Assembly (NCBI GenBank): GCA_017469355.1
Contig: JAFUGM010000048.1
Coordinates: forward strand, 1 to 54,335
Length of the DNA stretch: 54,335 nt
Direction: 5' to 3'
From: Solobacterium sp.
GTDB lineage: Bacteria; Bacillota_I; Bacilli_A; Erysipelotrichales; Erysipelotrichaceae
In this document: in pieces, positions 1 to 54,335 of the stretch
How the letters are laid out: each line of letters opens with the position of its first letter
How positions within the stretch are numbered: the first letter of the stretch is position 1
The notes under the pieces: model-generated
Told to the model about the DNA's origin: nothing
Seen by the model: the letters and a program-made list of their open reading frames with translations, nothing else
Databases searched by the model: none
Program-made: the position numbers and the translations under genes

Positions 1-1158
1 AATGTATTTGCAGCCAAAGAGGATTGGCGGACATGCCGGACGTACATGAACTTCCTTTGCGCCACTTTCATAAAGGAATTCTGTGGTTTCACGTAGCTGT
101 GTACCTCTGACTATGGAGTCATCAATCAGCAGCATTCGCTTATTTTCAATCAATTCAGCAACCGGAATCAGCTTCATTTTTGCGATAAGATCTCGTTTGG
201 ACTGTATTGTCGGCATAAAGGACCGTGGCCAGGTTGGCGTATATTTGATAAACGGCCTGGAATACGGCACATGGGACTCATTGGAGTAGCCGATCGCATG
301 TGCTAAGCCACTATCTGGAACACCGGCGACGATATCGATATCATTCTCAGTGAGATAGTCTCTCTGTGCCATGTATTTACCGCAGTCATAACGCATTTTT
401 TCTACGGTTACACCTTCATAATGGCTGGGCGGATATCCATAATACGTCCATAGGAACGTACAGATCTTTTTCCTGTTTCCCGCCGGAACCAGCACCTGGC
501 AGGCATTTGGAGTTATGACGACAATTTCTCCAGGTCCAAGCTCCTTGTAGTCACTGTAGCCGAGCTTTTCATACGCAAAGGACTCAAAACTTGCGCAGAA
601 TCCTTCTTCCTTATGACCGATCTGAATTGGAGTTCTCCCCAGGGAATCTCTTGCGCAGTAGATGCCCTGGGCAGTCATCAGCAAGATGGACATGGATCCA
701 TCGATCATTTTCTGCGCAAATCGGATGCCTTCCACCAGGTTATCTTTCTGGTTGATGAGCGCCGCAACAATTTCGGTCTTGTTGATTTCACCGCCGCTCA
801 TTTCCAGAAAATGATTCTTCGTATTGTTAAATACTTCATCGATGATCTGATCAGTATTATTGATCTTTCCGACTGATACGATGGCATAAGTGCCATGATG
901 TGAACGGACAATCAATGGCTGAGGGTCATAATCGGAAATACATCCGATGCCCATGTAGCCTTCCATTTCCGTCACATCATAAGTGAATTTCGTCCGGAAC
1001 GGCGCATTTTCAATGTTATGAATCGCACGGTTGAACCCGTCTTCTCCATACACTGCCATGCCGGCTCGTCTGGTACCAAGATGAGAATGATAGTCTGTTC
1101 CATAGAAGAGATCGAAGACGCAATCTTCTTTTAACGCTGCTCCGAAAAATCCACCCAT
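1..1158 (-). CDS. PurF-family amidophosphoribosyltransferase-like protein, C-terminus outside window
   Basis: The first 386 codons are visible; the 3' end lies beyond base 1. PurF enzymes make phosphoribosylamine from PRPP and glutamine, the first step of purine synthesis. The C-terminal half carries the phosphoribosyltransferase PRPP loop (LLIDDSIVRGTQLR). The N-terminal half resembles a class II glutamine amidotransferase domain, but the protein starts MGGFFGAALKEDC: the nucleophile Cys that normally follows Met is Gly, and the usual HRGQEGAG stretch reads HLGTRRAG. I recall similar MGGFFG-type proteins annotated as amidophosphoribosyltransferase in gut anaerobes. The PRPP half should work; glutaminase activity is doubtful, so it may use ammonia or a partner, or have another role. 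The ATG at 1158 follows AAAGGAAAGGGA. Confidence 0.85.
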   Translation of the reverse strand, partial: MGGFFGAALKEDCVFDLFYGTDYHSHLGTRRAGMAVYGEDGFNRAIHNIENAPFRTKFTYDVTEMEGYMGIGCISDYDPQPLIVRSHHGTYAIVSVGKINNTDQIIDEVFNNTKNHFLEMSGGEINKTEIVAALINQKDNLVEGIRFAQKMIDGSMSILLMTAQGIYCARDSLGRTPIQIGHKEEGFCASFESFAYEKLGYSDYKELGPGEIVVITPNACQVLVPAGNRKKICTFLWTYYGYPPSHYEGVTVEKMRYDCGKYMAQRDYLTENDIDIVAGVPDSGLAHAIGYSNESHVPYSRPFIKYTPTWPRSFMPTIQSKRDLIAKMKLIPVAELIENKRMLLIDDSIVRGTQLRETTEFLYESGAKEVHVRPACPPILFGCKYI

Positions 1159-1189
1159 AGTGTGCAGTCCCTTTCCTTTAACAGGGGCG

Positions 1190-1198
1190 ATTATACCA
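1190..1198 (-). promoter_or_regulatory. extended -10 promoter for the PurF-like gene
   Basis: Minus-strand TGGTATAAT: a consensus -10 at 1190-1195 with an upstream TG. No good -35 is present at 17 bp, as expected for an extended -10 promoter. It lies 31 bp upstream of the ATG. Confidence 0.55.
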
Positions 1199-1230
1199 TC
1201 AAATACAGCCCCATTGGAATATGGAAATCA

Positions 1231-1260
1231 ATAAAAAACTGAGAACCGAAGCCCTCAGTT
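1231..1260 (-). terminator. rho-independent terminator of the small beta-rich gene
   Basis: On the minus strand AACTGAG (1254-1260) pairs with CTCAGTT (1237-1243); the inner part closes on a C(UUCG)G tetraloop and a run of T follows. The TGA stop codon of the gene lies inside the stem. Confidence 0.8.
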
Positions 1261-1674
1261 GTAATAGTCGCAGGTAATGGTAACTCCTGTGATCTGTACG
1301 CCTGTATTATCACAGGAAACGGAAAGTGTATCCCGGAAATACTGACCATATTCACCAACACTCTGTGTATAGGTAAGTACTAAGGTCTGTGTACCGTTAC
1401 CGCTGATTACAGTTCCGCCAGCCGCTGAATCATTGAGTGTGACAGGAGCGGTAAAGGATACGGTAACCGTCTGCGCATTTGAGCGATGCGCATATTCACC
1501 TGTGGATGTTTCGTTATGAACACCTTCAATAATGAACTTATAATATCCTGCTTCCGACGGATCCCAGCTCTGCATGCGGGTTCCGCCAATACGGTAACAG
1601 GGAGATGCACCACTGCCAGCGTAAACGCCTTCGCTTAATTCTTCATTCAATAAGATAACCGGTTTTTTATACAT
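1255..1674 (-). CDS. small beta-rich hypothetical protein
   Basis: 139 aa, family not firmly recognised. It has no signal peptide or membrane segment. It begins MYKKPVILLNEELSEGVYAG; this short KPVI..NxELxEGV(Y/F)AxSG opening recalls the starts of various small Firmicute proteins, some with a beta-sandwich body and some resembling modified-peptide precursors. The rest alternates Thr/Val/Ser and Gly/Asn, fitting an all-beta fold. There are only three Cys (residues 26, 120 and 135 by count). A strong ribosome site (AAGGGGGG) lies before the ATG and a UUCG terminator at the stop, so it is a single-gene unit. Function unknown. Confidence 0.6.
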   Translation of the reverse strand: MYKKPVILLNEELSEGVYAGSGASPCYRIGGTRMQSWDPSEAGYYKFIIEGVHNETSTGEYAHRSNAQTVTVSFTAPVTLNDSAAGGTVISGNGTQTLVLTYTQSVGEYGQYFRDTLSVSCDNTGVQITGVTITCDYYN

Positions 1675-1757
1675 CGTACGAGTCCCCCCTTTTCTTCCTT
1701 ATCATTTTAGAAAAAGGCGAGTACGGGAAGGAATTGAAAATCTTGGTTGTTTTTGAA

Positions 1758-2771
1758 CTAATTTGCCAGGTTATCTTCCAGCCTGCTTACCTCTATGTGC
1801 TGACCATCGGTACGCATGGTAATCGTCCCGGATTCATCGGTACGATAGACATTAACTCCATACGTATCCAGACGTTCAAGAATATAAGAATTTGGCAGAT
1901 GGTGTTCATTATCCTTTCCTACGGAAATCACCGCATAGGATGGCCTTACTGAGTCAAGAAATGCGGTACAGGTACTGCCAAAGGATCCGTGATGTCCGAC
2001 TTTCAGAATATCAGACTTCAGATTCTCTTCCAGAATTTCAAGTTCTGCCGTATATCCAGCATCCCCAGTAAATAGAGCAGACACGGATCCATATTGAAGC
2101 TTCAAGATTAAGGAATAGTCATTCAGGTCATCAAATAAGGCCTCTTTCCCAGGAGAAAGCACGGTAAGGCTCCAGTCCTCCCCTTTCGCTAATACATCGC
2201 CTTGTACGGCTCGAATTACCGGTATAGCGTGCTCGCTTAACCGCCGTTTCAATAATGTAATGGAATAGGTATCCGGAATCTCAAACGTTCCAGTCTCCGG
2301 CTCAATATAGGTCGATACTTTTACACGATTAACAACTTCTGACAGTCCTCCAATATGATCCGCATGGGGATGGGAACCGATCATAAGATCAATCTGATTG
2401 ATATGATGTTCAGCGAGCCAGGCGCATACTGTTTCTCCATAGTCCATTGTCCCGCCATCGATCAAAATCACCGTTCCATCCGGAAGTTCTATGATGGAAC
2501 AATCACCCTGTCCAACATCAAGAAAGGTAATGACTGCCTGATCCTCTCCCAGATGTTTTGGATAAGACTCCAAGTAGTAAGTGACACCAGTAATGGCCGC
2601 AATAAGAAGAACCTTGACCACCATAGCGTGAGGAAGAAGCGCATAGGGAAAACAAAGGATCGCAATGATACAGAGAACTCCTGCAGCAACCACAGAATAT
2701 GGATAGATCAGCCATCCTCCAATAAGAGCGAGGATACAGGCAATCATACGAAGATTAGCAAAATACTTCAT
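1758..2771 (-). CDS. membrane-anchored ComEC/Rec2-type metallo-hydrolase
   Basis: 337 aa. Residues about 1-75 hold two or three hydrophobic segments; the rest is a metallo-beta-lactamase fold beginning ITFLDVGQGD, with the metal motif HPHADHIGG, LFTGDAGY, and ILKVGHHGS, all typical of the hydrolase domain of ComEC. The competence membrane-channel domain is absent, so this is the stand-alone hydrolase type; substrate unknown. Start choice: the ATG at 2771 has no Shine-Dalgarno but follows a -10 box by 6 nt. An in-frame TTG at 2795 lies in the T-run of the HU terminator and is less likely. A full ComEC is at 13799-15742. Confidence 0.85.
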   Translation of the reverse strand: MKYFANLRMIACILALIGGWLIYPYSVVAAGVLCIIAILCFPYALLPHAMVVKVLLIAAITGVTYYLESYPKHLGEDQAVITFLDVGQGDCSIIELPDGTVILIDGGTMDYGETVCAWLAEHHINQIDLMIGSHPHADHIGGLSEVVNRVKVSTYIEPETGTFEIPDTYSITLLKRRLSEHAIPVIRAVQGDVLAKGEDWSLTVLSPGKEALFDDLNDYSLILKLQYGSVSALFTGDAGYTAELEILEENLKSDILKVGHHGSFGSTCTAFLDSVRPSYAVISVGKDNEHHLPNSYILERLDTYGVNVYRTDESGTITMRTDGQHIEVSRLEDNLAN

Positions 2772-2777
2772 AGGACT

Positions 2778-2783
2778 ATTGTA
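2778..2783 (-). promoter_or_regulatory. -10 box (TACAAT) of a possible leaderless promoter
   Basis: Minus-strand GATACAAT ends 6 nt before the ATG at 2771 and lies just after the T-run of the HU terminator. Transcription would start at or next to the start codon. Confidence 0.4.
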
Positions 2784-2795
2784 TCGGAAGTGCAA

Positions 2796-2826
2796 AAGAA
2801 AACACCCGCCGTTTTATGACAGGTGT
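2796..2826 (-). terminator. terminator of the HU gene
   Basis: Minus-strand stem ACACCTGTC / GGCGGGTGT (9 bp with two G-U pairs) followed by TTTTCTTTT. Confidence 0.75.
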
Positions 2827-2837
2827 CAGTTGTTCGA

Positions 2838-3119
2838 TTAGCGAACCAGATCCTTGAGGTTCTTGGAAGCCTTGAATCCAGGAACTTTGGATTCCGGAAT
2901 TTCAATGGTTTCCTTGGTCTGAGGGTTGATTCCGGTACGTGCTGCCCGAACCTTAACCTCAAACTTTCCAAAACCGGAAATATCAACCTTTGCACCATCC
3001 TTGAGTGCTTCGGCAACGGAATCAAATACCTGATCAACGATCTCGGAAGATTCCTTCTTTGTCAGATTGTGCTTCTCCGCAACAGCTTCCGCAATAGCCT
3101 TTTTGTTTACTGTTTCCAT
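2838..3119 (-). CDS. hup: DNA-binding protein HU
   Basis: 93 aa nucleoid protein that binds and bends DNA as a dimer. The HU/IHF signature GFGKFEVKVRAARTGINPQT is complete, followed by a normal arm and C-terminal helix (PGFKASKNLKDLV). The ATG at 3119 is preceded by AAAGGAGA at ideal spacing; an upstream in-frame start would place the ribosome site inside the coding region. It is a single-gene unit with its own promoter (3148-3175) and terminator. Confidence 0.96.
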   Translation of the reverse strand: METVNKKAIAEAVAEKHNLTKKESSEIVDQVFDSVAEALKDGAKVDISGFGKFEVKVRAARTGINPQTKETIEIPESKVPGFKASKNLKDLVR

Positions 3120-3147
3120 ATCTATTCTCCTTTCACGTGACACCTAT

Positions 3148-3175
3148 CTTACCATGAACAAGTTTCTTTTCAATA
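3148..3175 (-). promoter_or_regulatory. sigma-A-type promoter of the HU gene
   Basis: Minus strand TTGAAA (3170-3175), 16 bp spacer, TAAGAT (3148-3153), 28 bp upstream of the ATG. Confidence 0.65.
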
Positions 3176-3223
3176 CTTGACAACACGGAGAGAATTACTT
3201 CGAAAACCGTTGCATTCAGACCT

Positions 3224-3253
3224 TTAAAAAAGGCATCGGGACGATCGATGCCT
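3224..3253 (-). terminator. terminator of the smc-ftsY-ylxM-ackA-nrnA operon
   Basis: Minus-strand AGGCATCG / CGATGCCT perfect 8-bp stem with a 7-nt loop, followed by TTTTTAAAGG, 12 bp after the nrnA stop codon. Confidence 0.9.
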
Positions 3254-3264
3254 CTTAGATACGG

Positions 3265-4218
3265 TTAGTTATGAATTGTCGATGCCAGGACCTGAATCAG
3301 CTCTTCCAGTTTCTCTTTGGGAAGGCCACGAACACCACATGCATTCACATGTCCGCCGCCATTAAACTGTTCTGCGATCAGATTGATCGGAATCGTATGG
3401 GAGCGAAGACTTCCTTCATATGTTACAGGATCTGTAGATGTGTTCTCACAGAATACTGCATACAGTTCAATTTCCTGAACTCGCCCGTATTCTTCTACGA
3501 AGTTCTTTACATCAGAGATTGTAAGTCCCCATTCCTTCATTTCTTCATCACTGACAATTCGATACGCCATATGGTTTCCAGCCGCAAACTGAACTGTATT
3601 TCGCATCATGGATCCAAAGCGATAATCCTTCAGAGATTTATCAAAGAGTTCCCGGTTAATTTCCGGAATACGAACTCCGAATCCCGCAAGCCACCCGGCA
3701 ATCGCCAAGGTATGTTCGGTGGTGTTGTTGGTACGGAAGCTGAGGGTATCCGTCAGAATGCCGCGGAACAGATATTCCGCAGTGGTAAGCGACATCGTTT
3801 TGTCAGTCTGCCGGCGGAAGAATTCACCGAGAATCTCACAGGTTGCGGCACTGTATACAAATACAAGACTCAGATCCCCATACGGCGTATGATCCGGATG
3901 ATGATCGATCTTTACCAGTTTCCTTGCCTGAAGACAACGGATATCATCGATTCGATCCGTATTGGCAGTATCCAGTACAATAGCTGTACTGTCACGTATG
4001 ACTTCAAGAGAGACGGTATCACTGTAAGACCAGCAGTTCCCTTGCGAGCAGTAATCATAGCCTAAGGCATAGACCCTCTTTTCCGGCCAGTTTTCTTCAA
4101 TCCATTGTTTCAGACCAAACTGGCTTCCTACCGCATCGCAGTCCGGACGTGCATGACGAAAGAGCGTAATGGTTTCCGCAGTTTCGATCGCTTCCAGCAG
4201 TCCGTCAAACTCCCACAT
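3265..4218 (-). CDS. nrnA: DHH/DHHA1 phosphoesterase (NrnA-type nanoRNase/pAp phosphatase)
   Basis: 317 aa, close to the usual NrnA length of about 313. NrnA degrades very short RNAs and pAp, and in some bacteria linear dinucleotides. The N-terminal DHH domain shows HARPDCDAVGS, the metal-binding D of VLDTANTDR and the DHH signature KIDHHPDH. The C-terminal DHHA1 domain ends with the substrate motif FNGGGHVNACG. The ATG at 4218 has GGAG upstream and is 1 nt after the ackA stop, so the two genes are translationally coupled. Last gene of the operon. Confidence 0.92.
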   Translation of the reverse strand: MWEFDGLLEAIETAETITLFRHARPDCDAVGSQFGLKQWIEENWPEKRVYALGYDYCSQGNCWSYSDTVSLEVIRDSTAIVLDTANTDRIDDIRCLQARKLVKIDHHPDHTPYGDLSLVFVYSAATCEILGEFFRRQTDKTMSLTTAEYLFRGILTDTLSFRTNNTTEHTLAIAGWLAGFGVRIPEINRELFDKSLKDYRFGSMMRNTVQFAAGNHMAYRIVSDEEMKEWGLTISDVKNFVEEYGRVQEIELYAVFCENTSTDPVTYEGSLRSHTIPINLIAEQFNGGGHVNACGVRGLPKEKLEELIQVLASTIHN

Positions 4219-4219
4219 A

Positions 4220-5416
4220 TTAAAGCTCCAGCAGCCGTACAGTATCGCGGGCAATTACCAGCTCTTCGTTGGTCGGAATAACATAAACTGCAGTCTTACT
4301 GTCAGGTTTGGAAATCAGGCATTCCTTGCCATGAATGGTGCTGTTGAGTTCATAGTCAATGGAAAGACCCATCGCTTCTTCAAGGCCCTTCAAAATGCGT
4401 TCCCGGCACTTGTCATCATTTTCACCAAGACCTGCTGTAAAGATCAGCGCATCGGTATGCCCAAGCTGCGCATAGTAACCGCCAACCTGATTCACGACAC
4501 GATTTGTATAGAGTTCGGTTGTAAGAACTGCACGTTCTTCTCCCTTGTCGACTGCCGCCTGAATATCACGAGCATCAGAAGAAATACCCGAAACGCCCAG
4601 CATTCCGCTGCGCTTGTTCAGGAAGGTATCCATCTCATCTGGTGTGCATTCCAGTTTCTTCATCATATAGAAGACAACCGTCGGATCGATATCACCGCAT
4701 CTGGTTCCCATCATGATTCCGCCAAGCGGAGTGAGACCCATGGAAGTATTCACGACCTTTCCATCCTTGATGGCAGTAATACTTGCGCCATTGCCAAGAT
4801 GGCAGGTAATCATATTCAGATGATTGACATCTTTATCCATTAACTGTGCAGCCCGGCGGTTTACATACCAGTGGCTTGTGCCATGGGCACCATAACGGCG
4901 GATCTTGTACTGCGTATACCAGTCATAAGGAACCGGGAACAGGAAGCTTTCCGGACCCATGGTCTGATGGAATGCGGTATCAAATACAAATACATGTCCG
5001 ATATTAGGAAGTGCCGCAGTAAATGCTTCATAGCATACCAGGTGCGCAGGATTGTGAAGCGGAGCCAGCTCAGAAAGCTCCCGAACCCGGTTAACGACTT
5101 CTTCATCCGCCACAACAGATTCACTGTAATAAGAGCCGCCCTGGACAATTCGATGGCCGGCACCCTGAATTTCATCCAGAGAAGAAACGATATGGTATTC
5201 CAGAAGACTGTCCAGCAACATCTTGACTGCGGTCTTATGATCCGGAATCGGAACGTCCTTGGACTTCTTTTCCCCATTTACCTTGATGGTAAAAGTACCG
5301 AGATCCTGTCCGATCCGCTCGGCCTGCCCGCTTGTCAGAACCGTCTCCGACGGCATGTCAAACAGCTGGAACTTAAGTGATGATGAACCTGAATTTACTG
5401 AAATAACCTTACTCAT
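4220..5416 (-). CDS. ackA: acetate kinase
   Basis: 398 aa, full length. It converts acetyl phosphate and ADP to acetate and ATP, the energy-yielding end of fermentation. Family motifs are intact: VNSGSSSLKFQLF at the N-terminus, HLGNGASI, GGIMMGTRCGDIDP and TAGLGEND. The start overlaps the end of ylxM by 8 bp, with GGAGGAGAG as ribosome site. No pta gene is in the window. Its position after smc-ftsY-ylxM ties a central fermentation enzyme to a chromosome and secretion operon. Confidence 0.97.
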   Translation of the reverse strand: MSKVISVNSGSSSLKFQLFDMPSETVLTSGQAERIGQDLGTFTIKVNGEKKSKDVPIPDHKTAVKMLLDSLLEYHIVSSLDEIQGAGHRIVQGGSYYSESVVADEEVVNRVRELSELAPLHNPAHLVCYEAFTAALPNIGHVFVFDTAFHQTMGPESFLFPVPYDWYTQYKIRRYGAHGTSHWYVNRRAAQLMDKDVNHLNMITCHLGNGASITAIKDGKVVNTSMGLTPLGGIMMGTRCGDIDPTVVFYMMKKLECTPDEMDTFLNKRSGMLGVSGISSDARDIQAAVDKGEERAVLTTELYTNRVVNQVGGYYAQLGHTDALIFTAGLGENDDKCRERILKGLEEAMGLSIDYELNSTIHGKECLISKPDSKTAVYVIPTNEELVIARDTVRLLEL

Positions 5417-5735
5417 ACTCTCCTCCGATCAGTTCTGTTTCTTTCAATTCCTCAAGATATGGTCTGCAGGAAGGAACTTCTTCCATTCTTGCGTAGATGT
5501 CACTTCTTACCTTCCCCGCATGAACACATTTCAGAATGGATTCATACCGTTCCAGTTCCGCTTCACACTTCCGTACCGTATCTGATACCGCAGCCCTGGA
5601 AATGGATTCCAGTTCAGAAATCTCCTGAAGGGAGAAATCCTCCCGGAAGTAATACCGGCAGATCAGCTGCTGCCGTGGGGTAAGCAGACCGCCATAATAA
5701 TCCAGAAGTGTGTTTACTCTGATTTTATCCGACAT
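5409..5735 (-). CDS. ylxM: YlxM/p13-family SRP-associated DNA-binding-like protein
   Basis: 108 aa. A sigma-70 region 4-like helix-turn-helix is evident (LTPRQQLICRYYF, then SLQEISELESISRAAVSDTV), as in YlxM, which is usually encoded beside ffh and regulates the SRP GTPases. Here it follows ftsY, overlapping its end by 11 bp (ATG at 5735 inside the last ftsY codons). Longer in-frame extensions upstream would only be ftsY sequence in another frame. Confidence 0.88.
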   Translation of the reverse strand: MSDKIRVNTLLDYYGGLLTPRQQLICRYYFREDFSLQEISELESISRAAVSDTVRKCEAELERYESILKCVHAGKVRSDIYARMEEVPSCRPYLEELKETELIGGEYE

Positions 5736-6699
5736 GTTCCTGTAGGTCCTCGGAAATGCTGTAAAGATACGCTTCCAGATCAAACGGGCGAAGATCCTGT
5801 GGCTGTTCTCCCAGTCCGATGAAATATACCGGGAGATGGAGACGATGCTTGATGGAGATGATGATACCCCCTTTTGCGGTCCCATCCATCTTGGTCAGAA
5901 TAATACCGGAAAGTTCCGTCGCCTGATGGAAGATTTCCGCCTGGGAAAGCCCGTTCTGTCCTGTCGTCGCATCCAGCACCAGCCAGGTGTTATGCGGCGC
6001 TCCGGGAATCTCTCTTGCGGCGACACGGTTCATTTTGGATAGCTCATTCATCAATCCCTGCTTGTTCTGAAGGCGGCCAGCCGTATCACAGAGCAGAATA
6101 TCAATCTGATGTTCCTTCGCATACCGGCATCCATCCACAATCACGGCACTTGGGTCGCCGTTTTCTCTTCCTTTGATTACCGGCACATTGAGCCGCTGAC
6201 CCCATTCTGCCAGCTGATCAATTGCCCCGGCGCGGAAGGTATCTGCCGCCGCAAAGGCAACGGTTTTTCCCTGATCCATATAATAGCGGGCAAGCTTGGC
6301 ACAGGTTGTCGTCTTCCCTGATCCATTGACTCCTTCCATGAAGATGACCGTCGGCCCTTCGTCATTGAATACGATTGGCGTATCTTCAGTTTCCTCATAG
6401 ATTTCCTTCATCGTACGAATCAGGAAGTTCATGGCCCAGTGGAATGTCACATTGACATACTTCTTACTGGTTTCCAGCAGCTTCTCACAGATCATATCCG
6501 CAAGTTCAATGCCAACATCCGCTTCTAACAGCACAATGGTCAGCTGTTCCAGAAACTCATCATTGACGCCCTTGTATTTGAGCTTCATCTCATTGAGAGA
6601 TGAGCCGAAGCTGTCCTTGGACTTCCGGAATCCGGAGAGATAGATGGCCTTATCATCCTTGCGGGAGAAGGTTTCCTTTAATGTATCAAGAAAACTCAT
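5725..6699 (-). CDS. ftsY: signal recognition particle receptor FtsY
   Basis: 324 aa SRP receptor GTPase that delivers ribosome-nascent chains to the Sec channel. The N domain covers about residues 1-110; the G domain has P-loop GVNGSGKTT near 123-131, the insertion-box motif AADTFRAGA, DTAGR near 205 and TKMDGTAKGG. The acidic A domain of E. coli FtsY is absent, normal for Firmicutes. The start ATG overlaps the smc stop (ATGA). Confidence 0.96.
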   Translation of the reverse strand: MSFLDTLKETFSRKDDKAIYLSGFRKSKDSFGSSLNEMKLKYKGVNDEFLEQLTIVLLEADVGIELADMICEKLLETSKKYVNVTFHWAMNFLIRTMKEIYEETEDTPIVFNDEGPTVIFMEGVNGSGKTTTCAKLARYYMDQGKTVAFAAADTFRAGAIDQLAEWGQRLNVPVIKGRENGDPSAVIVDGCRYAKEHQIDILLCDTAGRLQNKQGLMNELSKMNRVAAREIPGAPHNTWLVLDATTGQNGLSQAEIFHQATELSGIILTKMDGTAKGGIIISIKHRLHLPVYFIGLGEQPQDLRPFDLEAYLYSISEDLQEHVG

Positions 6700-9647
6700 G
6701 AATTATCCCCCTGCTCTGAGGCTTCTGCCATATTAACCGCATCACGGAGTTCCACTCTCAGCATCTGTGAAACACCCTGTTTCTGCATGGTTACACCATA
6801 CAGGACATCCGCATTCTGCATCGTACCTGGACGGTGGGTTACCACTAAGAACTGCGTACGGTCAGTATAGTTATGCAGGTATTGCGCAAAGCGCTCTACA
6901 TTCGACTGATCCAGTGCCGCTTCAACTTCATCGAGGATGACAAGCGGTACCGGTTTCACCTTAAGGATCGCAAACAGAACACATAAGGCGATCAGTGACT
7001 TCTCACCACCAGAGAACAACATATTGTTCTGAACTGCTTTTCCCGGAGGCTGGGCATCGATGTCAATTCCAGTATTGAGAATATCGGTCGGATCTTCGAG
7101 AATCAGACGCGCTTTTCCTCCGCCATACAGATTACGGAAAATATCGTTGAATTCCTTATTGATCTGATCGAACATCGATTTGAACTGGGTGACCATGACA
7201 TGGTCCATTTCCTCAATCGCCGCAAGGATCTTATCACGGCTCGCGGTCAGCTCTTCAATCTGCTTCTTCAGGAATTCATATCGTTCATTCACTTCGTTAT
7301 ACTGTTCCGGAGCTTCCATATTAACGTTGCCAAGACGTTCAATATCAGCACGTAACTGGAGTACTTCTTCCCGCGCATTTTCCACAACGGTTTCATTTAC
7401 CCGTGTCCGGGCAAATTCAAAGGTCAGCTGATATTCCGATGCAAGACGCTGAAGATTGGTTTCAATCTTTGTTTCAAGACGCCCCTGGTCGACCTGAATC
7501 GCATTAATCGCCGCAACAGCACGTTCATGATCTTTGCGCAGCTGACGAATCTGCTGTTCCTTGCGTTCGGTCTCACTGTTTAAGACAATGCGCTGTTCCC
7601 GCTTGGATTTGATTTCCGCAGTAATGCGGTCACGATTGGAATATGCCGCATTGAGCCGTACGACTGTATCATCGGCCTCTTCACGCTCTGTTTCTTCCGC
7701 AAGTGTCTCTGGCGCAAGAAGCGCAAGATCGTTCTTCAATCGTTCATACTTTGCCTGCTTGGCATCGACGACCGGTTCAAGACTTGCGGCACTGATGCGG
7801 TTCTGCTGGAGACGGCGGGTAATCTCTTCCCGCTCTGAAGCAGCCTTCTCACTTTCCCTGCGGGCAAGCTCCACTCGTGCGGTCTGCGCATCGATGGAAC
7901 GACGGACGTCTTCCGCTTCCCGTGCGGCAGTAATCGGTGTTGTACTACGGCGGGTCTTACCACCAGTCATCGAACCACCGCGGTGAATGACTTCACCATC
8001 GGTTGTAACGATGTTATAGCGGCGCTGGGTTAAGGCAGAAAGCGTATTTCCTGCTTCCATCGAATCTACAACCAGCACATTGTTAAGTAAATAATCAACG
8101 ACCGGCTGGAACTTTGGATCACAGGACACAAACGCAGAGGCAGTCCCAAGATAGCCGTTTGTATTGGAACAGATCACGGATGCCTCCTGGGAAAGCGAAC
8201 GAGGCTGACATACGTTCAATGGCAGGAATGTTGCCCGGCCGCTCTGATTCTTCTTCAGAAAGCGGATCGCACCACGGGCAGATTCTTCATCTGAGGTAAC
8301 GATGTTATACATCGCTCCGCCCAGGGCTTCTGAGATTGCTTGCTCATAGCCTTCATCGGCCTTGATCTCCTGACCGATAACACCGAGAATGCCAGGAAGT
8401 GCATTCCGGTTTTCCATAATGGAACGGGTTCCGGCAGAGCGGGCATTGCCAAAAGGATCCTTTAATACATTTTCAAGGTAGGCCTGCTGGTTCTGAAGGC
8501 TGCGTAAGACGCCCTGCGCCTGCTCATATTCCCCATTCAGGTCAAAGACCCGCTGGGCAATCTGGCGCAGCTTTTCGCTGTCCAGCTGAATCTCATTGTT
8601 TAACGCGTCTAGACGGCCTTTCCGATCTTCATATTCCAGTTTTGCCGCATCCAGAAGTTCTTTGGTTTCTCTGGCGCGCTGTTCTCGGTTACCGGTTTCG
8701 ATGATGTATTTTCTGCGTTCATCCATCTCGGTTCGCCGCTGCTCGAGGGAAGTAATTTCATCCATCGTACGCATGAGCTCTTCCTGAAGATTGGAAATCT
8801 CCTGTTCCAGCGCGGAGGAGTTCTTCCGCTGCTCGGCGATTCTCGTTTCACCGATCTGAAGATCGGTGGAATAAATCTGTTTCTTTGTTTCAATCTCAAA
8901 GAGCGTCTTCTTTGTATCTTCGATGGACGCGTTGAGTTCTTCCACTTCCTGCACAAGTACCGCGATCTCAATCTCTTCAAGACGCTTCTTCTTTTCCCGG
9001 TAGATTTCCGCTTTGCGGGCCTGTCGTTTTAACGGGCTGACCTGTTTTTCCAGTTCAATCAGAATATCCCCGCTGCGATCCAGGTTGTCTTTTGTCCGGG
9101 CAAGACGGGAAAGACTTTCCATCTTCCGCTTCTTATACTTGGCAACGCCGGCTGCCTCTTCAAAAATACCGCGGCGGTCCAGCGGTTTCGCCTCCGCAAA
9201 GGTAATAACGTTACCCTGCGAAATAATACTTAAACTCGATTTTCCAAGACCTGTATCCAGAAACAGATCCACTACATCTTTTAATCGGACACCGTTTCGA
9301 TTGATCAGATATTCCGCATCTCCGGTATCACGAAACAGACGACGTGTGACTTCCAGTTCGTCCTTATCGGAGTTGAGAATATGATTGCTGTTGTCAAATA
9401 CCAGTGTGACTTCCGCCATATTCAGCGGTCTGCGGTCCGCAGAACCGGAAAAAATGACATCACTCATCTTCTCGCCACGCATCTGTCTGCTGCTCTGTTC
9501 CCCAAGCACCCACCGCACGGCATCGGTAATATTTGATTTTCCGCATCCGTTGGGTCCTACGACACCGGTAATCGGATGTTCAAAGGAAATAACGGTTTTA
9601 TCCGCAAAAGATTTAAATCCCTGCATTTCGATCCGTTTTAAAAACAT
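6696..9647 (-). CDS. smc: chromosome segregation ATPase SMC (short-armed)
   Basis: 983 aa; condensin subunit that loops and segregates the chromosome with ScpAB. The head is complete: Walker A GPNGCGKSN at 31-39, signature LFSGGEKS and Walker B LVILDEVEAALD near the C-terminus. The hinge lies near residues 405-560. The coiled-coil arms (about 170-400 and 600-840) are each roughly 90 residues shorter than in B. subtilis (1186 aa); similar total lengths occur in Mollicutes. AAGGAG precedes the ATG. First gene of the operon through nrnA. Confidence 0.96.
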   Translation of the reverse strand: MFLKRIEMQGFKSFADKTVISFEHPITGVVGPNGCGKSNITDAVRWVLGEQSSRQMRGEKMSDVIFSGSADRRPLNMAEVTLVFDNSNHILNSDKDELEVTRRLFRDTGDAEYLINRNGVRLKDVVDLFLDTGLGKSSLSIISQGNVITFAEAKPLDRRGIFEEAAGVAKYKKRKMESLSRLARTKDNLDRSGDILIELEKQVSPLKRQARKAEIYREKKKRLEEIEIAVLVQEVEELNASIEDTKKTLFEIETKKQIYSTDLQIGETRIAEQRKNSSALEQEISNLQEELMRTMDEITSLEQRRTEMDERRKYIIETGNREQRARETKELLDAAKLEYEDRKGRLDALNNEIQLDSEKLRQIAQRVFDLNGEYEQAQGVLRSLQNQQAYLENVLKDPFGNARSAGTRSIMENRNALPGILGVIGQEIKADEGYEQAISEALGGAMYNIVTSDEESARGAIRFLKKNQSGRATFLPLNVCQPRSLSQEASVICSNTNGYLGTASAFVSCDPKFQPVVDYLLNNVLVVDSMEAGNTLSALTQRRYNIVTTDGEVIHRGGSMTGGKTRRSTTPITAAREAEDVRRSIDAQTARVELARRESEKAASEREEITRRLQQNRISAASLEPVVDAKQAKYERLKNDLALLAPETLAEETEREEADDTVVRLNAAYSNRDRITAEIKSKREQRIVLNSETERKEQQIRQLRKDHERAVAAINAIQVDQGRLETKIETNLQRLASEYQLTFEFARTRVNETVVENAREEVLQLRADIERLGNVNMEAPEQYNEVNERYEFLKKQIEELTASRDKILAAIEEMDHVMVTQFKSMFDQINKEFNDIFRNLYGGGKARLILEDPTDILNTGIDIDAQPPGKAVQNNMLFSGGEKSLIALCVLFAILKVKPVPLVILDEVEAALDQSNVERFAQYLHNYTDRTQFLVVTHRPGTMQNADVLYGVTMQKQGVSQMLRVELRDAVNMAEASEQGDNS

Positions 9648-9672
9648 CGCACTCTCCTTAAAAAGCAGTCTA

Positions 9673-9681
9673 ATTATACCA
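9673..9681 (-). promoter_or_regulatory. extended -10 promoter of smc
   Basis: Minus-strand TGGTATAAT with the -10 at 9673-9678, placed between the mscL terminator and the smc ribosome site. No matching -35. Confidence 0.6.
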
Positions 9682-9714
9682 AAAAGGCATAGCCTACGGT
9701 AGACAAAGCGTCCA

Positions 9715-9738
9715 AACGAAAAGCCTCCGTAAGAGGCT
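9715..9738 (-). terminator. terminator after mscL
   Basis: Minus-strand AGCCTC / GAGGCT stem followed by TTTTCGTTT, about 30 bp after the mscL stop. Confidence 0.75.
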
Positions 9739-9767
9739 CTTTCGATCGATTACATTCAGATTGTGGC

Positions 9768-10208
9768 TTATGCCTTGAGCTTTTCTTCCGCTGCTTTTGC
9801 GGCTTCGGGATTCTGTTCCTTGAGAATCGCTACAACTTCCTTCAGAAGCTTAACATCTGCCGGATCTTCCGCAGGTTTTGCTTCTTCTTCCTTCTTCTTG
9901 AGGGAAGTTGCCTTATTAATTGCCTTAAGCAGGGAAAAGAGAATGAATGCGATGATAATGAAATTCACAACGGCAGATAAGAATGCGCCATAAGTGAACG
10001 CTACACCATTGATAGTGAACTGTCCGCCGATCGCAACGCCATCTTCTGCGGCACCACCGGTGATCGCAGCGATTAATGGTGTGATAAAGCTGTCAGTAAG
10101 TGCCGTAACGATGTTTCCAAACGCAGCACCGATGATCACGCCGATGGCCATGTCCATCACATTTCCCTTTAATGCGAATGCCTTAAACTCTTCCAGAAAT
10201 TTCTTCAT
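9768..10208 (-). CDS. mscL: large-conductance mechanosensitive channel
   Basis: 146 aa pentameric membrane channel that opens under high membrane tension to release solutes on osmotic downshock. The N-terminal amphipathic helix FLEEFKAFALKGNV is followed by TM1 (AIGVIIGAAFGNIV), a periplasmic loop, TM2 (VNFIIIAFILFSLL) and a charged cytoplasmic helix. The family's ribosome site AAAGGAGG lies inside the end of the upstream U32 gene: the two overlap by 26 bp. Confidence 0.96.
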   Translation of the reverse strand: MKKFLEEFKAFALKGNVMDMAIGVIIGAAFGNIVTALTDSFITPLIAAITGGAAEDGVAIGGQFTINGVAFTYGAFLSAVVNFIIIAFILFSLLKAINKATSLKKKEEEAKPAEDPADVKLLKEVVAILKEQNPEAAKAAEEKLKA

Positions 10209-12351
10209 AAGCTTCCTCCTTTATTGCTTCAGAATCCATTCTATCCTCTGTTGTCAGAATCAGATAACTTCCTTTTACCCCGCAGTTTGCCTGAACATAG
10301 GGTTCCGGTTCAAGAATATAGGTAAGATTCCCCTCCTCAACTACCGGATACAGACGCTTCTGCAGGTCTTCCAGATAACCGCCCTGGGGATGATAATCCT
10401 TGATGACCATCAGGCTCCTTCGTCCATAAACCAGTTGATACAGCATCGGTTCAAAACCATAGCGTTCAATAAACCGCTGTTTCAGACGCTGAATCTGATC
10501 GTTATTGCATTCGGAGGAAAGAATCACTCCTTCCATCCCATCAAGACTCAGAAGAAACGCCGCCGCATAGGAATTCGTCACATTCAGACTCATTCCCGCA
10601 ATGACATCCTGTCGTTCCATCCAGAACTGCCCCGGTTCAGAAATTACTGTACTGACAAGTTTCATCTTATCACATTCATTTTCCGATACAACGGGCAGTT
10701 TGTTAATTGCCTCAGGATCCTTCGGGGTTCTCCAGTCTTCAATCAGAACTGAAGGAAGAACTGCAGAAGAAGGTTGTAAGATAACCTGATACGGTTGTTT
10801 CCCCGCCCGGGTATGAACGTGAGCCCGACAATCACTGAAGCACTGATAGAGTCTGCGGCGAAGTTCGTTCAAGGCTGAAACAGGTAGGAATATATCCTCA
10901 AGTTGCGTAAATACAACGGAAGGAAGATATGGTTCATCGGCAGTTTTAGAAAGAATCGCTTCGATCCGCTCTTTCGTTAACGGCGCATTTCTTGCGGCCT
11001 CCAACGAATGCTCACCAATCACTTCTGCCCGATGCCCCTCCGTATCGACCATCGCTAATTCCATCGGTTCGCCAATGACGGCCTTGCATGTGATCGTAAC
11101 AGGAATATTACGCGTTGCGGAATCGATCTCCTGATCGAGCGTTTCCAGTAAACGGGTATCTGTTGTCTTAAGCAGAATCTGCCCCTTCTTTGGGGTTGGA
11201 CGGGAATTACAGTCAAGAATAACGCGGTCACCAGGACCGGCGGAATTCACCAGCTTCCCATGTTTTTCTATCCGGACCGCGGTAAGTCCAGTATCCGCAG
11301 GCTGATTGAGAATCCGTAATCCGTCATGTTGGTAAAGGGGCGCAGATAGATCCACGGTCACTTTCCCATTATGGAAGCTGACGACTCTTCCGATTTCTAC
11401 CCCTCTGTGATTTGGACGAAATGCACTCATACGCTGTTGTAGGCTGTCGTGGAAGGCATGGCCTGCAGTAAAGCCGCGGGTAAATAACAGCTCCAGCTGG
11501 CGTTTGCGTTCCTTCGATAATATATATGTCGTTCCGCTGTAATATGCGTCAATCGCTTCGCGGAAGGTCTTTGTGACAAGATAAACATATTCCTTCCGCT
11601 TCATGCGGCCTTCAATCTTAAGACTGGAAACACCTGCTTCAATCAGATCTTTGATATGATCCAGCAGATTCAGATCCTTCATTGCCAGCGCATATTCCCC
11701 ATCCACGGAGGGGCAGCGTTCCATGCCATTACTTTCATAGAAGCGTAACCGACACATCTGGGCACAGACACCCCGGTTTCCCGAACGGTTCTTGATCGAC
11801 TCACTTATCAGGCACTGCCCGCTGTAGGAAACACACAGTGCGCCATAGACAAATACTTCTGTTTCAATCCCAAGCTTCGAACAGGCACGGATGACTTCAA
11901 TTGGAGTCTCTCGCGCAAGGACAACCCGGCTTGCGCCAAATTCCTTCATCGCAAGACAACCAGCCGCATTATGTACATGCATCTGTGTGCTGCAATGCAG
12001 TTCAAAATCAGGGTATTCCACACGGATGCGATGAAACAGCCCAAAGTCCTGCACCAGCAGCGCATCCGCATCATGTTCATAAAGGAAGTCCACTTCCTTC
12101 ATGGCCTGGTCAATCTCCCCTTCAAATAACAGCGTGTTCATGGTCACATAGACCTTGACGCCCCGGGTATGACAATAACGTACGGCCTCTTCAAATTCTT
12201 CATGCGAAAAATTACCCGCAAAGGCACGGGCACTGAAACTTGAGATGCCAAGATAAACCGCATCACATCCACCTGCCACTGCCGCATGAAGACACTCCAT
12301 GTTTCCTGCGGGAGAAAGCAGTTCAATCGTTTTCGATAAGTTCTCTGACAA
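10183..12351 (-). CDS. U32-family peptidase / RlhA-type rRNA hydroxylation protein
   Basis: 722 aa, the long form with extra C-terminal domains. The U32 core starts ELLSPAGNMECL and contains the Cys cluster of the family (SYSGQCLI, GVCAQMCR), which binds an Fe-S cluster in RlhA-type members acting in 23S rRNA C2501 hydroxylation; other U32 members act in tRNA hydroxylation or are called collagenases. Which role applies here is not decided by sequence alone. The start is a TTG at 12351 with AAAGGAG seven nt upstream, giving a 29-bp overlap with the glycosylase gene. Confidence 0.88.
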   Translation of the reverse strand: MSENLSKTIELLSPAGNMECLHAAVAGGCDAVYLGISSFSARAFAGNFSHEEFEEAVRYCHTRGVKVYVTMNTLLFEGEIDQAMKEVDFLYEHDADALLVQDFGLFHRIRVEYPDFELHCSTQMHVHNAAGCLAMKEFGASRVVLARETPIEVIRACSKLGIETEVFVYGALCVSYSGQCLISESIKNRSGNRGVCAQMCRLRFYESNGMERCPSVDGEYALAMKDLNLLDHIKDLIEAGVSSLKIEGRMKRKEYVYLVTKTFREAIDAYYSGTTYILSKERKRQLELLFTRGFTAGHAFHDSLQQRMSAFRPNHRGVEIGRVVSFHNGKVTVDLSAPLYQHDGLRILNQPADTGLTAVRIEKHGKLVNSAGPGDRVILDCNSRPTPKKGQILLKTTDTRLLETLDQEIDSATRNIPVTITCKAVIGEPMELAMVDTEGHRAEVIGEHSLEAARNAPLTKERIEAILSKTADEPYLPSVVFTQLEDIFLPVSALNELRRRLYQCFSDCRAHVHTRAGKQPYQVILQPSSAVLPSVLIEDWRTPKDPEAINKLPVVSENECDKMKLVSTVISEPGQFWMERQDVIAGMSLNVTNSYAAAFLLSLDGMEGVILSSECNNDQIQRLKQRFIERYGFEPMLYQLVYGRRSLMVIKDYHPQGGYLEDLQKRLYPVVEEGNLTYILEPEPYVQANCGVKGSYLILTTEDRMDSEAIKEEAYEEISGRV

Positions 12352-12808
12352 TGCGATACTCCTTTACCAGATCATCCAGTCGTTTTGACGCATTTGCGGC
12401 AGACGTGGATGGCAGTTCCACCGGATTGCTTAACTGAGGAAGATACCGATGGAATAATCCTGCGGCTGTTTTCCCGGTGGTAAGTATATGTTGAATGGAA
12501 GTTTTAGACAGCAGCCCTTCGATATCATTGGGAATGACATCGTGAATCGAGGAATCACTTGAGCCCTCAATCGTACAGCTGTATACCACATCCCATAAGG
12601 CAATATGATGGCGATGACAGAAGTCTTCTCTGGAATTTATTGATTCCTCAAATACCTGTTCCATGACGGGCCAGAAGCGATTCGTGCGGTTTGCGTAATA
12701 GAATCCTTCCGCCCGTGATACAACAGAAGGAAACGACCCAAGAATCAATACTTTTGATTCCTCATCATATAAAGGCGCAATGGGATGAACAACCGTACAG
12801 CTATTCAT
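12323..12808 (-). CDS. DNA-deoxyinosine glycosylase (uracil-DNA glycosylase superfamily)
   Basis: 161 aa. It should remove hypoxanthine (deaminated adenine) from DNA. The opening motif ILGSFPSVVSRAEGFYYAN with NRFWPVM matches the single-domain hypoxanthine/deoxyinosine glycosylase branch of the UDG superfamily. The C-terminal region contains PSTSAANAS. The start overlaps holA by 8 bp and the end overlaps the U32 gene by 29 bp. Confidence 0.85.
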   Translation of the reverse strand: MNSCTVVHPIAPLYDEESKVLILGSFPSVVSRAEGFYYANRTNRFWPVMEQVFEESINSREDFCHRHHIALWDVVYSCTIEGSSDSSIHDVIPNDIEGLLSKTSIQHILTTGKTAAGLFHRYLPQLSNPVELPSTSAANASKRLDDLVKEYRIVRELIEND

Positions 12809-13802
12809 GGGGAAGATTCCTCAATAAGAACAGTTCCAGTCCATTCATTCCATCGATCATTCCGTTTTTCATTCCCTGATCCAGATCAGCCAGTTCTCCT
12901 AATCGTTTTAAAAACCAGGCCGAACTGTGATTTCCACAGTTTTCAAGATCACGATCCGGATATCCGGATCCGGTGCGGGTACGAATCTCCGCCATGGATA
13001 ATCCTGCCTCATCACATCGAGTCACACAGAACAACCGTTTCAATCGATAGGTTAAGGTAGGTAGTATGGCATACACATCCATCGCCGCATGTTCACGCAA
13101 CTCATAGAAGGCTTCCATCGTACTCCGGCGTTTCCCTTTTACAAATGCGTCAGATAGATTCCAAACATTGACTTCCGGATTAAAACTGACTAATCCGGCA
13201 ATTGCCTTACGATCAAAGGTCTTACCGCCATAGAGCTCCATCTTTTCCAGGGTCCGATAAAATTCAGTCGCGCTGTCTCCGATCCGTTGTTTCAGTTCAT
13301 TCAACGCATCTCTGCTTAACTTATATCCTCTGGTCTGTAATTCCTTATCAATGAGCTTTTCCAGTTCCCATGGACTGGGATTGGAATAGGTAATGATACT
13401 GACCGTAGTACCAGTATATGACGCTAACGTCTTATACTCCTTTGTGCGCTTGTCGCAAAGAAAGCCATCACACAGAAAGATCAGATCCGTATCCGGATTC
13501 GGGGATTTGCAATAGGCATCCAGAAGCTCTGCCGGAGAACCGGCTTTTGATTTGGAGGATTTCTTCCCTGAGGAGCCTGAAGCAGATTTCAGGAAATATG
13601 GGGAAGATACCAGGACCACTCTGCGATCCCCAAATAAGGAAATGGTAGAACAAAGATTCAGCACACTTTCTAAAGAAAACGATGTGCGGCTGGAGCCGTC
13701 CACGACAATAATATTTTCCTGCTCCGCATGCGAATCCTGAATCAGACGTTTCTTTTTCGCATTCAGCTGGTAGCTTTCCTTACCTTCCAAAATCGTAATC
13801 AC
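12801..13802 (-). CDS. holA: DNA polymerase III subunit delta
   Basis: 333 aa clamp-loader subunit that opens the beta clamp. Overall layout fits HolA: N-terminal ITILEGKESYQL, a divergent AAA-type fold with FLCDGFLCDKRTKEYKTL, and a helical C-terminal collar domain (FNPEVNVWNLSDAFVKG). It lies directly after comEC, the usual Firmicute neighbour, overlapping it by 4 bp. Confidence 0.9.
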   Translation of the reverse strand: MITILEGKESYQLNAKKKRLIQDSHAEQENIIVVDGSSRTSFSLESVLNLCSTISLFGDRRVVLVSSPYFLKSASGSSGKKSSKSKAGSPAELLDAYCKSPNPDTDLIFLCDGFLCDKRTKEYKTLASYTGTTVSIITYSNPSPWELEKLIDKELQTRGYKLSRDALNELKQRIGDSATEFYRTLEKMELYGGKTFDRKAIAGLVSFNPEVNVWNLSDAFVKGKRRSTMEAFYELREHAAMDVYAILPTLTYRLKRLFCVTRCDEAGLSMAEIRTRTGSGYPDRDLENCGNHSSAWFLKRLGELADLDQGMKNGMIDGMNGLELFLLRNLPHE

Positions 13803-15742
13803 ACCCGTATTATATCAATCTTTAATGACGCAGTCAGAAGCAGATTAAAGCCTGGAAAACATAGAATCATGAGATCTCCGTCTTCCCGTGTCACTAGATA
13901 TGGAATCCGCCGGTCATTCAGTCGTTCAATCACTTCATTGGAAGGATGATGATAAATGGACCATGGACCACTGGAAATAAACGCATACAATGGATGAATC
14001 GCGTCAAGAAATGATCCAGAGGAGGACGTCTTACTGCCATGATGTGCTACCTTCAGAAGATCAACATTCAGATGGGGATATTCTTTTAAGAGGATTGATT
14101 CGGTATCTGCTGAAATATCTCCACATAACAACACATCCATTCCATTGACTCTTACATAGGTCACAATCGATGAATCATTCTCATTGTCTGATTCCACTGG
14201 ATTCAGATCATAAAGCACATAGGGTCCGACCTGATGTGGTTCATGATGGGAAGTCAATACCGTATCTGGATGATAGGTATATGTAATCAGTTCCTGATTC
14301 CCGCTGTGATCGTTATCAGAATGGGTAATCACTAAGGTATTAAGATGCGATATTCCGGTTCCTTCAAGAAAGGAAGTCACTGCCTGGCTTGCGGAAGGTT
14401 TGCCAGTATCGATAAGTACAGTACCGAATTGAAACGGGCCCTTCAGAAAAATACTGTCTCCCTGGCCAACATTAATCACACACAGCATCGATAATGGATG
14501 AAAGAGACCTAGAGACTGAAAGAGAAAAAATAACGCAATCCGTTTTCTCATGACATGTTGATCCGATCGAAGTGACCATTGAAGCAGCACATAGAAGATC
14601 ATGCCAAAGCCAGCCATGGATCCCGGCAAGGAAGACTTCCTGAGAAATGATCCAGCCTGATCGATCCACAATAAGATGGGATAAAGCGGAAGCGGCACCA
14701 GTACCTCCACAATGGAAAGAAGATATGTTATTCCCAGTAACGGAAGCAGCCATTCAAAACAAAGACATTCCAGGGGATATACCGTATGAAATAACAAGGA
14801 TGAAAGATTCATAGACAGAAAGAAACGCTGCAGATGAGAATGTTCTTCATTTCGTGGAAGAATGGAATACAGATATGGAATCAGAAACGAAGGACTCCAG
14901 ATCATATGAGGAAAAACACGCAGGCCAATCAGAAATGCGATCCCCTTACCTTTACGTCCGCTTATTCCAAGAGTATTCAGTACTGCTCGAATCACCTGCA
15001 GAAACGGAAGAAACGGCGCATGAAACACAATCGTTACGATTAACCCAAGACAGGTTCTGATTTTCTTCCGTGTTTCTGGATAACAGCGGCGCTTTAAGAA
15101 ATGATCTACACATAGAAACATTCCGGCATAGGAAATGGAACGATCTTCCAGAAACCCATGAAATCCCGCTTCACTTCGAATCTGAAACAGCAGTTCCAAC
15201 AATACCTCCCGCTCTTTAGGGTCGGTTTTCGAATCGATCCGCTTCATCATCCATCCCCGAATACTATGGGAGGGTTTCTGCTCTGATACTTCTGTCGCAT
15301 TCAGCTGAAACGTGATTCCTTTATACCGACAATACCTTTGAAACGGAAAGCCATAGAACGAATAGGATGCTGGGATTCGTTCCGCATTCCCTTCCACTTC
15401 CACAATCGAATCAAGAATCGGATGTTCATCACTGTAGACAAGCAGACGTTCACCCCTGTTCGACAATACGAAATAGGATTGTCTTACCTCGATGACTCTT
15501 CCGCTTCGTAAGGTTTCTCCAGTTTCGGGAAGTGGCACAAGAAAACAGGAAAGAATCAATGCCGGTAACACCAGATGTTTCGTTCCAGAAGAGATGTGAT
15601 ACAGAATCAGACACAATACAAAAAGCACCCAGCTGCGGATAGAGCTCCATAACAGCACCACAGCCAGCCCTGTCAGTAACAGCGAATTGCCTGTTATCTC
15701 CTCAAAGTGTGATCTGATCTTTGATTGCGTTGTATTTCGCAT
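13799..15742 (-). CDS. comEC: DNA internalization / competence membrane channel ComEC
   Basis: 647 aa, somewhat shorter than B. subtilis ComEC (776 aa). ComEC carries single-stranded DNA through the membrane in transformation. Order: two or three N-terminal membrane helices, a soluble OB-like stretch (about 75-165), the polytopic competence domain (about 200-440) and a C-terminal metallo-beta-lactamase domain beginning INVGQGDSI with THSDNDHSGN and LLKVAHHGSKTS. The metal motif HSDNDH is a variant of HxHxDH. The gene overlaps comEA by 41 bp. Confidence 0.93.
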   Translation of the reverse strand: MRNTTQSKIRSHFEEITGNSLLLTGLAVVLLWSSIRSWVLFVLCLILYHISSGTKHLVLPALILSCFLVPLPETGETLRSGRVIEVRQSYFVLSNRGERLLVYSDEHPILDSIVEVEGNAERIPASYSFYGFPFQRYCRYKGITFQLNATEVSEQKPSHSIRGWMMKRIDSKTDPKEREVLLELLFQIRSEAGFHGFLEDRSISYAGMFLCVDHFLKRRCYPETRKKIRTCLGLIVTIVFHAPFLPFLQVIRAVLNTLGISGRKGKGIAFLIGLRVFPHMIWSPSFLIPYLYSILPRNEEHSHLQRFFLSMNLSSLLFHTVYPLECLCFEWLLPLLGITYLLSIVEVLVPLPLYPILLWIDQAGSFLRKSSLPGSMAGFGMIFYVLLQWSLRSDQHVMRKRIALFFLFQSLGLFHPLSMLCVINVGQGDSIFLKGPFQFGTVLIDTGKPSASQAVTSFLEGTGISHLNTLVITHSDNDHSGNQELITYTYHPDTVLTSHHEPHQVGPYVLYDLNPVESDNENDSSIVTYVRVNGMDVLLCGDISADTESILLKEYPHLNVDLLKVAHHGSKTSSSGSFLDAIHPLYAFISSGPWSIYHHPSNEVIERLNDRRIPYLVTREDGDLMILCFPGFNLLLTASLKIDIIRV

Positions 15743-16175
15743 CGCCGATTCCCTTCACAGATTTGAGATCTTCAATGCTTTGAAATAGTCCATGTTCTTG
15801 CCGATAGGAAATAATCCGATCTGCGGTTGTCATGCCAATGCCAGGCAGACGAATCAATGCATCCTGATCTGCAGAGTTGATCGAAATAAGTGGAGTTTCT
15901 TCATCTATTCTGGAAGGAATATTCAGCACATCATGATCATGAACCTTGAGTTCCGGATTCACTCCTGAACAATCCGCAGTATCTTTCACTCCGACCTGTT
16001 CCAGCACTTCCCGTATTGTTGTATCAGGTGCTACCGATAACGGTCCTTCGGTTTCAACTTCACCCGTCACCGTAATTGTGATGGGTTCATTACGAAATCG
16101 TGAGATGTCCGCTCCCTGATAATCGATTCCTGCCGCAAGAACCAGCAGAACAATAAAAATAAGCAGTTGGCGCAT
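15702..16175 (-). CDS. comEA: competence DNA-receptor ComEA
   Basis: 157 aa. Membrane-anchored DNA receptor for natural transformation. A hydrophobic N-terminal anchor (LLIFIVLLVLAAGI) is followed by an SLBB-like region (TVTGEVETEGPLSV) and the helix-hairpin-helix pair (INSADQDALIRLPGIGMTTA, LKSVKGIGDAKYNAIKD) that grips DNA. AGCAGGAGG precedes the ATG. With comEC it forms the core of the uptake machine. Confidence 0.94.
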   Translation of the reverse strand: MRQLLIFIVLLVLAAGIDYQGADISRFRNEPITITVTGEVETEGPLSVAPDTTIREVLEQVGVKDTADCSGVNPELKVHDHDVLNIPSRIDEETPLISINSADQDALIRLPGIGMTTADRIISYRQEHGLFQSIEDLKSVKGIGDAKYNAIKDQITL

Positions 16176-16222
16176 AGTACCTCCTGCTTACGTTATTGCG
16201 AGTAAATTTCAAATTCCACGCA

Positions 16223-16690
16223 TTAATTGATGGAAACAACAAGAACCTTATACGGTTTCTTCACATGAACTTCCGCGGTCTGACCTGCCTTCTTATCAAG
16301 AATTGCCTTGGCAAGCGGGGTTTCATTGGAGATCATTCCAGACAGCGGATCTGCTTCTGTCTTACCAACAATACGGTAAGTTGCTTCTTCCTTGGTATCC
16401 TGGAACTGAATCTTAACGGTTGAACCGATCTGAACAATTTTCGATCCACTCTTGGTATCGATGATCTCATAATGCTTTAACATCTCTTCCAGTTCGGAAA
16501 TACGATGTTCAATCTGTGCCTGCTTTTCACGGGCCGCGTCATAGTCTGCGTTTTCGGAAAGGTCACCGAGGGAACGTGCTTCCTTCAGTTCTGCCTTTAC
16601 TTCTTCACGCTGTACATGAACCAGATTATGATATTCTTCCTGCAGCTTCTTTAAGCCGTCTTCTGTCAAATATACTTTATTCTCTGCCAT
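16223..16690 (-). CDS. greA: transcription elongation factor GreA
   Basis: 155 aa. It rescues backtracked RNA polymerase by stimulating transcript cleavage. The N-terminal coiled coil (YLTEDGLKKLQEEYHNL to SENADYDAAREKQAQ) carries the conserved acidic tip, and the C-terminal FKBP-like domain has SGMISNETPLAKAIL. The ATG at 16690 has AAGGAGA upstream; an earlier in-frame start would include the ribosome site. It may lead the comEA-comEC-holA operon, as no terminator is visible in the 47-bp gap. Confidence 0.96.
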   Translation of the reverse strand: MAENKVYLTEDGLKKLQEEYHNLVHVQREEVKAELKEARSLGDLSENADYDAAREKQAQIEHRISELEEMLKHYEIIDTKSGSKIVQIGSTVKIQFQDTKEEATYRIVGKTEADPLSGMISNETPLAKAILDKKAGQTAEVHVKKPYKVLVVSIN

Positions 16691-16722
16691 AAGATACTTT
16701 CTCCTTGGTTTTACCACCGCAA

Positions 16723-16728
16723 ATTATA
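16723..16728 (-). promoter_or_regulatory. -10 box (TATAAT) upstream of greA
   Basis: Consensus minus-strand TATAAT 32 bp before the greA ATG; no convincing -35 hexamer at 16-18 bp. Confidence 0.4.
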
Positions 16729-16770
16729 ACGCATGAATCCGAAGGAATCCACCGTTTTTGACTGTCAGAC

Positions 16771-17394
16771 TCAGGCGTGAATAATACTGGCGATTTTTGT
16801 CGTTAACAGGTCAATCGCCACCACATTCGATGCCCCATCAGGAATGATGATGTCCGCATAACGCTTGGAAGGTTCAATAAACATGTTATGCATAACACGA
16901 ACAGTATTGGTGTACTGCTCGACAATATTATCGAGTTCTCTTCCCCGCTCCTTGATATCACGGACAAGACGGCGGATAAAGCGGATATCCGCTTCCGTAT
17001 CCACAAATACCTTGATATGTTCAAGATCACGCAGGCGCTCATCTTCCAGCACGAAGAGCCCTTCCAGCAGAATGACATCCGCTGGTTCCAGATGTTCGGT
17101 AATTTCCGAACGGTTATGAACCTTGAAGTCATAAGTTGGCTTATCCACCGCTACCCCAGCTAACAGACTTTTGAGATGCGAAATCAGCAGTTCGTTATCA
17201 AACGCAAACGGATGGTCATAATTGGTTTTTACCCGCTCTTCCATCTTCAATGATGACTGATCCTTATAGTAATCATCCTGACGAATGATGAGTACCGACC
17301 GGGTATCCGAAAAGGTATCCCGGATGGTTTCGGCGATACTGGTTTTGCCAGAGGCGGAGCCACCCGCAATTCCGATTAAAATTGGTTTGTTCAT
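16771..17394 (-). CDS. udk: uridine kinase
   Basis: 207 aa pyrimidine salvage enzyme phosphorylating uridine or cytidine. P-loop [12 protein letters not shown] near residues 8-19, then [21 protein letters not shown] and the lid region [14 protein letters not shown]. It overlaps the Nudix gene by 4 bp and closes the conserved ireB-ruvX-yrzB-mltG-udk block; greA follows, as in B. subtilis. Confidence 0.96.
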
Positions 17395-17858
17395 ACCGTT
17401 TCTCCTTCGCTTACACTGAGAAGCTCATCGTTGTTGTTGTAATGAAGAACCAGATGGAAGACTGCTTCCTCATGGTTCAATAACCGTTTCAGAAAGATGC
17501 GGTCACCTTCCCATAAGGGAAGAGAAAGAATATCCTTTTCTGCGATCCAGGCAAGTTCGCCTTCTCTTGTTTCCTGAAGGCTGCCGGAAAACCTGGTTCC
17601 GGTATAGATCGCAATGCGTTCTGGTTCCTTGATGTCATAATGGAAATCCACGAATCCCCGAAAGGTAAGATCGAAGACATCCAGTCCGGTTTCTTCCTTT
17701 ACTTCACGTAAGGCACAGGCTTCATAGGTTTCATTCCCTTCCGCCTTCCCTCCAACACCGATCCATTTTCCCTGATTGACATCATCCTGTTTCTTGTTGC
17801 GAAATAACATCAGCCAGAAAGAATCCTGTTGGAGATAAACACATGTACTCCGTTTCAT
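17391..17858 (-). CDS. Nudix hydrolase (MutT-like)
   Basis: 155 aa. The Nudix box is complete: [20 protein letters not shown] followed by ETGL, which binds the metal that hydrolyses nucleoside diphosphate-X bonds. 8-oxo-dGTP is the commonest substrate of MutT-like members of this kind, but specificity cannot be read here. It lies between mltG and udk, replacing the yrrMNO genes found there in B. subtilis. Confidence 0.88.
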
Positions 17859-18949
17859 CAGTGGTAGGTTGTATGTGCCGCCACATTGGCATTATGTTCT
17901 TCCAGCGTTGTCGCATAATAGACGACACCCGTACTGACATCCGCCATGAAGTAATAGTAGTTGCTGGGTTCAGGATTTAAGACTGCTTCAATCGCCTCTT
18001 CCCCAGGATTGACAATCGGACCAGGCGGAAGTCCGGGATACATATACGTATTGTAAGGGCTGTTATAGTCAGAATTCGCCTCACAGGCAAGCCAGTTTTC
18101 GCCATTATCTTCATCCATCGCATAGCATACGGTAACCGATGACTGTAATGGCATATTGATATCAAGACGGTTGTAGAAGACACCCGCTATTAAGCGCATA
18201 TCATCAATCTTTCCCGACTCATACTGCACAATGGATGCCAGTGTATAGAGTTCATGAACACTGTAAGGACTTGATTCAATCGCTTCCTTTACGGAGTTAT
18301 ATACCGCAAGCTGTTGATCCAGGATCTTTTCCGTTACGGTTCTCGCATCGGTTTCCGGATAGAAAAGATAGGTATTCGGCGCAAGATATCCTTCCAGTTT
18401 GATGCGGACATCATCCGCGAATACATCTTCTGTAATAAACGGATACCGATCCATCAAAGAGCGTATATAATCATCATCATTCCAGAGTGACATCAGTTCT
18501 TCATAAGAGACATTGGTTACTTCCGCAATCTTCTGTGCCGCATGCTTTGCCCAATCGCCTTCAATGATTGTGACACTGACCGTATCCTCAATCCCCGCAT
18601 TGGAGTCATTGAGCGTTTCAAAGATCTTCCGTACATCCCAGTTCTTATTCAGTTCATATGTGCCAACTTTCACATCAGAAAGATCATTGGAGCGAACAAA
18701 GTAGTAGGCATAGAAATCATTCTTAATCAGCCCTTCTTCTTCCAGTGCCGCAGCGACTTCCTTTACGCTTTCCCCGGACTGCACAGTAAAGCGTACCGTC
18801 TCACTTTCCTTCTGTACCGGTTTCAAGGAGTTATTGTAGGAAACCCACATCGCCGCAGCAAACAACAGAATCGGTATCAATAAAAGGATTAATACCCGAC
18901 CAATACGAACCCGGCGCTTCTGTTTCTTTTTCCGCTTACTCTTGGCCAT
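17858..18949 (-). CDS. mltG: endolytic murein transglycosylase MltG (YceG-like)
   Basis: 363 aa. It cuts nascent peptidoglycan strands and may set glycan length. A basic cytoplasmic tail (KSKRKKKQKRR) precedes one membrane helix (VLILLLIPILLFAAAMWV), a LysM-like region and the YceG domain with LASIVQYESG, whose Glu is the likely catalytic residue, followed by VFYNRLDINMPLQSSVTVCY. The ATG at 18949 lies inside the end of yrzB (14-bp overlap) with GAGGGA just upstream. Confidence 0.93.
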   Translation of the reverse strand: MAKSKRKKKQKRRVRIGRVLILLLIPILLFAAAMWVSYNNSLKPVQKESETVRFTVQSGESVKEVAAALEEEGLIKNDFYAYYFVRSNDLSDVKVGTYELNKNWDVRKIFETLNDSNAGIEDTVSVTIIEGDWAKHAAQKIAEVTNVSYEELMSLWNDDDYIRSLMDRYPFITEDVFADDVRIKLEGYLAPNTYLFYPETDARTVTEKILDQQLAVYNSVKEAIESSPYSVHELYTLASIVQYESGKIDDMRLIAGVFYNRLDINMPLQSSVTVCYAMDEDNGENWLACEANSDYNSPYNTYMYPGLPPGPIVNPGEEAIEAVLNPEPSNYYYFMADVSTGVVYYATTLEEHNANVAAHTTYH

Positions 18950-19187
18950 GGAATCCCTCATTGTACAGCTGCAGCATCTCTGCGCACGCTTCCAGTTCTT
19001 CCTCATCTTCTACAAGATCAAGATTTCCTTCCTCGTCATAGGAGAAGGCAAGAACCTCATCGTCATCTTCATCAAAGCTCGTCACTAATACAAACTTCCG
19101 TCCGGTTTCCTCATTATCGAAGGTAAACAGTATCTGAAGATCATGTTCCTGACCGGTTTCATCGATCAATGTTATTGTGTTGTCCAT
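18936..19187 (-). CDS. yrzB: DUF1292 protein YrzB
   Basis: 83 aa, very acidic (EDDDE, VEDEEELEAC), matching the DUF1292 family conserved between ruvX and mltG across Firmicutes. The opening ITLIDETGQEHDLQILFTF is typical. Molecular role unknown; conserved linkage to IreB suggests cell-envelope physiology. Confidence 0.9.
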   Translation of the reverse strand: MDNTITLIDETGQEHDLQILFTFDNEETGRKFVLVTSFDEDDDEVLAFSYDEEGNLDLVEDEEELEACAEMLQLYNEGFHGQE

Positions 19188-19224
19188 ACTTTACTACCTC
19201 GTTAACTAAAGCAACGGGCGCTGT

Positions 19225-19647
19225 TCAGGCGCCCTGTTTCTGTGCATCCAGATAATACTGCAATATGCGCACTGCCGCCATACGATCGATGACTTTCTTC
19301 CGCTTCTTCCGCGAGACATCTGCCTCGATCAGAATCGCTTCCGAATCCTTCGTCGTATTTCTTTCATCCTGAAGAACCACCTTCACACCAGACTCTTCTT
19401 CCAGAACCTGACCGAACTCTTCACATAACTGTGCCCGTTCTCCCCGATCACCGTTTTCCAATAACGGCCATCCAAGAACAATCAGTTCCGCATGTTCACG
19501 TTCGATCAGCTCAAGCAGAAGATCCATACAGCGGTTATAGTCATTCGGCTTGAAACGGATCGTCGTCAAAGGACTGGCGATCACGCCGGTGTCACTTCGG
19601 GAAACTCCGCAGGTCACACTGCCGAGATCAAGCCCCAGAATGATCAT
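19225..19647 (-). CDS. ruvX: YqgF/RuvX-type RNase H-fold nuclease
   Basis: 140 aa. The first Asp-containing strand [12 protein letters not shown] and the later [18 protein letters not shown] match YqgF, a putative Holliday-junction resolvase implicated in 16S rRNA 5' processing. It overlaps the ireB end by 4 bp. Confidence 0.93.
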
Positions 19648-19913
19648 TCGCCGTCGTTTTCTTCCAGATAAAAGCGAACAAGTTCCTCAATGATTTCATG
19701 GCGTTCTACCGACTGAATGATGGATCGCGCATTCTTATGTGAGGAAATGTAAGCCGGATCATTGGAAATGAGATATCCGGCCATCTGATTAATGGCATTA
19801 TATCCCCGTTCCTGAAGTGCATCCTGTACCAGCATCAGCACCTGCCGTATATTCTCACGGCGAATCTGATTGGCGTCAAAACTGACAGTCGGTGAAATAT
19901 CAACATTATTCAT
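19644..19913 (-). CDS. ireB: IreB-family regulatory phosphoprotein (DUF965)
   Basis: 89 aa. IreB in Enterococcus is a substrate of the PASTA kinase IreK and tunes cephalosporin resistance. The family core is clear ([32 protein letters not shown]), and the N-terminal Thr (SPTVSF) may be the phosphorylation site. GGAGGT precedes the ATG. In most Firmicutes it directly follows alaS; here a glycosyltransferase lies between. Confidence 0.93.
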
Positions 19914-20004
19914 GGGACACCTCCGATCTCTATGGCATTATTCTAACAAAATCTCAGACGGTTTTACTGCATTTTCCACGCACTTTCAGCACAATTTCAC
20001 AATC

Positions 20005-21025
20005 TTAAGAATGCGTTCGATTATTCCATAACAGAAACAAGCGATAACTCCAATGGGCTATAGCTCTGCTCCAGGTACCACGAAAGTGGCATAGCATAAT
20101 CCCATAGCGAAGGATTAGCGGCCATCCCGCAGCTCCAGTCAATGGGATATGTGTGGAAACAAATTGGTGAATCTCTTTTATCGCATCAGCGACACCTTCA
20201 TCATTTCGATCCTTGCAGAAGTTAAGGTTAATCCAAAAATGCTGTGCCGCATAAGCCACACATTTTAACAGCGCCTGTTCCAGCCGGGAATCTTCGTAAT
20301 ACTCCACTTTTTCCATCAGCGATTGATAACGGCGAACATGGGCATTCCAGTAGTCGATCAATACCTGTGCGTGTGCACTGTGAGAAATACTTGTATCAGA
20401 TTGGCTGTAATGATAAAACGACAGATCCATTCCGGTAACTTTCTCCGCATTGAGAAACAGACGATATACGGTAGAGATATCTTCAAACCGTTCACCAACC
20501 GGAAACCGAACTCCTTCAAAACACGAGGAGCGCCAGAGTTTATTCCATAACACATTGGAAAATCTGGTCTCACATAACAGGTGCAGCGCCTTATTGGCAT
20601 CGACGGTATGGGCATAGGAGTTTATTTCCTTACGGTATGAAGGATATTCTTCCCAATGCCCGCATTCAATAATGTCCCCCCCCCGACTTCACTGCGCACA
20701 GTATCATGGATTCATACATTTCCGGTGCCATCCAGTCATCACTGTCCGCAAATCCGATATAGTCCGCATGGTTGGAAATCGAAAACTCAATGCCCGCATT
20801 GCGTGCAGCAGAGACGCCGCCATTTGCCTGGTGAATGACATGAATCCGTTCATGGGTCCTCCCATAGTCATCCGCAATGTATCCCGATTGATCTGTTGAC
20901 CCATCATCCACAACAACAATATGAAGGTTCCTCCATGTCTGATTCAAAAGACTGTCGAGACAGCACGGTAATGTATTCTCAGAATTATATACTGGCACAA
21001 TCACAGTGATCATAGGTTCATACAT
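20005..21025 (-). pseudogene. family 2 glycosyltransferase, frameshifted at a nine-G tract (phase-variable candidate)
   Basis: Two frames together encode one GT2. The first (ATG about 21025 to a TGA at 20666) has the GT-A start ITVIVPVYNSENTL, VVVDDGSTDQS, NGGVSAARNAG and FADSDDWMAPEMY. It reads into nine G and stops six nt later. The second frame runs from the same tract to 20005 (for example NVLWNKLWRSSCFEGVRFPV, then ERFEDISTVYRLF). Removing one G joins them into 340 codons including stop (1021 nt minus one), so this is a single one-base shift. It could be an OFF phase variant, a mutation or an assembly error. It would transfer sugar to a surface glycan. No Shine-Dalgarno is clear; starts at 21046, 21025 and 21013 are possible. 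Confidence 0.85.
20676..20684 (-). repeat. homopolymer of nine G (minus strand) in the glycosyltransferase
   Basis: C9 on the plus strand. The tract lies within Ser-Gly-Gly codons (TCG GGG GGG GG), at the exact point where the reading frame breaks. Such runs slip during replication and switch genes on and off in many host-associated bacteria. Confidence 0.9.
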
Positions 21026-21099
21026 GCAGGGTTCGGTACGGTTCATAACCACAAGTGTAGGTAAACCATGGATGGTATAAATCACTGTTATGCACAAAT

Positions 21100-21127
21100 A
21101 ACACAAAGGACCGGAAGCTCCGGTCCT
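21100..21127 (-). terminator. terminator of alaS
   Basis: Minus-strand AGGACCGGA / TCCGGTCCT perfect 9-bp stem with a 3-nt loop, followed by TTGTGTTA, an imperfect T-run. It separates alaS from the glycosyltransferase. Confidence 0.75.
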
Positions 21128-21139
21128 GATCCAATCGAA

Positions 21140-23779
21140 TTATTCTGAGATGCGCTTTCTTACTTCCGCAATGGCCTGATCCAGTGCAGAGACATCCTTT
21201 CCGCCAGCCTGAGCCATATCGGGACGTCCGCCGCCGTTTCCGCCGGTCAACTGTGCAGCTGCCTTTACCAGGTCACCTGCCTTAAGTCCTTTTTCAATCG
21301 CGGCCTTGGATGCGGCACATACAAACGTTACCTTTCCGTCGTTGACATTTGACACAAAGACAAGTCCGTCTGTGAGCTTATTGCGAAGCTGTTCCGCATA
21401 TGCCTTCATTCCACCCGGTTCCATGCCATTCTGGGTTACAAAGAGTACGGAGAGACCATTGATCTGTTCTGCATTCTCCAGCTGGCTGTTTGCGCTCTGC
21501 GCAAGGGCCTGCTGCTTAGTCTTTTCTACTTCCCGACGCAGCGAAGCGTTTTCTTCCTGCAGTGCCTGAATCCGCTCCTTAAGCCCCTGATAGTTCTTCA
21601 TCTTGAACAGCGATGCGGTTTCATTAAGGTATTCCTGTTCACTGCGGAAGCTGTTATAGGCGTCCATCTTAGTAATGCTGGTAATACGGCGTACACCAGA
21701 TCCGATGGATTCTTCACTGATAATCTTGAATACACCAAGGTTTCCTGTATTGGCAACGTGGGTACCGCCACAGAACTCCTTTGAGAAATCCCCCATGGTT
21801 ACTACCCGAACCTGATCGCCATACTTTTCATCAAACAACGCAATGGCACCAGTCTGTTTCGCCTCGTCAATCGACATGACTTCCGTCACAACATCGACAT
21901 CCGCCTGAATCATTTCATTGACCCGACGCTCGATTTCCTTCAGCTGCTCATCGCTGACCTTTTCATAGTGACTGAAGTCAAAGCGGCCATATTCAGGGCA
22001 GTTATAGGAGCCAGCCTGTGCGACATGTGTTCCAAGAACACTGCGGAGTGCACTCTGCAGCATATGCAGGGAACTGTGGTTGGCACGGGTGCGCTGACGG
22101 CGTTCAAAGTCATAAGCACCTTCTGCGACATCCCCAAGGCGAATGACGCCTTCCTTCACTTCCACATGATGAAGGGGCTGCTGGTGAGGTGCCTTCTTCA
22201 CATCTGTCACATTGGCACGGAAGTGTTCCCCTGTAAGAATTCCGGTATCGGCACACTGACCACCGCTTTCCGCATAGAAACAGGTGGAACTGAGAATCAC
22301 ATCGCCACTGTCAGTAATCTCATCAACCTTAACCCCATCCTTGAAAAGACCAATCACTGTTCCAGTAGAAGTGGTATCAGTATAACCAGTAAATTCAGAA
22401 GGCTCTTCAAAGTCCATGAGATCCGCGGACTGTCCATGCATGGACTGCTCCGCACCACGAGCTTCCTTGGCACGCTTTACCTGCACTGCCATTTCTCTGT
22501 CAAAGCCTTCCATATCCACCTGATATCCGGCATCTTCCGCAATCTCGGTAGTCAGCTCTTTCGGGAATCCATAGGTATCATAGAGACGGAATACCACTTC
22601 TCCAGGCAGCACTTTTTCTTCCTTATGTGCTTCTAACTGTGCATTTAACAGTGACTCCCCGTTTGCCAGGGTCCGATGGAAGCTTTCTTCTTCCTGTTTG
22701 ACCAGTTTTGCGACAAGTTCTTTCTTTTCCTGCAGGTACGGATAATAGTCAATCATATTGTCGGCAACTACCGGTACTAATCGATGCATGAAGGAGCCTT
22801 CAATGCCAAGTTTGATTCCATAACGAACGGCACGGCGCAGAACTCGGCGCAATACATAGCCACGTCCTTCATTGGAGAACATCGCACCATCGGCGATCGC
22901 AAAGGTAACCGTACGAATGTGGTCCGCGATAACACGATAAGCCATCTTATACTCAGGCTCATCATAGGAATGTTTCGCAAAGCCTTCCGCCGCCTTGATA
23001 ATCGGAAGGAAGAGATCGGTATCGAAGTTGGTTTCCCCTTCCTGAATCAATGCGACAAGACGTTCAAGACCCATGCCGGTATCGATATTCTTATGTGGCA
23101 GTTCCTTATATTCGGAACGCGGTACTTCTCCTGGCCGACAGTCGAACTGCGAGAAGACGATATTCCATACTTCGATATAGCGGTCATTTTCGATATCTTC
23201 GAAGAACAGTTTCTCTCCTAATCCCTGCGGGTCAAAGGCAGGCCCACGGTCATAGTAGAGTTCGGTATCCGGTCCGCCCGGACCACGTCCGATTTCCCAG
23301 AAGTTATCTTCGGTCTTGCGGATATGCGAAGGAATCATTCCTACCTTTACCCAGAGATCATAGGCTTCCTGATCATCCGGATACACCGTGACATACATCC
23401 TCTCCTTCTCAAAGCCGACCCATTCCGGGCTGGTCAGGAATTCCCATGCCCAGGGAATCGCTTCCTGCTTGAAGTAATCGCCAATTGAGAAGTTTCCCAG
23501 CATCTCAAAGAAGGTATGATGACGTGCTGTCTTACCTACATTTTCAATATCGTTGGTACGAATACTCTTCTGTGCGTTGCAGATACGATTGGACTTCGGT
23601 TTCTCGGTTCCGTCAAAATACTTCTTCAACGCGGATACTCCCGCATTGATCCATAACAGTGTTGGATCATTGTGGGGAATCAGACTTGCACCGGGTTCAA
23701 TCATTGATCCCTTTGACGCAAAGAAGTCCAGAAACATCTGGCGAACCTGATTTCCGCTTAACTGCCTGTTTGTGCTCAT
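21140..23779 (-). CDS. alaS: alanyl-tRNA synthetase
   Basis: 879 aa, full length. Charges tRNA-Ala. Order: class II catalytic core (LFFEDIEND, ARHHTFFEMLGNFS, GMGLERL), tRNA-binding region, editing domain with zinc ligands NHSSLH and CGGTH, then a coiled C-terminal domain ending in a Gly-rich segment (GGNGGGRPDMAQAGG). The ATG at 23779 is preceded by GGAGGAGAG; a start six codons upstream would overlap this site. Expression is set by a T-box. Confidence 0.97.
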   Translation of the reverse strand: MSTNRQLSGNQVRQMFLDFFASKGSMIEPGASLIPHNDPTLLWINAGVSALKKYFDGTEKPKSNRICNAQKSIRTNDIENVGKTARHHTFFEMLGNFSIGDYFKQEAIPWAWEFLTSPEWVGFEKERMYVTVYPDDQEAYDLWVKVGMIPSHIRKTEDNFWEIGRGPGGPDTELYYDRGPAFDPQGLGEKLFFEDIENDRYIEVWNIVFSQFDCRPGEVPRSEYKELPHKNIDTGMGLERLVALIQEGETNFDTDLFLPIIKAAEGFAKHSYDEPEYKMAYRVIADHIRTVTFAIADGAMFSNEGRGYVLRRVLRRAVRYGIKLGIEGSFMHRLVPVVADNMIDYYPYLQEKKELVAKLVKQEEESFHRTLANGESLLNAQLEAHKEEKVLPGEVVFRLYDTYGFPKELTTEIAEDAGYQVDMEGFDREMAVQVKRAKEARGAEQSMHGQSADLMDFEEPSEFTGYTDTTSTGTVIGLFKDGVKVDEITDSGDVILSSTCFYAESGGQCADTGILTGEHFRANVTDVKKAPHQQPLHHVEVKEGVIRLGDVAEGAYDFERRQRTRANHSSLHMLQSALRSVLGTHVAQAGSYNCPEYGRFDFSHYEKVSDEQLKEIERRVNEMIQADVDVVTEVMSIDEAKQTGAIALFDEKYGDQVRVVTMGDFSKEFCGGTHVANTGNLGVFKIISEESIGSGVRRITSITKMDAYNSFRSEQEYLNETASLFKMKNYQGLKERIQALQEENASLRREVEKTKQQALAQSANSQLENAEQINGLSVLFVTQNGMEPGGMKAYAEQLRNKLTDGLVFVSNVNDGKVTFVCAASKAAIEKGLKAGDLVKAAAQLTGGNGGGRPDMAQAGGKDVSALDQAIAEVRKRISE

Positions 23780-23796
23780 AGTGTTCTCTCCTCCCA

Positions 23797-24018
23797 TAAA
23801 AAAACCTGCAGATTCTGCAGGAACGTTTCTAACGCGGTACCATCCTGGTTCGTATTCATTTTAATAAAGGAATACGCTCTTAATTCACCGGTAACGACGG
23901 CTACGGCACGGATTAGGTGCTCTCCGAAGCAGCTTCATATAAGTTCCCGTTCAGGCTTTCACCAGCCGCCTGTTCTCTATACCGTTTCCTTATATTACTC
24001 GTCTTCTTCTGCGATTTC
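23797..24018 (-). promoter_or_regulatory. T-box leader of alaS
   Basis: The T-box core GGATGGTACCGCG lies at 23833-23845 (minus strand). The terminator is the palindrome CCTGCAG-AAT-CTGCAGG (23805-23821) followed by seven T. Upstream, GCTGGTGAAAGCC fits the Stem I distal loop, and two tandem GCT triplets at 23928-23933 sit about where the specifier is expected, fitting alanine. Uncharged tRNA-Ala should stabilise the antiterminator and permit alaS transcription. Confidence 0.9.
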
Positions 24019-24024
24019 CCCGTT

Positions 24025-24053
24025 ATTTTAGCATTGGCTGGAAGGCTTTTAAA
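24025..24053 (-). promoter_or_regulatory. promoter of the alaS T-box transcript
   Basis: Minus strand TTTAAA (24048-24053), 17 bp, TAAAAT (24025-24030), just upstream of the T-box Stem I. Confidence 0.5.
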
Positions 24054-24090
24054 CCCCTCTTTTTCCGGTTTTGTTCGTTCATATAAAACA

Positions 24091-24119
24091 TTGACTCTGC
24101 TTGTAGTCTGTAATAAAAT
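24091..24119 (+). promoter_or_regulatory. promoter of the TrpXYZ-like transporter operon
   Basis: TTGACT (24091-24096), 17 bp, TAAAAT (24114-24119): a strong sigma-A match 42 bp before the first ATG. No T-box or riboswitch fits in this short leader. Confidence 0.75.
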
Positions 24120-24161
24120 TTCTCATAGTTGTAAAACTTTCAGGGGGAAATTGAAAAAGTT

Positions 24162-25175
24162 ATGAAAAAGTTTACAAAAGTGTTACTTTCCGCCCTTCTT
24201 GCACTTGGAGTAACCGCATGCGGTTCTTCAACCAGTGAAGGCACACCCGCTGCATCTACAGACAGCACAACCACAACCGAAACAAGCGAAGCTGCTACTT
24301 ATACCGTAGGTATCGTACAGCTGGTACAGCACGTCGCCCTCGACGCATCCGCACAGGGCTTCCAGGATGAACTGGTAAAGGAACTTGGCGATGCGGTTAC
24401 ATTCGATTATCAGAATGCGGCTGGCGACAGTGCTACCTGCTCTTCCATCGTTTCTGGATTTGTTACTGAGAATGTTGATCTGATTCTTGCGATTGCAACT
24501 CCTGCACTGCAGGCATCCGCAAACGGAACTGCTACTATCCCTGTTCTTGGAACAGCGATTACCGAATACGGTACTGCGCTTTCCATCGATGACTTCGATG
24601 GAACCGTTGGAACCAACGTTTCTGGTACCAGTGATCTCGCTCCGCTGGATCAGCAGGCTGCGATGTTCGATGAACTGCTTCCGGATGCGACAACGATCGG
24701 TATCCTCTACTGCTCGGCAGAAGCTAACTCCAAGTATCAGGCTGATGTAGTCAAGGCTTCTCTTGAAGCAGCTGGCAAAACCGTCAACGTTTATACCTTC
24801 ACAGATTCCAACGATGTTCAGGCCATCACAACAACTGCTGTAGCAGAAAATGATGCGCTCTATATCCCGACCGATAATACTGCGGCTTCCAACACTGGTC
24901 TGATTGATCCGGTTGCCAGCGAAGCTGGTGTTCCGATCATCTGTGGTGAAGAAGGAATTATGAGCGGATGCGGTATTGCGACTCTGTCCATTGACTACTA
25001 TGAACTCGGTGTTACTACCGGTGCGATGGCCGCAAGGATTCTCAAGGGTGAGGCAAATGTCAGCGAAATGCCGATTGAATACTACCAGAACCCGGTTAAG
25101 GAATTTGATGCGGAACGTTGTGAAGCGCTCGGAATCACTGTTCCGTCCGACTACACTGCAGTTGCCCGCGACTGA
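24162..25175 (+). CDS. ABC transporter substrate-binding lipoprotein (TrpX-like)
   Basis: 337 aa. Signal peptide with lipobox GVTAC (lipidated Cys at residue 20), a Ser/Thr-rich linker, then a two-lobed binding fold of the PF04392 ABC_sub_bind type (TVGIVQLVQHVALD, LILAIATPALQA, ALYIPTDNTAAS, EYYELG-like and ILKGE). Members import tryptophan or related solutes in some Firmicutes; the ligand cannot be named here. AGGGGGA lies 13 nt upstream, a rather long spacing. The permease and ATPase follow after a hairpin. Confidence 0.88.
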   Translation: MKKFTKVLLSALLALGVTACGSSTSEGTPAASTDSTTTTETSEAATYTVGIVQLVQHVALDASAQGFQDELVKELGDAVTFDYQNAAGDSATCSSIVSGFVTENVDLILAIATPALQASANGTATIPVLGTAITEYGTALSIDDFDGTVGTNVSGTSDLAPLDQQAAMFDELLPDATTIGILYCSAEANSKYQADVVKASLEAAGKTVNVYTFTDSNDVQAITTTAVAENDALYIPTDNTAASNTGLIDPVASEAGVPIICGEEGIMSGCGIATLSIDYYELGVTTGAMAARILKGEANVSEMPIEYYQNPVKEFDAERCEALGITVPSDYTAVARD

Positions 25176-25196
25176 CCTGTTGTCATGAAAGATGAA

Positions 25197-25225
25197 ATAC
25201 GGGGTGCCTGGCGCCCCGTATTTTA
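25197..25225 (+). terminator. intra-operon hairpin after the binding-protein gene
   Basis: ATACGGGG / CCCCGTAT perfect 8-bp stem followed by TTTTA. Its position between the binding protein and permease suggests partial termination, giving more binding protein than membrane parts. Confidence 0.75.
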
Positions 25226-25267
25226 CGCTATACTTACTGAAGATCGCTTATTTGGGGGATTAGTCTT

Positions 25268-26215
25268 ATGAATCTGAATTTCGGAAATCTGTTCGGTGCA
25301 TTCCCGGGAGGTATTGCACAGGGACTTATCTGGGGCTTCATGGCTCTGGGGGTATATATCACCTTCCGCCTGCTGGATATTGCGGACCTGACCGTAGATG
25401 GTTCGTTTACCACCGGTGGTGCGGTAACGGTAATGTTAATTCTTGCGGGAGTCAATCCCTGGGTCGCATTACTCTGTGCCCTGGGGGCAGGAATTCTAGC
25501 GGGAACGGTAACCGGATTACTTCATACCGTGTTTGATATCCCGGCAATTCTGTCTGGAATTCTTACCCAGTTTGCGTTGTATTCCATTAACCTTGCGATT
25601 ATGGGCATGACCGCAAATAAAGGTCTTCCAGTGGATAAATACAAGCTGGCAGTGACAAGCCGTAATATCAACAGTTCCATTCTTACTGCCCTGCTTCTTA
25701 CCGCACTGGTGATTGCGGTCCTGTACTGGTACTTTGGAACAGAGCACGGAAGTGCGATGCGGGCAACCGGATCCAATCCGGAGATGTCCAAGGCTCAGGG
25801 TATCAACATTAACACGATGAAGGTGATTGGCCTTGCGATGTCGAATGGATTTGTGGCGATGAGCGGAGGTCTGTTATCTCAATATCAGGGATTTGCGGAT
25901 ATCAATATGGGCCGCGGCGCAATCGTGATCGGTCTTGCGGCGGTAATTATTGGTGAAGTGCTTGGAAATGCCCTGCTTGGCAAGCGGATGAACTTCGCTG
26001 GACGCCTGGCATTCATCTCGCTTGGCGGTGTGATTTACTACCTGGTAATTGTGATTGTTCTCTGGCTGAAGCTGGATTCCAACTATCTGAAACTGCTCAC
26101 CGCAGTTGTCGTTGCGATCTTCTTATCTGTACCGAATATTCAGGCAAAAATGAAAACATCCTTCAGCCGTGCTGGTAAGCGGTCGGTGAAGTCTTCCCGG
26201 GAGGTATCCGAATGA
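25268..26215 (+). CDS. ABC transporter permease (TrpY-like)
   Basis: 315 aa, with about eight hydrophobic segments and a basic C-terminal tail. The opening GIAQGLIWGFMALGVYITFR, followed by DIADLTVDGSFTTG, matches the permease family that pairs with PF04392 binding proteins. GGGGGATTAGTCTT precedes the ATG. It overlaps the ATPase gene by 4 bp. Confidence 0.9.
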   Translation: MNLNFGNLFGAFPGGIAQGLIWGFMALGVYITFRLLDIADLTVDGSFTTGGAVTVMLILAGVNPWVALLCALGAGILAGTVTGLLHTVFDIPAILSGILTQFALYSINLAIMGMTANKGLPVDKYKLAVTSRNINSSILTALLLTALVIAVLYWYFGTEHGSAMRATGSNPEMSKAQGININTMKVIGLAMSNGFVAMSGGLLSQYQGFADINMGRGAIVIGLAAVIIGEVLGNALLGKRMNFAGRLAFISLGGVIYYLVIVIVLWLKLDSNYLKLLTAVVVAIFLSVPNIQAKMKTSFSRAGKRSVKSSREVSE

Positions 26216-27018
26216 GCACAATGTTAAAACTGTCCGGTGTCTCCAAGACCTTCAATGCCGGAACAATTAATGAAAAAGTCGCATTGAATCACGTCAATCT
26301 GGAACTCGAAGAAAATGATTTCGTTACTGTCATCGGCGGAAACGGCGCCGGAAAGAGTACCATGTTAAATGCGGTGGCCGGTGTATGGCCGGTTGATGAA
26401 GGCTCCATCTTTATTGACGGAACCGATGTTACAGGTCTGCCTGATTTCAAGCGTGCCTATCTCATTGGCCGTGTCTTCCAGGATCCGATGACAGGAACTG
26501 CTGCAGACATGCAGATTGAAGAGAATCTAGCGCTGGCCTATAAGCGTGGTAAGAAACGCGGTCTTTCCTGGAACGTACATCCAGAGGATCGGGAAATGTT
26601 CCGTGAGCGCCTTGCGACATTGGGACTTGGATTAGAAGATCGGATGAAGACCAAAGTCGGATTACTGTCAGGTGGACAGCGGCAGGCAGTCACCCTGCTG
26701 ATGGCTTCCCTCCAGCAGCCTAAGATTCTTCTTCTGGATGAGCATACCGCAGCACTTGATCCTAAGACCGCAAAGCTGGTATTGAACCTCACGAAAGAAA
26801 TCGTTGAAAGCAATCATCTGACAACTATGATGGTTACCCACAACATGAAAGATGCGATCTCCATTGGAAACCGTCTCATCATGATGGATGAAGGAAAGAT
26901 TCTTCTCGATGTTAAGGGAGAAGAGAAAGCGAATCTCACGGTAGAAGACCTCATGAAGAAATTCGAGGCCGCTAGTGGTGAAGAGTTCTCCAACGACCAG
27001 GCTCTTCTCTCAAAATAA
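26212..27018 (+). CDS. ABC transporter ATP-binding protein (TrpZ-like)
   Basis: 268 aa. Walker A GGNGAGKST at 42-50, Q-loop VFQDP, signature LLSGGQRQ, Walker B ILLLDEHTAALDP and switch His in MMVTHNM are all intact, so it should power import through the adjacent permease. Third gene of the operon, followed by a terminator. Confidence 0.93.
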   Translation: MSTMLKLSGVSKTFNAGTINEKVALNHVNLELEENDFVTVIGGNGAGKSTMLNAVAGVWPVDEGSIFIDGTDVTGLPDFKRAYLIGRVFQDPMTGTAADMQIEENLALAYKRGKKRGLSWNVHPEDREMFRERLATLGLGLEDRMKTKVGLLSGGQRQAVTLLMASLQQPKILLLDEHTAALDPKTAKLVLNLTKEIVESNHLTTMMVTHNMKDAISIGNRLIMMDEGKILLDVKGEEKANLTVEDLMKKFEAASGEEFSNDQALLSK

Positions 27019-27034
27019 ACACATATAGCAAACA

Positions 27035-27066
27035 GGCAATGTACATCACTTCGTGCATTGCCTTTT
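27035..27066 (+). terminator. terminator of the transporter operon
   Basis: GGCAATG / CATTGCC stem enclosing a CAC-TTC-GTG mini-hairpin, followed by TTTT. Confidence 0.8.
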
Positions 27067-27139
27067 CATATGTGTTACATCATTTCTAGTATGCTATGCG
27101 AAACGGAAGCCGGAACCAAATTCAATGGTTCAAACATTC

Positions 27140-27454
27140 TCATCCACCTAAGGATTTCAATGCTCGCTTCATATCCTTCTCTTCCTGAATCAGAAGACGC
27201 AGTTCCTGCTGAAACTGGTTTCGTTGTTCAATTTCTTCCATCAGCATATCATATCGTTCCTGCGTGAATGTTGATACATATTTCTGGATCACTTTGTCTT
27301 TTATCCTGTATTTCAGATAGATATAATCATGACCACTGATATGACGTACCATAAGACTCCCTTTTGGCAGTTCAGATATTCTTCGCTGGTAAGCTTCGAT
27401 ATTGCGATGAACACGATCAAGATCCTCTCTCAAGGATTCAACAAATATACTCAT
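27140..27454 (-). CDS. small conserved-looking coiled protein, function unknown
   Basis: 104 aa, charged and mostly helical. A central segment (LPKGSLMVRHISGHDYIYLK, then YRIKDKV) looks like a short beta-hairpin flanked by an N-terminal helix and a C-terminal coiled coil (MEEIEQRNQFQQELRLLIQE). Similar LPKG...YYYLxYR arrangements occur in small Firmicute proteins of unknown role. The ATG at 27454 has AAAGGA upstream; this ribosome site abuts the right arm of a perfect 11-bp inverted repeat. Confidence 0.65.
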   Translation of the reverse strand: MSIFVESLREDLDRVHRNIEAYQRRISELPKGSLMVRHISGHDYIYLKYRIKDKVIQKYVSTFTQERYDMLMEEIEQRNQFQQELRLLIQEEKDMKRALKSLGG

Positions 27455-27463
27455 ACCTAATCC

Positions 27464-27506
27464 TTTACACCACACTTATACTAATCGGCATAATTTGTGG
27501 TGTAAA
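27464..27506. promoter_or_regulatory. perfect 11-bp inverted repeat at the start of the small coiled gene
   Basis: TTTACACCACA (27464-27474), 21-bp spacer, TGTGGTGTAAA (27496-27506). The right arm, as read on the minus strand, touches the AAAGGA ribosome site. It could be a repressor operator or an RNA hairpin that hides the ribosome site or ends recD2 transcription. No T-run follows, so a simple terminator is unlikely. Confidence 0.7.
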
Positions 27507-27529
27507 TGTTTAATATGGCTTCCGTCGAA

Positions 27530-29743
27530 TCAGAATTCTCCAAACGCAGCCTCTGCCAACATCCATTCCCTCTGACGAATCAGACGCTTTTGGAGTGTTG
27601 TTCTTCTGGGATGAGTCTCACCAGTGCAAATCCCCTTCTCAAATGCCTCGGAATCTCCCAGAAGAATCAATGACTGACGGGCACGCGTCACTCCGGTATA
27701 TAACAGCTTTCTCTGCAACATGATGGAAAACTGACGTATCACCGGCATGATGACAATCGGGTATTCACTGCCCTGACTCTTATGAACGGAAATACAGTAG
27801 GCAAGTGTGATATTTGCCAAAGTATCGCCGGAATAATCCACAAAGATCTCATCAAACTGTACCGTAAGAACAGTCTGATGGTTTTCGGTTTCATCCGGTT
27901 TCAGAATCTGCACAAGGATTCCGATATCACCGTTATATACATCATCATCCGGCTGGTTCTTCAACTGAAGGATCTTATCTCCTACCCGAAAGACCGTATA
28001 ACCAACCTTATGTTCCCTGCGGGAGGGATCATGGGGATTAAAACTTTCCTGTAAAGCGTTATTTAATACATCGATACCCGCAATTGTGCCATACATTGGA
28101 CTGATTACCTGAATCTCATTCATCTGATAACCACGTGATAATGCATTATTCACTACGGAAATCACATGCCGGCGGACATCTGTTGGAGGACATTCGAAAA
28201 AACGTACATCTCCCCGTAGTGAACTGAAATCCACTTCCGCATGATGAATCTGATGAGCCAGGGAGATGACATCACTTCCCTCTTTCTGGCGGTGAATATG
28301 TTCCAGACGGATTAAGGGAAACTGTTCACTGGCAATCAGATCACGCAATACAGAGCCGGGAGAGACGCTTGGAAGCTGATCTTCATCACCGATAATACAG
28401 ATGCGCTTCACGTGTTTACACGCCTTGAGCAGGTTAGCAAACAGCCAGCTGTCCACCATGGAAAACTCATCAATAATCAAAAGATCCGCGGAAATCGGTT
28501 CATCTTCAGTAACCCCGAAGGAATTGGTTTCCAGATCCCATTTCAGAAGTGAATGAATGGTTTGAGACTCACTTTCGGTAAGCTCTGCCAGCCGTTTTGC
28601 GGCGCGGCCCGTAGGAGCTGCAGTGAGCACCGTCGCTCCAGGATATAACAGGCGGAATAATGTCACAAATGCTCGTACAGAAGTAGTCTTTCCAGTACCT
28701 GGACCTCCTGTCACAATCAAAAACGGTTCTCTGAAGAAAGTCTGAATTGCCTTGATCTGATATTCATCATAGGTAATACCCATCTCTTTCTGAAGCTGAT
28801 TCAGATAGGTATCCAGAAGCTCTGGCTCATATGGGTCAATGGACGCATAGGGAAATTCCGAAAGAAACTTTGCGATCATCTCTTCGCTTTCAATCTGTGA
28901 TACAGGAAATACACATTGATCTTCTTCTACCAATAATCCCTTGGCGATGGCCTCATCAAGATAGGTATCCGGATCCACTTCATAGGGAGAACACTCCTTC
29001 ATAAATCTCTGAAAGAGAACCTCTTCTTCCACATAGGAATCTCCGGATGCCATGCATAGATCCATGCATAAGGAAATCATGAGGGCGGTAAGGCGACGGG
29101 AATCATCTTTTTCAAATCCCAGCGCCATCGCAATCTTATCTGCCGTTTTAAACCCGAAGCCATCACACTCTTCCATGACACGGTATGGATTCTGCTTTAA
29201 GCGATCTAACGCCTTGACGCCATACGCACGGTTCAGCCGAACAAGATTACGTACGCCAATCCCATGAACATTGAGAAACCGAACCAGTTCGGCCATCCCT
29301 TCATCTTCATTCTGAATTCCCTTTTGAATAACTTCGATTTTTTCCGGCGCAAGCCCGGGAATGGTATAGAGCACTTCCGGGTCTTCCCGAATCTGATTCA
29401 GACAGTCTGTCCCAAGTGCGGATACGATCTTTTCTGCTGTCTTTTTTCCAATCCCGGGAAACTGAACGCCACAGAGGTAACGGATGATACTGTCCTCTTC
29501 TTCCGGTAATGGTCGTTCCATCGCCTCAATCTTAAACTGCATCCCATAGCGGGGATGTTCTACATAGGAACCGTAGATTTTATACAGCACATCAATCGAT
29601 GGTTTTTCCGGTAATAAGCCGGTAACGGTAATCACTTTTTCCTGTTCATCATAGAGGCGGAACTTCATCACCGTATAAAAGGTCTCATCATTGCGAAACA
29701 GAATATAGACCGGTTTGCCGGTGAGGATGGTTTCAGCTTCCAT
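27530..29743 (-). CDS. recD2: ATP-dependent DNA helicase RecD2
   Basis: 737 aa SF1 helicase of the RecD2 class, acting in replication-fork and DNA-damage processing without RecBC. Order: N-terminal OB-like and helix-hairpin-helix region (FPGIGKKTAEKIV, IPGLAPEK, DGFGFKTADKIA), then motor with Walker A TGGPGTGKTTS near residue 345, DEFSMVD and the C-terminal SH3/UvrD-like part (YCISVHKSQGSEYP, LYTGVTRARQ). The ATG at 29743 has GGAG upstream and overlaps the mnmA end by 11 bp. Confidence 0.95.
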   Translation of the reverse strand: MEAETILTGKPVYILFRNDETFYTVMKFRLYDEQEKVITVTGLLPEKPSIDVLYKIYGSYVEHPRYGMQFKIEAMERPLPEEEDSIIRYLCGVQFPGIGKKTAEKIVSALGTDCLNQIREDPEVLYTIPGLAPEKIEVIQKGIQNEDEGMAELVRFLNVHGIGVRNLVRLNRAYGVKALDRLKQNPYRVMEECDGFGFKTADKIAMALGFEKDDSRRLTALMISLCMDLCMASGDSYVEEEVLFQRFMKECSPYEVDPDTYLDEAIAKGLLVEEDQCVFPVSQIESEEMIAKFLSEFPYASIDPYEPELLDTYLNQLQKEMGITYDEYQIKAIQTFFREPFLIVTGGPGTGKTTSVRAFVTLFRLLYPGATVLTAAPTGRAAKRLAELTESESQTIHSLLKWDLETNSFGVTEDEPISADLLIIDEFSMVDSWLFANLLKACKHVKRICIIGDEDQLPSVSPGSVLRDLIASEQFPLIRLEHIHRQKEGSDVISLAHQIHHAEVDFSSLRGDVRFFECPPTDVRRHVISVVNNALSRGYQMNEIQVISPMYGTIAGIDVLNNALQESFNPHDPSRREHKVGYTVFRVGDKILQLKNQPDDDVYNGDIGILVQILKPDETENHQTVLTVQFDEIFVDYSGDTLANITLAYCISVHKSQGSEYPIVIMPVIRQFSIMLQRKLLYTGVTRARQSLILLGDSEAFEKGICTGETHPRRTTLQKRLIRQREWMLAEAAFGEF

Positions 29744-30881
29744 GATGCGCTCCAATCGTTTCTTCGATCTTGATGGAAAGGTCTTCTTTCCCAAGGAAAA
29801 TGCGGTCAATCACCCCTCCGCCAAGCATTGTATCGCCATCATAGAATACGGCTTCCTGCCCTGGGGTTACCGAACGGATTCCTTCTGGATAAGAAGCTCT
29901 CCACACCGAATCATCCACCTGCTCAAGAAGTACCGGCTGATCGTTCTGCCGGTAACGGAATTTTGCGGTGCAGTGTATTGGTGTTTCAAAATCGGCCAGA
30001 CGATTAAACCCTGTCACAAGACAGGAAGTACTGTATAACCAGCGTTCATCTGAGGTCGATGCGACATAGAGTTCATTGGTATGAATGTTCTTTCCGATGA
30101 CATAATATGGGCCTGTACCGCCGATATTCAGCCCCTTTCGCTGCCCGATGGTGTAGTAGAGCACCCCTTTATGTTCCCCTACCGTATTCCCGTTAATATC
30201 AACGATCCTGCCAGGTTTCATTGGCAGATAATTGGAAAGAAACTCACGGAATTTACGCTCTCCGATAAAACAGATTCCCGTACTGTCTTTTTTCTTCGCA
30301 ATGGACAAATGAAGTTCTTCCGCAATCCGCCGTACTTCCGGTTTTGGAACCTCCGCAAGCGGAAACAGAATGGAGTCAAGACAGGAGCGGTTTACTTCCG
30401 CAAGGAAGTACGACTGATCTTTATTGCGGTCTGCGGCCTTTTCAATCGATGGCATTCCATGGTAGACACCATTTCTTGCATAATGTCCTGTCGCAAGCAC
30501 ATCAAATCCCTTTTCACGAGCAAACTCAAGAAAGGAATCAAACTTGATATATCGATTGCAGAGAATATCCGGATTTGGTGTACGACCAGCCCGATACGTC
30601 GAGAGAAACTGTTCAAATACATTGGTCCAGTATTCTTCAATAAAATCAATCCGCAGTAATGGAAGTCCAAGCGAGTCCGCAACACTTCTTGCGTCATCCC
30701 AGTCCTTTTCCTGGGAACACTGATCGCCATCCAGCGTAGGATTGCCAAGAATATCGGAATTGGTAATAGAATCCCAGTTACGCATAAAAGCGCAGGTGAC
30801 ATCATATCCCTGCTCTTTTAGTAAATATGCGACTACAGCGGAATCCACGCCGCCGGATAATCCAACAAGTATTCGTTTCAT
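29733..30881 (-). CDS. mnmA: tRNA-specific 2-thiouridylase MnmA
   Basis: 382 aa. Adds sulfur to U34 of tRNA-Lys, -Glu and -Gln. PP-loop LSGGVDSAV at residues 8-16; the catalytic Cys pair lies in NPDILCN and TGICFIGE; the family motifs GHYAR and NKDQSYFLA are present. The ATG at 30881 has no Shine-Dalgarno and lies 8 nt after a TATAAT, so the mRNA may be leaderless. It leads the mnmA-recD2 unit. Confidence 0.95.
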   Translation of the reverse strand: MKRILVGLSGGVDSAVVAYLLKEQGYDVTCAFMRNWDSITNSDILGNPTLDGDQCSQEKDWDDARSVADSLGLPLLRIDFIEEYWTNVFEQFLSTYRAGRTPNPDILCNRYIKFDSFLEFAREKGFDVLATGHYARNGVYHGMPSIEKAADRNKDQSYFLAEVNRSCLDSILFPLAEVPKPEVRRIAEELHLSIAKKKDSTGICFIGERKFREFLSNYLPMKPGRIVDINGNTVGEHKGVLYYTIGQRKGLNIGGTGPYYVIGKNIHTNELYVASTSDERWLYSTSCLVTGFNRLADFETPIHCTAKFRYRQNDQPVLLEQVDDSVWRASYPEGIRSVTPGQEAVFYDGDTMLGGGVIDRIFLGKEDLSIKIEETIGAHHGS

Positions 30882-30889
30882 GCGTGTCA

Positions 30890-30895
30890 ATTATA
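30890..30895 (-). promoter_or_regulatory. -10 box (TATAAT) of a possible leaderless mnmA promoter
   Basis: Consensus TATAAT on the minus strand, 8 nt before the mnmA ATG and immediately after the spx terminator. No -35 match at 17 bp. Confidence 0.45.
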
Positions 30896-30899
30896 GTAC

Positions 30900-30929
30900 A
30901 GAAAAGCGGGAGCCGATATGACTTCCGCT
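30900..30929 (-). terminator. terminator of mgtE-spx
   Basis: Minus-strand AGCGGAAG / CTCCCGCT stem (one mismatch) with a 9-nt loop, followed by TTTTC, just after the spx stop. Confidence 0.7.
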
Positions 30930-30935
30930 TCACAT

Positions 30936-31376
30936 TCACTCCGTTTGAAGTATGGGGTCCCCGTTCGAACAGGTGGGAAAACTCGGGCAGGTTGCCGGGC
31001 AGGCATTCATCGCGATGCGGCGAAGCTCTTCCGGCACAAATACCCCGATTTCCTCACTGTCATATCCAACCTGGAAGCTCCGCTCATTCAGAATGATTGG
31101 GCGCTTTAGGATAGAGGGGTTCTGCTGAATGAATTTAATCAGTTCATTGACCGACATACTGTCGATATCAATGTTATTCTGAGCGATAATTTTGGAACGT
31201 TTGGAAATCAGGTCGTCTGTTCCGTTTTCCGAACGCATCAGAAGATAGCGGATCTCTTCATCATCCAGGAGTGTTTTGAAAATGTTCTTCTCCACGAATG
31301 GGAGATTCCGGTCTTTCAGCCATTGCTTGACCTTACGGCAGCTGGCACAGCCGGGAGAAGTATAGACGACTATCAT
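30936..31376 (-). CDS. spx: Spx/ArsC-family transcriptional regulator
   Basis: 146 aa. Spx binds the alpha C-terminal domain of RNA polymerase and responds to thiol stress. The CxxC redox switch is at residues 10-13 (PGCASCRKV), with RPII in the ArsC-fold region and a C-terminal tail. The tail adds further Cys (ACPATCPSFPTC), beyond the usual length of about 131 aa. GGAGG precedes the ATG, 17 bp after mgtE, in one operon. Confidence 0.9.
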   Translation of the reverse strand: MIVVYTSPGCASCRKVKQWLKDRNLPFVEKNIFKTLLDDEEIRYLLMRSENGTDDLISKRSKIIAQNNIDIDSMSVNELIKFIQQNPSILKRPIILNERSFQVGYDSEEIGVFVPEELRRIAMNACPATCPSFPTCSNGDPILQTE

Positions 31377-31387
31377 ACAGACCTCCG

Positions 31388-31404
31388 TTCAGCTTAAAGC
31401 TGAA
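31388..31404. other. perfect palindrome at the mgtE-spx junction
   Basis: TTCAGCTT-A-AAGCTGAA spans the mgtE stop codon and abuts the spx ribosome site. In RNA the single-base loop would need to open, so a small hairpin that weakens spx initiation is possible but unproven. Confidence 0.35.
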
Positions 31405-32752
31405 GAATCGCAGTAGCGATCGAGAAGTAAACAAGCAGAGAAATCGCATCGATGATGGTTGTCAGCATTGGAGATGCGACAACCGCGGGGTCTAGTTTTG
31501 CCTTGGAAACAAGCAGTGCAAGTGTCGAAGCAATGATCTTCGCCACAAAGACAGCACATACGACGGTAAGGCATACCGTAATCGCAATCGTAAGCGGCAC
31601 ATGGTCAATAATCATGGCCTTCGCAAAGCAGGCAACGGAAAGCGTAATACCGCACATGACACCGACCCGCATTTCCTTCCAGACAATCTTTAACATGTCA
31701 TGGAATTCAATCTGGCCTAGTGACAAGGCACGTACTACTTCGGTACTGGCCTGCGCACCCGAGTTACCGCCTGTATCCATCAGCATCGGAATGTAGGACG
31801 ATAAGACAATATATTTGCTTAAAGCACTTTCAAATCCAGTGATGATCTTTCCAGTAAAGGTCGCACTGATCATGAGCAGCAACAGCCAGGGAAAGCGTTT
31901 CTTCCATGTTTCGATGACACCGGTCTTCAGATACGGCTTATCGCTCGGGATGATCGCGGACATACGTTCGAAGTCCTCGGTCGTTTCCCGTTCCATGATG
32001 TCGAGTACATCATCGACGGTGATAATACCGACCATACGATTTTCCTTATCAACGACCGGCAGTGCCTCAAAATCGTATTTCTGGAAAATATGCGCAACTT
32101 CTTCCTGGTCAGTGCTGGTATTGCATGATACAACATCCTCATGCATGATGTCACCGATCAGTTTATCCGAGTCATTAATGACCAGATACCGCAGTGCGAC
32201 GGTTCCCAATAAGAACCGTTTGGCATTCAGTACATAGCAGATATTTACAGTTTCGGAATCCATTCCGATATCCCGGATCCGCTCAATCGCTTCCTTTACC
32301 GTCATGTTTTCCATCAGGTCGACAAACTCGACGGTCATGACCGATCCGGCAGAGTCATCCGGATACTGAAGCAGATGATTGATGTCATTCCGGGTTTCCG
32401 GACGGGCGTTGGAAAGCAGCTTCTTTACAACGTTGGCCGGCATCTCTTCTAACAGGTCTGCCGCATCATCGGCGTAAAGATTATCGATGATCGCACCAGC
32501 TTCCTTTTCGGAAAGTGAAGTAATGATATATTGCTGGGACTCGACATCCAGCAGTGCAAATACATCCGCCGCAAGCTCTTTGGGAAACAGACGAAACATC
32601 TTCAGCATGTCTTCGTCTTCCATCGCTTCCATTACTGCGGCAAGATCCGCATCGTTCATATCCTGCGCCTTACCGCGCAGACCCGCATACTGCTTGTTTT
32701 TCAGCAGGTTGCGGAAGGAATCCAGTTCCTTTTCCACATTGAATTCTTCCAT
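31394..32752 (-). CDS. mgtE: magnesium transporter MgtE
   Basis: 452 aa, full length. Mg2+ channel gated by cytoplasmic Mg2+. Order: N domain (1-130), YPDDSAGSVMTVEF linker, two CBS domains (about 135-255, including IMHEDVVSC and IITVDDVLDIME), a connecting helix and five membrane helices with the pore segment MLMDTGGNSGAQAS. GGAGGT precedes the ATG. A leader ORF overlaps its start out of frame. spx follows. Confidence 0.96.
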   Translation of the reverse strand: MEEFNVEKELDSFRNLLKNKQYAGLRGKAQDMNDADLAAVMEAMEDEDMLKMFRLFPKELAADVFALLDVESQQYIITSLSEKEAGAIIDNLYADDAADLLEEMPANVVKKLLSNARPETRNDINHLLQYPDDSAGSVMTVEFVDLMENMTVKEAIERIRDIGMDSETVNICYVLNAKRFLLGTVALRYLVINDSDKLIGDIMHEDVVSCNTSTDQEEVAHIFQKYDFEALPVVDKENRMVGIITVDDVLDIMERETTEDFERMSAIIPSDKPYLKTGVIETWKKRFPWLLLLMISATFTGKIITGFESALSKYIVLSSYIPMLMDTGGNSGAQASTEVVRALSLGQIEFHDMLKIVWKEMRVGVMCGITLSVACFAKAMIIDHVPLTIAITVCLTVVCAVFVAKIIASTLALLVSKAKLDPAVVASPMLTTIIDAISLLVYFSIATAILQL

Positions 32753-32826
32753 GGCAGTACCTCCGTAACATGATTCTCATGAATGTGTGTTCTCAACGGA
32801 ACGGATAACGGTATACCTTCACTCAT
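32701..32826 (-). CDS. putative leader ORF overlapping mgtE out of frame
   Basis: 41 codons starting at an ATG with an excellent ribosome site (GGGAGGTGATTTTC ATG). The peptide begins MSEGIPLSVPLRTHIHENHV, with Pro at positions 6, 10 and 25, and its stop lies 52 bp inside mgtE. Enterobacterial Mg2+ transporter genes use short proline-bearing leader peptides (MgtL) to sense conditions; the analogy is functional only, not sequence based. Translation could either open the mgtE ribosome site or block it. Confidence 0.45.
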   Translation of the reverse strand: MSEGIPLSVPLRTHIHENHVTEVLPWKNSMWKRNWIPSATC

Positions 32827-32863
32827 GAAAATCACCTCCCTTCGGCCAGAATGCCCTTCAAAT

Positions 32864-32892
32864 ATTCTACGTTCAAACCCCGCCTTGTTCAA
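32864..32892 (-). promoter_or_regulatory. promoter of mgtE-spx
   Basis: Minus strand TTGAAC (32887-32892), 17 bp, TAGAAT (32864-32869). The -35 lies in the loop of the upstream YitT hairpin. No M-box riboswitch fits in the roughly 100-nt leader. Confidence 0.6.
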
Positions 32893-32910
32893 GATTGCAA
32901 AGGCGGGGTT
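32876..32910 (-). terminator. strong hairpin after the YitT gene
   Basis: AACCCCGCCTT / AAGGCGGGGTT perfect 11-bp stem with a 13-nt loop. On the minus strand only three T follow, so termination may be partial and readthrough into mgtE possible. Confidence 0.65.
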
Positions 32911-32944
32911 CTGTGTTATTTTTGTGAAATGCCAAAATCGGTCA

Positions 32945-33832
32945 TTACTCTAGCGGTGTCTGATGATAGTTGCCGATGACCCGCTCTACTGTACTGATGG
33001 TAATAAACGCCCGGGCATCAGCCGCCTTGATATAACGAAGCACATCATTCACCTGATAGGTATTAACGGTCAGAATGAGGCAGGTTCTCTCCTGATGGGA
33101 GAAGCCCCCTTCCGCATTCATCCTGGTAATTCCATGATTACAGGCAAGAAATACCGCGCCGCATACTTCATCCGGATGTGATGTCACAATCTCAATCCGG
33201 GAGTATTTATACCGCTGATGCATGGAATTGACGATTTCCGTACTGACAAACTGATAAATGATGGAATACAGTGCCTTATCCCATCCAAACAGAAGACCCG
33301 CAAGCACCAGAATCACCGCATTCCCCGCCATGACATAATTCCAGGTAGGAATGTTATATTTTGAGGACATCCAGATCGCAATGAAATCCGTACCTCCCGA
33401 ACTTGCATTATTCCGCAGCACCACACCCATCGAGATACCGGAAATGACACCACCGAACACCGAAACAAGTAGTATATCCGCTGTGATCGGTTCGACTGGA
33501 ATCAAAGCCGTAAATACGGAGCTTAACGTAAAGAACAGGCCGGAATAGATCATAAACTTCGGGCCAATATGCTTCCATACAATGCATACCGTCACAATAT
33601 TCAATGCGAAATAAATGATACTGAAGCTCAGATTAATATGAAAATACTGCAGTAATGTCTGCGAAAGAAGCCGGGCAATTCCGCCATAGCCGCCAGGAAA
33701 GAGATTTGCCGGTTTGACAAACCGATTCATTCCAAAGGAATAAACCAGGGAAGCGATGATGACACACAGAATTGTATATCCATCATGTTTCCCGAAATGA
33801 AGATCCAGTTGTTTCTTTGTACTGTCTGTCAT
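32945..33832 (-). CDS. YitT family membrane protein (DUF161/DUF2179)
   Basis: 295 aa. About five or six membrane helices in the first 200 residues with the family signatures FPGGYGGIARLLSQ and LRNNASSGGTDFIA, then a cytoplasmic DUF2179 domain (SHPDEVCGAVFLA, HGITRMNAEGGFS, AFITISTVERVIG). Function unknown. It follows the ComK-like gene by 7 nt without its own clear ribosome site and ends the long operon. Confidence 0.92.
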   Translation of the reverse strand: MTDSTKKQLDLHFGKHDGYTILCVIIASLVYSFGMNRFVKPANLFPGGYGGIARLLSQTLLQYFHINLSFSIIYFALNIVTVCIVWKHIGPKFMIYSGLFFTLSSVFTALIPVEPITADILLVSVFGGVISGISMGVVLRNNASSGGTDFIAIWMSSKYNIPTWNYVMAGNAVILVLAGLLFGWDKALYSIIYQFVSTEIVNSMHQRYKYSRIEIVTSHPDEVCGAVFLACNHGITRMNAEGGFSHQERTCLILTVNTYQVNDVLRYIKAADARAFITISTVERVIGNYHQTPLE

Positions 33833-33839
33833 AACTGTG

Positions 33840-34277
33840 TTAAGCGCAATTCTGATTTAATATCGCCTGAAATTGTTCGCAGAGCGTCATCTGACGCTTT
33901 ACCATACGGCTGTCATAGGGAATCGTAAGGTGAATTCCGGAAAGGAAGAACAGCTCTGTTGCTTCGCGATGAATTCCCTTCCAGGATACTAACATCGACG
34001 CATTGATCCATGGGCCCTCATCTTTTGCCCGCATGGGAAAGAAGATGAGATTCATACGTTCCGATAACAGAATCGGAAACTTCCGTTTCACACCGCATAG
34101 ATGCCGTACCGCATCAATCCGTCCATTCATGGAGCTGCCATAGGTAAGACACCATTCATTGAGGATGACCGAAGGTTTTCTCGGATCGTAAACTACACTT
34201 CCATCCCCAAGTACCAGTTCGGTTCCTTTCTCCGAAGGATTGAGCAGTAAAACCGTTCTTACGTCCGGGCTGCACAT
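33840..34277 (-). CDS. comK: ComK-like competence transcription factor
   Basis: About 145 aa. Segments align by eye with B. subtilis ComK: CLTYGSSMNGRIDAVRHLCG (ComK RFFGSSYAGRKAGT), NLIFFPMRAKDEGPWINASM (ComK QIFLFPTLSS...CGWISHVHV) and LTIPYDSRMVKRQM (ComK LPISYNSFENQVYR). ComK turns on the DNA-uptake genes. It lacks the C-terminal extension of the 192-aa B. subtilis protein. The start is uncertain: ATG 34277 or 34295, both inside the RidA-like gene (19 to 37 bp overlap). comEA and comEC are in this window. Confidence 0.75.
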   Translation of the reverse strand: MCSPDVRTVLLLNPSEKGTELVLGDGSVVYDPRKPSVILNEWCLTYGSSMNGRIDAVRHLCGVKRKFPILLSERMNLIFFPMRAKDEGPWINASMLVSWKGIHREATELFFLSGIHLTIPYDSRMVKRQMTLCEQFQAILNQNCA

Positions 34278-34672
34278 CCCTGGCACCCTGCACATCCCAT
34301 ACTGGCTGGCTGTGACGTAAGAATCACTGCCGTACCATCTGCCATGATCATTCCATTCATTTCATTAATTGGAAGAATGCTTAAGGCAGGAAGCGGAGTA
34401 AACAATTCCGCAAGAATACTGCGAATACTGGCTGGATCATAGAAGGAAGCTGACACATAGATGCGAAGCTGTACCATATCTTCAAGATCCCCTCCTGCTT
34501 CCATACAGACACTCTGCAGTTTCCGCAGTACATAAAAGAGATTCGTACGAAGGTCTTCCCCTGCGGATAAACCATCTTCTTTTAAAGCGTCAACCGAAGA
34601 AAGAAACAGAAAATCCCCGACCTTCAGTCCTTCTGCCAGTTCTGTATGAATGGGTGTTCCAAGATCATTCAT
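34259..34672 (-). CDS. RidA-like (YjgF/Rid family) protein with Cys-rich tail
   Basis: 137 aa. RidA proteins hydrolyse reactive enamines and imines. The Rid fold is recognisable (FLFLSSVDAL, DLRTNLFYVLRKLQSVCMEA, MVQLRIYVSASFYDPASIRS). The Arg that RidA uses to hold the substrate carboxylate, normally in a P-x-R segment, reads PALSILPINEMNG here, so deaminase activity is doubtful. The C-terminus is GCAGCQGCAART, an unusual CxxCxxC tail. ATG 34672 has GAGGA upstream. Confidence 0.8.
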   Translation of the reverse strand: MNDLGTPIHTELAEGLKVGDFLFLSSVDALKEDGLSAGEDLRTNLFYVLRKLQSVCMEAGGDLEDMVQLRIYVSASFYDPASIRSILAELFTPLPALSILPINEMNGMIMADGTAVILTSQPASMGCAGCQGCAART

Positions 34673-34677
34673 AACTA

Positions 34678-34887
34678 TCAATCCTCATAATAAGGTTCAT
34701 CGCGGTCATCGAAATCACTGTCATCAGATTCCTCAAACAGTCCGTAATACCGGTCTTCCCGGCGCTGAAAATAAACTTCACGATGCTGGATTAAAGCGCG
34801 ATAGAAAATCACAAACGCTGCCATGAAACTTACCAGCATCGATATCACCGCAAGCATGTCTCCGAATGTTTCAATCATTCCTAACAT
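34678..34887 (-). CDS. small single-helix membrane protein with acidic tail
   Basis: 69 aa. One N-terminal membrane helix (MLAVISMLVSFMAAFVIFYR), a short basic stretch and a very acidic, Tyr-ending tail (EESDDSDFDDRDEPYYED). GAGGT lies just before the ATG. It lies 12 bp after trmL and 5 bp before the RidA-like gene, so it is part of the operon. Family not recognised. Confidence 0.65.
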   Translation of the reverse strand: MLGMIETFGDMLAVISMLVSFMAAFVIFYRALIQHREVYFQRREDRYYGLFEESDDSDFDDRDEPYYED

Positions 34888-34899
34888 ATACCTCAGTCT

Positions 34900-35394
34900 T
34901 TATAATACGCCCGGTTTGAGCTGTTCGAAAGCGGAAAGTCCTTCATAGTTCATCTGTCTTACCGCTTCATACAGCACAATCGCCACCGTATTTGATACAT
35001 TCAGGCATCTGGCATCTTCTGCCATGGGAATCCGAATGCATCGCTCACGATTCGCTCTAAGAATTTCTTTAGGAATTCCTGTGGATTCCTTCCCAAACAC
35101 AAAATAGATCTCCTGTTCCATGGAATAGGAAAACGAATCAGGCACCTTGTCTCCATAGCGGGTCGTGAAATAATACTCGCCAGGATGTCCAGAGACAAAT
35201 TCCTCCCAGGAGGAATGCACTTCCACATTAACCAGATCCCGATAATCCATGCCAGCCCGCCGCAGATGAGCTTCATCGAGATAGAACCCAAGCGGTTCAA
35301 TCAGATGAAGTTTTGCGTGAAATGCGGCGCAGCTGCGTATGATATTTCCGGTATTCTGAGGAATCTCCGGTTCATAGAGCACCACATGAATCAT
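34900..35394 (-). CDS. trmL: tRNA (cytidine/uridine-34-2'-O)-methyltransferase TrmL
   Basis: 164 aa SPOUT methyltransferase acting on the wobble base of tRNA-Leu. Signatures: VVLYEPEIPQNTGNIIRSCA at the start, then FVFGKESTGIP, CIRIPM and CLNVSNTVAIVLYEA, which form the trefoil-knot SAM site. It overlaps the upstream lit-like gene by 4 bp. Confidence 0.95.
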   Translation of the reverse strand: MIHVVLYEPEIPQNTGNIIRSCAAFHAKLHLIEPLGFYLDEAHLRRAGMDYRDLVNVEVHSSWEEFVSGHPGEYYFTTRYGDKVPDSFSYSMEQEIYFVFGKESTGIPKEILRANRERCIRIPMAEDARCLNVSNTVAIVLYEAVRQMNYEGLSAFEQLKPGVL

Positions 35395-36062
35395 GCGTTT
35401 CTTCCTTTCAGGGATAACAAGGAAATTCCACCGAAGATCACCAGGGTAATAACAATAATCCGCAATACCAGATCAAAGAAGAAACTGCCGGGAAACAGAT
35501 TAATCATGATGGATGTTCTCGGATCAAGAAGCCAGAGATCATTATCGAAGAACAACAGGTGGAAGTTTGTCCAGAAGGCATTGAAATCTGCCAGTGCCCA
35601 GATCGCAATGAATACAATCAGAAGCACTACCATTCCAACTCCGGTGATCCAGCCATCATGAAGCACCGTAAATAACGACTTACGCCCATAGTACATCGCC
35701 CCAAAAAGCAGAATGACCGCCACAATTGCACATAGATTTCTTACGGTTACTGCCCGCTGATAGAGATCACGTACATCTACCATATGAAGCGTTTCCCGCT
35801 CATTGAACACTTCCCGCGTTACACCATTCACTTCAGCTGTAACGACAATGTCATTCCTTGTTTCCCGCAGGTAATCCAGCAATGCCATGGTCGCATTCAG
35901 GTTATCTTCCGCGTTCATTCCGGTATAGGAACTCGTATCATTCTTTTCATATTCCCTGCGGTAGAATCCCTGATTAAAACAGCAGACATCAATTACTGTC
36001 GCTAGAATCGCAACGCTCGCCAGGAAACAGGCCAGAATCGAACAGAGCTTACTCGCCTTCAT
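35391..36062 (-). CDS. Lit-like DUF1461/TIGR01906 membrane protein (lipoprotein intramolecular transacylase family)
   Basis: 223 aa, four membrane helices. The family includes Lit, which moves an acyl chain within the diacylated lipoprotein N-terminus to make lyso-form lipoproteins in some Firmicutes. Conserved-looking points are ETLHMVDVRDLY in the extracytoplasmic loop and FHLLFFDNDLWLLDP before the last helices, each with the His seen in Lit. The window encodes two probable lipoproteins as possible substrates. It overlaps rdgB by 14 bp. Confidence 0.85.
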   Translation of the reverse strand: MKASKLCSILACFLASVAILATVIDVCCFNQGFYRREYEKNDTSSYTGMNAEDNLNATMALLDYLRETRNDIVVTAEVNGVTREVFNERETLHMVDVRDLYQRAVTVRNLCAIVAVILLFGAMYYGRKSLFTVLHDGWITGVGMVVLLIVFIAIWALADFNAFWTNFHLLFFDNDLWLLDPRTSIMINLFPGSFFFDLVLRIIVITLVIFGGISLLSLKGRNA

Positions 36063-36639
36063 TCAGCCAGTTCTCCAGTTTACGTAACGCCTTCCCACGA
36101 TGAGAACGGCGATTTTTTTCTTCAGAGGTCATTTCAGCCGATGTAATTCCTAGTTCAGGAAGATAGAAGATCGGATCATAGCCAAAGCCATTCGATCCCC
36201 TTGGCTCTTTCGCTACTTCGCCATACCAGGTGTCAAAGAATACCTTCGGTTCCTTCCCTGGTGCACACCAGGCAATGGCACAGGCATAGTGACAGGTACG
36301 GTCTTCCGCATCCTGTACAAGTTCAATAATCTTCTGATTCTTAATGTCATAGGAGGTTTCATGTCCCATCCAGCGCGCACTGTGGATTCCCGGTTCTTCG
36401 TTTAACGCCGCAATACAGATGCCACTGTCATCCGCAATCGCTTCAATGCCAAATCGATCGGTCACCGATTGTGCCTTGATTACTGCGTTTTCCTGAAATG
36501 ACGTACCGGTTTCTTCCGGTTCTACTGCTTCGGGAAGATCTGCCAGGGAGAGCACACGATATCCCCTTGGCTCCAACATAGCTTTAAATTCCCGAAGTTT
36601 GCCCTGATTCGTACTTGCGACCGCAATCGTTTTTTCCAT
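36049..36639 (-). CDS. rdgB: XTP/dITP diphosphatase RdgB (HAM1)
   Basis: 196 aa. Removes deaminated purine nucleotides (XTP, dITP) from the pool. Motifs: ASTNQGKLREFK at the start, IADDSGICI for metal binding, and GSNGFGYDPIFYLPE, then NRRSHRGKAL. AAAGGA lies before the ATG. Its start lies 56 bp inside the upstream HD gene. Confidence 0.95.
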   Translation of the reverse strand: MEKTIAVASTNQGKLREFKAMLEPRGYRVLSLADLPEAVEPEETGTSFQENAVIKAQSVTDRFGIEAIADDSGICIAALNEEPGIHSARWMGHETSYDIKNQKIIELVQDAEDRTCHYACAIAWCAPGKEPKVFFDTWYGEVAKEPRGSNGFGYDPIFYLPELGITSAEMTSEEKNRRSHRGKALRKLENWLNEGE

Positions 36640-37606
36640 AGGAGTTTCCTTTCAATCTGACAGAATAATCTTCTGATAAAAACTGTTCCACCTGTGCCCG
36701 ATAGACAGAATGGAAGGAGGACAGCCGCCCCTTCCCCTCCACCAGAGGATCAATATAGCGACGTTTGGCATCGACGATGATGCCATCGGAGTCGGAGACC
36801 GTTACTTCATATAACCCAGTAAACCAGTCCCAGGCATCCTTCAATGCGCTCTTATTCAATTTCTCGATCACTTCCGGTTCGGTTGTATATAAGTCATCCG
36901 GAGTAAGAATGTGCTGCTGTATCGCATCCTTCAATATCCGTGACAGTAATTCCATGCCATAACGGTCATTATTTCCTGAATATACCGCACCGCATAACAG
37001 TGATGCCTCCGCAAAGTGATACGCGATCTCTTCCTGATGAAACGTCAGTTCTTCTTCCCCTGCTTCATTCTCAGTAATAAAGAGATCTTTCACCACAGTT
37101 CCCGAAAAGGATGCAGGCCGAATGCCATAATTCACCGCATTTTCAAGTGTATATTCAAGCCGGTCACAGGAGAGCCCCGGCGCATCGTTATCCGCAATCG
37201 GATACTGATGATAATTCGATACCTGAGAAACCGGAATTCCGACATCCATAAGAATACGCATAAGTACTGGATCCCTGCGGATCAGCTCTTCTGTTTTTTC
37301 CTCTGTGAATTCCTGTTTCAGATAATCGTGATTCATGAAATCCACCACATGGGAAAAGGCAGGCGTAGCGATATCATGATATAACCCCGCAAGTGATGCG
37401 GTAAGATCATGTGTGAAGCGATATACCAGCAGCGCTACATTATATGAATGACGAGCCCGGGAATACCCTGGCATTCCATCAAACATGGGAATGGAGGTAT
37501 AGTTCATCCCACAGTTCATATCAATCTGTTCTAATCGCTTCATCGCCTTGGAACGCATGGATGCCTGAACTGCCTGGGGAGTTAATAACGTCTTGTAAAT
37601 ACTCAT
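36584..37606 (-). CDS. HD-domain metal-dependent phosphohydrolase
   Basis: 340 aa. The HD motif is spread as RARHSYNVALLVYR, YHDIATPAFSHVVDF and DRLEYTLENA, the pattern of dNTPase-like and related HD proteins. The substrate is unknown; location directly before rdgB suggests nucleotide metabolism. The last 18 codons overlap rdgB. The start overlaps the DUF554 stop by 4 bp. Confidence 0.88.
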   Translation of the reverse strand: MSIYKTLLTPQAVQASMRSKAMKRLEQIDMNCGMNYTSIPMFDGMPGYSRARHSYNVALLVYRFTHDLTASLAGLYHDIATPAFSHVVDFMNHDYLKQEFTEEKTEELIRRDPVLMRILMDVGIPVSQVSNYHQYPIADNDAPGLSCDRLEYTLENAVNYGIRPASFSGTVVKDLFITENEAGEEELTFHQEEIAYHFAEASLLCGAVYSGNNDRYGMELLSRILKDAIQQHILTPDDLYTTEPEVIEKLNKSALKDAWDWFTGLYEVTVSDSDGIIVDAKRRYIDPLVEGKGRLSSFHSVYRAQVEQFLSEDYSVRLKGNSYGKNDCGRKYESGQTSGI

Positions 37607-38313
37607 ACACCCAATCCTGCAAGAATCACCGCAATGATTAAGCCAGGAAGCAGGTTTGCGGTTTTAACTGTCTTTCCAAACAGAAGATTGACTCCGACTA
37701 AGGCAATAATCACCGATCCGCAAAGCGATAACGCATTCAGCCCGGCTTCTGTAAAGATTCCCTGAAGGAAAAACGCAAGAATGGTTACCCCACCCTGCAG
37801 AATTCCAACGGGAATAAAGGAAAATACAACTCCCTTGCCAAGAGAGGAAGCCATGACAAGAATAATCACAAAGTCCAGCAATGCCTTGGAAATAAGAATC
37901 GATGGAATCCCATAAATTCCATCTTCAATTGCACCGACAATGGCCATGGCACCGATACATACCGTTAAGGAAGCGGTCATGAATCCTTCCGTAAAGCGGG
38001 AATCCGATTCACTGCCAGTCTTACGCTTCAGATATTCTCCAAATCGTTCCAGCGCCGCTTCAATGTCCAGCCATTCCCCGATGAGACTTCCGATACACAG
38101 CGAAAGAATCATATTTAATGTGCCAACGGTTTCTATTCCTCCATCGGTAATCACCAGCATCTTGCTTAATGCACCGGCAATTCCCAATATGATGACTGCA
38201 GCACCATTTGCCTTGAGAACGGTTTCCCGCACATGTTCGGGAATTTTTGAACCGAACAGAATACCAAGAATTCCGCCGGCGATGATGGCAGCACAGTTAA
38301 TCAGCGTCCCCAC
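37603..38313 (-). CDS. DUF554 membrane protein
   Basis: 236 aa, about seven membrane helices. The start GTLINCAAIIAGGILGILFG, then ETVLKANGAAVIILGIAGAL and SLCIGSLIGEWLDIE, are characteristic of DUF554 (YdfK/YqgA-like). Role unknown. The start is a GTG with GAGGTGA upstream, and overlaps the isochorismatase-family gene by 17 bp. Confidence 0.9.
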   Translation of the reverse strand: MGTLINCAAIIAGGILGILFGSKIPEHVRETVLKANGAAVIILGIAGALSKMLVITDGGIETVGTLNMILSLCIGSLIGEWLDIEAALERFGEYLKRKTGSESDSRFTEGFMTASLTVCIGAMAIVGAIEDGIYGIPSILISKALLDFVIILVMASSLGKGVVFSFIPVGILQGGVTILAFFLQGIFTEAGLNALSLCGSVIIALVGVNLLFGKTVKTANLLPGLIIAVILAGLGV

Positions 38314-38833
38314 CGGTCACCTCAATCTGACAGGAGCGCATGGTTTCAAGCGCCGCAAGATGCTTTTCCGGTGTTACCCCGGCACAGCAGTCCGCATCTA
38401 CCTTAATATCAATTTCCGGCATGGATGCCTTTAACAGCAGTGCATTACTGATCACACAGATATCCGTGCATAAGCCAACCAGTTCCACAGAGATCGGTTC
38501 TTTTTCATTTTCCTGCTTCAAAATCTCCGCAAGTTTTGTTGAACCAAAGGTAGGCTTCGGTACGAAGGTGACTCCGGTAAGGGAATCTCTCAATTCTTCA
38601 TGAATCAGCCATCCTTCGGTTCCTTCAATACAGTGTTCTACCGGAAGGTGTTTTCCTTCATTGGTATTTAGATAGTCACTCTGATGCGTATCCAGAGTCG
38701 CATAAATATGGTCTTTTGGATAAGAGGCAATCTTTTCCTTTACAGCAGGAAGAATCGCAACTGCTTCTGGGGTTCCAAGACTCCCATCCACAAAATCCTT
38801 CTGCATATCCACAACAACAAGTATCTCTTTCAT
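38297..38833 (-). CDS. isochorismatase-family hydrolase (nicotinamidase-like)
   Basis: 178 aa. The catalytic Asp is in VVDMQKDFVDG (residue 9 or so) and the nucleophile Cys in VGLCTDICVISNALLLK; the cis-peptide and Lys regions are consistent with nicotinamidase, which converts nicotinamide to nicotinate in NAD salvage. Metal-binding His of THQSDY and EHCIEG also fit. The ATG at 38833 follows GGAGGGCAAGGG; a -10 (TACAAT) lies upstream. First gene of the operon to YitT. Confidence 0.88.
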   Translation of the reverse strand: MKEILVVVDMQKDFVDGSLGTPEAVAILPAVKEKIASYPKDHIYATLDTHQSDYLNTNEGKHLPVEHCIEGTEGWLIHEELRDSLTGVTFVPKPTFGSTKLAEILKQENEKEPISVELVGLCTDICVISNALLLKASMPEIDIKVDADCCAGVTPEKHLAALETMRSCQIEVTGGDAD

Positions 38834-38916
38834 TACCCTTGCCCTCCAGGGAAATATTGTATCATTAAGGAAGCAGATACACACGAACCGCACACCCCGA
38901 TCTGTTAAATTTCTTC

Positions 38917-38944
38917 TTGCAAAAAGAAAACGTACAGGTATAAT
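38917..38944 (+). promoter_or_regulatory. promoter of tRNA-Gln
   Basis: TTGCAA (38917-38922), 16 bp, TATAAT (38939-38944), 13 bp before the mature tRNA. Confidence 0.75.
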
Positions 38945-38957
38945 AAAACGTGCGTAT

Positions 38958-39030
38958 TGGGGTATAGCCAAGCGGTAAGGCAACTGGCTCTGAACCAGTC
39001 ATTTCGGGAGTTCGAATCTCTCTACCCCAG
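38958..39030 (+). tRNA. tRNA-Gln (anticodon CUG)
   Basis: 73 nt cloverleaf. Acceptor TGGGGTA/TACCCCA with discriminator G; anticodon stem ACTGG/CCAGT enclosing loop CTCTGAA, so anticodon CUG reads CAG; T-arm loop TTCGAAT. No CCA is encoded. It has its own promoter and terminator. Confidence 0.95.
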
Positions 39031-39035
39031 CTCAT

Positions 39036-39056
39036 CCCGGGAAACCGGGTTTTTAT
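39036..39056 (+). terminator. terminator of tRNA-Gln
   Basis: CCCGG-GAAA-CCGGG stem with a GNRA-type loop followed by TTTTTATTTT. Confidence 0.85.
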
Positions 39057-39068
39057 TTTCCTTATCAA

Positions 39069-39776
39069 TTATCCGATCCAGCGGCAGAACTGACGCGGTG
39101 TCATATTCAGCTCTTCCCGAAACGATGATATGAAGTGGCTGGCGGAAGAAAAACATAACCGTTCTGCCACCTCTTCAATGGAATATCCTTCCATAAGCAG
39201 GGTTTTACTGCGTTCTATTTTGCGCATTCTCACATATGCAGAAAATGACAGTTCCATCTCACTGCGGAATTTATGGGAAAGGTAGGAAGCACTGTAATTC
39301 ATCGCCTCTGCTGTTTCCTGTAAGGTGATCTTTTCTTCCAGATGTACTGTCACATACTGCACTACCTGTTCAATCACACTTGAATGAGATCTGTTACGGC
39401 GTCTAGACAGGGAATAATCAATCATATGCAAAGCGACCTTGCGAAGATGTTCCAGAGTGGAAGAAACATCTTCTGCCTGATCAAGCAGATAGAAGTCCGA
39501 AAGCAGTTCCTGATTGATCTCATCTTCTTCGATTCCAGAGGAAATCATGACACCCATGATCTGACAGATGATATATAAGCCCATGGTTTTAAGCGCTTCC
39601 TTGGAGTCCTGATTCATGATGGCAGTCGATGAAAACTCCTTGAAAAAGGACTCAAAAGATTCATATGCCCGAGGATCCAGATTGCGAAGATCCTGGATGA
39701 ACTGATGCTTAATCCTTGCACTGTTAAGGTAGGAAGGCCCCCGGATGGAGATCAGACTGGATAATGTATGTTTCAT
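39069..39776 (-). CDS. AraC-family transcriptional regulator
   Basis: 235 aa. The C-terminal 100 residues are an AraC double helix-turn-helix (ITLQETAEAMNYSASYLSHK, then YSIEEVAERLCFSSASHFIS and the MTPRQFCRW end). The N-terminal 130 residues are helical and not a cupin; ligand unknown. The gene follows an SDR gene, which it may control. The ATG at 39776 has no Shine-Dalgarno and lies 6 nt after a TGGTATTCT extended -10. Confidence 0.9.
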   Translation of the reverse strand: MKHTLSSLISIRGPSYLNSARIKHQFIQDLRNLDPRAYESFESFFKEFSSTAIMNQDSKEALKTMGLYIICQIMGVMISSGIEEDEINQELLSDFYLLDQAEDVSSTLEHLRKVALHMIDYSLSRRRNRSHSSVIEQVVQYVTVHLEEKITLQETAEAMNYSASYLSHKFRSEMELSFSAYVRMRKIERSKTLLMEGYSIEEVAERLCFSSASHFISSFREELNMTPRQFCRWIG

Positions 39777-39782
39777 ATGGCT

Positions 39783-39791
39783 AGAATACCA
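39783..39791 (-). promoter_or_regulatory. extended -10 (TGGTATTCT) of a possible leaderless araC-family promoter
   Basis: The -10 at 39783-39788 (TATTCT) with TG upstream overlaps the T-run of the SDR terminator; the ATG is 6 nt downstream. Confidence 0.4.
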
Positions 39792-39814
39792 AAAAGCCCT
39801 CCCGAAGGAAGGCT
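39790..39814 (-). terminator. terminator of the SDR gene
   Basis: Minus-strand AGCCTTCC-TTCG-GGAGGGCT, an 8-bp stem with one G-U and a UUCG loop, followed by TTTTT. Confidence 0.85.
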
Positions 39815-39821
39815 CAACTTC

Positions 39822-40580
39822 TCAGATCGCAAGATTTCCGCAATCGCAGACAAGCTCAGTACCAGTAACAGGCTTGCTTGCCGGATCACAGAGGAAGAGA
39901 ATACATTCTGCGACCTCAGAAGCTTCAGAATAATGAGGTGCAAGTGGATTGTTGGCTGCCATCGCTGCTTCAATTTCAGGATTCGCCGCAAGATAATCCA
40001 CCAGCATCTGTGTCGCAATTCCACCAGGGTGAACGCTGTTGACACGAATCTTATCTTTCGCAAATACATATGATGCGTGCTTGGTGAGATTACGTACACC
40101 TGCTTTGGATGCGTTATATCCCGCATCATTACCAGTATCTGGTCCTGCCTTGATTCCGCCAATAGAGGAGACATTGACGATGGCGCTGTAGCACCCCTTC
40201 TTCAATACCTCATATCCAAGTTTCATACCCAGGAATACCGAATCAAGATTTGTATTGACTGTAGATTTGAACTCCTCGTAAGAGATGGTCAGAATATCCT
40301 TCTGCAGAATTACTGCTGCGTTATTTACCAGATAATCAATCTCACCGAATTTTTCCTTAATGAATTCCACTAAACGCTGCCAATCCGCTTCTGAACCGAC
40401 ATCCATTGTAAACGGAACATAATGTTCGCCCAGCTCTTCAGCAGCCTTCACCAGCTTGGCTTCGGTACGGCCGATACCGATCACCGTAGCACCTTCTTCG
40501 ATAAACTTAGCGGCAGTCGCATAGCCAACGCCCTGCCCAGCACCGGTTACTACCGCAACCTTGCCATCAAAACGACTCAT
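39822..40580 (-). CDS. short-chain dehydrogenase/reductase
   Basis: 252 aa classical SDR. Cofactor motif TGAGQGVG at 12-19, NNAAV, catalytic Ser in VNVSSIGG and YNASK. GRTEAK after the second strand leaves NAD(H)/NADP(H) preference open. Substrate not assignable; hydroxysteroid and sugar-alcohol dehydrogenases share this layout. GGAGGG precedes the ATG. An inverted repeat at 40656-40682 in its upstream region may be an operator. Confidence 0.9.
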   Translation of the reverse strand: MSRFDGKVAVVTGAGQGVGYATAAKFIEEGATVIGIGRTEAKLVKAAEELGEHYVPFTMDVGSEADWQRLVEFIKEKFGEIDYLVNNAAVILQKDILTISYEEFKSTVNTNLDSVFLGMKLGYEVLKKGCYSAIVNVSSIGGIKAGPDTGNDAGYNASKAGVRNLTKHASYVFAKDKIRVNSVHPGGIATQMLVDYLAANPEIEAAMAANNPLAPHYSEASEVAECILFLCDPASKPVTGTELVCDCGNLAI

Positions 40581-40655
40581 ACATACCCTCCTCTGTCATT
40601 TGAGTCCATAGTAATTCAAAGAATTCTGCAATTAATCACAGAAAACGGTCATAAA

Positions 40656-40682
40656 ATATCAGAATCATGTGATTTCTGATAT
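40656..40682. promoter_or_regulatory. 9-bp inverted repeat between the SDR gene and gltX
   Basis: ATATCAGAA (40656-40664), 9 bp, TTCTGATAT (40674-40682). Perfect dyad in the divergent intergenic region with half-sites about 18 bp apart, close to two helical turns, so it fits a dimeric regulator. The adjacent AraC-family protein or an unlinked factor could bind it. Confidence 0.5.
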
Positions 40683-40750
40683 CGGTTATGAAATGAGATA
40701 ACACTGATTTCTTCAAGATCATACAGGATGAGAGGACATTGGTTCCTTCA

Positions 40751-40779
40751 TTGAGAAGCACATGGGATTGCGGTAAAAT
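40751..40779 (+). promoter_or_regulatory. promoter of gltX
   Basis: TTGAGA (40751-40756), 17 bp, TAAAAT (40774-40779), 33 bp before the gltX ATG. Confidence 0.7.
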
Positions 40780-40812
40780 AAACAGGCAGAAATGAATGAA
40801 GAAGGAGAAATT

Positions 40813-42264
40813 ATGGCTGTTCGTACAAGATTTGCGCCGAGTCCGACCGGATATATGCATATCGGAAATCTCAGAACTGCCCTGTGGGCATATCTGATCG
40901 CTAAGAAAGACCCCGAAGGAGTCTTTATCCTGCGTATTGAAGATACCGATCAAGGCAGACTCGTAGAAGGCGCAACAGATATTATTTATGACACCATGAA
41001 GTCATGTGGTCTCAAACATGATGAAGGACCGGATGTTGGAGGACCAGTTGGCCCATATGTGCAGAGTGAACGGGTTCGCTCTGGACTTTATCTGAAGTAT
41101 GCGGAACAGCTGATTGAACTTGGTGGTGCCCATTACTGTTTCTGTGATGAAGAGACTATTGCGGAGGCGAAGAAGAATTCTGAGGGTGACAGTTTCAAAT
41201 ATGAAGACCCCTGTTCCCATCTTTCCCTCGAGGAAGCAAAAAAACGTGTTGCGGCTGGGGAACCTTATGTCATCCGCCAGACCATCCCCTCAGAAGGGTC
41301 TACCTCCTTTGATGATGAGGTATTTGGTCATATTACTGTAGAGAATTCCATTCTGGATGAACAGGTATTAATCAAGAGTGATGGTTTCCCTACCTACAAC
41401 TTTGCGAATGTCATCGATGATCATCTGATGGGGATTACCGATGTGGTACGAGGAATGGAATACCTTTCCTCTACTCCTAAATACAATCTGATCTACGATG
41501 CCTTTGGCTGGGAGAAACCTCGATACATTCATTGCCCGCCGGTAATGAAGGATGAACATAACAAGCTTTCCAAGCGCAATGGCGATGCGTCCTTCCAGGA
41601 TCTCATGGCAAAAGGTTATATTCCTGAAGCTGTACTGAACTACATTGCGATGCTTGGATGGAGTCCGGAAGACAATCAGGAAATTTTTACTCTGGATGAG
41701 CTCGTGCAGGCATTCAATGTGAAACACATCGGTCAAAACGGCGCAATCTTTGACCCGGTCAAGCTGACCAGCGTCAACGGACTCTGGCTCCGTGGTATGG
41801 ACCTTGACTCCTATTTCAAGATTGCGGAGCCCTATATCCGTGAGGCAGTTACGAAGGATTATGATCTGAAAAAGATTGCGGCTGGTGTTCAGCAGCGTGC
41901 CAATACGCTGGCCGAGATCCCGCCGATGCTGAATTTCTATGATACCTTCCCTGCCTATACCAACGATCTCTATATCAACAAGAAGATGAAGACCGACCCT
42001 GCCGTTGCATTGGAAGCGCTGAAGGCGAGTCTTGACGTATTGAAGGAACAGGATGACTGGAGTCATGATGCCTTACATGACAAGCTCATGGAATTACCCG
42101 CAAAGCTTGGCCGAAAGAACGGCCAGGTACTCTTCCCACTTCGGGTAGCGATCTCGGGAAAACCTTCGACTCCAGGCGGAGCGATTGAAATTGCGGAGAT
42201 TCTTGGCAAAGAAGAGACCTTACGTCGTCTTGAACTATCTATTCAGCAGCTGGAGAACCAATGA
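40813..42264 (+). CDS. gltX: glutamyl-tRNA synthetase
   Basis: 483 aa class I synthetase. The first signature is PTGYMHIGNLRTAL (HIGN variant of HIGH) and the second NKLSKRNGD (KLSKR). No glnS is in the window; in many Firmicutes this enzyme also charges tRNA-Gln with Glu for later amidation. The ATG at 40813 has AAGGAG upstream. tRNA-Gln(CUG) and tRNA-Glu(CUC) lie on either side within 10 kb. It overlaps the following Fem gene by 4 bp. Confidence 0.96.
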   Translation: MAVRTRFAPSPTGYMHIGNLRTALWAYLIAKKDPEGVFILRIEDTDQGRLVEGATDIIYDTMKSCGLKHDEGPDVGGPVGPYVQSERVRSGLYLKYAEQLIELGGAHYCFCDEETIAEAKKNSEGDSFKYEDPCSHLSLEEAKKRVAAGEPYVIRQTIPSEGSTSFDDEVFGHITVENSILDEQVLIKSDGFPTYNFANVIDDHLMGITDVVRGMEYLSSTPKYNLIYDAFGWEKPRYIHCPPVMKDEHNKLSKRNGDASFQDLMAKGYIPEAVLNYIAMLGWSPEDNQEIFTLDELVQAFNVKHIGQNGAIFDPVKLTSVNGLWLRGMDLDSYFKIAEPYIREAVTKDYDLKKIAAGVQQRANTLAEIPPMLNFYDTFPAYTNDLYINKKMKTDPAVALEALKASLDVLKEQDDWSHDALHDKLMELPAKLGRKNGQVLFPLRVAISGKPSTPGGAIEIAEILGKEETLRRLELSIQQLENQ

Positions 42265-43487
42265 TTGACCGTCGTACCATCACGGAAACTGAACTGAATC
42301 GGTTTGTGTCAAACCACCATTATGTTCACTACATGAAAACGGCAGACTGGGGACGATTCAAACAGCGTACGGAAGGCAGTAAGTATTACTGTCTTGGCTT
42401 CTATGAAGAAGATCATCTGGTTGCCAGTGCCATGGTTCTGGAAGATTCCTTTCTAGTCCATAAGTATTGTTATGTGCCAAAAGGCCCCTGCCTGGATTAT
42501 GGCAACTTTGAGCTTCTTCATGATGTCTTATTATCGCTTCAGGAGTTTGCGGAAAATCATCATGCACAGTTTCTTCGCATCGATCCGGATGTCATCCGCA
42601 TGAGCCGGACGATTACCGGTGAACCGGATGGCATAATCAATAATGAGGCAGTTACGGAACAGCTGACTTCAATTGGATTTATACATCGGGGATACAACTA
42701 TGCGTACGATGGAAGCTGGACCAACCGGTATACGTTAATTGTCAACCTGGATCGCTCCGAAGAAGAAATCCTGAGCGGGTTTTCGAAACCCCGCCGAACC
42801 AGTCTGAACCGCCATCAGGTTTCTGGGGTTATAACACGTCTTGGCACAGAAGATGAACTGTCTAGTCTGATGGAGTTTGAAGTAATGTTAAGCAGACAGG
42901 ATGGATTCAAACCGCATTCCAGAGAATTCTTTGAATCTCTGCTTGACTGTTTTGGATCCCATGTGAGATTTTATCTTACAACGGTATCCCTGAACACGAT
43001 GATTCAGGGAATCCAGTCTGAACTGGACTCAAAGAAATACCGCAAGGATCCAGAAGCTCGTGCCGCAAAGGAAGCCGAACTCATCAAAGTAGCTGACCTT
43101 CAGAAAACCTATGGAGATATCGTTCCCATTGCGGGAGGAATCTTCCTGCAGGAAGGCGATATGAGCTGGGATCTTTACACCTATAACCATAAGGAATTCA
43201 ACTTCCTGAAGCCAGTGGATAATCTCCATCTCTATGCGATGAAGGATATGAAGGCACTTGGAGTAAAGCGATACGATATGTGTGGCTTCTCTGGCGTGAC
43301 ATCCAAAGATGATCCAGAGTATGGATTATATGCCTATAAGCGCTCCTTTGGGCCGGAGTTCATCGAGCAGATCGGAGAATTCGATCTGGTTCTGAATCCT
43401 TCTGCTTATGCCCGATTCAAAAAAGAAAAATCACTTGAAGTGCGGGCACGCCATAAATACTGGCGTTTACGATACAAAACAAAATGA
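42261..43487 (+). CDS. FemABX-type peptidoglycan bridge aminoacyltransferase
   Basis: 408 aa. Fem proteins use aminoacyl-tRNA to add bridge residues to lipid II. Two GNAT-like halves (MKTADWGRFKQRTEGSKYYC, YVPKGPCLDYGNF, SGFSKPRRTSLNRHQ, GGIFLQEGDMSWDLYTYN, YDMCGFSGV) are split by a charged helical-arm insertion (about residues 250-290), as in FemA/X. Co-transcribed with gltX, which makes an aminoacyl-tRNA. The residue added cannot be told. A terminator follows. Confidence 0.92.
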   Translation: MIDRRTITETELNRFVSNHHYVHYMKTADWGRFKQRTEGSKYYCLGFYEEDHLVASAMVLEDSFLVHKYCYVPKGPCLDYGNFELLHDVLLSLQEFAENHHAQFLRIDPDVIRMSRTITGEPDGIINNEAVTEQLTSIGFIHRGYNYAYDGSWTNRYTLIVNLDRSEEEILSGFSKPRRTSLNRHQVSGVITRLGTEDELSSLMEFEVMLSRQDGFKPHSREFFESLLDCFGSHVRFYLTTVSLNTMIQGIQSELDSKKYRKDPEARAAKEAELIKVADLQKTYGDIVPIAGGIFLQEGDMSWDLYTYNHKEFNFLKPVDNLHLYAMKDMKALGVKRYDMCGFSGVTSKDDPEYGLYAYKRSFGPEFIEQIGEFDLVLNPSAYARFKKEKSLEVRARHKYWRLRYKTK

Positions 43488-43493
43488 TTCTGT

Positions 43494-43518
43494 GGTGGGA
43501 GACAACTCCCGCCTTTTT
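43494..43518 (+). terminator. terminator of gltX-fem
   Basis: GGTGGGAG-ACAA-CTCCCGCC stem (one G-U) followed by TTTTT. Confidence 0.9.
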
Positions 43519-43521
43519 AAA

Positions 43522-43547
43522 TGGAGTGCCCCATCAGGAACACTCCA
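43522..43547 (-). terminator. weak hairpin after the HD-GYP gene
   Basis: Minus-strand TGGAGTG / CACTCCA 7-bp stem, 12-nt loop, followed by only TTT then A-rich sequence. Termination on this strand may be aided by the overlapping plus-strand hairpin. Confidence 0.5.
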
Positions 43548-43555
43548 GTTCAAGC

Positions 43556-46500
43556 TTATGCGGATTCGTTTGATTTTACGTTCTTAAGCACTTCTGCCTT
43601 CTTCGCCTCATTGGCTTCAAACTGCTTGTGGATATTATCGATATCTTCAAGACTTCCTCCGCCTGTGTCATTAGGATCACGCAGTTCCCCTTTCTCTACT
43701 AACCGCAGGAATGCGTCTACAACATCCGGGGTCAGCTGGGTTCCGGAGACTTCACGGATAATGGAAACTACTTTGTCAAAGTTCATCCGTTTCCGGTATG
43801 GACGATCGGAATACATCGCATCGAAGGTATCCGCCACCGCAATGATCTGGGCAACTCGCGGGATTTCATCCTGCTTGAGTCCACGGGGATAACCCTTCCC
43901 GTCTGGTCGCTCATGATGAAAGCCAGCTCCAATCGCAAGATCAGGCATAATACTGATATCCTTCAAAGCGGTATATCCAAGGGTAGAATGTGACTTGATA
44001 ATATTAAATTCCTCATCGGTCAGTTTCCCAGGCTTATTCAACACTTCAGGCGGCACACCAATCTTTCCGATATCGTGGAGAAGCGCGATATTGTAATACT
44101 TCTCAACCGTTTCCTTGTCATATCCAAGTTCTTCGGTCAGCTTACGTGTATATTCCGCAACCCGCATGGAGTGACCGTTGGTATAGCGATCCTTCATATC
44201 GATGATCTTCGCGAATGCTTCGGTCATCTCACGGATATACGTCTTATCTTCTTCTGCCTTAGCTTCGTAAATTCTGGTCTTTCTACGGATAACTAACATG
44301 GCGATAAAGCCTACCGCAAACATGCCCGCAATAATCATGAGCAACTGGAACCAGAGCTGTTCATGAATGGCGCGTTCTTTACGGATCAGAACACTCATTT
44401 CCTTACTTCCGCGTCCCAACGCATCCGCAAGATTCATGACAAAGCGATAATCTCCGCCTTTGAGGTTGGTATAGTTAATCGGAATCAATTCATTGCGAAG
44501 TACAGTTGTTGGGGTGTTGTCAAACCCTTCCAGATAATAGGATACCTGCGGATTCAACAGGGAGTAGTTATATACAAAGCTGTAAATCGTAAGTTTCTTT
44601 ACGGAAGAAGAAATTGTGATCGTTCCATCTTCATTCGGATAGATCAGTTCCCCATCTGCTTCCACAAAGGGAACTGCCATCTTAAGATCCGCGACATCCT
44701 CAAACGGAGTATCGATATTTACCCGGTCTACTCCGCTGGTCCCGGAGATATAGAGATCACCATTCTCTGTTAATGCGCTGTAGGAATTCGCAGTTGCGAT
44801 GGTGGAAAGACCATTTTCCCTGCCATAGAACACCGGTGTAATCTCACCGTTTTCCAATAACGTTGTGGAGGGAACAACATAGATTCCGTTACTGCTGAGA
44901 ATCCACATATCCCCGCTGGCACTCTCATACAGATCAAAGTTATTGGAATACGGGAATTCCCGGATCGTTTCTACATGATAAGACTCATCCATATAAGAGA
45001 TGGAGTTGCTGGTGACGATCCAGAACACATGATGTTCCGAATCCTTCTTTAACCGCATGACAACATCGGAACCAAGTCCATCTTCGACACCTACATGCTG
45101 GACTTCCTGCCCATTGAGAATATATATTCCATCCCCATCCGAGCCAAACAGAAGATCGCCATTATCCGCTTCTGCGACCGTGAGAATATCCGCATTGCTT
45201 AATCCATTGCCCGAATGATAGGAACCGGAAATCACACCATCTTGTATCGCTATAACACCGCCTCCGCTGCATGGCGCAAGGATCGTTCCATCTTCCAACT
45301 GATAGGAGGTACGAATCCGCTCCGATGGCATGCCATCAACAGTGGTATAACAGATTATCTGACTTCCATCGTAATACACCAGGCCATAGGAACTGTAGGT
45401 CGCAATCCAGAGATTCCCATCACGATCAGGAATAATAGAACGAATACGGGAATGACCGAGCAAATCAATCAGATCCCGCTCGGCATATTCTTCTCCTGAC
45501 GCATTCGTAATGCGATCTACCGGCCAGGAAGTTTTCACTCCATCGGGCCCAAGTACGACTAATCCGGTATCCGAGCCGATCATAAGATCGTCCCCATACT
45601 TACATGTCGTATTGACAACCATTTCCGATAGATTATATGGCTCGGAAAGATCCGCAAACTGATTCGGAACGATTTTCATTACACCTTGGCGGGAAGAAGT
45701 AAACCAGATGTTTCCTTCATAATCGGAGCGCAGATGTTCAACGGAATTGTTGAGCGGCACATTATCCATGATCTGTAATTCACCATGTTTGGACATCGCG
45801 ATGCCATTATCCGCAACATACCAGATCTGATCGCCAAAGATGCCGATTTCATTGACATAGGAAAGCGGAGCTACATCGATGACCTCCACATGATTCAACC
45901 CATTCTGAGTGAGCTCTCCATAATATACTTCAGATGACTCTGTCCCAAGATATACATAGCCAGGATGGTCTGCGTCAGGAAGAACTGAACGGACATGAGG
46001 AATCGATAATGCTTCTTCATCCAGGAAGACCGAAAGTTCCCGGTTTTTCAGCGTAAATACCGCGCCATCCTGGGTCACACCATAGATGATGCCATCGGCA
46101 CCGGTTTCCATGCGGCGGATATACTGTTCCGATAACCGCCAGTCTTCAATCAATTCAACTGCACCAGTATCATCCGTTATCGCTAAACCCCTTGCCGTAC
46201 CAAGATAAATCACGCCATTCAAGTCTTCCGTAATACTGCGTACTGAAAGACTCTTTAATCCATCATTCTTATTGATCATGCGGAACTGCCCCTGCTCCAT
46301 AACGCCAGCACCGCTGTCGTTGGTTCCGACCCAGAGACGATCCAGATGGTCCACATAAAGACTTACCACACTGGCGATACCGTTAGTGGAGTCATATCGT
46401 TCAAACTCATTCCCATCATATCGAATCAGACCAGAATAACTTCCGATCCATAAAAAACCTTCTTCCGTTTCCGCAATCGCATTGGCTTCCGAAGTAGGAA

Positions 46501-46693
46501 GACCATTGGAATTATTGTATAGAACAGCAGAATACCCATCATCGGCTTCCGAAGGGTCGATCGCTAAAACATTCGACGATTCTTCCTGCCCTTCTTCCGC
46601 GTTTACAGGCAGGAACGAGGAACCGATCCCAATCGCTAAAAGAAAAGCGATAAGAACTTGGGATATCATTCGATAAAAACTTAAATCACGCAT
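43556..46693 (-). CDS. beta-propeller sensor with cytoplasmic HD-GYP phosphodiesterase domain
   Basis: 1045 aa. Signal peptide (residues 1-32), an extracytoplasmic region with repeated Reg_prop strands such as GFLWIGSYSGLIRYDG, LWVGTNDSGAG, GNIWFTSSRQGVM and GNLWIATYSSYGLVYYDG, probably two seven-bladed propellers, then a Y_Y_Y-like Ig domain (about 700-770), one membrane helix (LLMIIAGMFAVGFIAMLVI) and HD-GYP. The catalytic HDIGKIGVP and HHERPDGKGYP are intact, so it should hydrolyse c-di-GMP. Propeller sensors of this kind more often carry histidine kinases. Signal unknown. GTGAG precedes the ATG. Confidence 0.93.
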   Translation of the reverse strand: MRDLSFYRMISQVLIAFLLAIGIGSSFLPVNAEEGQEESSNVLAIDPSEADDGYSAVLYNNSNGLPTSEANAIAETEEGFLWIGSYSGLIRYDGNEFERYDSTNGIASVVSLYVDHLDRLWVGTNDSGAGVMEQGQFRMINKNDGLKSLSVRSITEDLNGVIYLGTARGLAITDDTGAVELIEDWRLSEQYIRRMETGADGIIYGVTQDGAVFTLKNRELSVFLDEEALSIPHVRSVLPDADHPGYVYLGTESSEVYYGELTQNGLNHVEVIDVAPLSYVNEIGIFGDQIWYVADNGIAMSKHGELQIMDNVPLNNSVEHLRSDYEGNIWFTSSRQGVMKIVPNQFADLSEPYNLSEMVVNTTCKYGDDLMIGSDTGLVVLGPDGVKTSWPVDRITNASGEEYAERDLIDLLGHSRIRSIIPDRDGNLWIATYSSYGLVYYDGSQIICYTTVDGMPSERIRTSYQLEDGTILAPCSGGGVIAIQDGVISGSYHSGNGLSNADILTVAEADNGDLLFGSDGDGIYILNGQEVQHVGVEDGLGSDVVMRLKKDSEHHVFWIVTSNSISYMDESYHVETIREFPYSNNFDLYESASGDMWILSSNGIYVVPSTTLLENGEITPVFYGRENGLSTIATANSYSALTENGDLYISGTSGVDRVNIDTPFEDVADLKMAVPFVEADGELIYPNEDGTITISSSVKKLTIYSFVYNYSLLNPQVSYYLEGFDNTPTTVLRNELIPINYTNLKGGDYRFVMNLADALGRGSKEMSVLIRKERAIHEQLWFQLLMIIAGMFAVGFIAMLVIRRKTRIYEAKAEEDKTYIREMTEAFAKIIDMKDRYTNGHSMRVAEYTRKLTEELGYDKETVEKYYNIALLHDIGKIGVPPEVLNKPGKLTDEEFNIIKSHSTLGYTALKDISIMPDLAIGAGFHHERPDGKGYPRGLKQDEIPRVAQIIAVADTFDAMYSDRPYRKRMNFDKVVSIIREVSGTQLTPDVVDAFLRLVEKGELRDPNDTGGGSLEDIDNIHKQFEANEAKKAEVLKNVKSNESA

Positions 46694-46793
46694 GTGTTAT
46701 CTCACTTCTTTTTGAAACGTTATACAAGAAATATTATATGACGGATCATTCATTTGTATGCATTCTTTGCATTATGGGGGTACGCAGAGAATC

Positions 46794-46820
46794 GCAAAAG
46801 AAAATGCGGAGAACCCGCAT
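46794..46820 (-). terminator. terminator of the FeoA-like gene
   Basis: Minus-strand ATGCGG-GTTCT-CCGCAT followed by TTTTCTTTT. Confidence 0.85.
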
Positions 46821-46824
46821 CCTC

Positions 46825-47052
46825 TTAAGATAATTCCAATGTAACTTTCACGGCTCTGGCGCTTTGGGCATCCATTGCGATCCGTTTGCCATTACAGCAA
46901 ACAATCACGCCATACTCCCCAAGATTGAAGATCATCGACAGCAGACTCTCTTCTTCAAAGAGAGCGGATTCCCGAATGGATCGGCCTAGAAATCCAATCA
47001 GCCAGACGACTTTGCAGGTGATGCCGGAAGAAATCTCAGATAAATTACGCAT
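46825..47052 (-). CDS. small FeoA-like SH3-domain protein
   Basis: 75 aa. The pattern MRNLSEISSGITCKVVWLIG, LLSMIFNLGEYGVIVC and CNGKRIAMDAQSARAVKV resembles the FeoA/SH3-like fold, but the middle is diverged and no feoB is nearby. It could be a stand-alone FeoA-like accessory or metal-dependent regulator fragment. The ATG at 47052 has AGGG upstream. An earlier in-frame start gives 100 aa. Confidence 0.5.
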   Translation of the reverse strand: MRNLSEISSGITCKVVWLIGFLGRSIRESALFEEESLLSMIFNLGEYGVIVCCNGKRIAMDAQSARAVKVTLELS

Positions 47053-47164
47053 ATCTATGCCCTGTTCAGGCTTTGAGATTCGTTCCTGAAGGGGATTTCC
47101 CTTCTGCCTGCCTTTCTCTAAGTTCAATCTAGCAGACCATATGCCGATTAGGAAAGACGAACTT

Positions 47165-48394
47165 TCAATTTCTTGTCCGGAGTTTTACAGCCAGGTTTAA
47201 TAATTTTGGATACACTGTTTCAAACAGATGATAGAACAGCGGATCCAGGACATAGTTGAATTCGCCGATATATTCTTCAATCACGACCGGCCAGGCAGAC
47301 TTGAACATCGTCAATCCATCATCCAGCGTTCCTTCCACGCCACCGAAGCTGCATACGGGAATATGAAGTTCTGCACACCGTTCCAGACACTTTGCGTACA
47401 GGAAGTAATTCGCCCGCACCCGCATGTATTTTGTGTTATTCCCCATATAGAAGAATTCCATCCGCTTCTCATTGAAACAGACCATCTTCCCACAGAGAAC
47501 CACTTCATCCTGTGCTTCCTCCTGTTTCCAGGATTCATACAGTTCAATATCCTTCTGGTCATTTTCCATCTGCTTCTTCAGCCGGGTTTCTTCTTTTACA
47601 GAAGATGCCTTTGTTAAAGCGGCTTCACATTCGGATAAATCGTTTCTCAGCTTTGTGAGTTCCGTTTCAAAGTTGAGCTTTGCGACCATGATCAGCGCAT
47701 GCTCACCATATACCTCTGCCATATGTCTGAAGTAATCTTCATTGCGCAGCGCGACATGTTGGCGGGTTTCCGTCTTATGAATCGCCGAAGCCAGATCACT
47801 AATATATTCCGGACCTTCATAGGCAACTGCACCACGCTTTTCAGCGGTACGGATGGATTGACGGGTATTCTTCGCAAGGTGATTCTGCCAGTCTTCTTCC
47901 ATATGCATGATCACGTTATAGCGGGGCTGGGTCGCTTCTTCAATCCGTTTGGTGAAGCCCTTATGAACTGCCCCGAAAGATTGAATGGTTTCAATGACAT
48001 CTTCATTCATAGGATCATGATCAAGGTCTTTTTCATGAATGTCATAAGTCTTATAAACCACATTCGGGTCAAACCGCAGTACAATCGCATGATGTTTCTT
48101 AGCCAGTTGTTTTAATGCGTTCAGGGTAAATAACACAAGTTCTTTGCTATGCCAATCCATCACCGGTCCCCGGGTGATATAGCAGAGCGTCTTCCCTGCC
48201 CCAAGACGACGAAACAGAACCAGAGCGGTCGCCACAACTTCTCCATCATCATTAGTCACATGTGTAAAGACGCTGTCCCAATTGTCTTTAATCGATGCCC
48301 ATTCATGGCATTGAAACAGGGTGTTCTGATTACTGTTGATGACAAACTGATCCATGACTTCCGGATCCGTATCGGTATGAAACTGATATGCCAT
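47165..48394 (-). CDS. second FemABX-type aminoacyltransferase
   Basis: 409 aa, same family as the gene at 42261-43487 but clearly diverged. It shows the paired GNAT-like halves (LFQCHEWASIKDNW, YITRGPVMDW, LAKNTRQSIRTAEKRG, MEFFYMGNN, VCSFGGVEGTLDDGL) and a long coiled-coil arm (about residues 235-300) as in FemA/FemX. The ATG at 48394 has GGGAGGAG directly upstream. With the first Fem enzyme it could add successive residues of one peptidoglycan bridge. Confidence 0.92.
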   Translation of the reverse strand: MAYQFHTDTDPEVMDQFVINSNQNTLFQCHEWASIKDNWDSVFTHVTNDDGEVVATALVLFRRLGAGKTLCYITRGPVMDWHSKELVLFTLNALKQLAKKHHAIVLRFDPNVVYKTYDIHEKDLDHDPMNEDVIETIQSFGAVHKGFTKRIEEATQPRYNVIMHMEEDWQNHLAKNTRQSIRTAEKRGAVAYEGPEYISDLASAIHKTETRQHVALRNEDYFRHMAEVYGEHALIMVAKLNFETELTKLRNDLSECEAALTKASSVKEETRLKKQMENDQKDIELYESWKQEEAQDEVVLCGKMVCFNEKRMEFFYMGNNTKYMRVRANYFLYAKCLERCAELHIPVCSFGGVEGTLDDGLTMFKSAWPVVIEEYIGEFNYVLDPLFYHLFETVYPKLLNLAVKLRTRN

Positions 48395-48435
48395 AACTCC
48401 TCCCGGTATCACTGATTGTACAATCAATCTTCTAC

Positions 48436-48460
48436 ATAAGAAAACCCCGTTTCCGGGGTT
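48436..48460 (-). terminator. terminator of tRNA-Glu
   Basis: Minus-strand AACCCCG-GAAA-CGGGGTT followed by TTCTTATG: strong stem with GNRA loop right after the tRNA. Confidence 0.8.
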
Positions 48461-48463
48461 ACG

Positions 48464-48537
48464 TGACATGTACGGGATTCGAACCCGTGAATGCTGCCTT
48501 GAGAGGGCAGTGTGTTAAGCCGCTTCACCAACATGCC
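48464..48537 (-). tRNA. tRNA-Glu (anticodon CUC)
   Basis: 74 nt cloverleaf. Acceptor GGCATGT/ACATGTC (one G-U) with discriminator A; anticodon stem CTGCC/GGCAG around loop CTCTCAA, so anticodon CUC reads GAG; T-arm CGGGTTCGAATCCCG. No CCA is encoded. Overall body matches bacterial tRNA-Glu. Confidence 0.95.
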
Positions 48538-48562
48538 ATATAAAGAGACCTGAAGCCTCTTT
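48538..48562 (-). terminator. hairpin after rplT
   Basis: Minus-strand AAAGAG / CTCTTT stem extended by inner pairs, followed by TTTATAT. Weak T-run; it may act as a terminator or RNA processing site before the tRNA. Confidence 0.5.
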
Positions 48563-48590
48563 ATTATATAAGATTTCCGTTAAGCCGCAA
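48563..48590 (-). promoter_or_regulatory. promoter for tRNA-Glu inside the end of rplT
   Basis: Minus strand TTGCGG (48585-48590), 16 bp, TATAAT (48563-48568). The -35 is within the last rplT codons. Confidence 0.55.
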
Positions 48591-48936
48591 GTGCTTTCTT
48601 TGCGGTATCGCAGAGCTCTGTGAATGCCTTCTCATCGTGGATAGCAATCTCACTGAGCATCTTACGGTTGATGTTGACATTCGCAACTTTCAGACCGTGC
48701 ATCAGCTTGCTGTAGCTGAGATCATTCAGACGTGCAGCTGCGTTGATACGGGCGATCCAGAGTTTACGCATATCGCGCTTTGTCTGCTTACGGCCGATGT
48801 AGCTGTACTTCAGTGAATGCATTACCTGCTCATTGGCTGTCCGGTAAAGAAGATGTTTGGAACCGAAGTAGCCCTTCGCAAGCTTCAATGTCTTTTTACG
48901 ACGATTACGCGTCGGTGTAGAACCTTTTACTCTCAT
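48580..48936 (-). CDS. rplT: 50S ribosomal protein L20
   Basis: 118 aa. The basic N-terminal extension ([20 protein letters not shown]) and globular end ([20 protein letters not shown]) are standard L20. L20 binds 23S rRNA early in assembly and represses its own operon in Firmicutes through the leader RNA. GGGAGG precedes the ATG. Confidence 0.97.
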
Positions 48937-48952
48937 GTTGTGCCTCCCTCAA

Positions 48953-49174
48953 TTAACCCTGCAGAAGCTGACGATCACGCTTTGCGTCAGTCTTGTCGAG
49001 CAGAGTCGGCTTTCCAAGATGCTTCTTCTGTTTGTGTGTCTTGTTGGCAGCGAAGTGGGATACATAGTTGTGTCCGCGTCTCAGCTCGCCGGATCCTGTA
49101 ACCTTGACACGCTTAGCGAATGTCTTTTTGGTCTTCATTTTGATCTTCTTGGGTTTCTTTGCTTTCGCCTTCAT
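48953..49174 (-). CDS. rpmI: 50S ribosomal protein L35
   Basis: 73 aa from an ATG with AGGAGG upstream. The core KTKKTFAKRVKVTGSGELRR, then KTHKQKKHL, is canonical L35. The first twelve residues (MKAKAKKPKKIK) extend beyond the usual 64-66 aa form; an internal ATG at 49138 would give the usual length but has a poorer ribosome site. Confidence 0.95.
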   Translation of the reverse strand: MKAKAKKPKKIKMKTKKTFAKRVKVTGSGELRRGHNYVSHFAANKTHKQKKHLGKPTLLDKTDAKRDRQLLQG

Positions 49175-49191
49175 TTCTGAATCCTCCTGTT

Positions 49192-49731
49192 TTACGACTT
49201 CTTTTTGGGAGACAGTACCACGGACATGGTGTTGCCTTCCATATTCGGCTGCTTATCTACAACAGCCAGATCGGAGATCTGCTCGATGAACTTGTTCATG
49301 ACAGCCTCACCAACTTCTTTCCGGGTGATCATACGACCACGGAAACGCATATCGATCTTGACCTTCTGTCCTTCTTCCATCCATTTCCGTGCCTGTTTCA
49401 GCTTGGTGTCAAAGTCATGCTGATCAATCACGGGAGACAGACGAAGCGGCTTAATCTCGGTCGTATGCTGCTTCTTCTTGGCTTCACGAGCTTTCTTCTG
49501 CTCATTGAAGTGATATCTGCCGAAATCAAGAATCTTGCATACAGGCGGCTTGGCATTCGGGGCTACACAATAGAGATCCAGTCCCATGTCATTCGCTGTC
49601 TGAATTGCTTTTCTTCGTTCCATGACGCCGAGCTGTTCACCATCCGGACTGATGACGAGCACCTCATGAAAGTGAATGTTTTCATTAACTAATTCTTCCG
49701 GTACATTCCGTTTCGGTTTAATATACTTCAA
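49192..49731 (-). CDS. infC: translation initiation factor IF-3
   Basis: 179 aa. N domain (VNENIHFHEVLVISPDGEQL), linker and C domain (RGRMITRKEVGEAVMN) match IF-3, which checks start-codon pairing on the 30S subunit. The start is a TTG at 49731 with AGGAGG upstream; an ATG just before it is out of frame and closes within six codons. A non-AUG start on infC is known to give autoregulation by IF-3 in E. coli (AUU). Confidence 0.95.
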   Translation of the reverse strand: MKYIKPKRNVPEELVNENIHFHEVLVISPDGEQLGVMERRKAIQTANDMGLDLYCVAPNAKPPVCKILDFGRYHFNEQKKAREAKKKQHTTEIKPLRLSPVIDQHDFDTKLKQARKWMEEGQKVKIDMRFRGRMITRKEVGEAVMNKFIEQISDLAVVDKQPNMEGNTMSVVLSPKKKS

Positions 49732-49744
49732 GCATTACCTCCTG

Positions 49745-49870
49745 TAAGTAAAGAAAGCAGGTACAGAAACCGCACCTGCCATGTTGAATAATCACAATCG
49801 TTATCCGGCATGGACCCAGGTCCCTCGGGACACTCGGGTGAGAAGTGGGTGCTTCTGCTTTCCGTTTACC
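49745..49870 (-). promoter_or_regulatory. L20-type leader of infC-rpmI-rplT with attenuator
   Basis: About 120 nt between promoter and infC with several helices, including GCACCCACTTCTCACCCG and GTCCCGAGGGACC, and a terminator hairpin GCAGGT / ACCTGC (49757-49779) followed by TTTCTTTAC. This is the architecture of Firmicute L20 leaders, where excess L20 binds the RNA and favours early termination. Confidence 0.8.
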
Positions 49871-49876
49871 TCTAGT

Positions 49877-49905
49877 ATGATATCCGCTGCCTGCCCTACT
49901 GTCAA
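49877..49905 (-). promoter_or_regulatory. promoter of infC-rpmI-rplT
   Basis: Minus strand TTGACA (49900-49905), 17 bp, TATCAT (49877-49882): the best -35 match in the window. Confidence 0.85.
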
Positions 49906-50007
49906 CAACATTTTCATTAACTTCAACACCTGAATCGAGAGACAGCGAATGGATTGATTTCTTTGCCTGCCTGAATACTTTTACGGGAAAAGAAACCACC
50001 ACAAGTT

Positions 50008-50013
50008 TACAAT
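50008..50013 (+). promoter_or_regulatory. -10 box (TACAAT) of a possible leaderless promoter
   Basis: TTTACAAT ends 8 nt before the ATG at 50022; no Shine-Dalgarno and no -35 match at 17 bp. Confidence 0.4.
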
Positions 50014-50021
50014 GAATTCAT

Positions 50022-50621
50022 ATGAAACAACAGATTCCTACAAGAGAAACCGCGGAAGCCATTCTGAGCGAAGGTTTAAAACTGAATCCAGGAAAATGGG
50101 GAGATCATTCACGGAATGTGGCAGCTTCAGCAGAAGCGATCGGAAGCCGGATTGGACTGGATCCAGATACCTGCTATGTGATTGGTTTACTCCATGACAT
50201 TGGAAGAAGATACGGAAACCTTCAGTTAGCACATGTGTATTATGGCTGGAAGTATATGAATGAGCTTGGCTATCCGCTTTGCGCAAGAATCTGTCTCACC
50301 CACTCCTTTGCGATGCAGAAATTAGAAGGATATGGTGGAGCGTTTGATCTTACGGAAAAAGAAATCAATGAACTCGAACAGAATCTTCAATCCATTGTCT
50401 ATGACGATTATGATCGTCTGATTCAATTATGTGACAATATCTCTGGTGCCTCAGGCATCATGAAGATAGAAGACCGGATTTCCGATATCATATCTCGCTA
50501 CCCCAACTACCCACAGGAAAAGATGGAACTCACCTTACAACTCAAAGATGAGTTTGAACGTCGACTTGGAACAGATATCTATACCGTCACATGTGACGGA
50601 CATACGGTGGATCATTATTAA
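50022..50621 (+). CDS. HD-domain phosphohydrolase
   Basis: 199 aa. The HD signature is clear (DHSRNVAASAEAI, IGLLHDIGRRYG, LTHSFAM, QLCDNISGA), as in small stand-alone HD hydrolases of Firmicutes. The substrate is unknown, most likely a nucleotide. The ATG at 50022 has no ribosome site. A second ATG ten nt upstream opens another frame of 61 codons that lacks any recognisable domain. Confidence 0.85.
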   Translation: MKQQIPTRETAEAILSEGLKLNPGKWGDHSRNVAASAEAIGSRIGLDPDTCYVIGLLHDIGRRYGNLQLAHVYYGWKYMNELGYPLCARICLTHSFAMQKLEGYGGAFDLTEKEINELEQNLQSIVYDDYDRLIQLCDNISGASGIMKIEDRISDIISRYPNYPQEKMELTLQLKDEFERRLGTDIYTVTCDGHTVDHY

Positions 50622-50648
50622 AAGCCATACGAGATGTATGACTTTCAT
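50618..50648. terminator. bidirectional terminator between the HD gene and the collagen-like gene
   Basis: AGCCATAC-GAGAT-GTATGACT stem (one G-U), flanked by AAA/TTT on both strands; it can serve both converging genes. Confidence 0.65.
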
Positions 50649-50664
50649 AAATTCACCGACACTT

Positions 50665-51858
50665 CTATTCATCGATTTCTTCACGATAAGTATCCCAATC
50701 TAATTCTGCCTCAGGAGTTGGAGATGCAGGTTCCTCAGGATAAGGCTCTACATACGAATCGGGTTCAGCAGAAGGCTCAGGTGACGGTTCATGAATGGGA
50801 TCAGGGGAAGGTTCAGCTGGTGGTTCAGGTAATGGCCAGTAATACGATCCAAGTTCGAGATCTTCGATATGAAAATAGTAAGGAGTAATATATTCATTCA
50901 ACGGATTAGCAGTAATTGCTAAGTCAATATTGTCAATGTGATCTCCATCACAAAAATCTGGCACTTTAAAAGTAATCGATGTTTCAGAAGTTGTAGTATT
51001 CACATAATCCCCAATAACAACCGTATAATCCTTAATCCCTGTAGTCCCTGTCCATGATAGTGTCGCATACCCATCTTCGACCTCCAGGCCATGATATCCG
51101 TAAGAATAATTAACTGAAACATAAGTGTTTTTTGTCACTTTAATCGGTGCAACTACAGATACAGGTGATAAGGGATCACTGTATGGATAGGCTGTGATCG
51201 TCAGCTCATAATCACCTTCAGGATAGTCAGTGTAATTTAAATACCCATTAGGAACATTATTCCCATCAAGTTTAAGTTCATAGTATGCAACTTTGGGGTT
51301 CTCATCCCACAAGGGTTTCCAGGTTTCGATCCCTGTCTTAACTGATATATTTGTTGGAACATCAATTGGATCACCATCAATCTTGATCAGGCGATAGCCT
51401 GTTCCAACTCCATCAAGAAGCAATTCTCCGGATTCTGAAACAGTGACAATCGTTCCATCTTTCCCGTCCTTGCCATCTTTACCATCAATTCCATTCTTAC
51501 CTGCAGGGCCGGTATCGCCTTTGTCTCCCTTATCTCCTTTGTCGCCCTTAGGACCTGGGATACCCTGAGGCCCCGGAATACCCTGGGGACCTTGCTGGCC
51601 ATTGGAACCATTGATTCCATTACGACCATCGATTCCGTCTTTACCGTCTCTCCCATCAATGCCATTTCTACCATCTGCCCCAGTTGAAAGGTTAAGATCG
51701 TTTATAGATTGAATCTCTTCTACAGATGCAATTGACTGCCAGTTCCCCTGTTCATCCTGATATTGAAGAATGCCATTACTGACACGTGTTTCTCCAGCTG
51801 ATGAAGCACATCCTCCTAGCAGTAAAAGGCTTAATGCCATACATAATTGTTTTCTCAT
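50665..51858 (-). CDS. collagen-like surface lipoprotein
   Basis: 397 aa. Lipobox LLGGC (Cys at residue 17), a short stalk, then 25 uninterrupted Gly-X-Y triplets at about residues 60-135 (for example GPQGIPGPQGIPGPKGDKGD), rich in Pro at X and charged Lys-Asp pairs that stabilise a triple helix. Residues about 165-335 look like two Fn3/Ig-type beta domains (YYELKLDG, YELTITAYPY, ATLSWTGTTG), followed by a Pro/Glu/Ser-rich tail (EPSPEPSAEPDSYVEPYPEE). Probably trimeric and outward facing; adhesion is plausible but inferred. AAGAGG precedes the ATG. Confidence 0.9.
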   Translation of the reverse strand: MRKQLCMALSLLLLGGCASSAGETRVSNGILQYQDEQGNWQSIASVEEIQSINDLNLSTGADGRNGIDGRDGKDGIDGRNGINGSNGQQGPQGIPGPQGIPGPKGDKGDKGDKGDTGPAGKNGIDGKDGKDGKDGTIVTVSESGELLLDGVGTGYRLIKIDGDPIDVPTNISVKTGIETWKPLWDENPKVAYYELKLDGNNVPNGYLNYTDYPEGDYELTITAYPYSDPLSPVSVVAPIKVTKNTYVSVNYSYGYHGLEVEDGYATLSWTGTTGIKDYTVVIGDYVNTTTSETSITFKVPDFCDGDHIDNIDLAITANPLNEYITPYYFHIEDLELGSYYWPLPEPPAEPSPDPIHEPSPEPSAEPDSYVEPYPEEPASPTPEAELDWDTYREEIDE

Positions 51859-51947
51859 TGCGGGTTCCTCTTATATGGCTCAATTGTAGTTAATTTGAAA
51901 ACTCAAAAATCACGGAAATATACAGATCCCACAGTTACGATCATTAT

Positions 51948-51979
51948 TAAAAAAACGCACCTGATTCTTCTTCGGTGCG
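51948..51979 (-). terminator. terminator of the Asp23 gene
   Basis: Minus-strand CGCACC / GGTGCG stem with a 12-nt loop followed by seven T. Confidence 0.9.
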
Positions 51980-52006
51980 CTCCCCTTTATTCATTTCCGA
52001 AATCAC

Positions 52007-52330
52007 TCAGATATCAAAGCCAGTGACGTTGATACGAACTTCACTGGGCTTATAGCCGGTCATGAATGTAATGTTGTCATAGATTCTGGACTGCGCCAGA
52101 CCACAGACATCATTCACATTCGCTCCGTATGTAACACGGACATCAGCTTCAACCTTCAGCTGATTGTCTTCGATCTTTACGGATACCGGTTTCTTCTGGA
52201 GTGTTTTTCCGGAAGGAATGACAATATGTTCAATCTCCTGCATGGTGATTTCCGCAATTACCTGAAATACCGACTTATTAATTGCGATTACACCGGAACT
52301 CTGATCTTCCTTTAATACGACATAATCCAT
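52007..52330 (-). CDS. Asp23/Gls24-family envelope stress protein
   Basis: 107 aa. The family start GVIAINKSVFQVIAEITMQE and LKVEADVRVTYGANVNDVCG match Asp23/DUF322 proteins, which sit at the membrane through partners and respond to alkaline or envelope stress. AGAGGT precedes the ATG. It lies 45 bp after the RelA/SpoT-domain gene, on the same strand. Confidence 0.88.
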   Translation of the reverse strand: MDYVVLKEDQSSGVIAINKSVFQVIAEITMQEIEHIVIPSGKTLQKKPVSVKIEDNQLKVEADVRVTYGANVNDVCGLAQSRIYDNITFMTGYKPSEVRINVTGFDI

Positions 52331-52375
52331 TTCTGTTACCTCTTAACGTTTTCCATTATAGCGCAAATAGCACAT

Positions 52376-53761
52376 TTACGCCTTCTGTTTACGAAGCCGG
52401 ATTCGAATCTCCCGGATCATCTTCATACCTAGTTTTTCCTGTTCCGCGCGATATTCTTCATAGTCTGGAAAAGATGCTTCAATCTGTTCGACATAGGTCC
52501 AGAAGTAATTCATGATATCAAGAAGATAAGCTTCATGAATCATATGGATAGACTCCGAACTGGCCATACCACGGGCAAGACATGCCTTCAGGTAATCACG
52601 GGTTTCTTCTGCTTCTGTTTCACTCCATGCGCTGAAACGTTCCGAATACCATTTTGGCTGAATCAGCAGCGAACCAATCACAGAGGTAAACCGCAGAATA
52701 TCCGCATGCACATCTCCGCTTTGAAGTGCAGAGAGAATGGTGAAGAACGCATGCCACTCAAAGTCAACATTCATGACGCTGAGGAAGTACTCCGAAAGTA
52801 CCTGTTCGAATGGATCCCCCGTAGTATAGGTATTTGTAACTACAAGCTGTTCACGGAAATCCAGAGGATTTTCCTTCAGTTCGGTAAGCGCCTCCAGGAA
52901 CTCAATCATCTTCACTTCGTTATGAGAACAGCGAAGGAATTCTGTAATGTAGAAATACTGTGCCAGCATTTCTGAATCGGCCTTAAAGCTCGTAGAGAAG
53001 CCAACCGATTCCTTCATCTTATGAATCAGGAGTTCATTTAATGAAGAAGAAACCATGGATTTAAAGGTTCTCTCATCCATACCGATTCTGGCTTCACGGC
53101 TTTCCATCAACATTTCCGTATATACGGTTTCAAGCTGATGATCCACAACATCCAGACTGTCACGGATGGAACTCAACATCTTCTTCATGAAGCGGTCATT
53201 CCATACCATGTCAGGATTCTTATATACCACCTCATGTTCAATTTCACTCCAGAACCGATGGACCAGAGATTTGATCTGCAGCTCGAAGTTAATATAGCGA
53301 TTATTGAACCGGTATTTCCCATCCAGGCGGTAAATCGCAAATCCATTGCGCTGTAACTGCGGTTGTGCCATACCGAGGTTCAGAAGAATATCTGGATTAG
53401 AAAGACTGATTGCCAGTCCATCTTCATTAAGTTCACTGAACTCTCGGAAGATCCGCTCATAGATCTCCGTTTCATTCCGAATGAACCGGCATTCCATCGT
53501 TATTCCAACTAAATCACTGAGTTGTGATAACGCATCTTCTGGTGTTTCACAATCCAGATACAGCTTGTTTCGAAGCAGTTTCTCTCGAAAACTCTCCCGG
53601 GATTTTACCCGGGAGTACACTTGTACGAGATCGGCTCCCATGGATTCAGACAGGGTCTGAAAATACTGACGGAGTACCGTTTCCGAATACTCAAAGGCAG
53701 CCGCATGCAGCTGATAATAGTCGGATGCTTCTTCAATAAAACGAAACAGCTCCAATTCCAT
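52376..53761 (-). CDS. divergent RelA/SpoT-domain protein with long C-terminal extension
   Basis: 461 aa. Residues about 40-190 match the (p)ppGpp synthetase fold: VYSRVKSRESFREKLLR, LSDLVGITMECRF with the catalytic Asp, and FELQIKSLVHRFWSEIEHEV with the catalytic Glu. The acceptor-binding loop, normally NGYRSLH, reads NGFAIYRL and so lacks the usual Tyr and His. About 270 helical residues follow without a known domain. It may make (p)ppGpp or a related nucleotide, or be an inactive sensor. AGGAGA precedes the ATG. Confidence 0.8.
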   Translation of the reverse strand: MELELFRFIEEASDYYQLHAAAFEYSETVLRQYFQTLSESMGADLVQVYSRVKSRESFREKLLRNKLYLDCETPEDALSQLSDLVGITMECRFIRNETEIYERIFREFSELNEDGLAISLSNPDILLNLGMAQPQLQRNGFAIYRLDGKYRFNNRYINFELQIKSLVHRFWSEIEHEVVYKNPDMVWNDRFMKKMLSSIRDSLDVVDHQLETVYTEMLMESREARIGMDERTFKSMVSSSLNELLIHKMKESVGFSTSFKADSEMLAQYFYITEFLRCSHNEVKMIEFLEALTELKENPLDFREQLVVTNTYTTGDPFEQVLSEYFLSVMNVDFEWHAFFTILSALQSGDVHADILRFTSVIGSLLIQPKWYSERFSAWSETEAEETRDYLKACLARGMASSESIHMIHEAYLLDIMNYFWTYVEQIEASFPDYEEYRAEQEKLGMKMIREIRIRLRKQKA

Positions 53762-53773
53762 AGTGTTCTCCTG

Positions 53774-54335
53774 TTAACGTATCCGAAATGCTTTCGGATA
53801 GTGGTTTTTCAAAATCGTGCCATCGCTTTTCACAAGGCCAGCCCGCATTCCCTGAACCGTAACCGCATTCCATCCCTTTGTACTTTCCTTGCGCAGTGTT
53901 TCGCCTTTGCGGTAATGAAGAAACTCTTCTTCCGTTAATTCCACCGTCGGAATAAATCCTGCATAAGCAGATAATGCCAGCGCATGGGAGGGCTCAAATC
54001 GATGATTGCGATAGGTCCCAAGGAAGGCCTGATGGCGGATCAGATGAAGTCCCCGGCACTCAATAAACGGTGATGTCCCACCATAGACACGTTCTCCCTG
54101 AACATAAAGATATGGGAAGTTCTTTGTACAGTGTTCGTTGAGAAACGACAGGACATCACTCGGAAGCTTCGCAGAGTTTAAAAGCGCGGGTTTACTTCCT
54201 TCTCTGTCAGATTCCTCTTTCCTGAATTTCGCCGCAAACTGCCCTTCGCCCCCATCCATAGGATAAATACGCCTTGTAAAAGAAGTATGCCCTTCCAGTT
54301 CTACTCCTGGCCGCCCTCCTGCTGCCTCAATTGAA
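53774..54335 (-). CDS. RsmB/RsmF-type rRNA cytosine-5 methyltransferase, N-terminus outside window
   Basis: 187 codons visible; the open frame continues past the right edge. At the edge it reads TRRIYPMDGGEGQF, the end of the NOL1/NOP2/Sun methyltransferase domain (normally R-x-x-P-H/M-x-x-x-x-EGFF). A C-terminal PUA-like domain follows (LHLIRHQAFLGTYRNHRFEP, AYAGFIPTVELTEEEFLHYR, then GWNAVTVQGMRAGLVK), as in RsmF. These enzymes methylate cytosines in 16S rRNA. The catalytic Cys lie outside the window. It is 12 bp upstream of the RelA/SpoT-domain gene. Confidence 0.85.
   Translation of the reverse strand, partial: SIEAAGGRPGVELEGHTSFTRRIYPMDGGEGQFAAKFRKEESDREGSKPALLNSAKLPSDVLSFLNEHCTKNFPYLYVQGERVYGGTSPFIECRGLHLIRHQAFLGTYRNHRFEPSHALALSAYAGFIPTVELTEEEFLHYRKGETLRKESTKGWNAVTVQGMRAGLVKSDGTILKNHYPKAFRIR

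Follow-up and report, generated by a model that had tools for sequence, protein, structure and literature searches.

A putative phase-variable GT2 glycosyltransferase gene broken at a G9 tract in Solobacterium, and long G tracts across the Erysipelotrichales

Introduction

Gram-negative pathogens provide the best-known examples of phase variation through G tracts, and the underlying mechanism, poly-G slippage, has long been known. Campylobacter and Neisseria possess phase-variable glycosyltransferases (GTs) of surface glycans that carry poly-G/C in their coding sequences (see also PMC9187656). The GT2 gene described here resembles these in having a homopolymeric G tract within a GT gene, where the reading frame would set an ON or OFF state. 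The Gram-negative genes, however, belong to LOS or glycoprotein glycosylation clusters, whereas ours is an orphan gene between housekeeping genes.

According to its citation in PMC9187656, gsmA of Mycoplasma agalactiae governs phase-variable secretion of a beta-1,6-glucan through a G tract, as was demonstrated experimentally. As far as that citation goes, the likeness is that a G tract within coding sequence toggles production of a polysaccharide of the cell surface, in a bacterium related to the Firmicutes; the gene and the host are different, and gsmA was established by experiment, whereas our GT2 gene is known from sequence alone. In Bifidobacterium breve UCC2003, deep sequencing revealed several lengths per population for the G tracts of the sortase-pilus genes bbr_0113 and bbr_1889 (PMC9187656). 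There, too, a G tract divides an ORF in two in a Gram-positive gut commensal, but B. breve belongs to the Actinobacteria, the genes concerned encode pilins, and switching was demonstrated, including enrichment in mice (PMC9187656).

In the accessible part of the open-access literature, we found no reports of such tracts with phase variation in Erysipelotrichaceae or Erysipelothrix, and the spread of G-tract switching through the Erysipelotrichales appears to be undescribed there. It is this order-wide spread that deserves attention, the mechanism proposed for the GT2 gene being itself known.

Results

The GT2 gene is divided at its G9 tract

The gene occupies positions 20005-21025 on the minus strand of the window, by which we mean the whole stretch of DNA analyzed (54,335 nucleotides; contig 58 of the source genome), and it spans 1,021 bp, or 3 × 340 + 1. 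As assembled, it consists of the following parts:

20676-20684, minus strand: G9 tract (C9 on the plus strand), the proposed slippage site, C-preceded in the context TC-G9-AC
20666-21025, minus strand: first reading frame as assembled, 119 aa, with the nucleotide-sugar part and DSDD; matches PF00535 (E 1e-30)
20005-20687, minus strand: second frame, from the tract interior to the natural stop, with NKL and the ED motif and no further stops

From the ATG at 21025, the frame runs for 119 codons and ends in ...CAVKSGGGHY*, with the stop directly past the tract. The second frame, DIIECGHWEEYPSYRKEI..., comprises 227 open codons and stops at 20005. Both halves are coding-like as well as open, and in a mechanical ORF list they also appear as the shorter ORFs 20005-20553 and 20666-21106.

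Homology spans the whole length of the gene, and homologues keep a single frame across the break site (DTGADIVECG in genome G055). The PF00535 match in the first half scores above the gathering threshold and covers positions 1-100 of the 168 in the profile. The read-through protein matches the glycosyltransferase GalT1 (PDB 5HEA), its best solved homologue by sequence and a protein in which a slippage tract is not known, over residues 5-216 and thus across the break (E 3e-40). Together, these matches indicate that the GT2 family assignment is right and that the tract cuts the domain in two. In the read-through protein, the DxD motif (DSDD) lies at residues 94-97, before the break, and the ED motif, which aligns with the ED of GalT1, lies at residues 181-182, after it. 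With DSDD and ED on opposite sides of the tract, the G9 product would be made without ED. What is known of GT2 enzymology is the basis for expecting inactivity in such a case, and the G9-length product, with neither ED nor the acceptor-binding half, should be inactive.

The original prediction had placed the frame break exactly at C9/G9 and held that one G fewer would restore a single 340-codon frame, with the GT2 motifs in order and both halves otherwise undamaged. Our analysis confirmed the coordinates and both frames, the length of the gene agrees with the 340-codon frame, the motifs follow in the order described, and no second lesion was found in either half.

The gene is inserted between alaS and ireB

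The neighborhood of the gene comprises the following features:

21140-23797, minus strand: alaS, the upstream neighbor of the insertion
21107-21127, minus strand: terminator-like hairpin after alaS and upstream of the GT2 gene, 9 pairs, a weak call (one found, 1.3 expected by chance)
19644-19913, minus strand: ireB (IreB, PF06135), the downstream neighbor of the insertion

In 26 of the 29 other genus loci fetched via ireB, alaS lies 68-253 bp upstream of ireB with no GT between them, and in the remaining three the gap holds different cargo; at our locus it measures 1,227 bp (19914-21139). What occupies this slot between alaS and ireB differs from species to species. Judged from the sequences, G018 carries a GH3-like gene there and G085 an ABC transporter pair; G059 carries other genes. 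By comparison of gene order, the GT2 gene has been inserted as an orphan between alaS and ireB, a place at which the other genus members checked have no GT. The original prediction had considered a Firmicute example beside alaS notable; its poly-G part is supported, but the adjacency to alaS proved incidental, as the cargo of the slot varies by species.

The closest GTs in 70 genus genomes reached 35-40% identity, which makes the gene look acquired. In 85,000 genomes, a single-protein scan returned no close relative, and an alignment scan gave only GTs of 31-42% identity. The terminator-like hairpin after alaS suggests that the GT2 gene probably needs its own promoter; no convincing one was found in front of the gene.

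The frame break falls on the sole long G/C run in the window

A G9 run is expected 0.26 times in the shuffled 54-kb window and occurred at least once in 21 of 100 dinucleotide shuffles, so the run alone is not significant. The tract is, however, the only G/C run of at least 7 in the window, and the GT2 gene is the only broken gene seen there. The real signal is this coincidence of the sole frame break seen with the sole G/C run of at least 7 in 54 kb.

Long G tracts in the source genome lie at frame breaks and in promoter-like spacers

Pattern searches of the source genome, a 2.69-Mb draft that is 98% complete, yielded 15 tracts of at least seven G, nine of at least eight, and five of at least nine. 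Five of 15 tracts at this length exceed a geometric decay (p about 0.001). Three of the five lie exactly at single frame breaks and two in possible -35/-10 promoter spacers, assigned by eye. Besides the tract of the GT2 gene, they are the following:

G9, contig C73 at 30565 (L148:4402-5563): splits a PF01555 DNA methylase among prophage-like genes
G10, contig C33 at 47056 (L147:3761-5252): splits an SLFN_AlbA_2 (Schlafen/AlbA_2) regulator with a winged-helix end, the profile being cut at position 70
G10, contig C26 at 2857: between TTGCCT and TAGAAT, roughly 50 bp upstream of the gene of a 915-aa secreted, probably wall-anchored protein
G9, contig C45 at 10444: between TTCAAA and TATAAT, before the gene of a small DNA-binding-like protein (small regulator)

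All five thus fall in contingency-type genes or promoter-like spacers. The methylase, broken exactly at its G9, is a candidate phase-variable orphan methylase in its own right; no relative of it, with this or another tract length, was found in viral contigs or in the genus. A gene of G009 that resembles the one on C45 by eye likewise has a G10 upstream.

Long, C-preceded G tracts recur in the genus and the order

The 70 genus genomes contain 283 tracts of at least seven G, 82 of at least eight, and 34 of at least nine. A C precedes 27 of the 34 longest tracts versus 20 of the 48 G8 tracts (Fisher p 7e-4). Tracts of at least nine G occur in 80 of 196 genomes of the order, representing 41 of 71 genera, and among the tracts listed in an unselected set outside the genus, 85 of 127 are C-preceded. 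Whether a long G tract is coding or lies in a promoter, the base before it is C far more often than expected, and the base after it is mostly T.

An automatic classifier of coding frames was too strict, leaving most tracts as "intergenic/unclear," and contexts were therefore judged by eye from ORFs and Pfam matches. Genus tracts include in-frame and out-of-frame cases. In G049, a GT2 gene and an acyltransferase gene of one glycan cluster both carry a long G tract, and both are in frame. Long tracts also occur at genes of choline-binding and Ig-like surface proteins, and in G040 a sugar transferase gene lies downstream of one. DNA methylases in G015 and a hexapeptide acetyltransferase in G041 are further cases, although both genomes are large bins with some contamination (10 and 7%, respectively) and provide weaker evidence.

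Near-identical copies differ in tract length. Two promoter regions of G003, with flanks 97-98% identical, have G9 (L041) and G10 (L054), and two species of another genus, G096 and G183, have G9 and G10, respectively, with downstream flanks 97% identical.

The order-wide set for the reading of contexts consisted of genomes with several C-preceded tracts; its 48 of 48 preceding C residues reflect this selection and were not used. In this chosen subset, TTGAC occurs within 22 bp upstream of the tract in 14 of 48 cases versus a background of 1.8%, several of the promoters being near-copies within one genome, which inflates the significance of this enrichment. A promoter layout TTGACx-(1 to 10 bp ending in C)-Gn-TA recurs (L246-L250, L240-L245, L260, L264, L265, L275, L276, and L111) ahead of diverse genes in several of the order's genera.

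In prophage tail-fibre-like genes of the order (L034, L140, L252, L253, L255, L257, and L258), C-Gn tracts sit at the 5' end of the gene or separate tandem copies; four G9 tracts, spaced at about 470-500 bp, are present in L253. Matches to PHROGs back the tail-fibre call for L034, L140, L252, and a neighboring gene in L253.

Discussion

We consider it probable, on the evidence of the sequence comparisons, that the GT2 gene encodes a phase-variable orphan enzyme that is switched by slipped-strand mispairing at its G tract and was recorded in the OFF state. Replication slippage within the tract would add or remove one G. If the tract had an in-frame length, either one G shorter than in the assembly or some other that keeps this frame, the complete enzyme of 339 aa would be made; at the G9 length, the product would end at 119 residues and the gene would be OFF. 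The enzyme, to judge from GalT1 as its nearest solved relative, probably transfers a sugar onto a glycan or glycoprotein of the cell surface. With such a role, switching would make a clone a mixture of cells with and without that sugar. We infer slippage at this locus from the anatomy of the gene together with the tract pattern of the lineage; its reversibility, the activity of the enzyme, and the surface target are likewise predictions.

Poly-G slippage, as already proposed in the original prediction, emerged as the best supported reading, given the five tracts of the genome itself, the tracts of relatives at glycan, methylase, surface, and phage genes, and the copies that differ in length. 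Against a switch, a single assembled length is known for this gene, the nearest genus GTs being 35-40% identical, and nine residues is a modest length for a hypermutable tract.

A consensus or assembly error, in which the true tract is in frame and the enzyme is constitutively intact with no switching, is in our judgment unlikely. G tracts are hard to call, the source genome is a draft of 92 contigs, and PMC9187656 warns that annotated G-tract lengths may depart from the true distribution. Yet A or T runs of 6-7 nucleotides within other genes of the window leave their ORFs open, with no further broken gene seen there, which argues against an assembly that is generally poor at homopolymers. Genus tracts are found both in and out of frame, and an error would leave the placement of tracts in glycan, methylase, and tail-fibre genes and in promoters unexplained. 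We regard it as very unlikely that the gene is a plain pseudogene, that is, a dispensable, recently acquired gene that suffered a single frameshift at a mutation-prone site and has no maintained switch, even though it is an orphan insertion without close orthologues and indels do arise at long mononucleotide runs. Its 340 codons contain no second lesion; all three coding tracts of at least nine G in this genome break otherwise intact genes, and a relative has in-frame versions with the same architecture. Moreover, GGG is a minority glycine codon (16%), and codon use makes a TCG-GGG-GGG run improbable (p about 0.003).

Polymerases tend to slip on long G tracts, and ribosomal frameshifting or RNA-polymerase slippage might yield some full-length enzyme from the G9 gene; some leak of this kind is plausible even with switching at the DNA level. 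As an explanation of the locus, however, recoding strikes us as highly improbable. Programmed ribosomal frameshifting is recognized by a conserved slippery site and a stimulating RNA structure, whereas at this tract a stable RNA structure was not found (z 0.64) and GT homologues do not conserve the Gly-Gly run encoded by the tract. Furthermore, the promoter-spacer tracts of the same kind cannot work through recoding.

Slippage in the DNA could act at both kinds of site: coding tracts would be turned ON or OFF by frame, and in promoter tracts slippage would alter the -35/-10 spacing. We tentatively propose, and place just short of probable, that C-preceded G tracts serve the Erysipelotrichales as a general switching system through slippage. 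It would act on glycans and proteins of the surface, on DNA methylases, and, through tracts lying between the -35 and -10 boxes, on many promoters, and prophages of the same hosts would use such tracts in tail-fibre genes. If it were true, a receptor and its receptor-binding protein would switch by one mechanism. With G-tract switching across an order of gut Bacillota, surfaces would probably vary within one clone, and single assembled genomes would misreport gene content, making intact genes look broken.

Long tracts are present, too, in two loci that were included solely as GT relatives: a G12 in a hexapeptide acetyltransferase gene of a Peptococcaceae bin (L160:2413) and a G10 in a GT2 gene of a Bacilli bin (L161:68).
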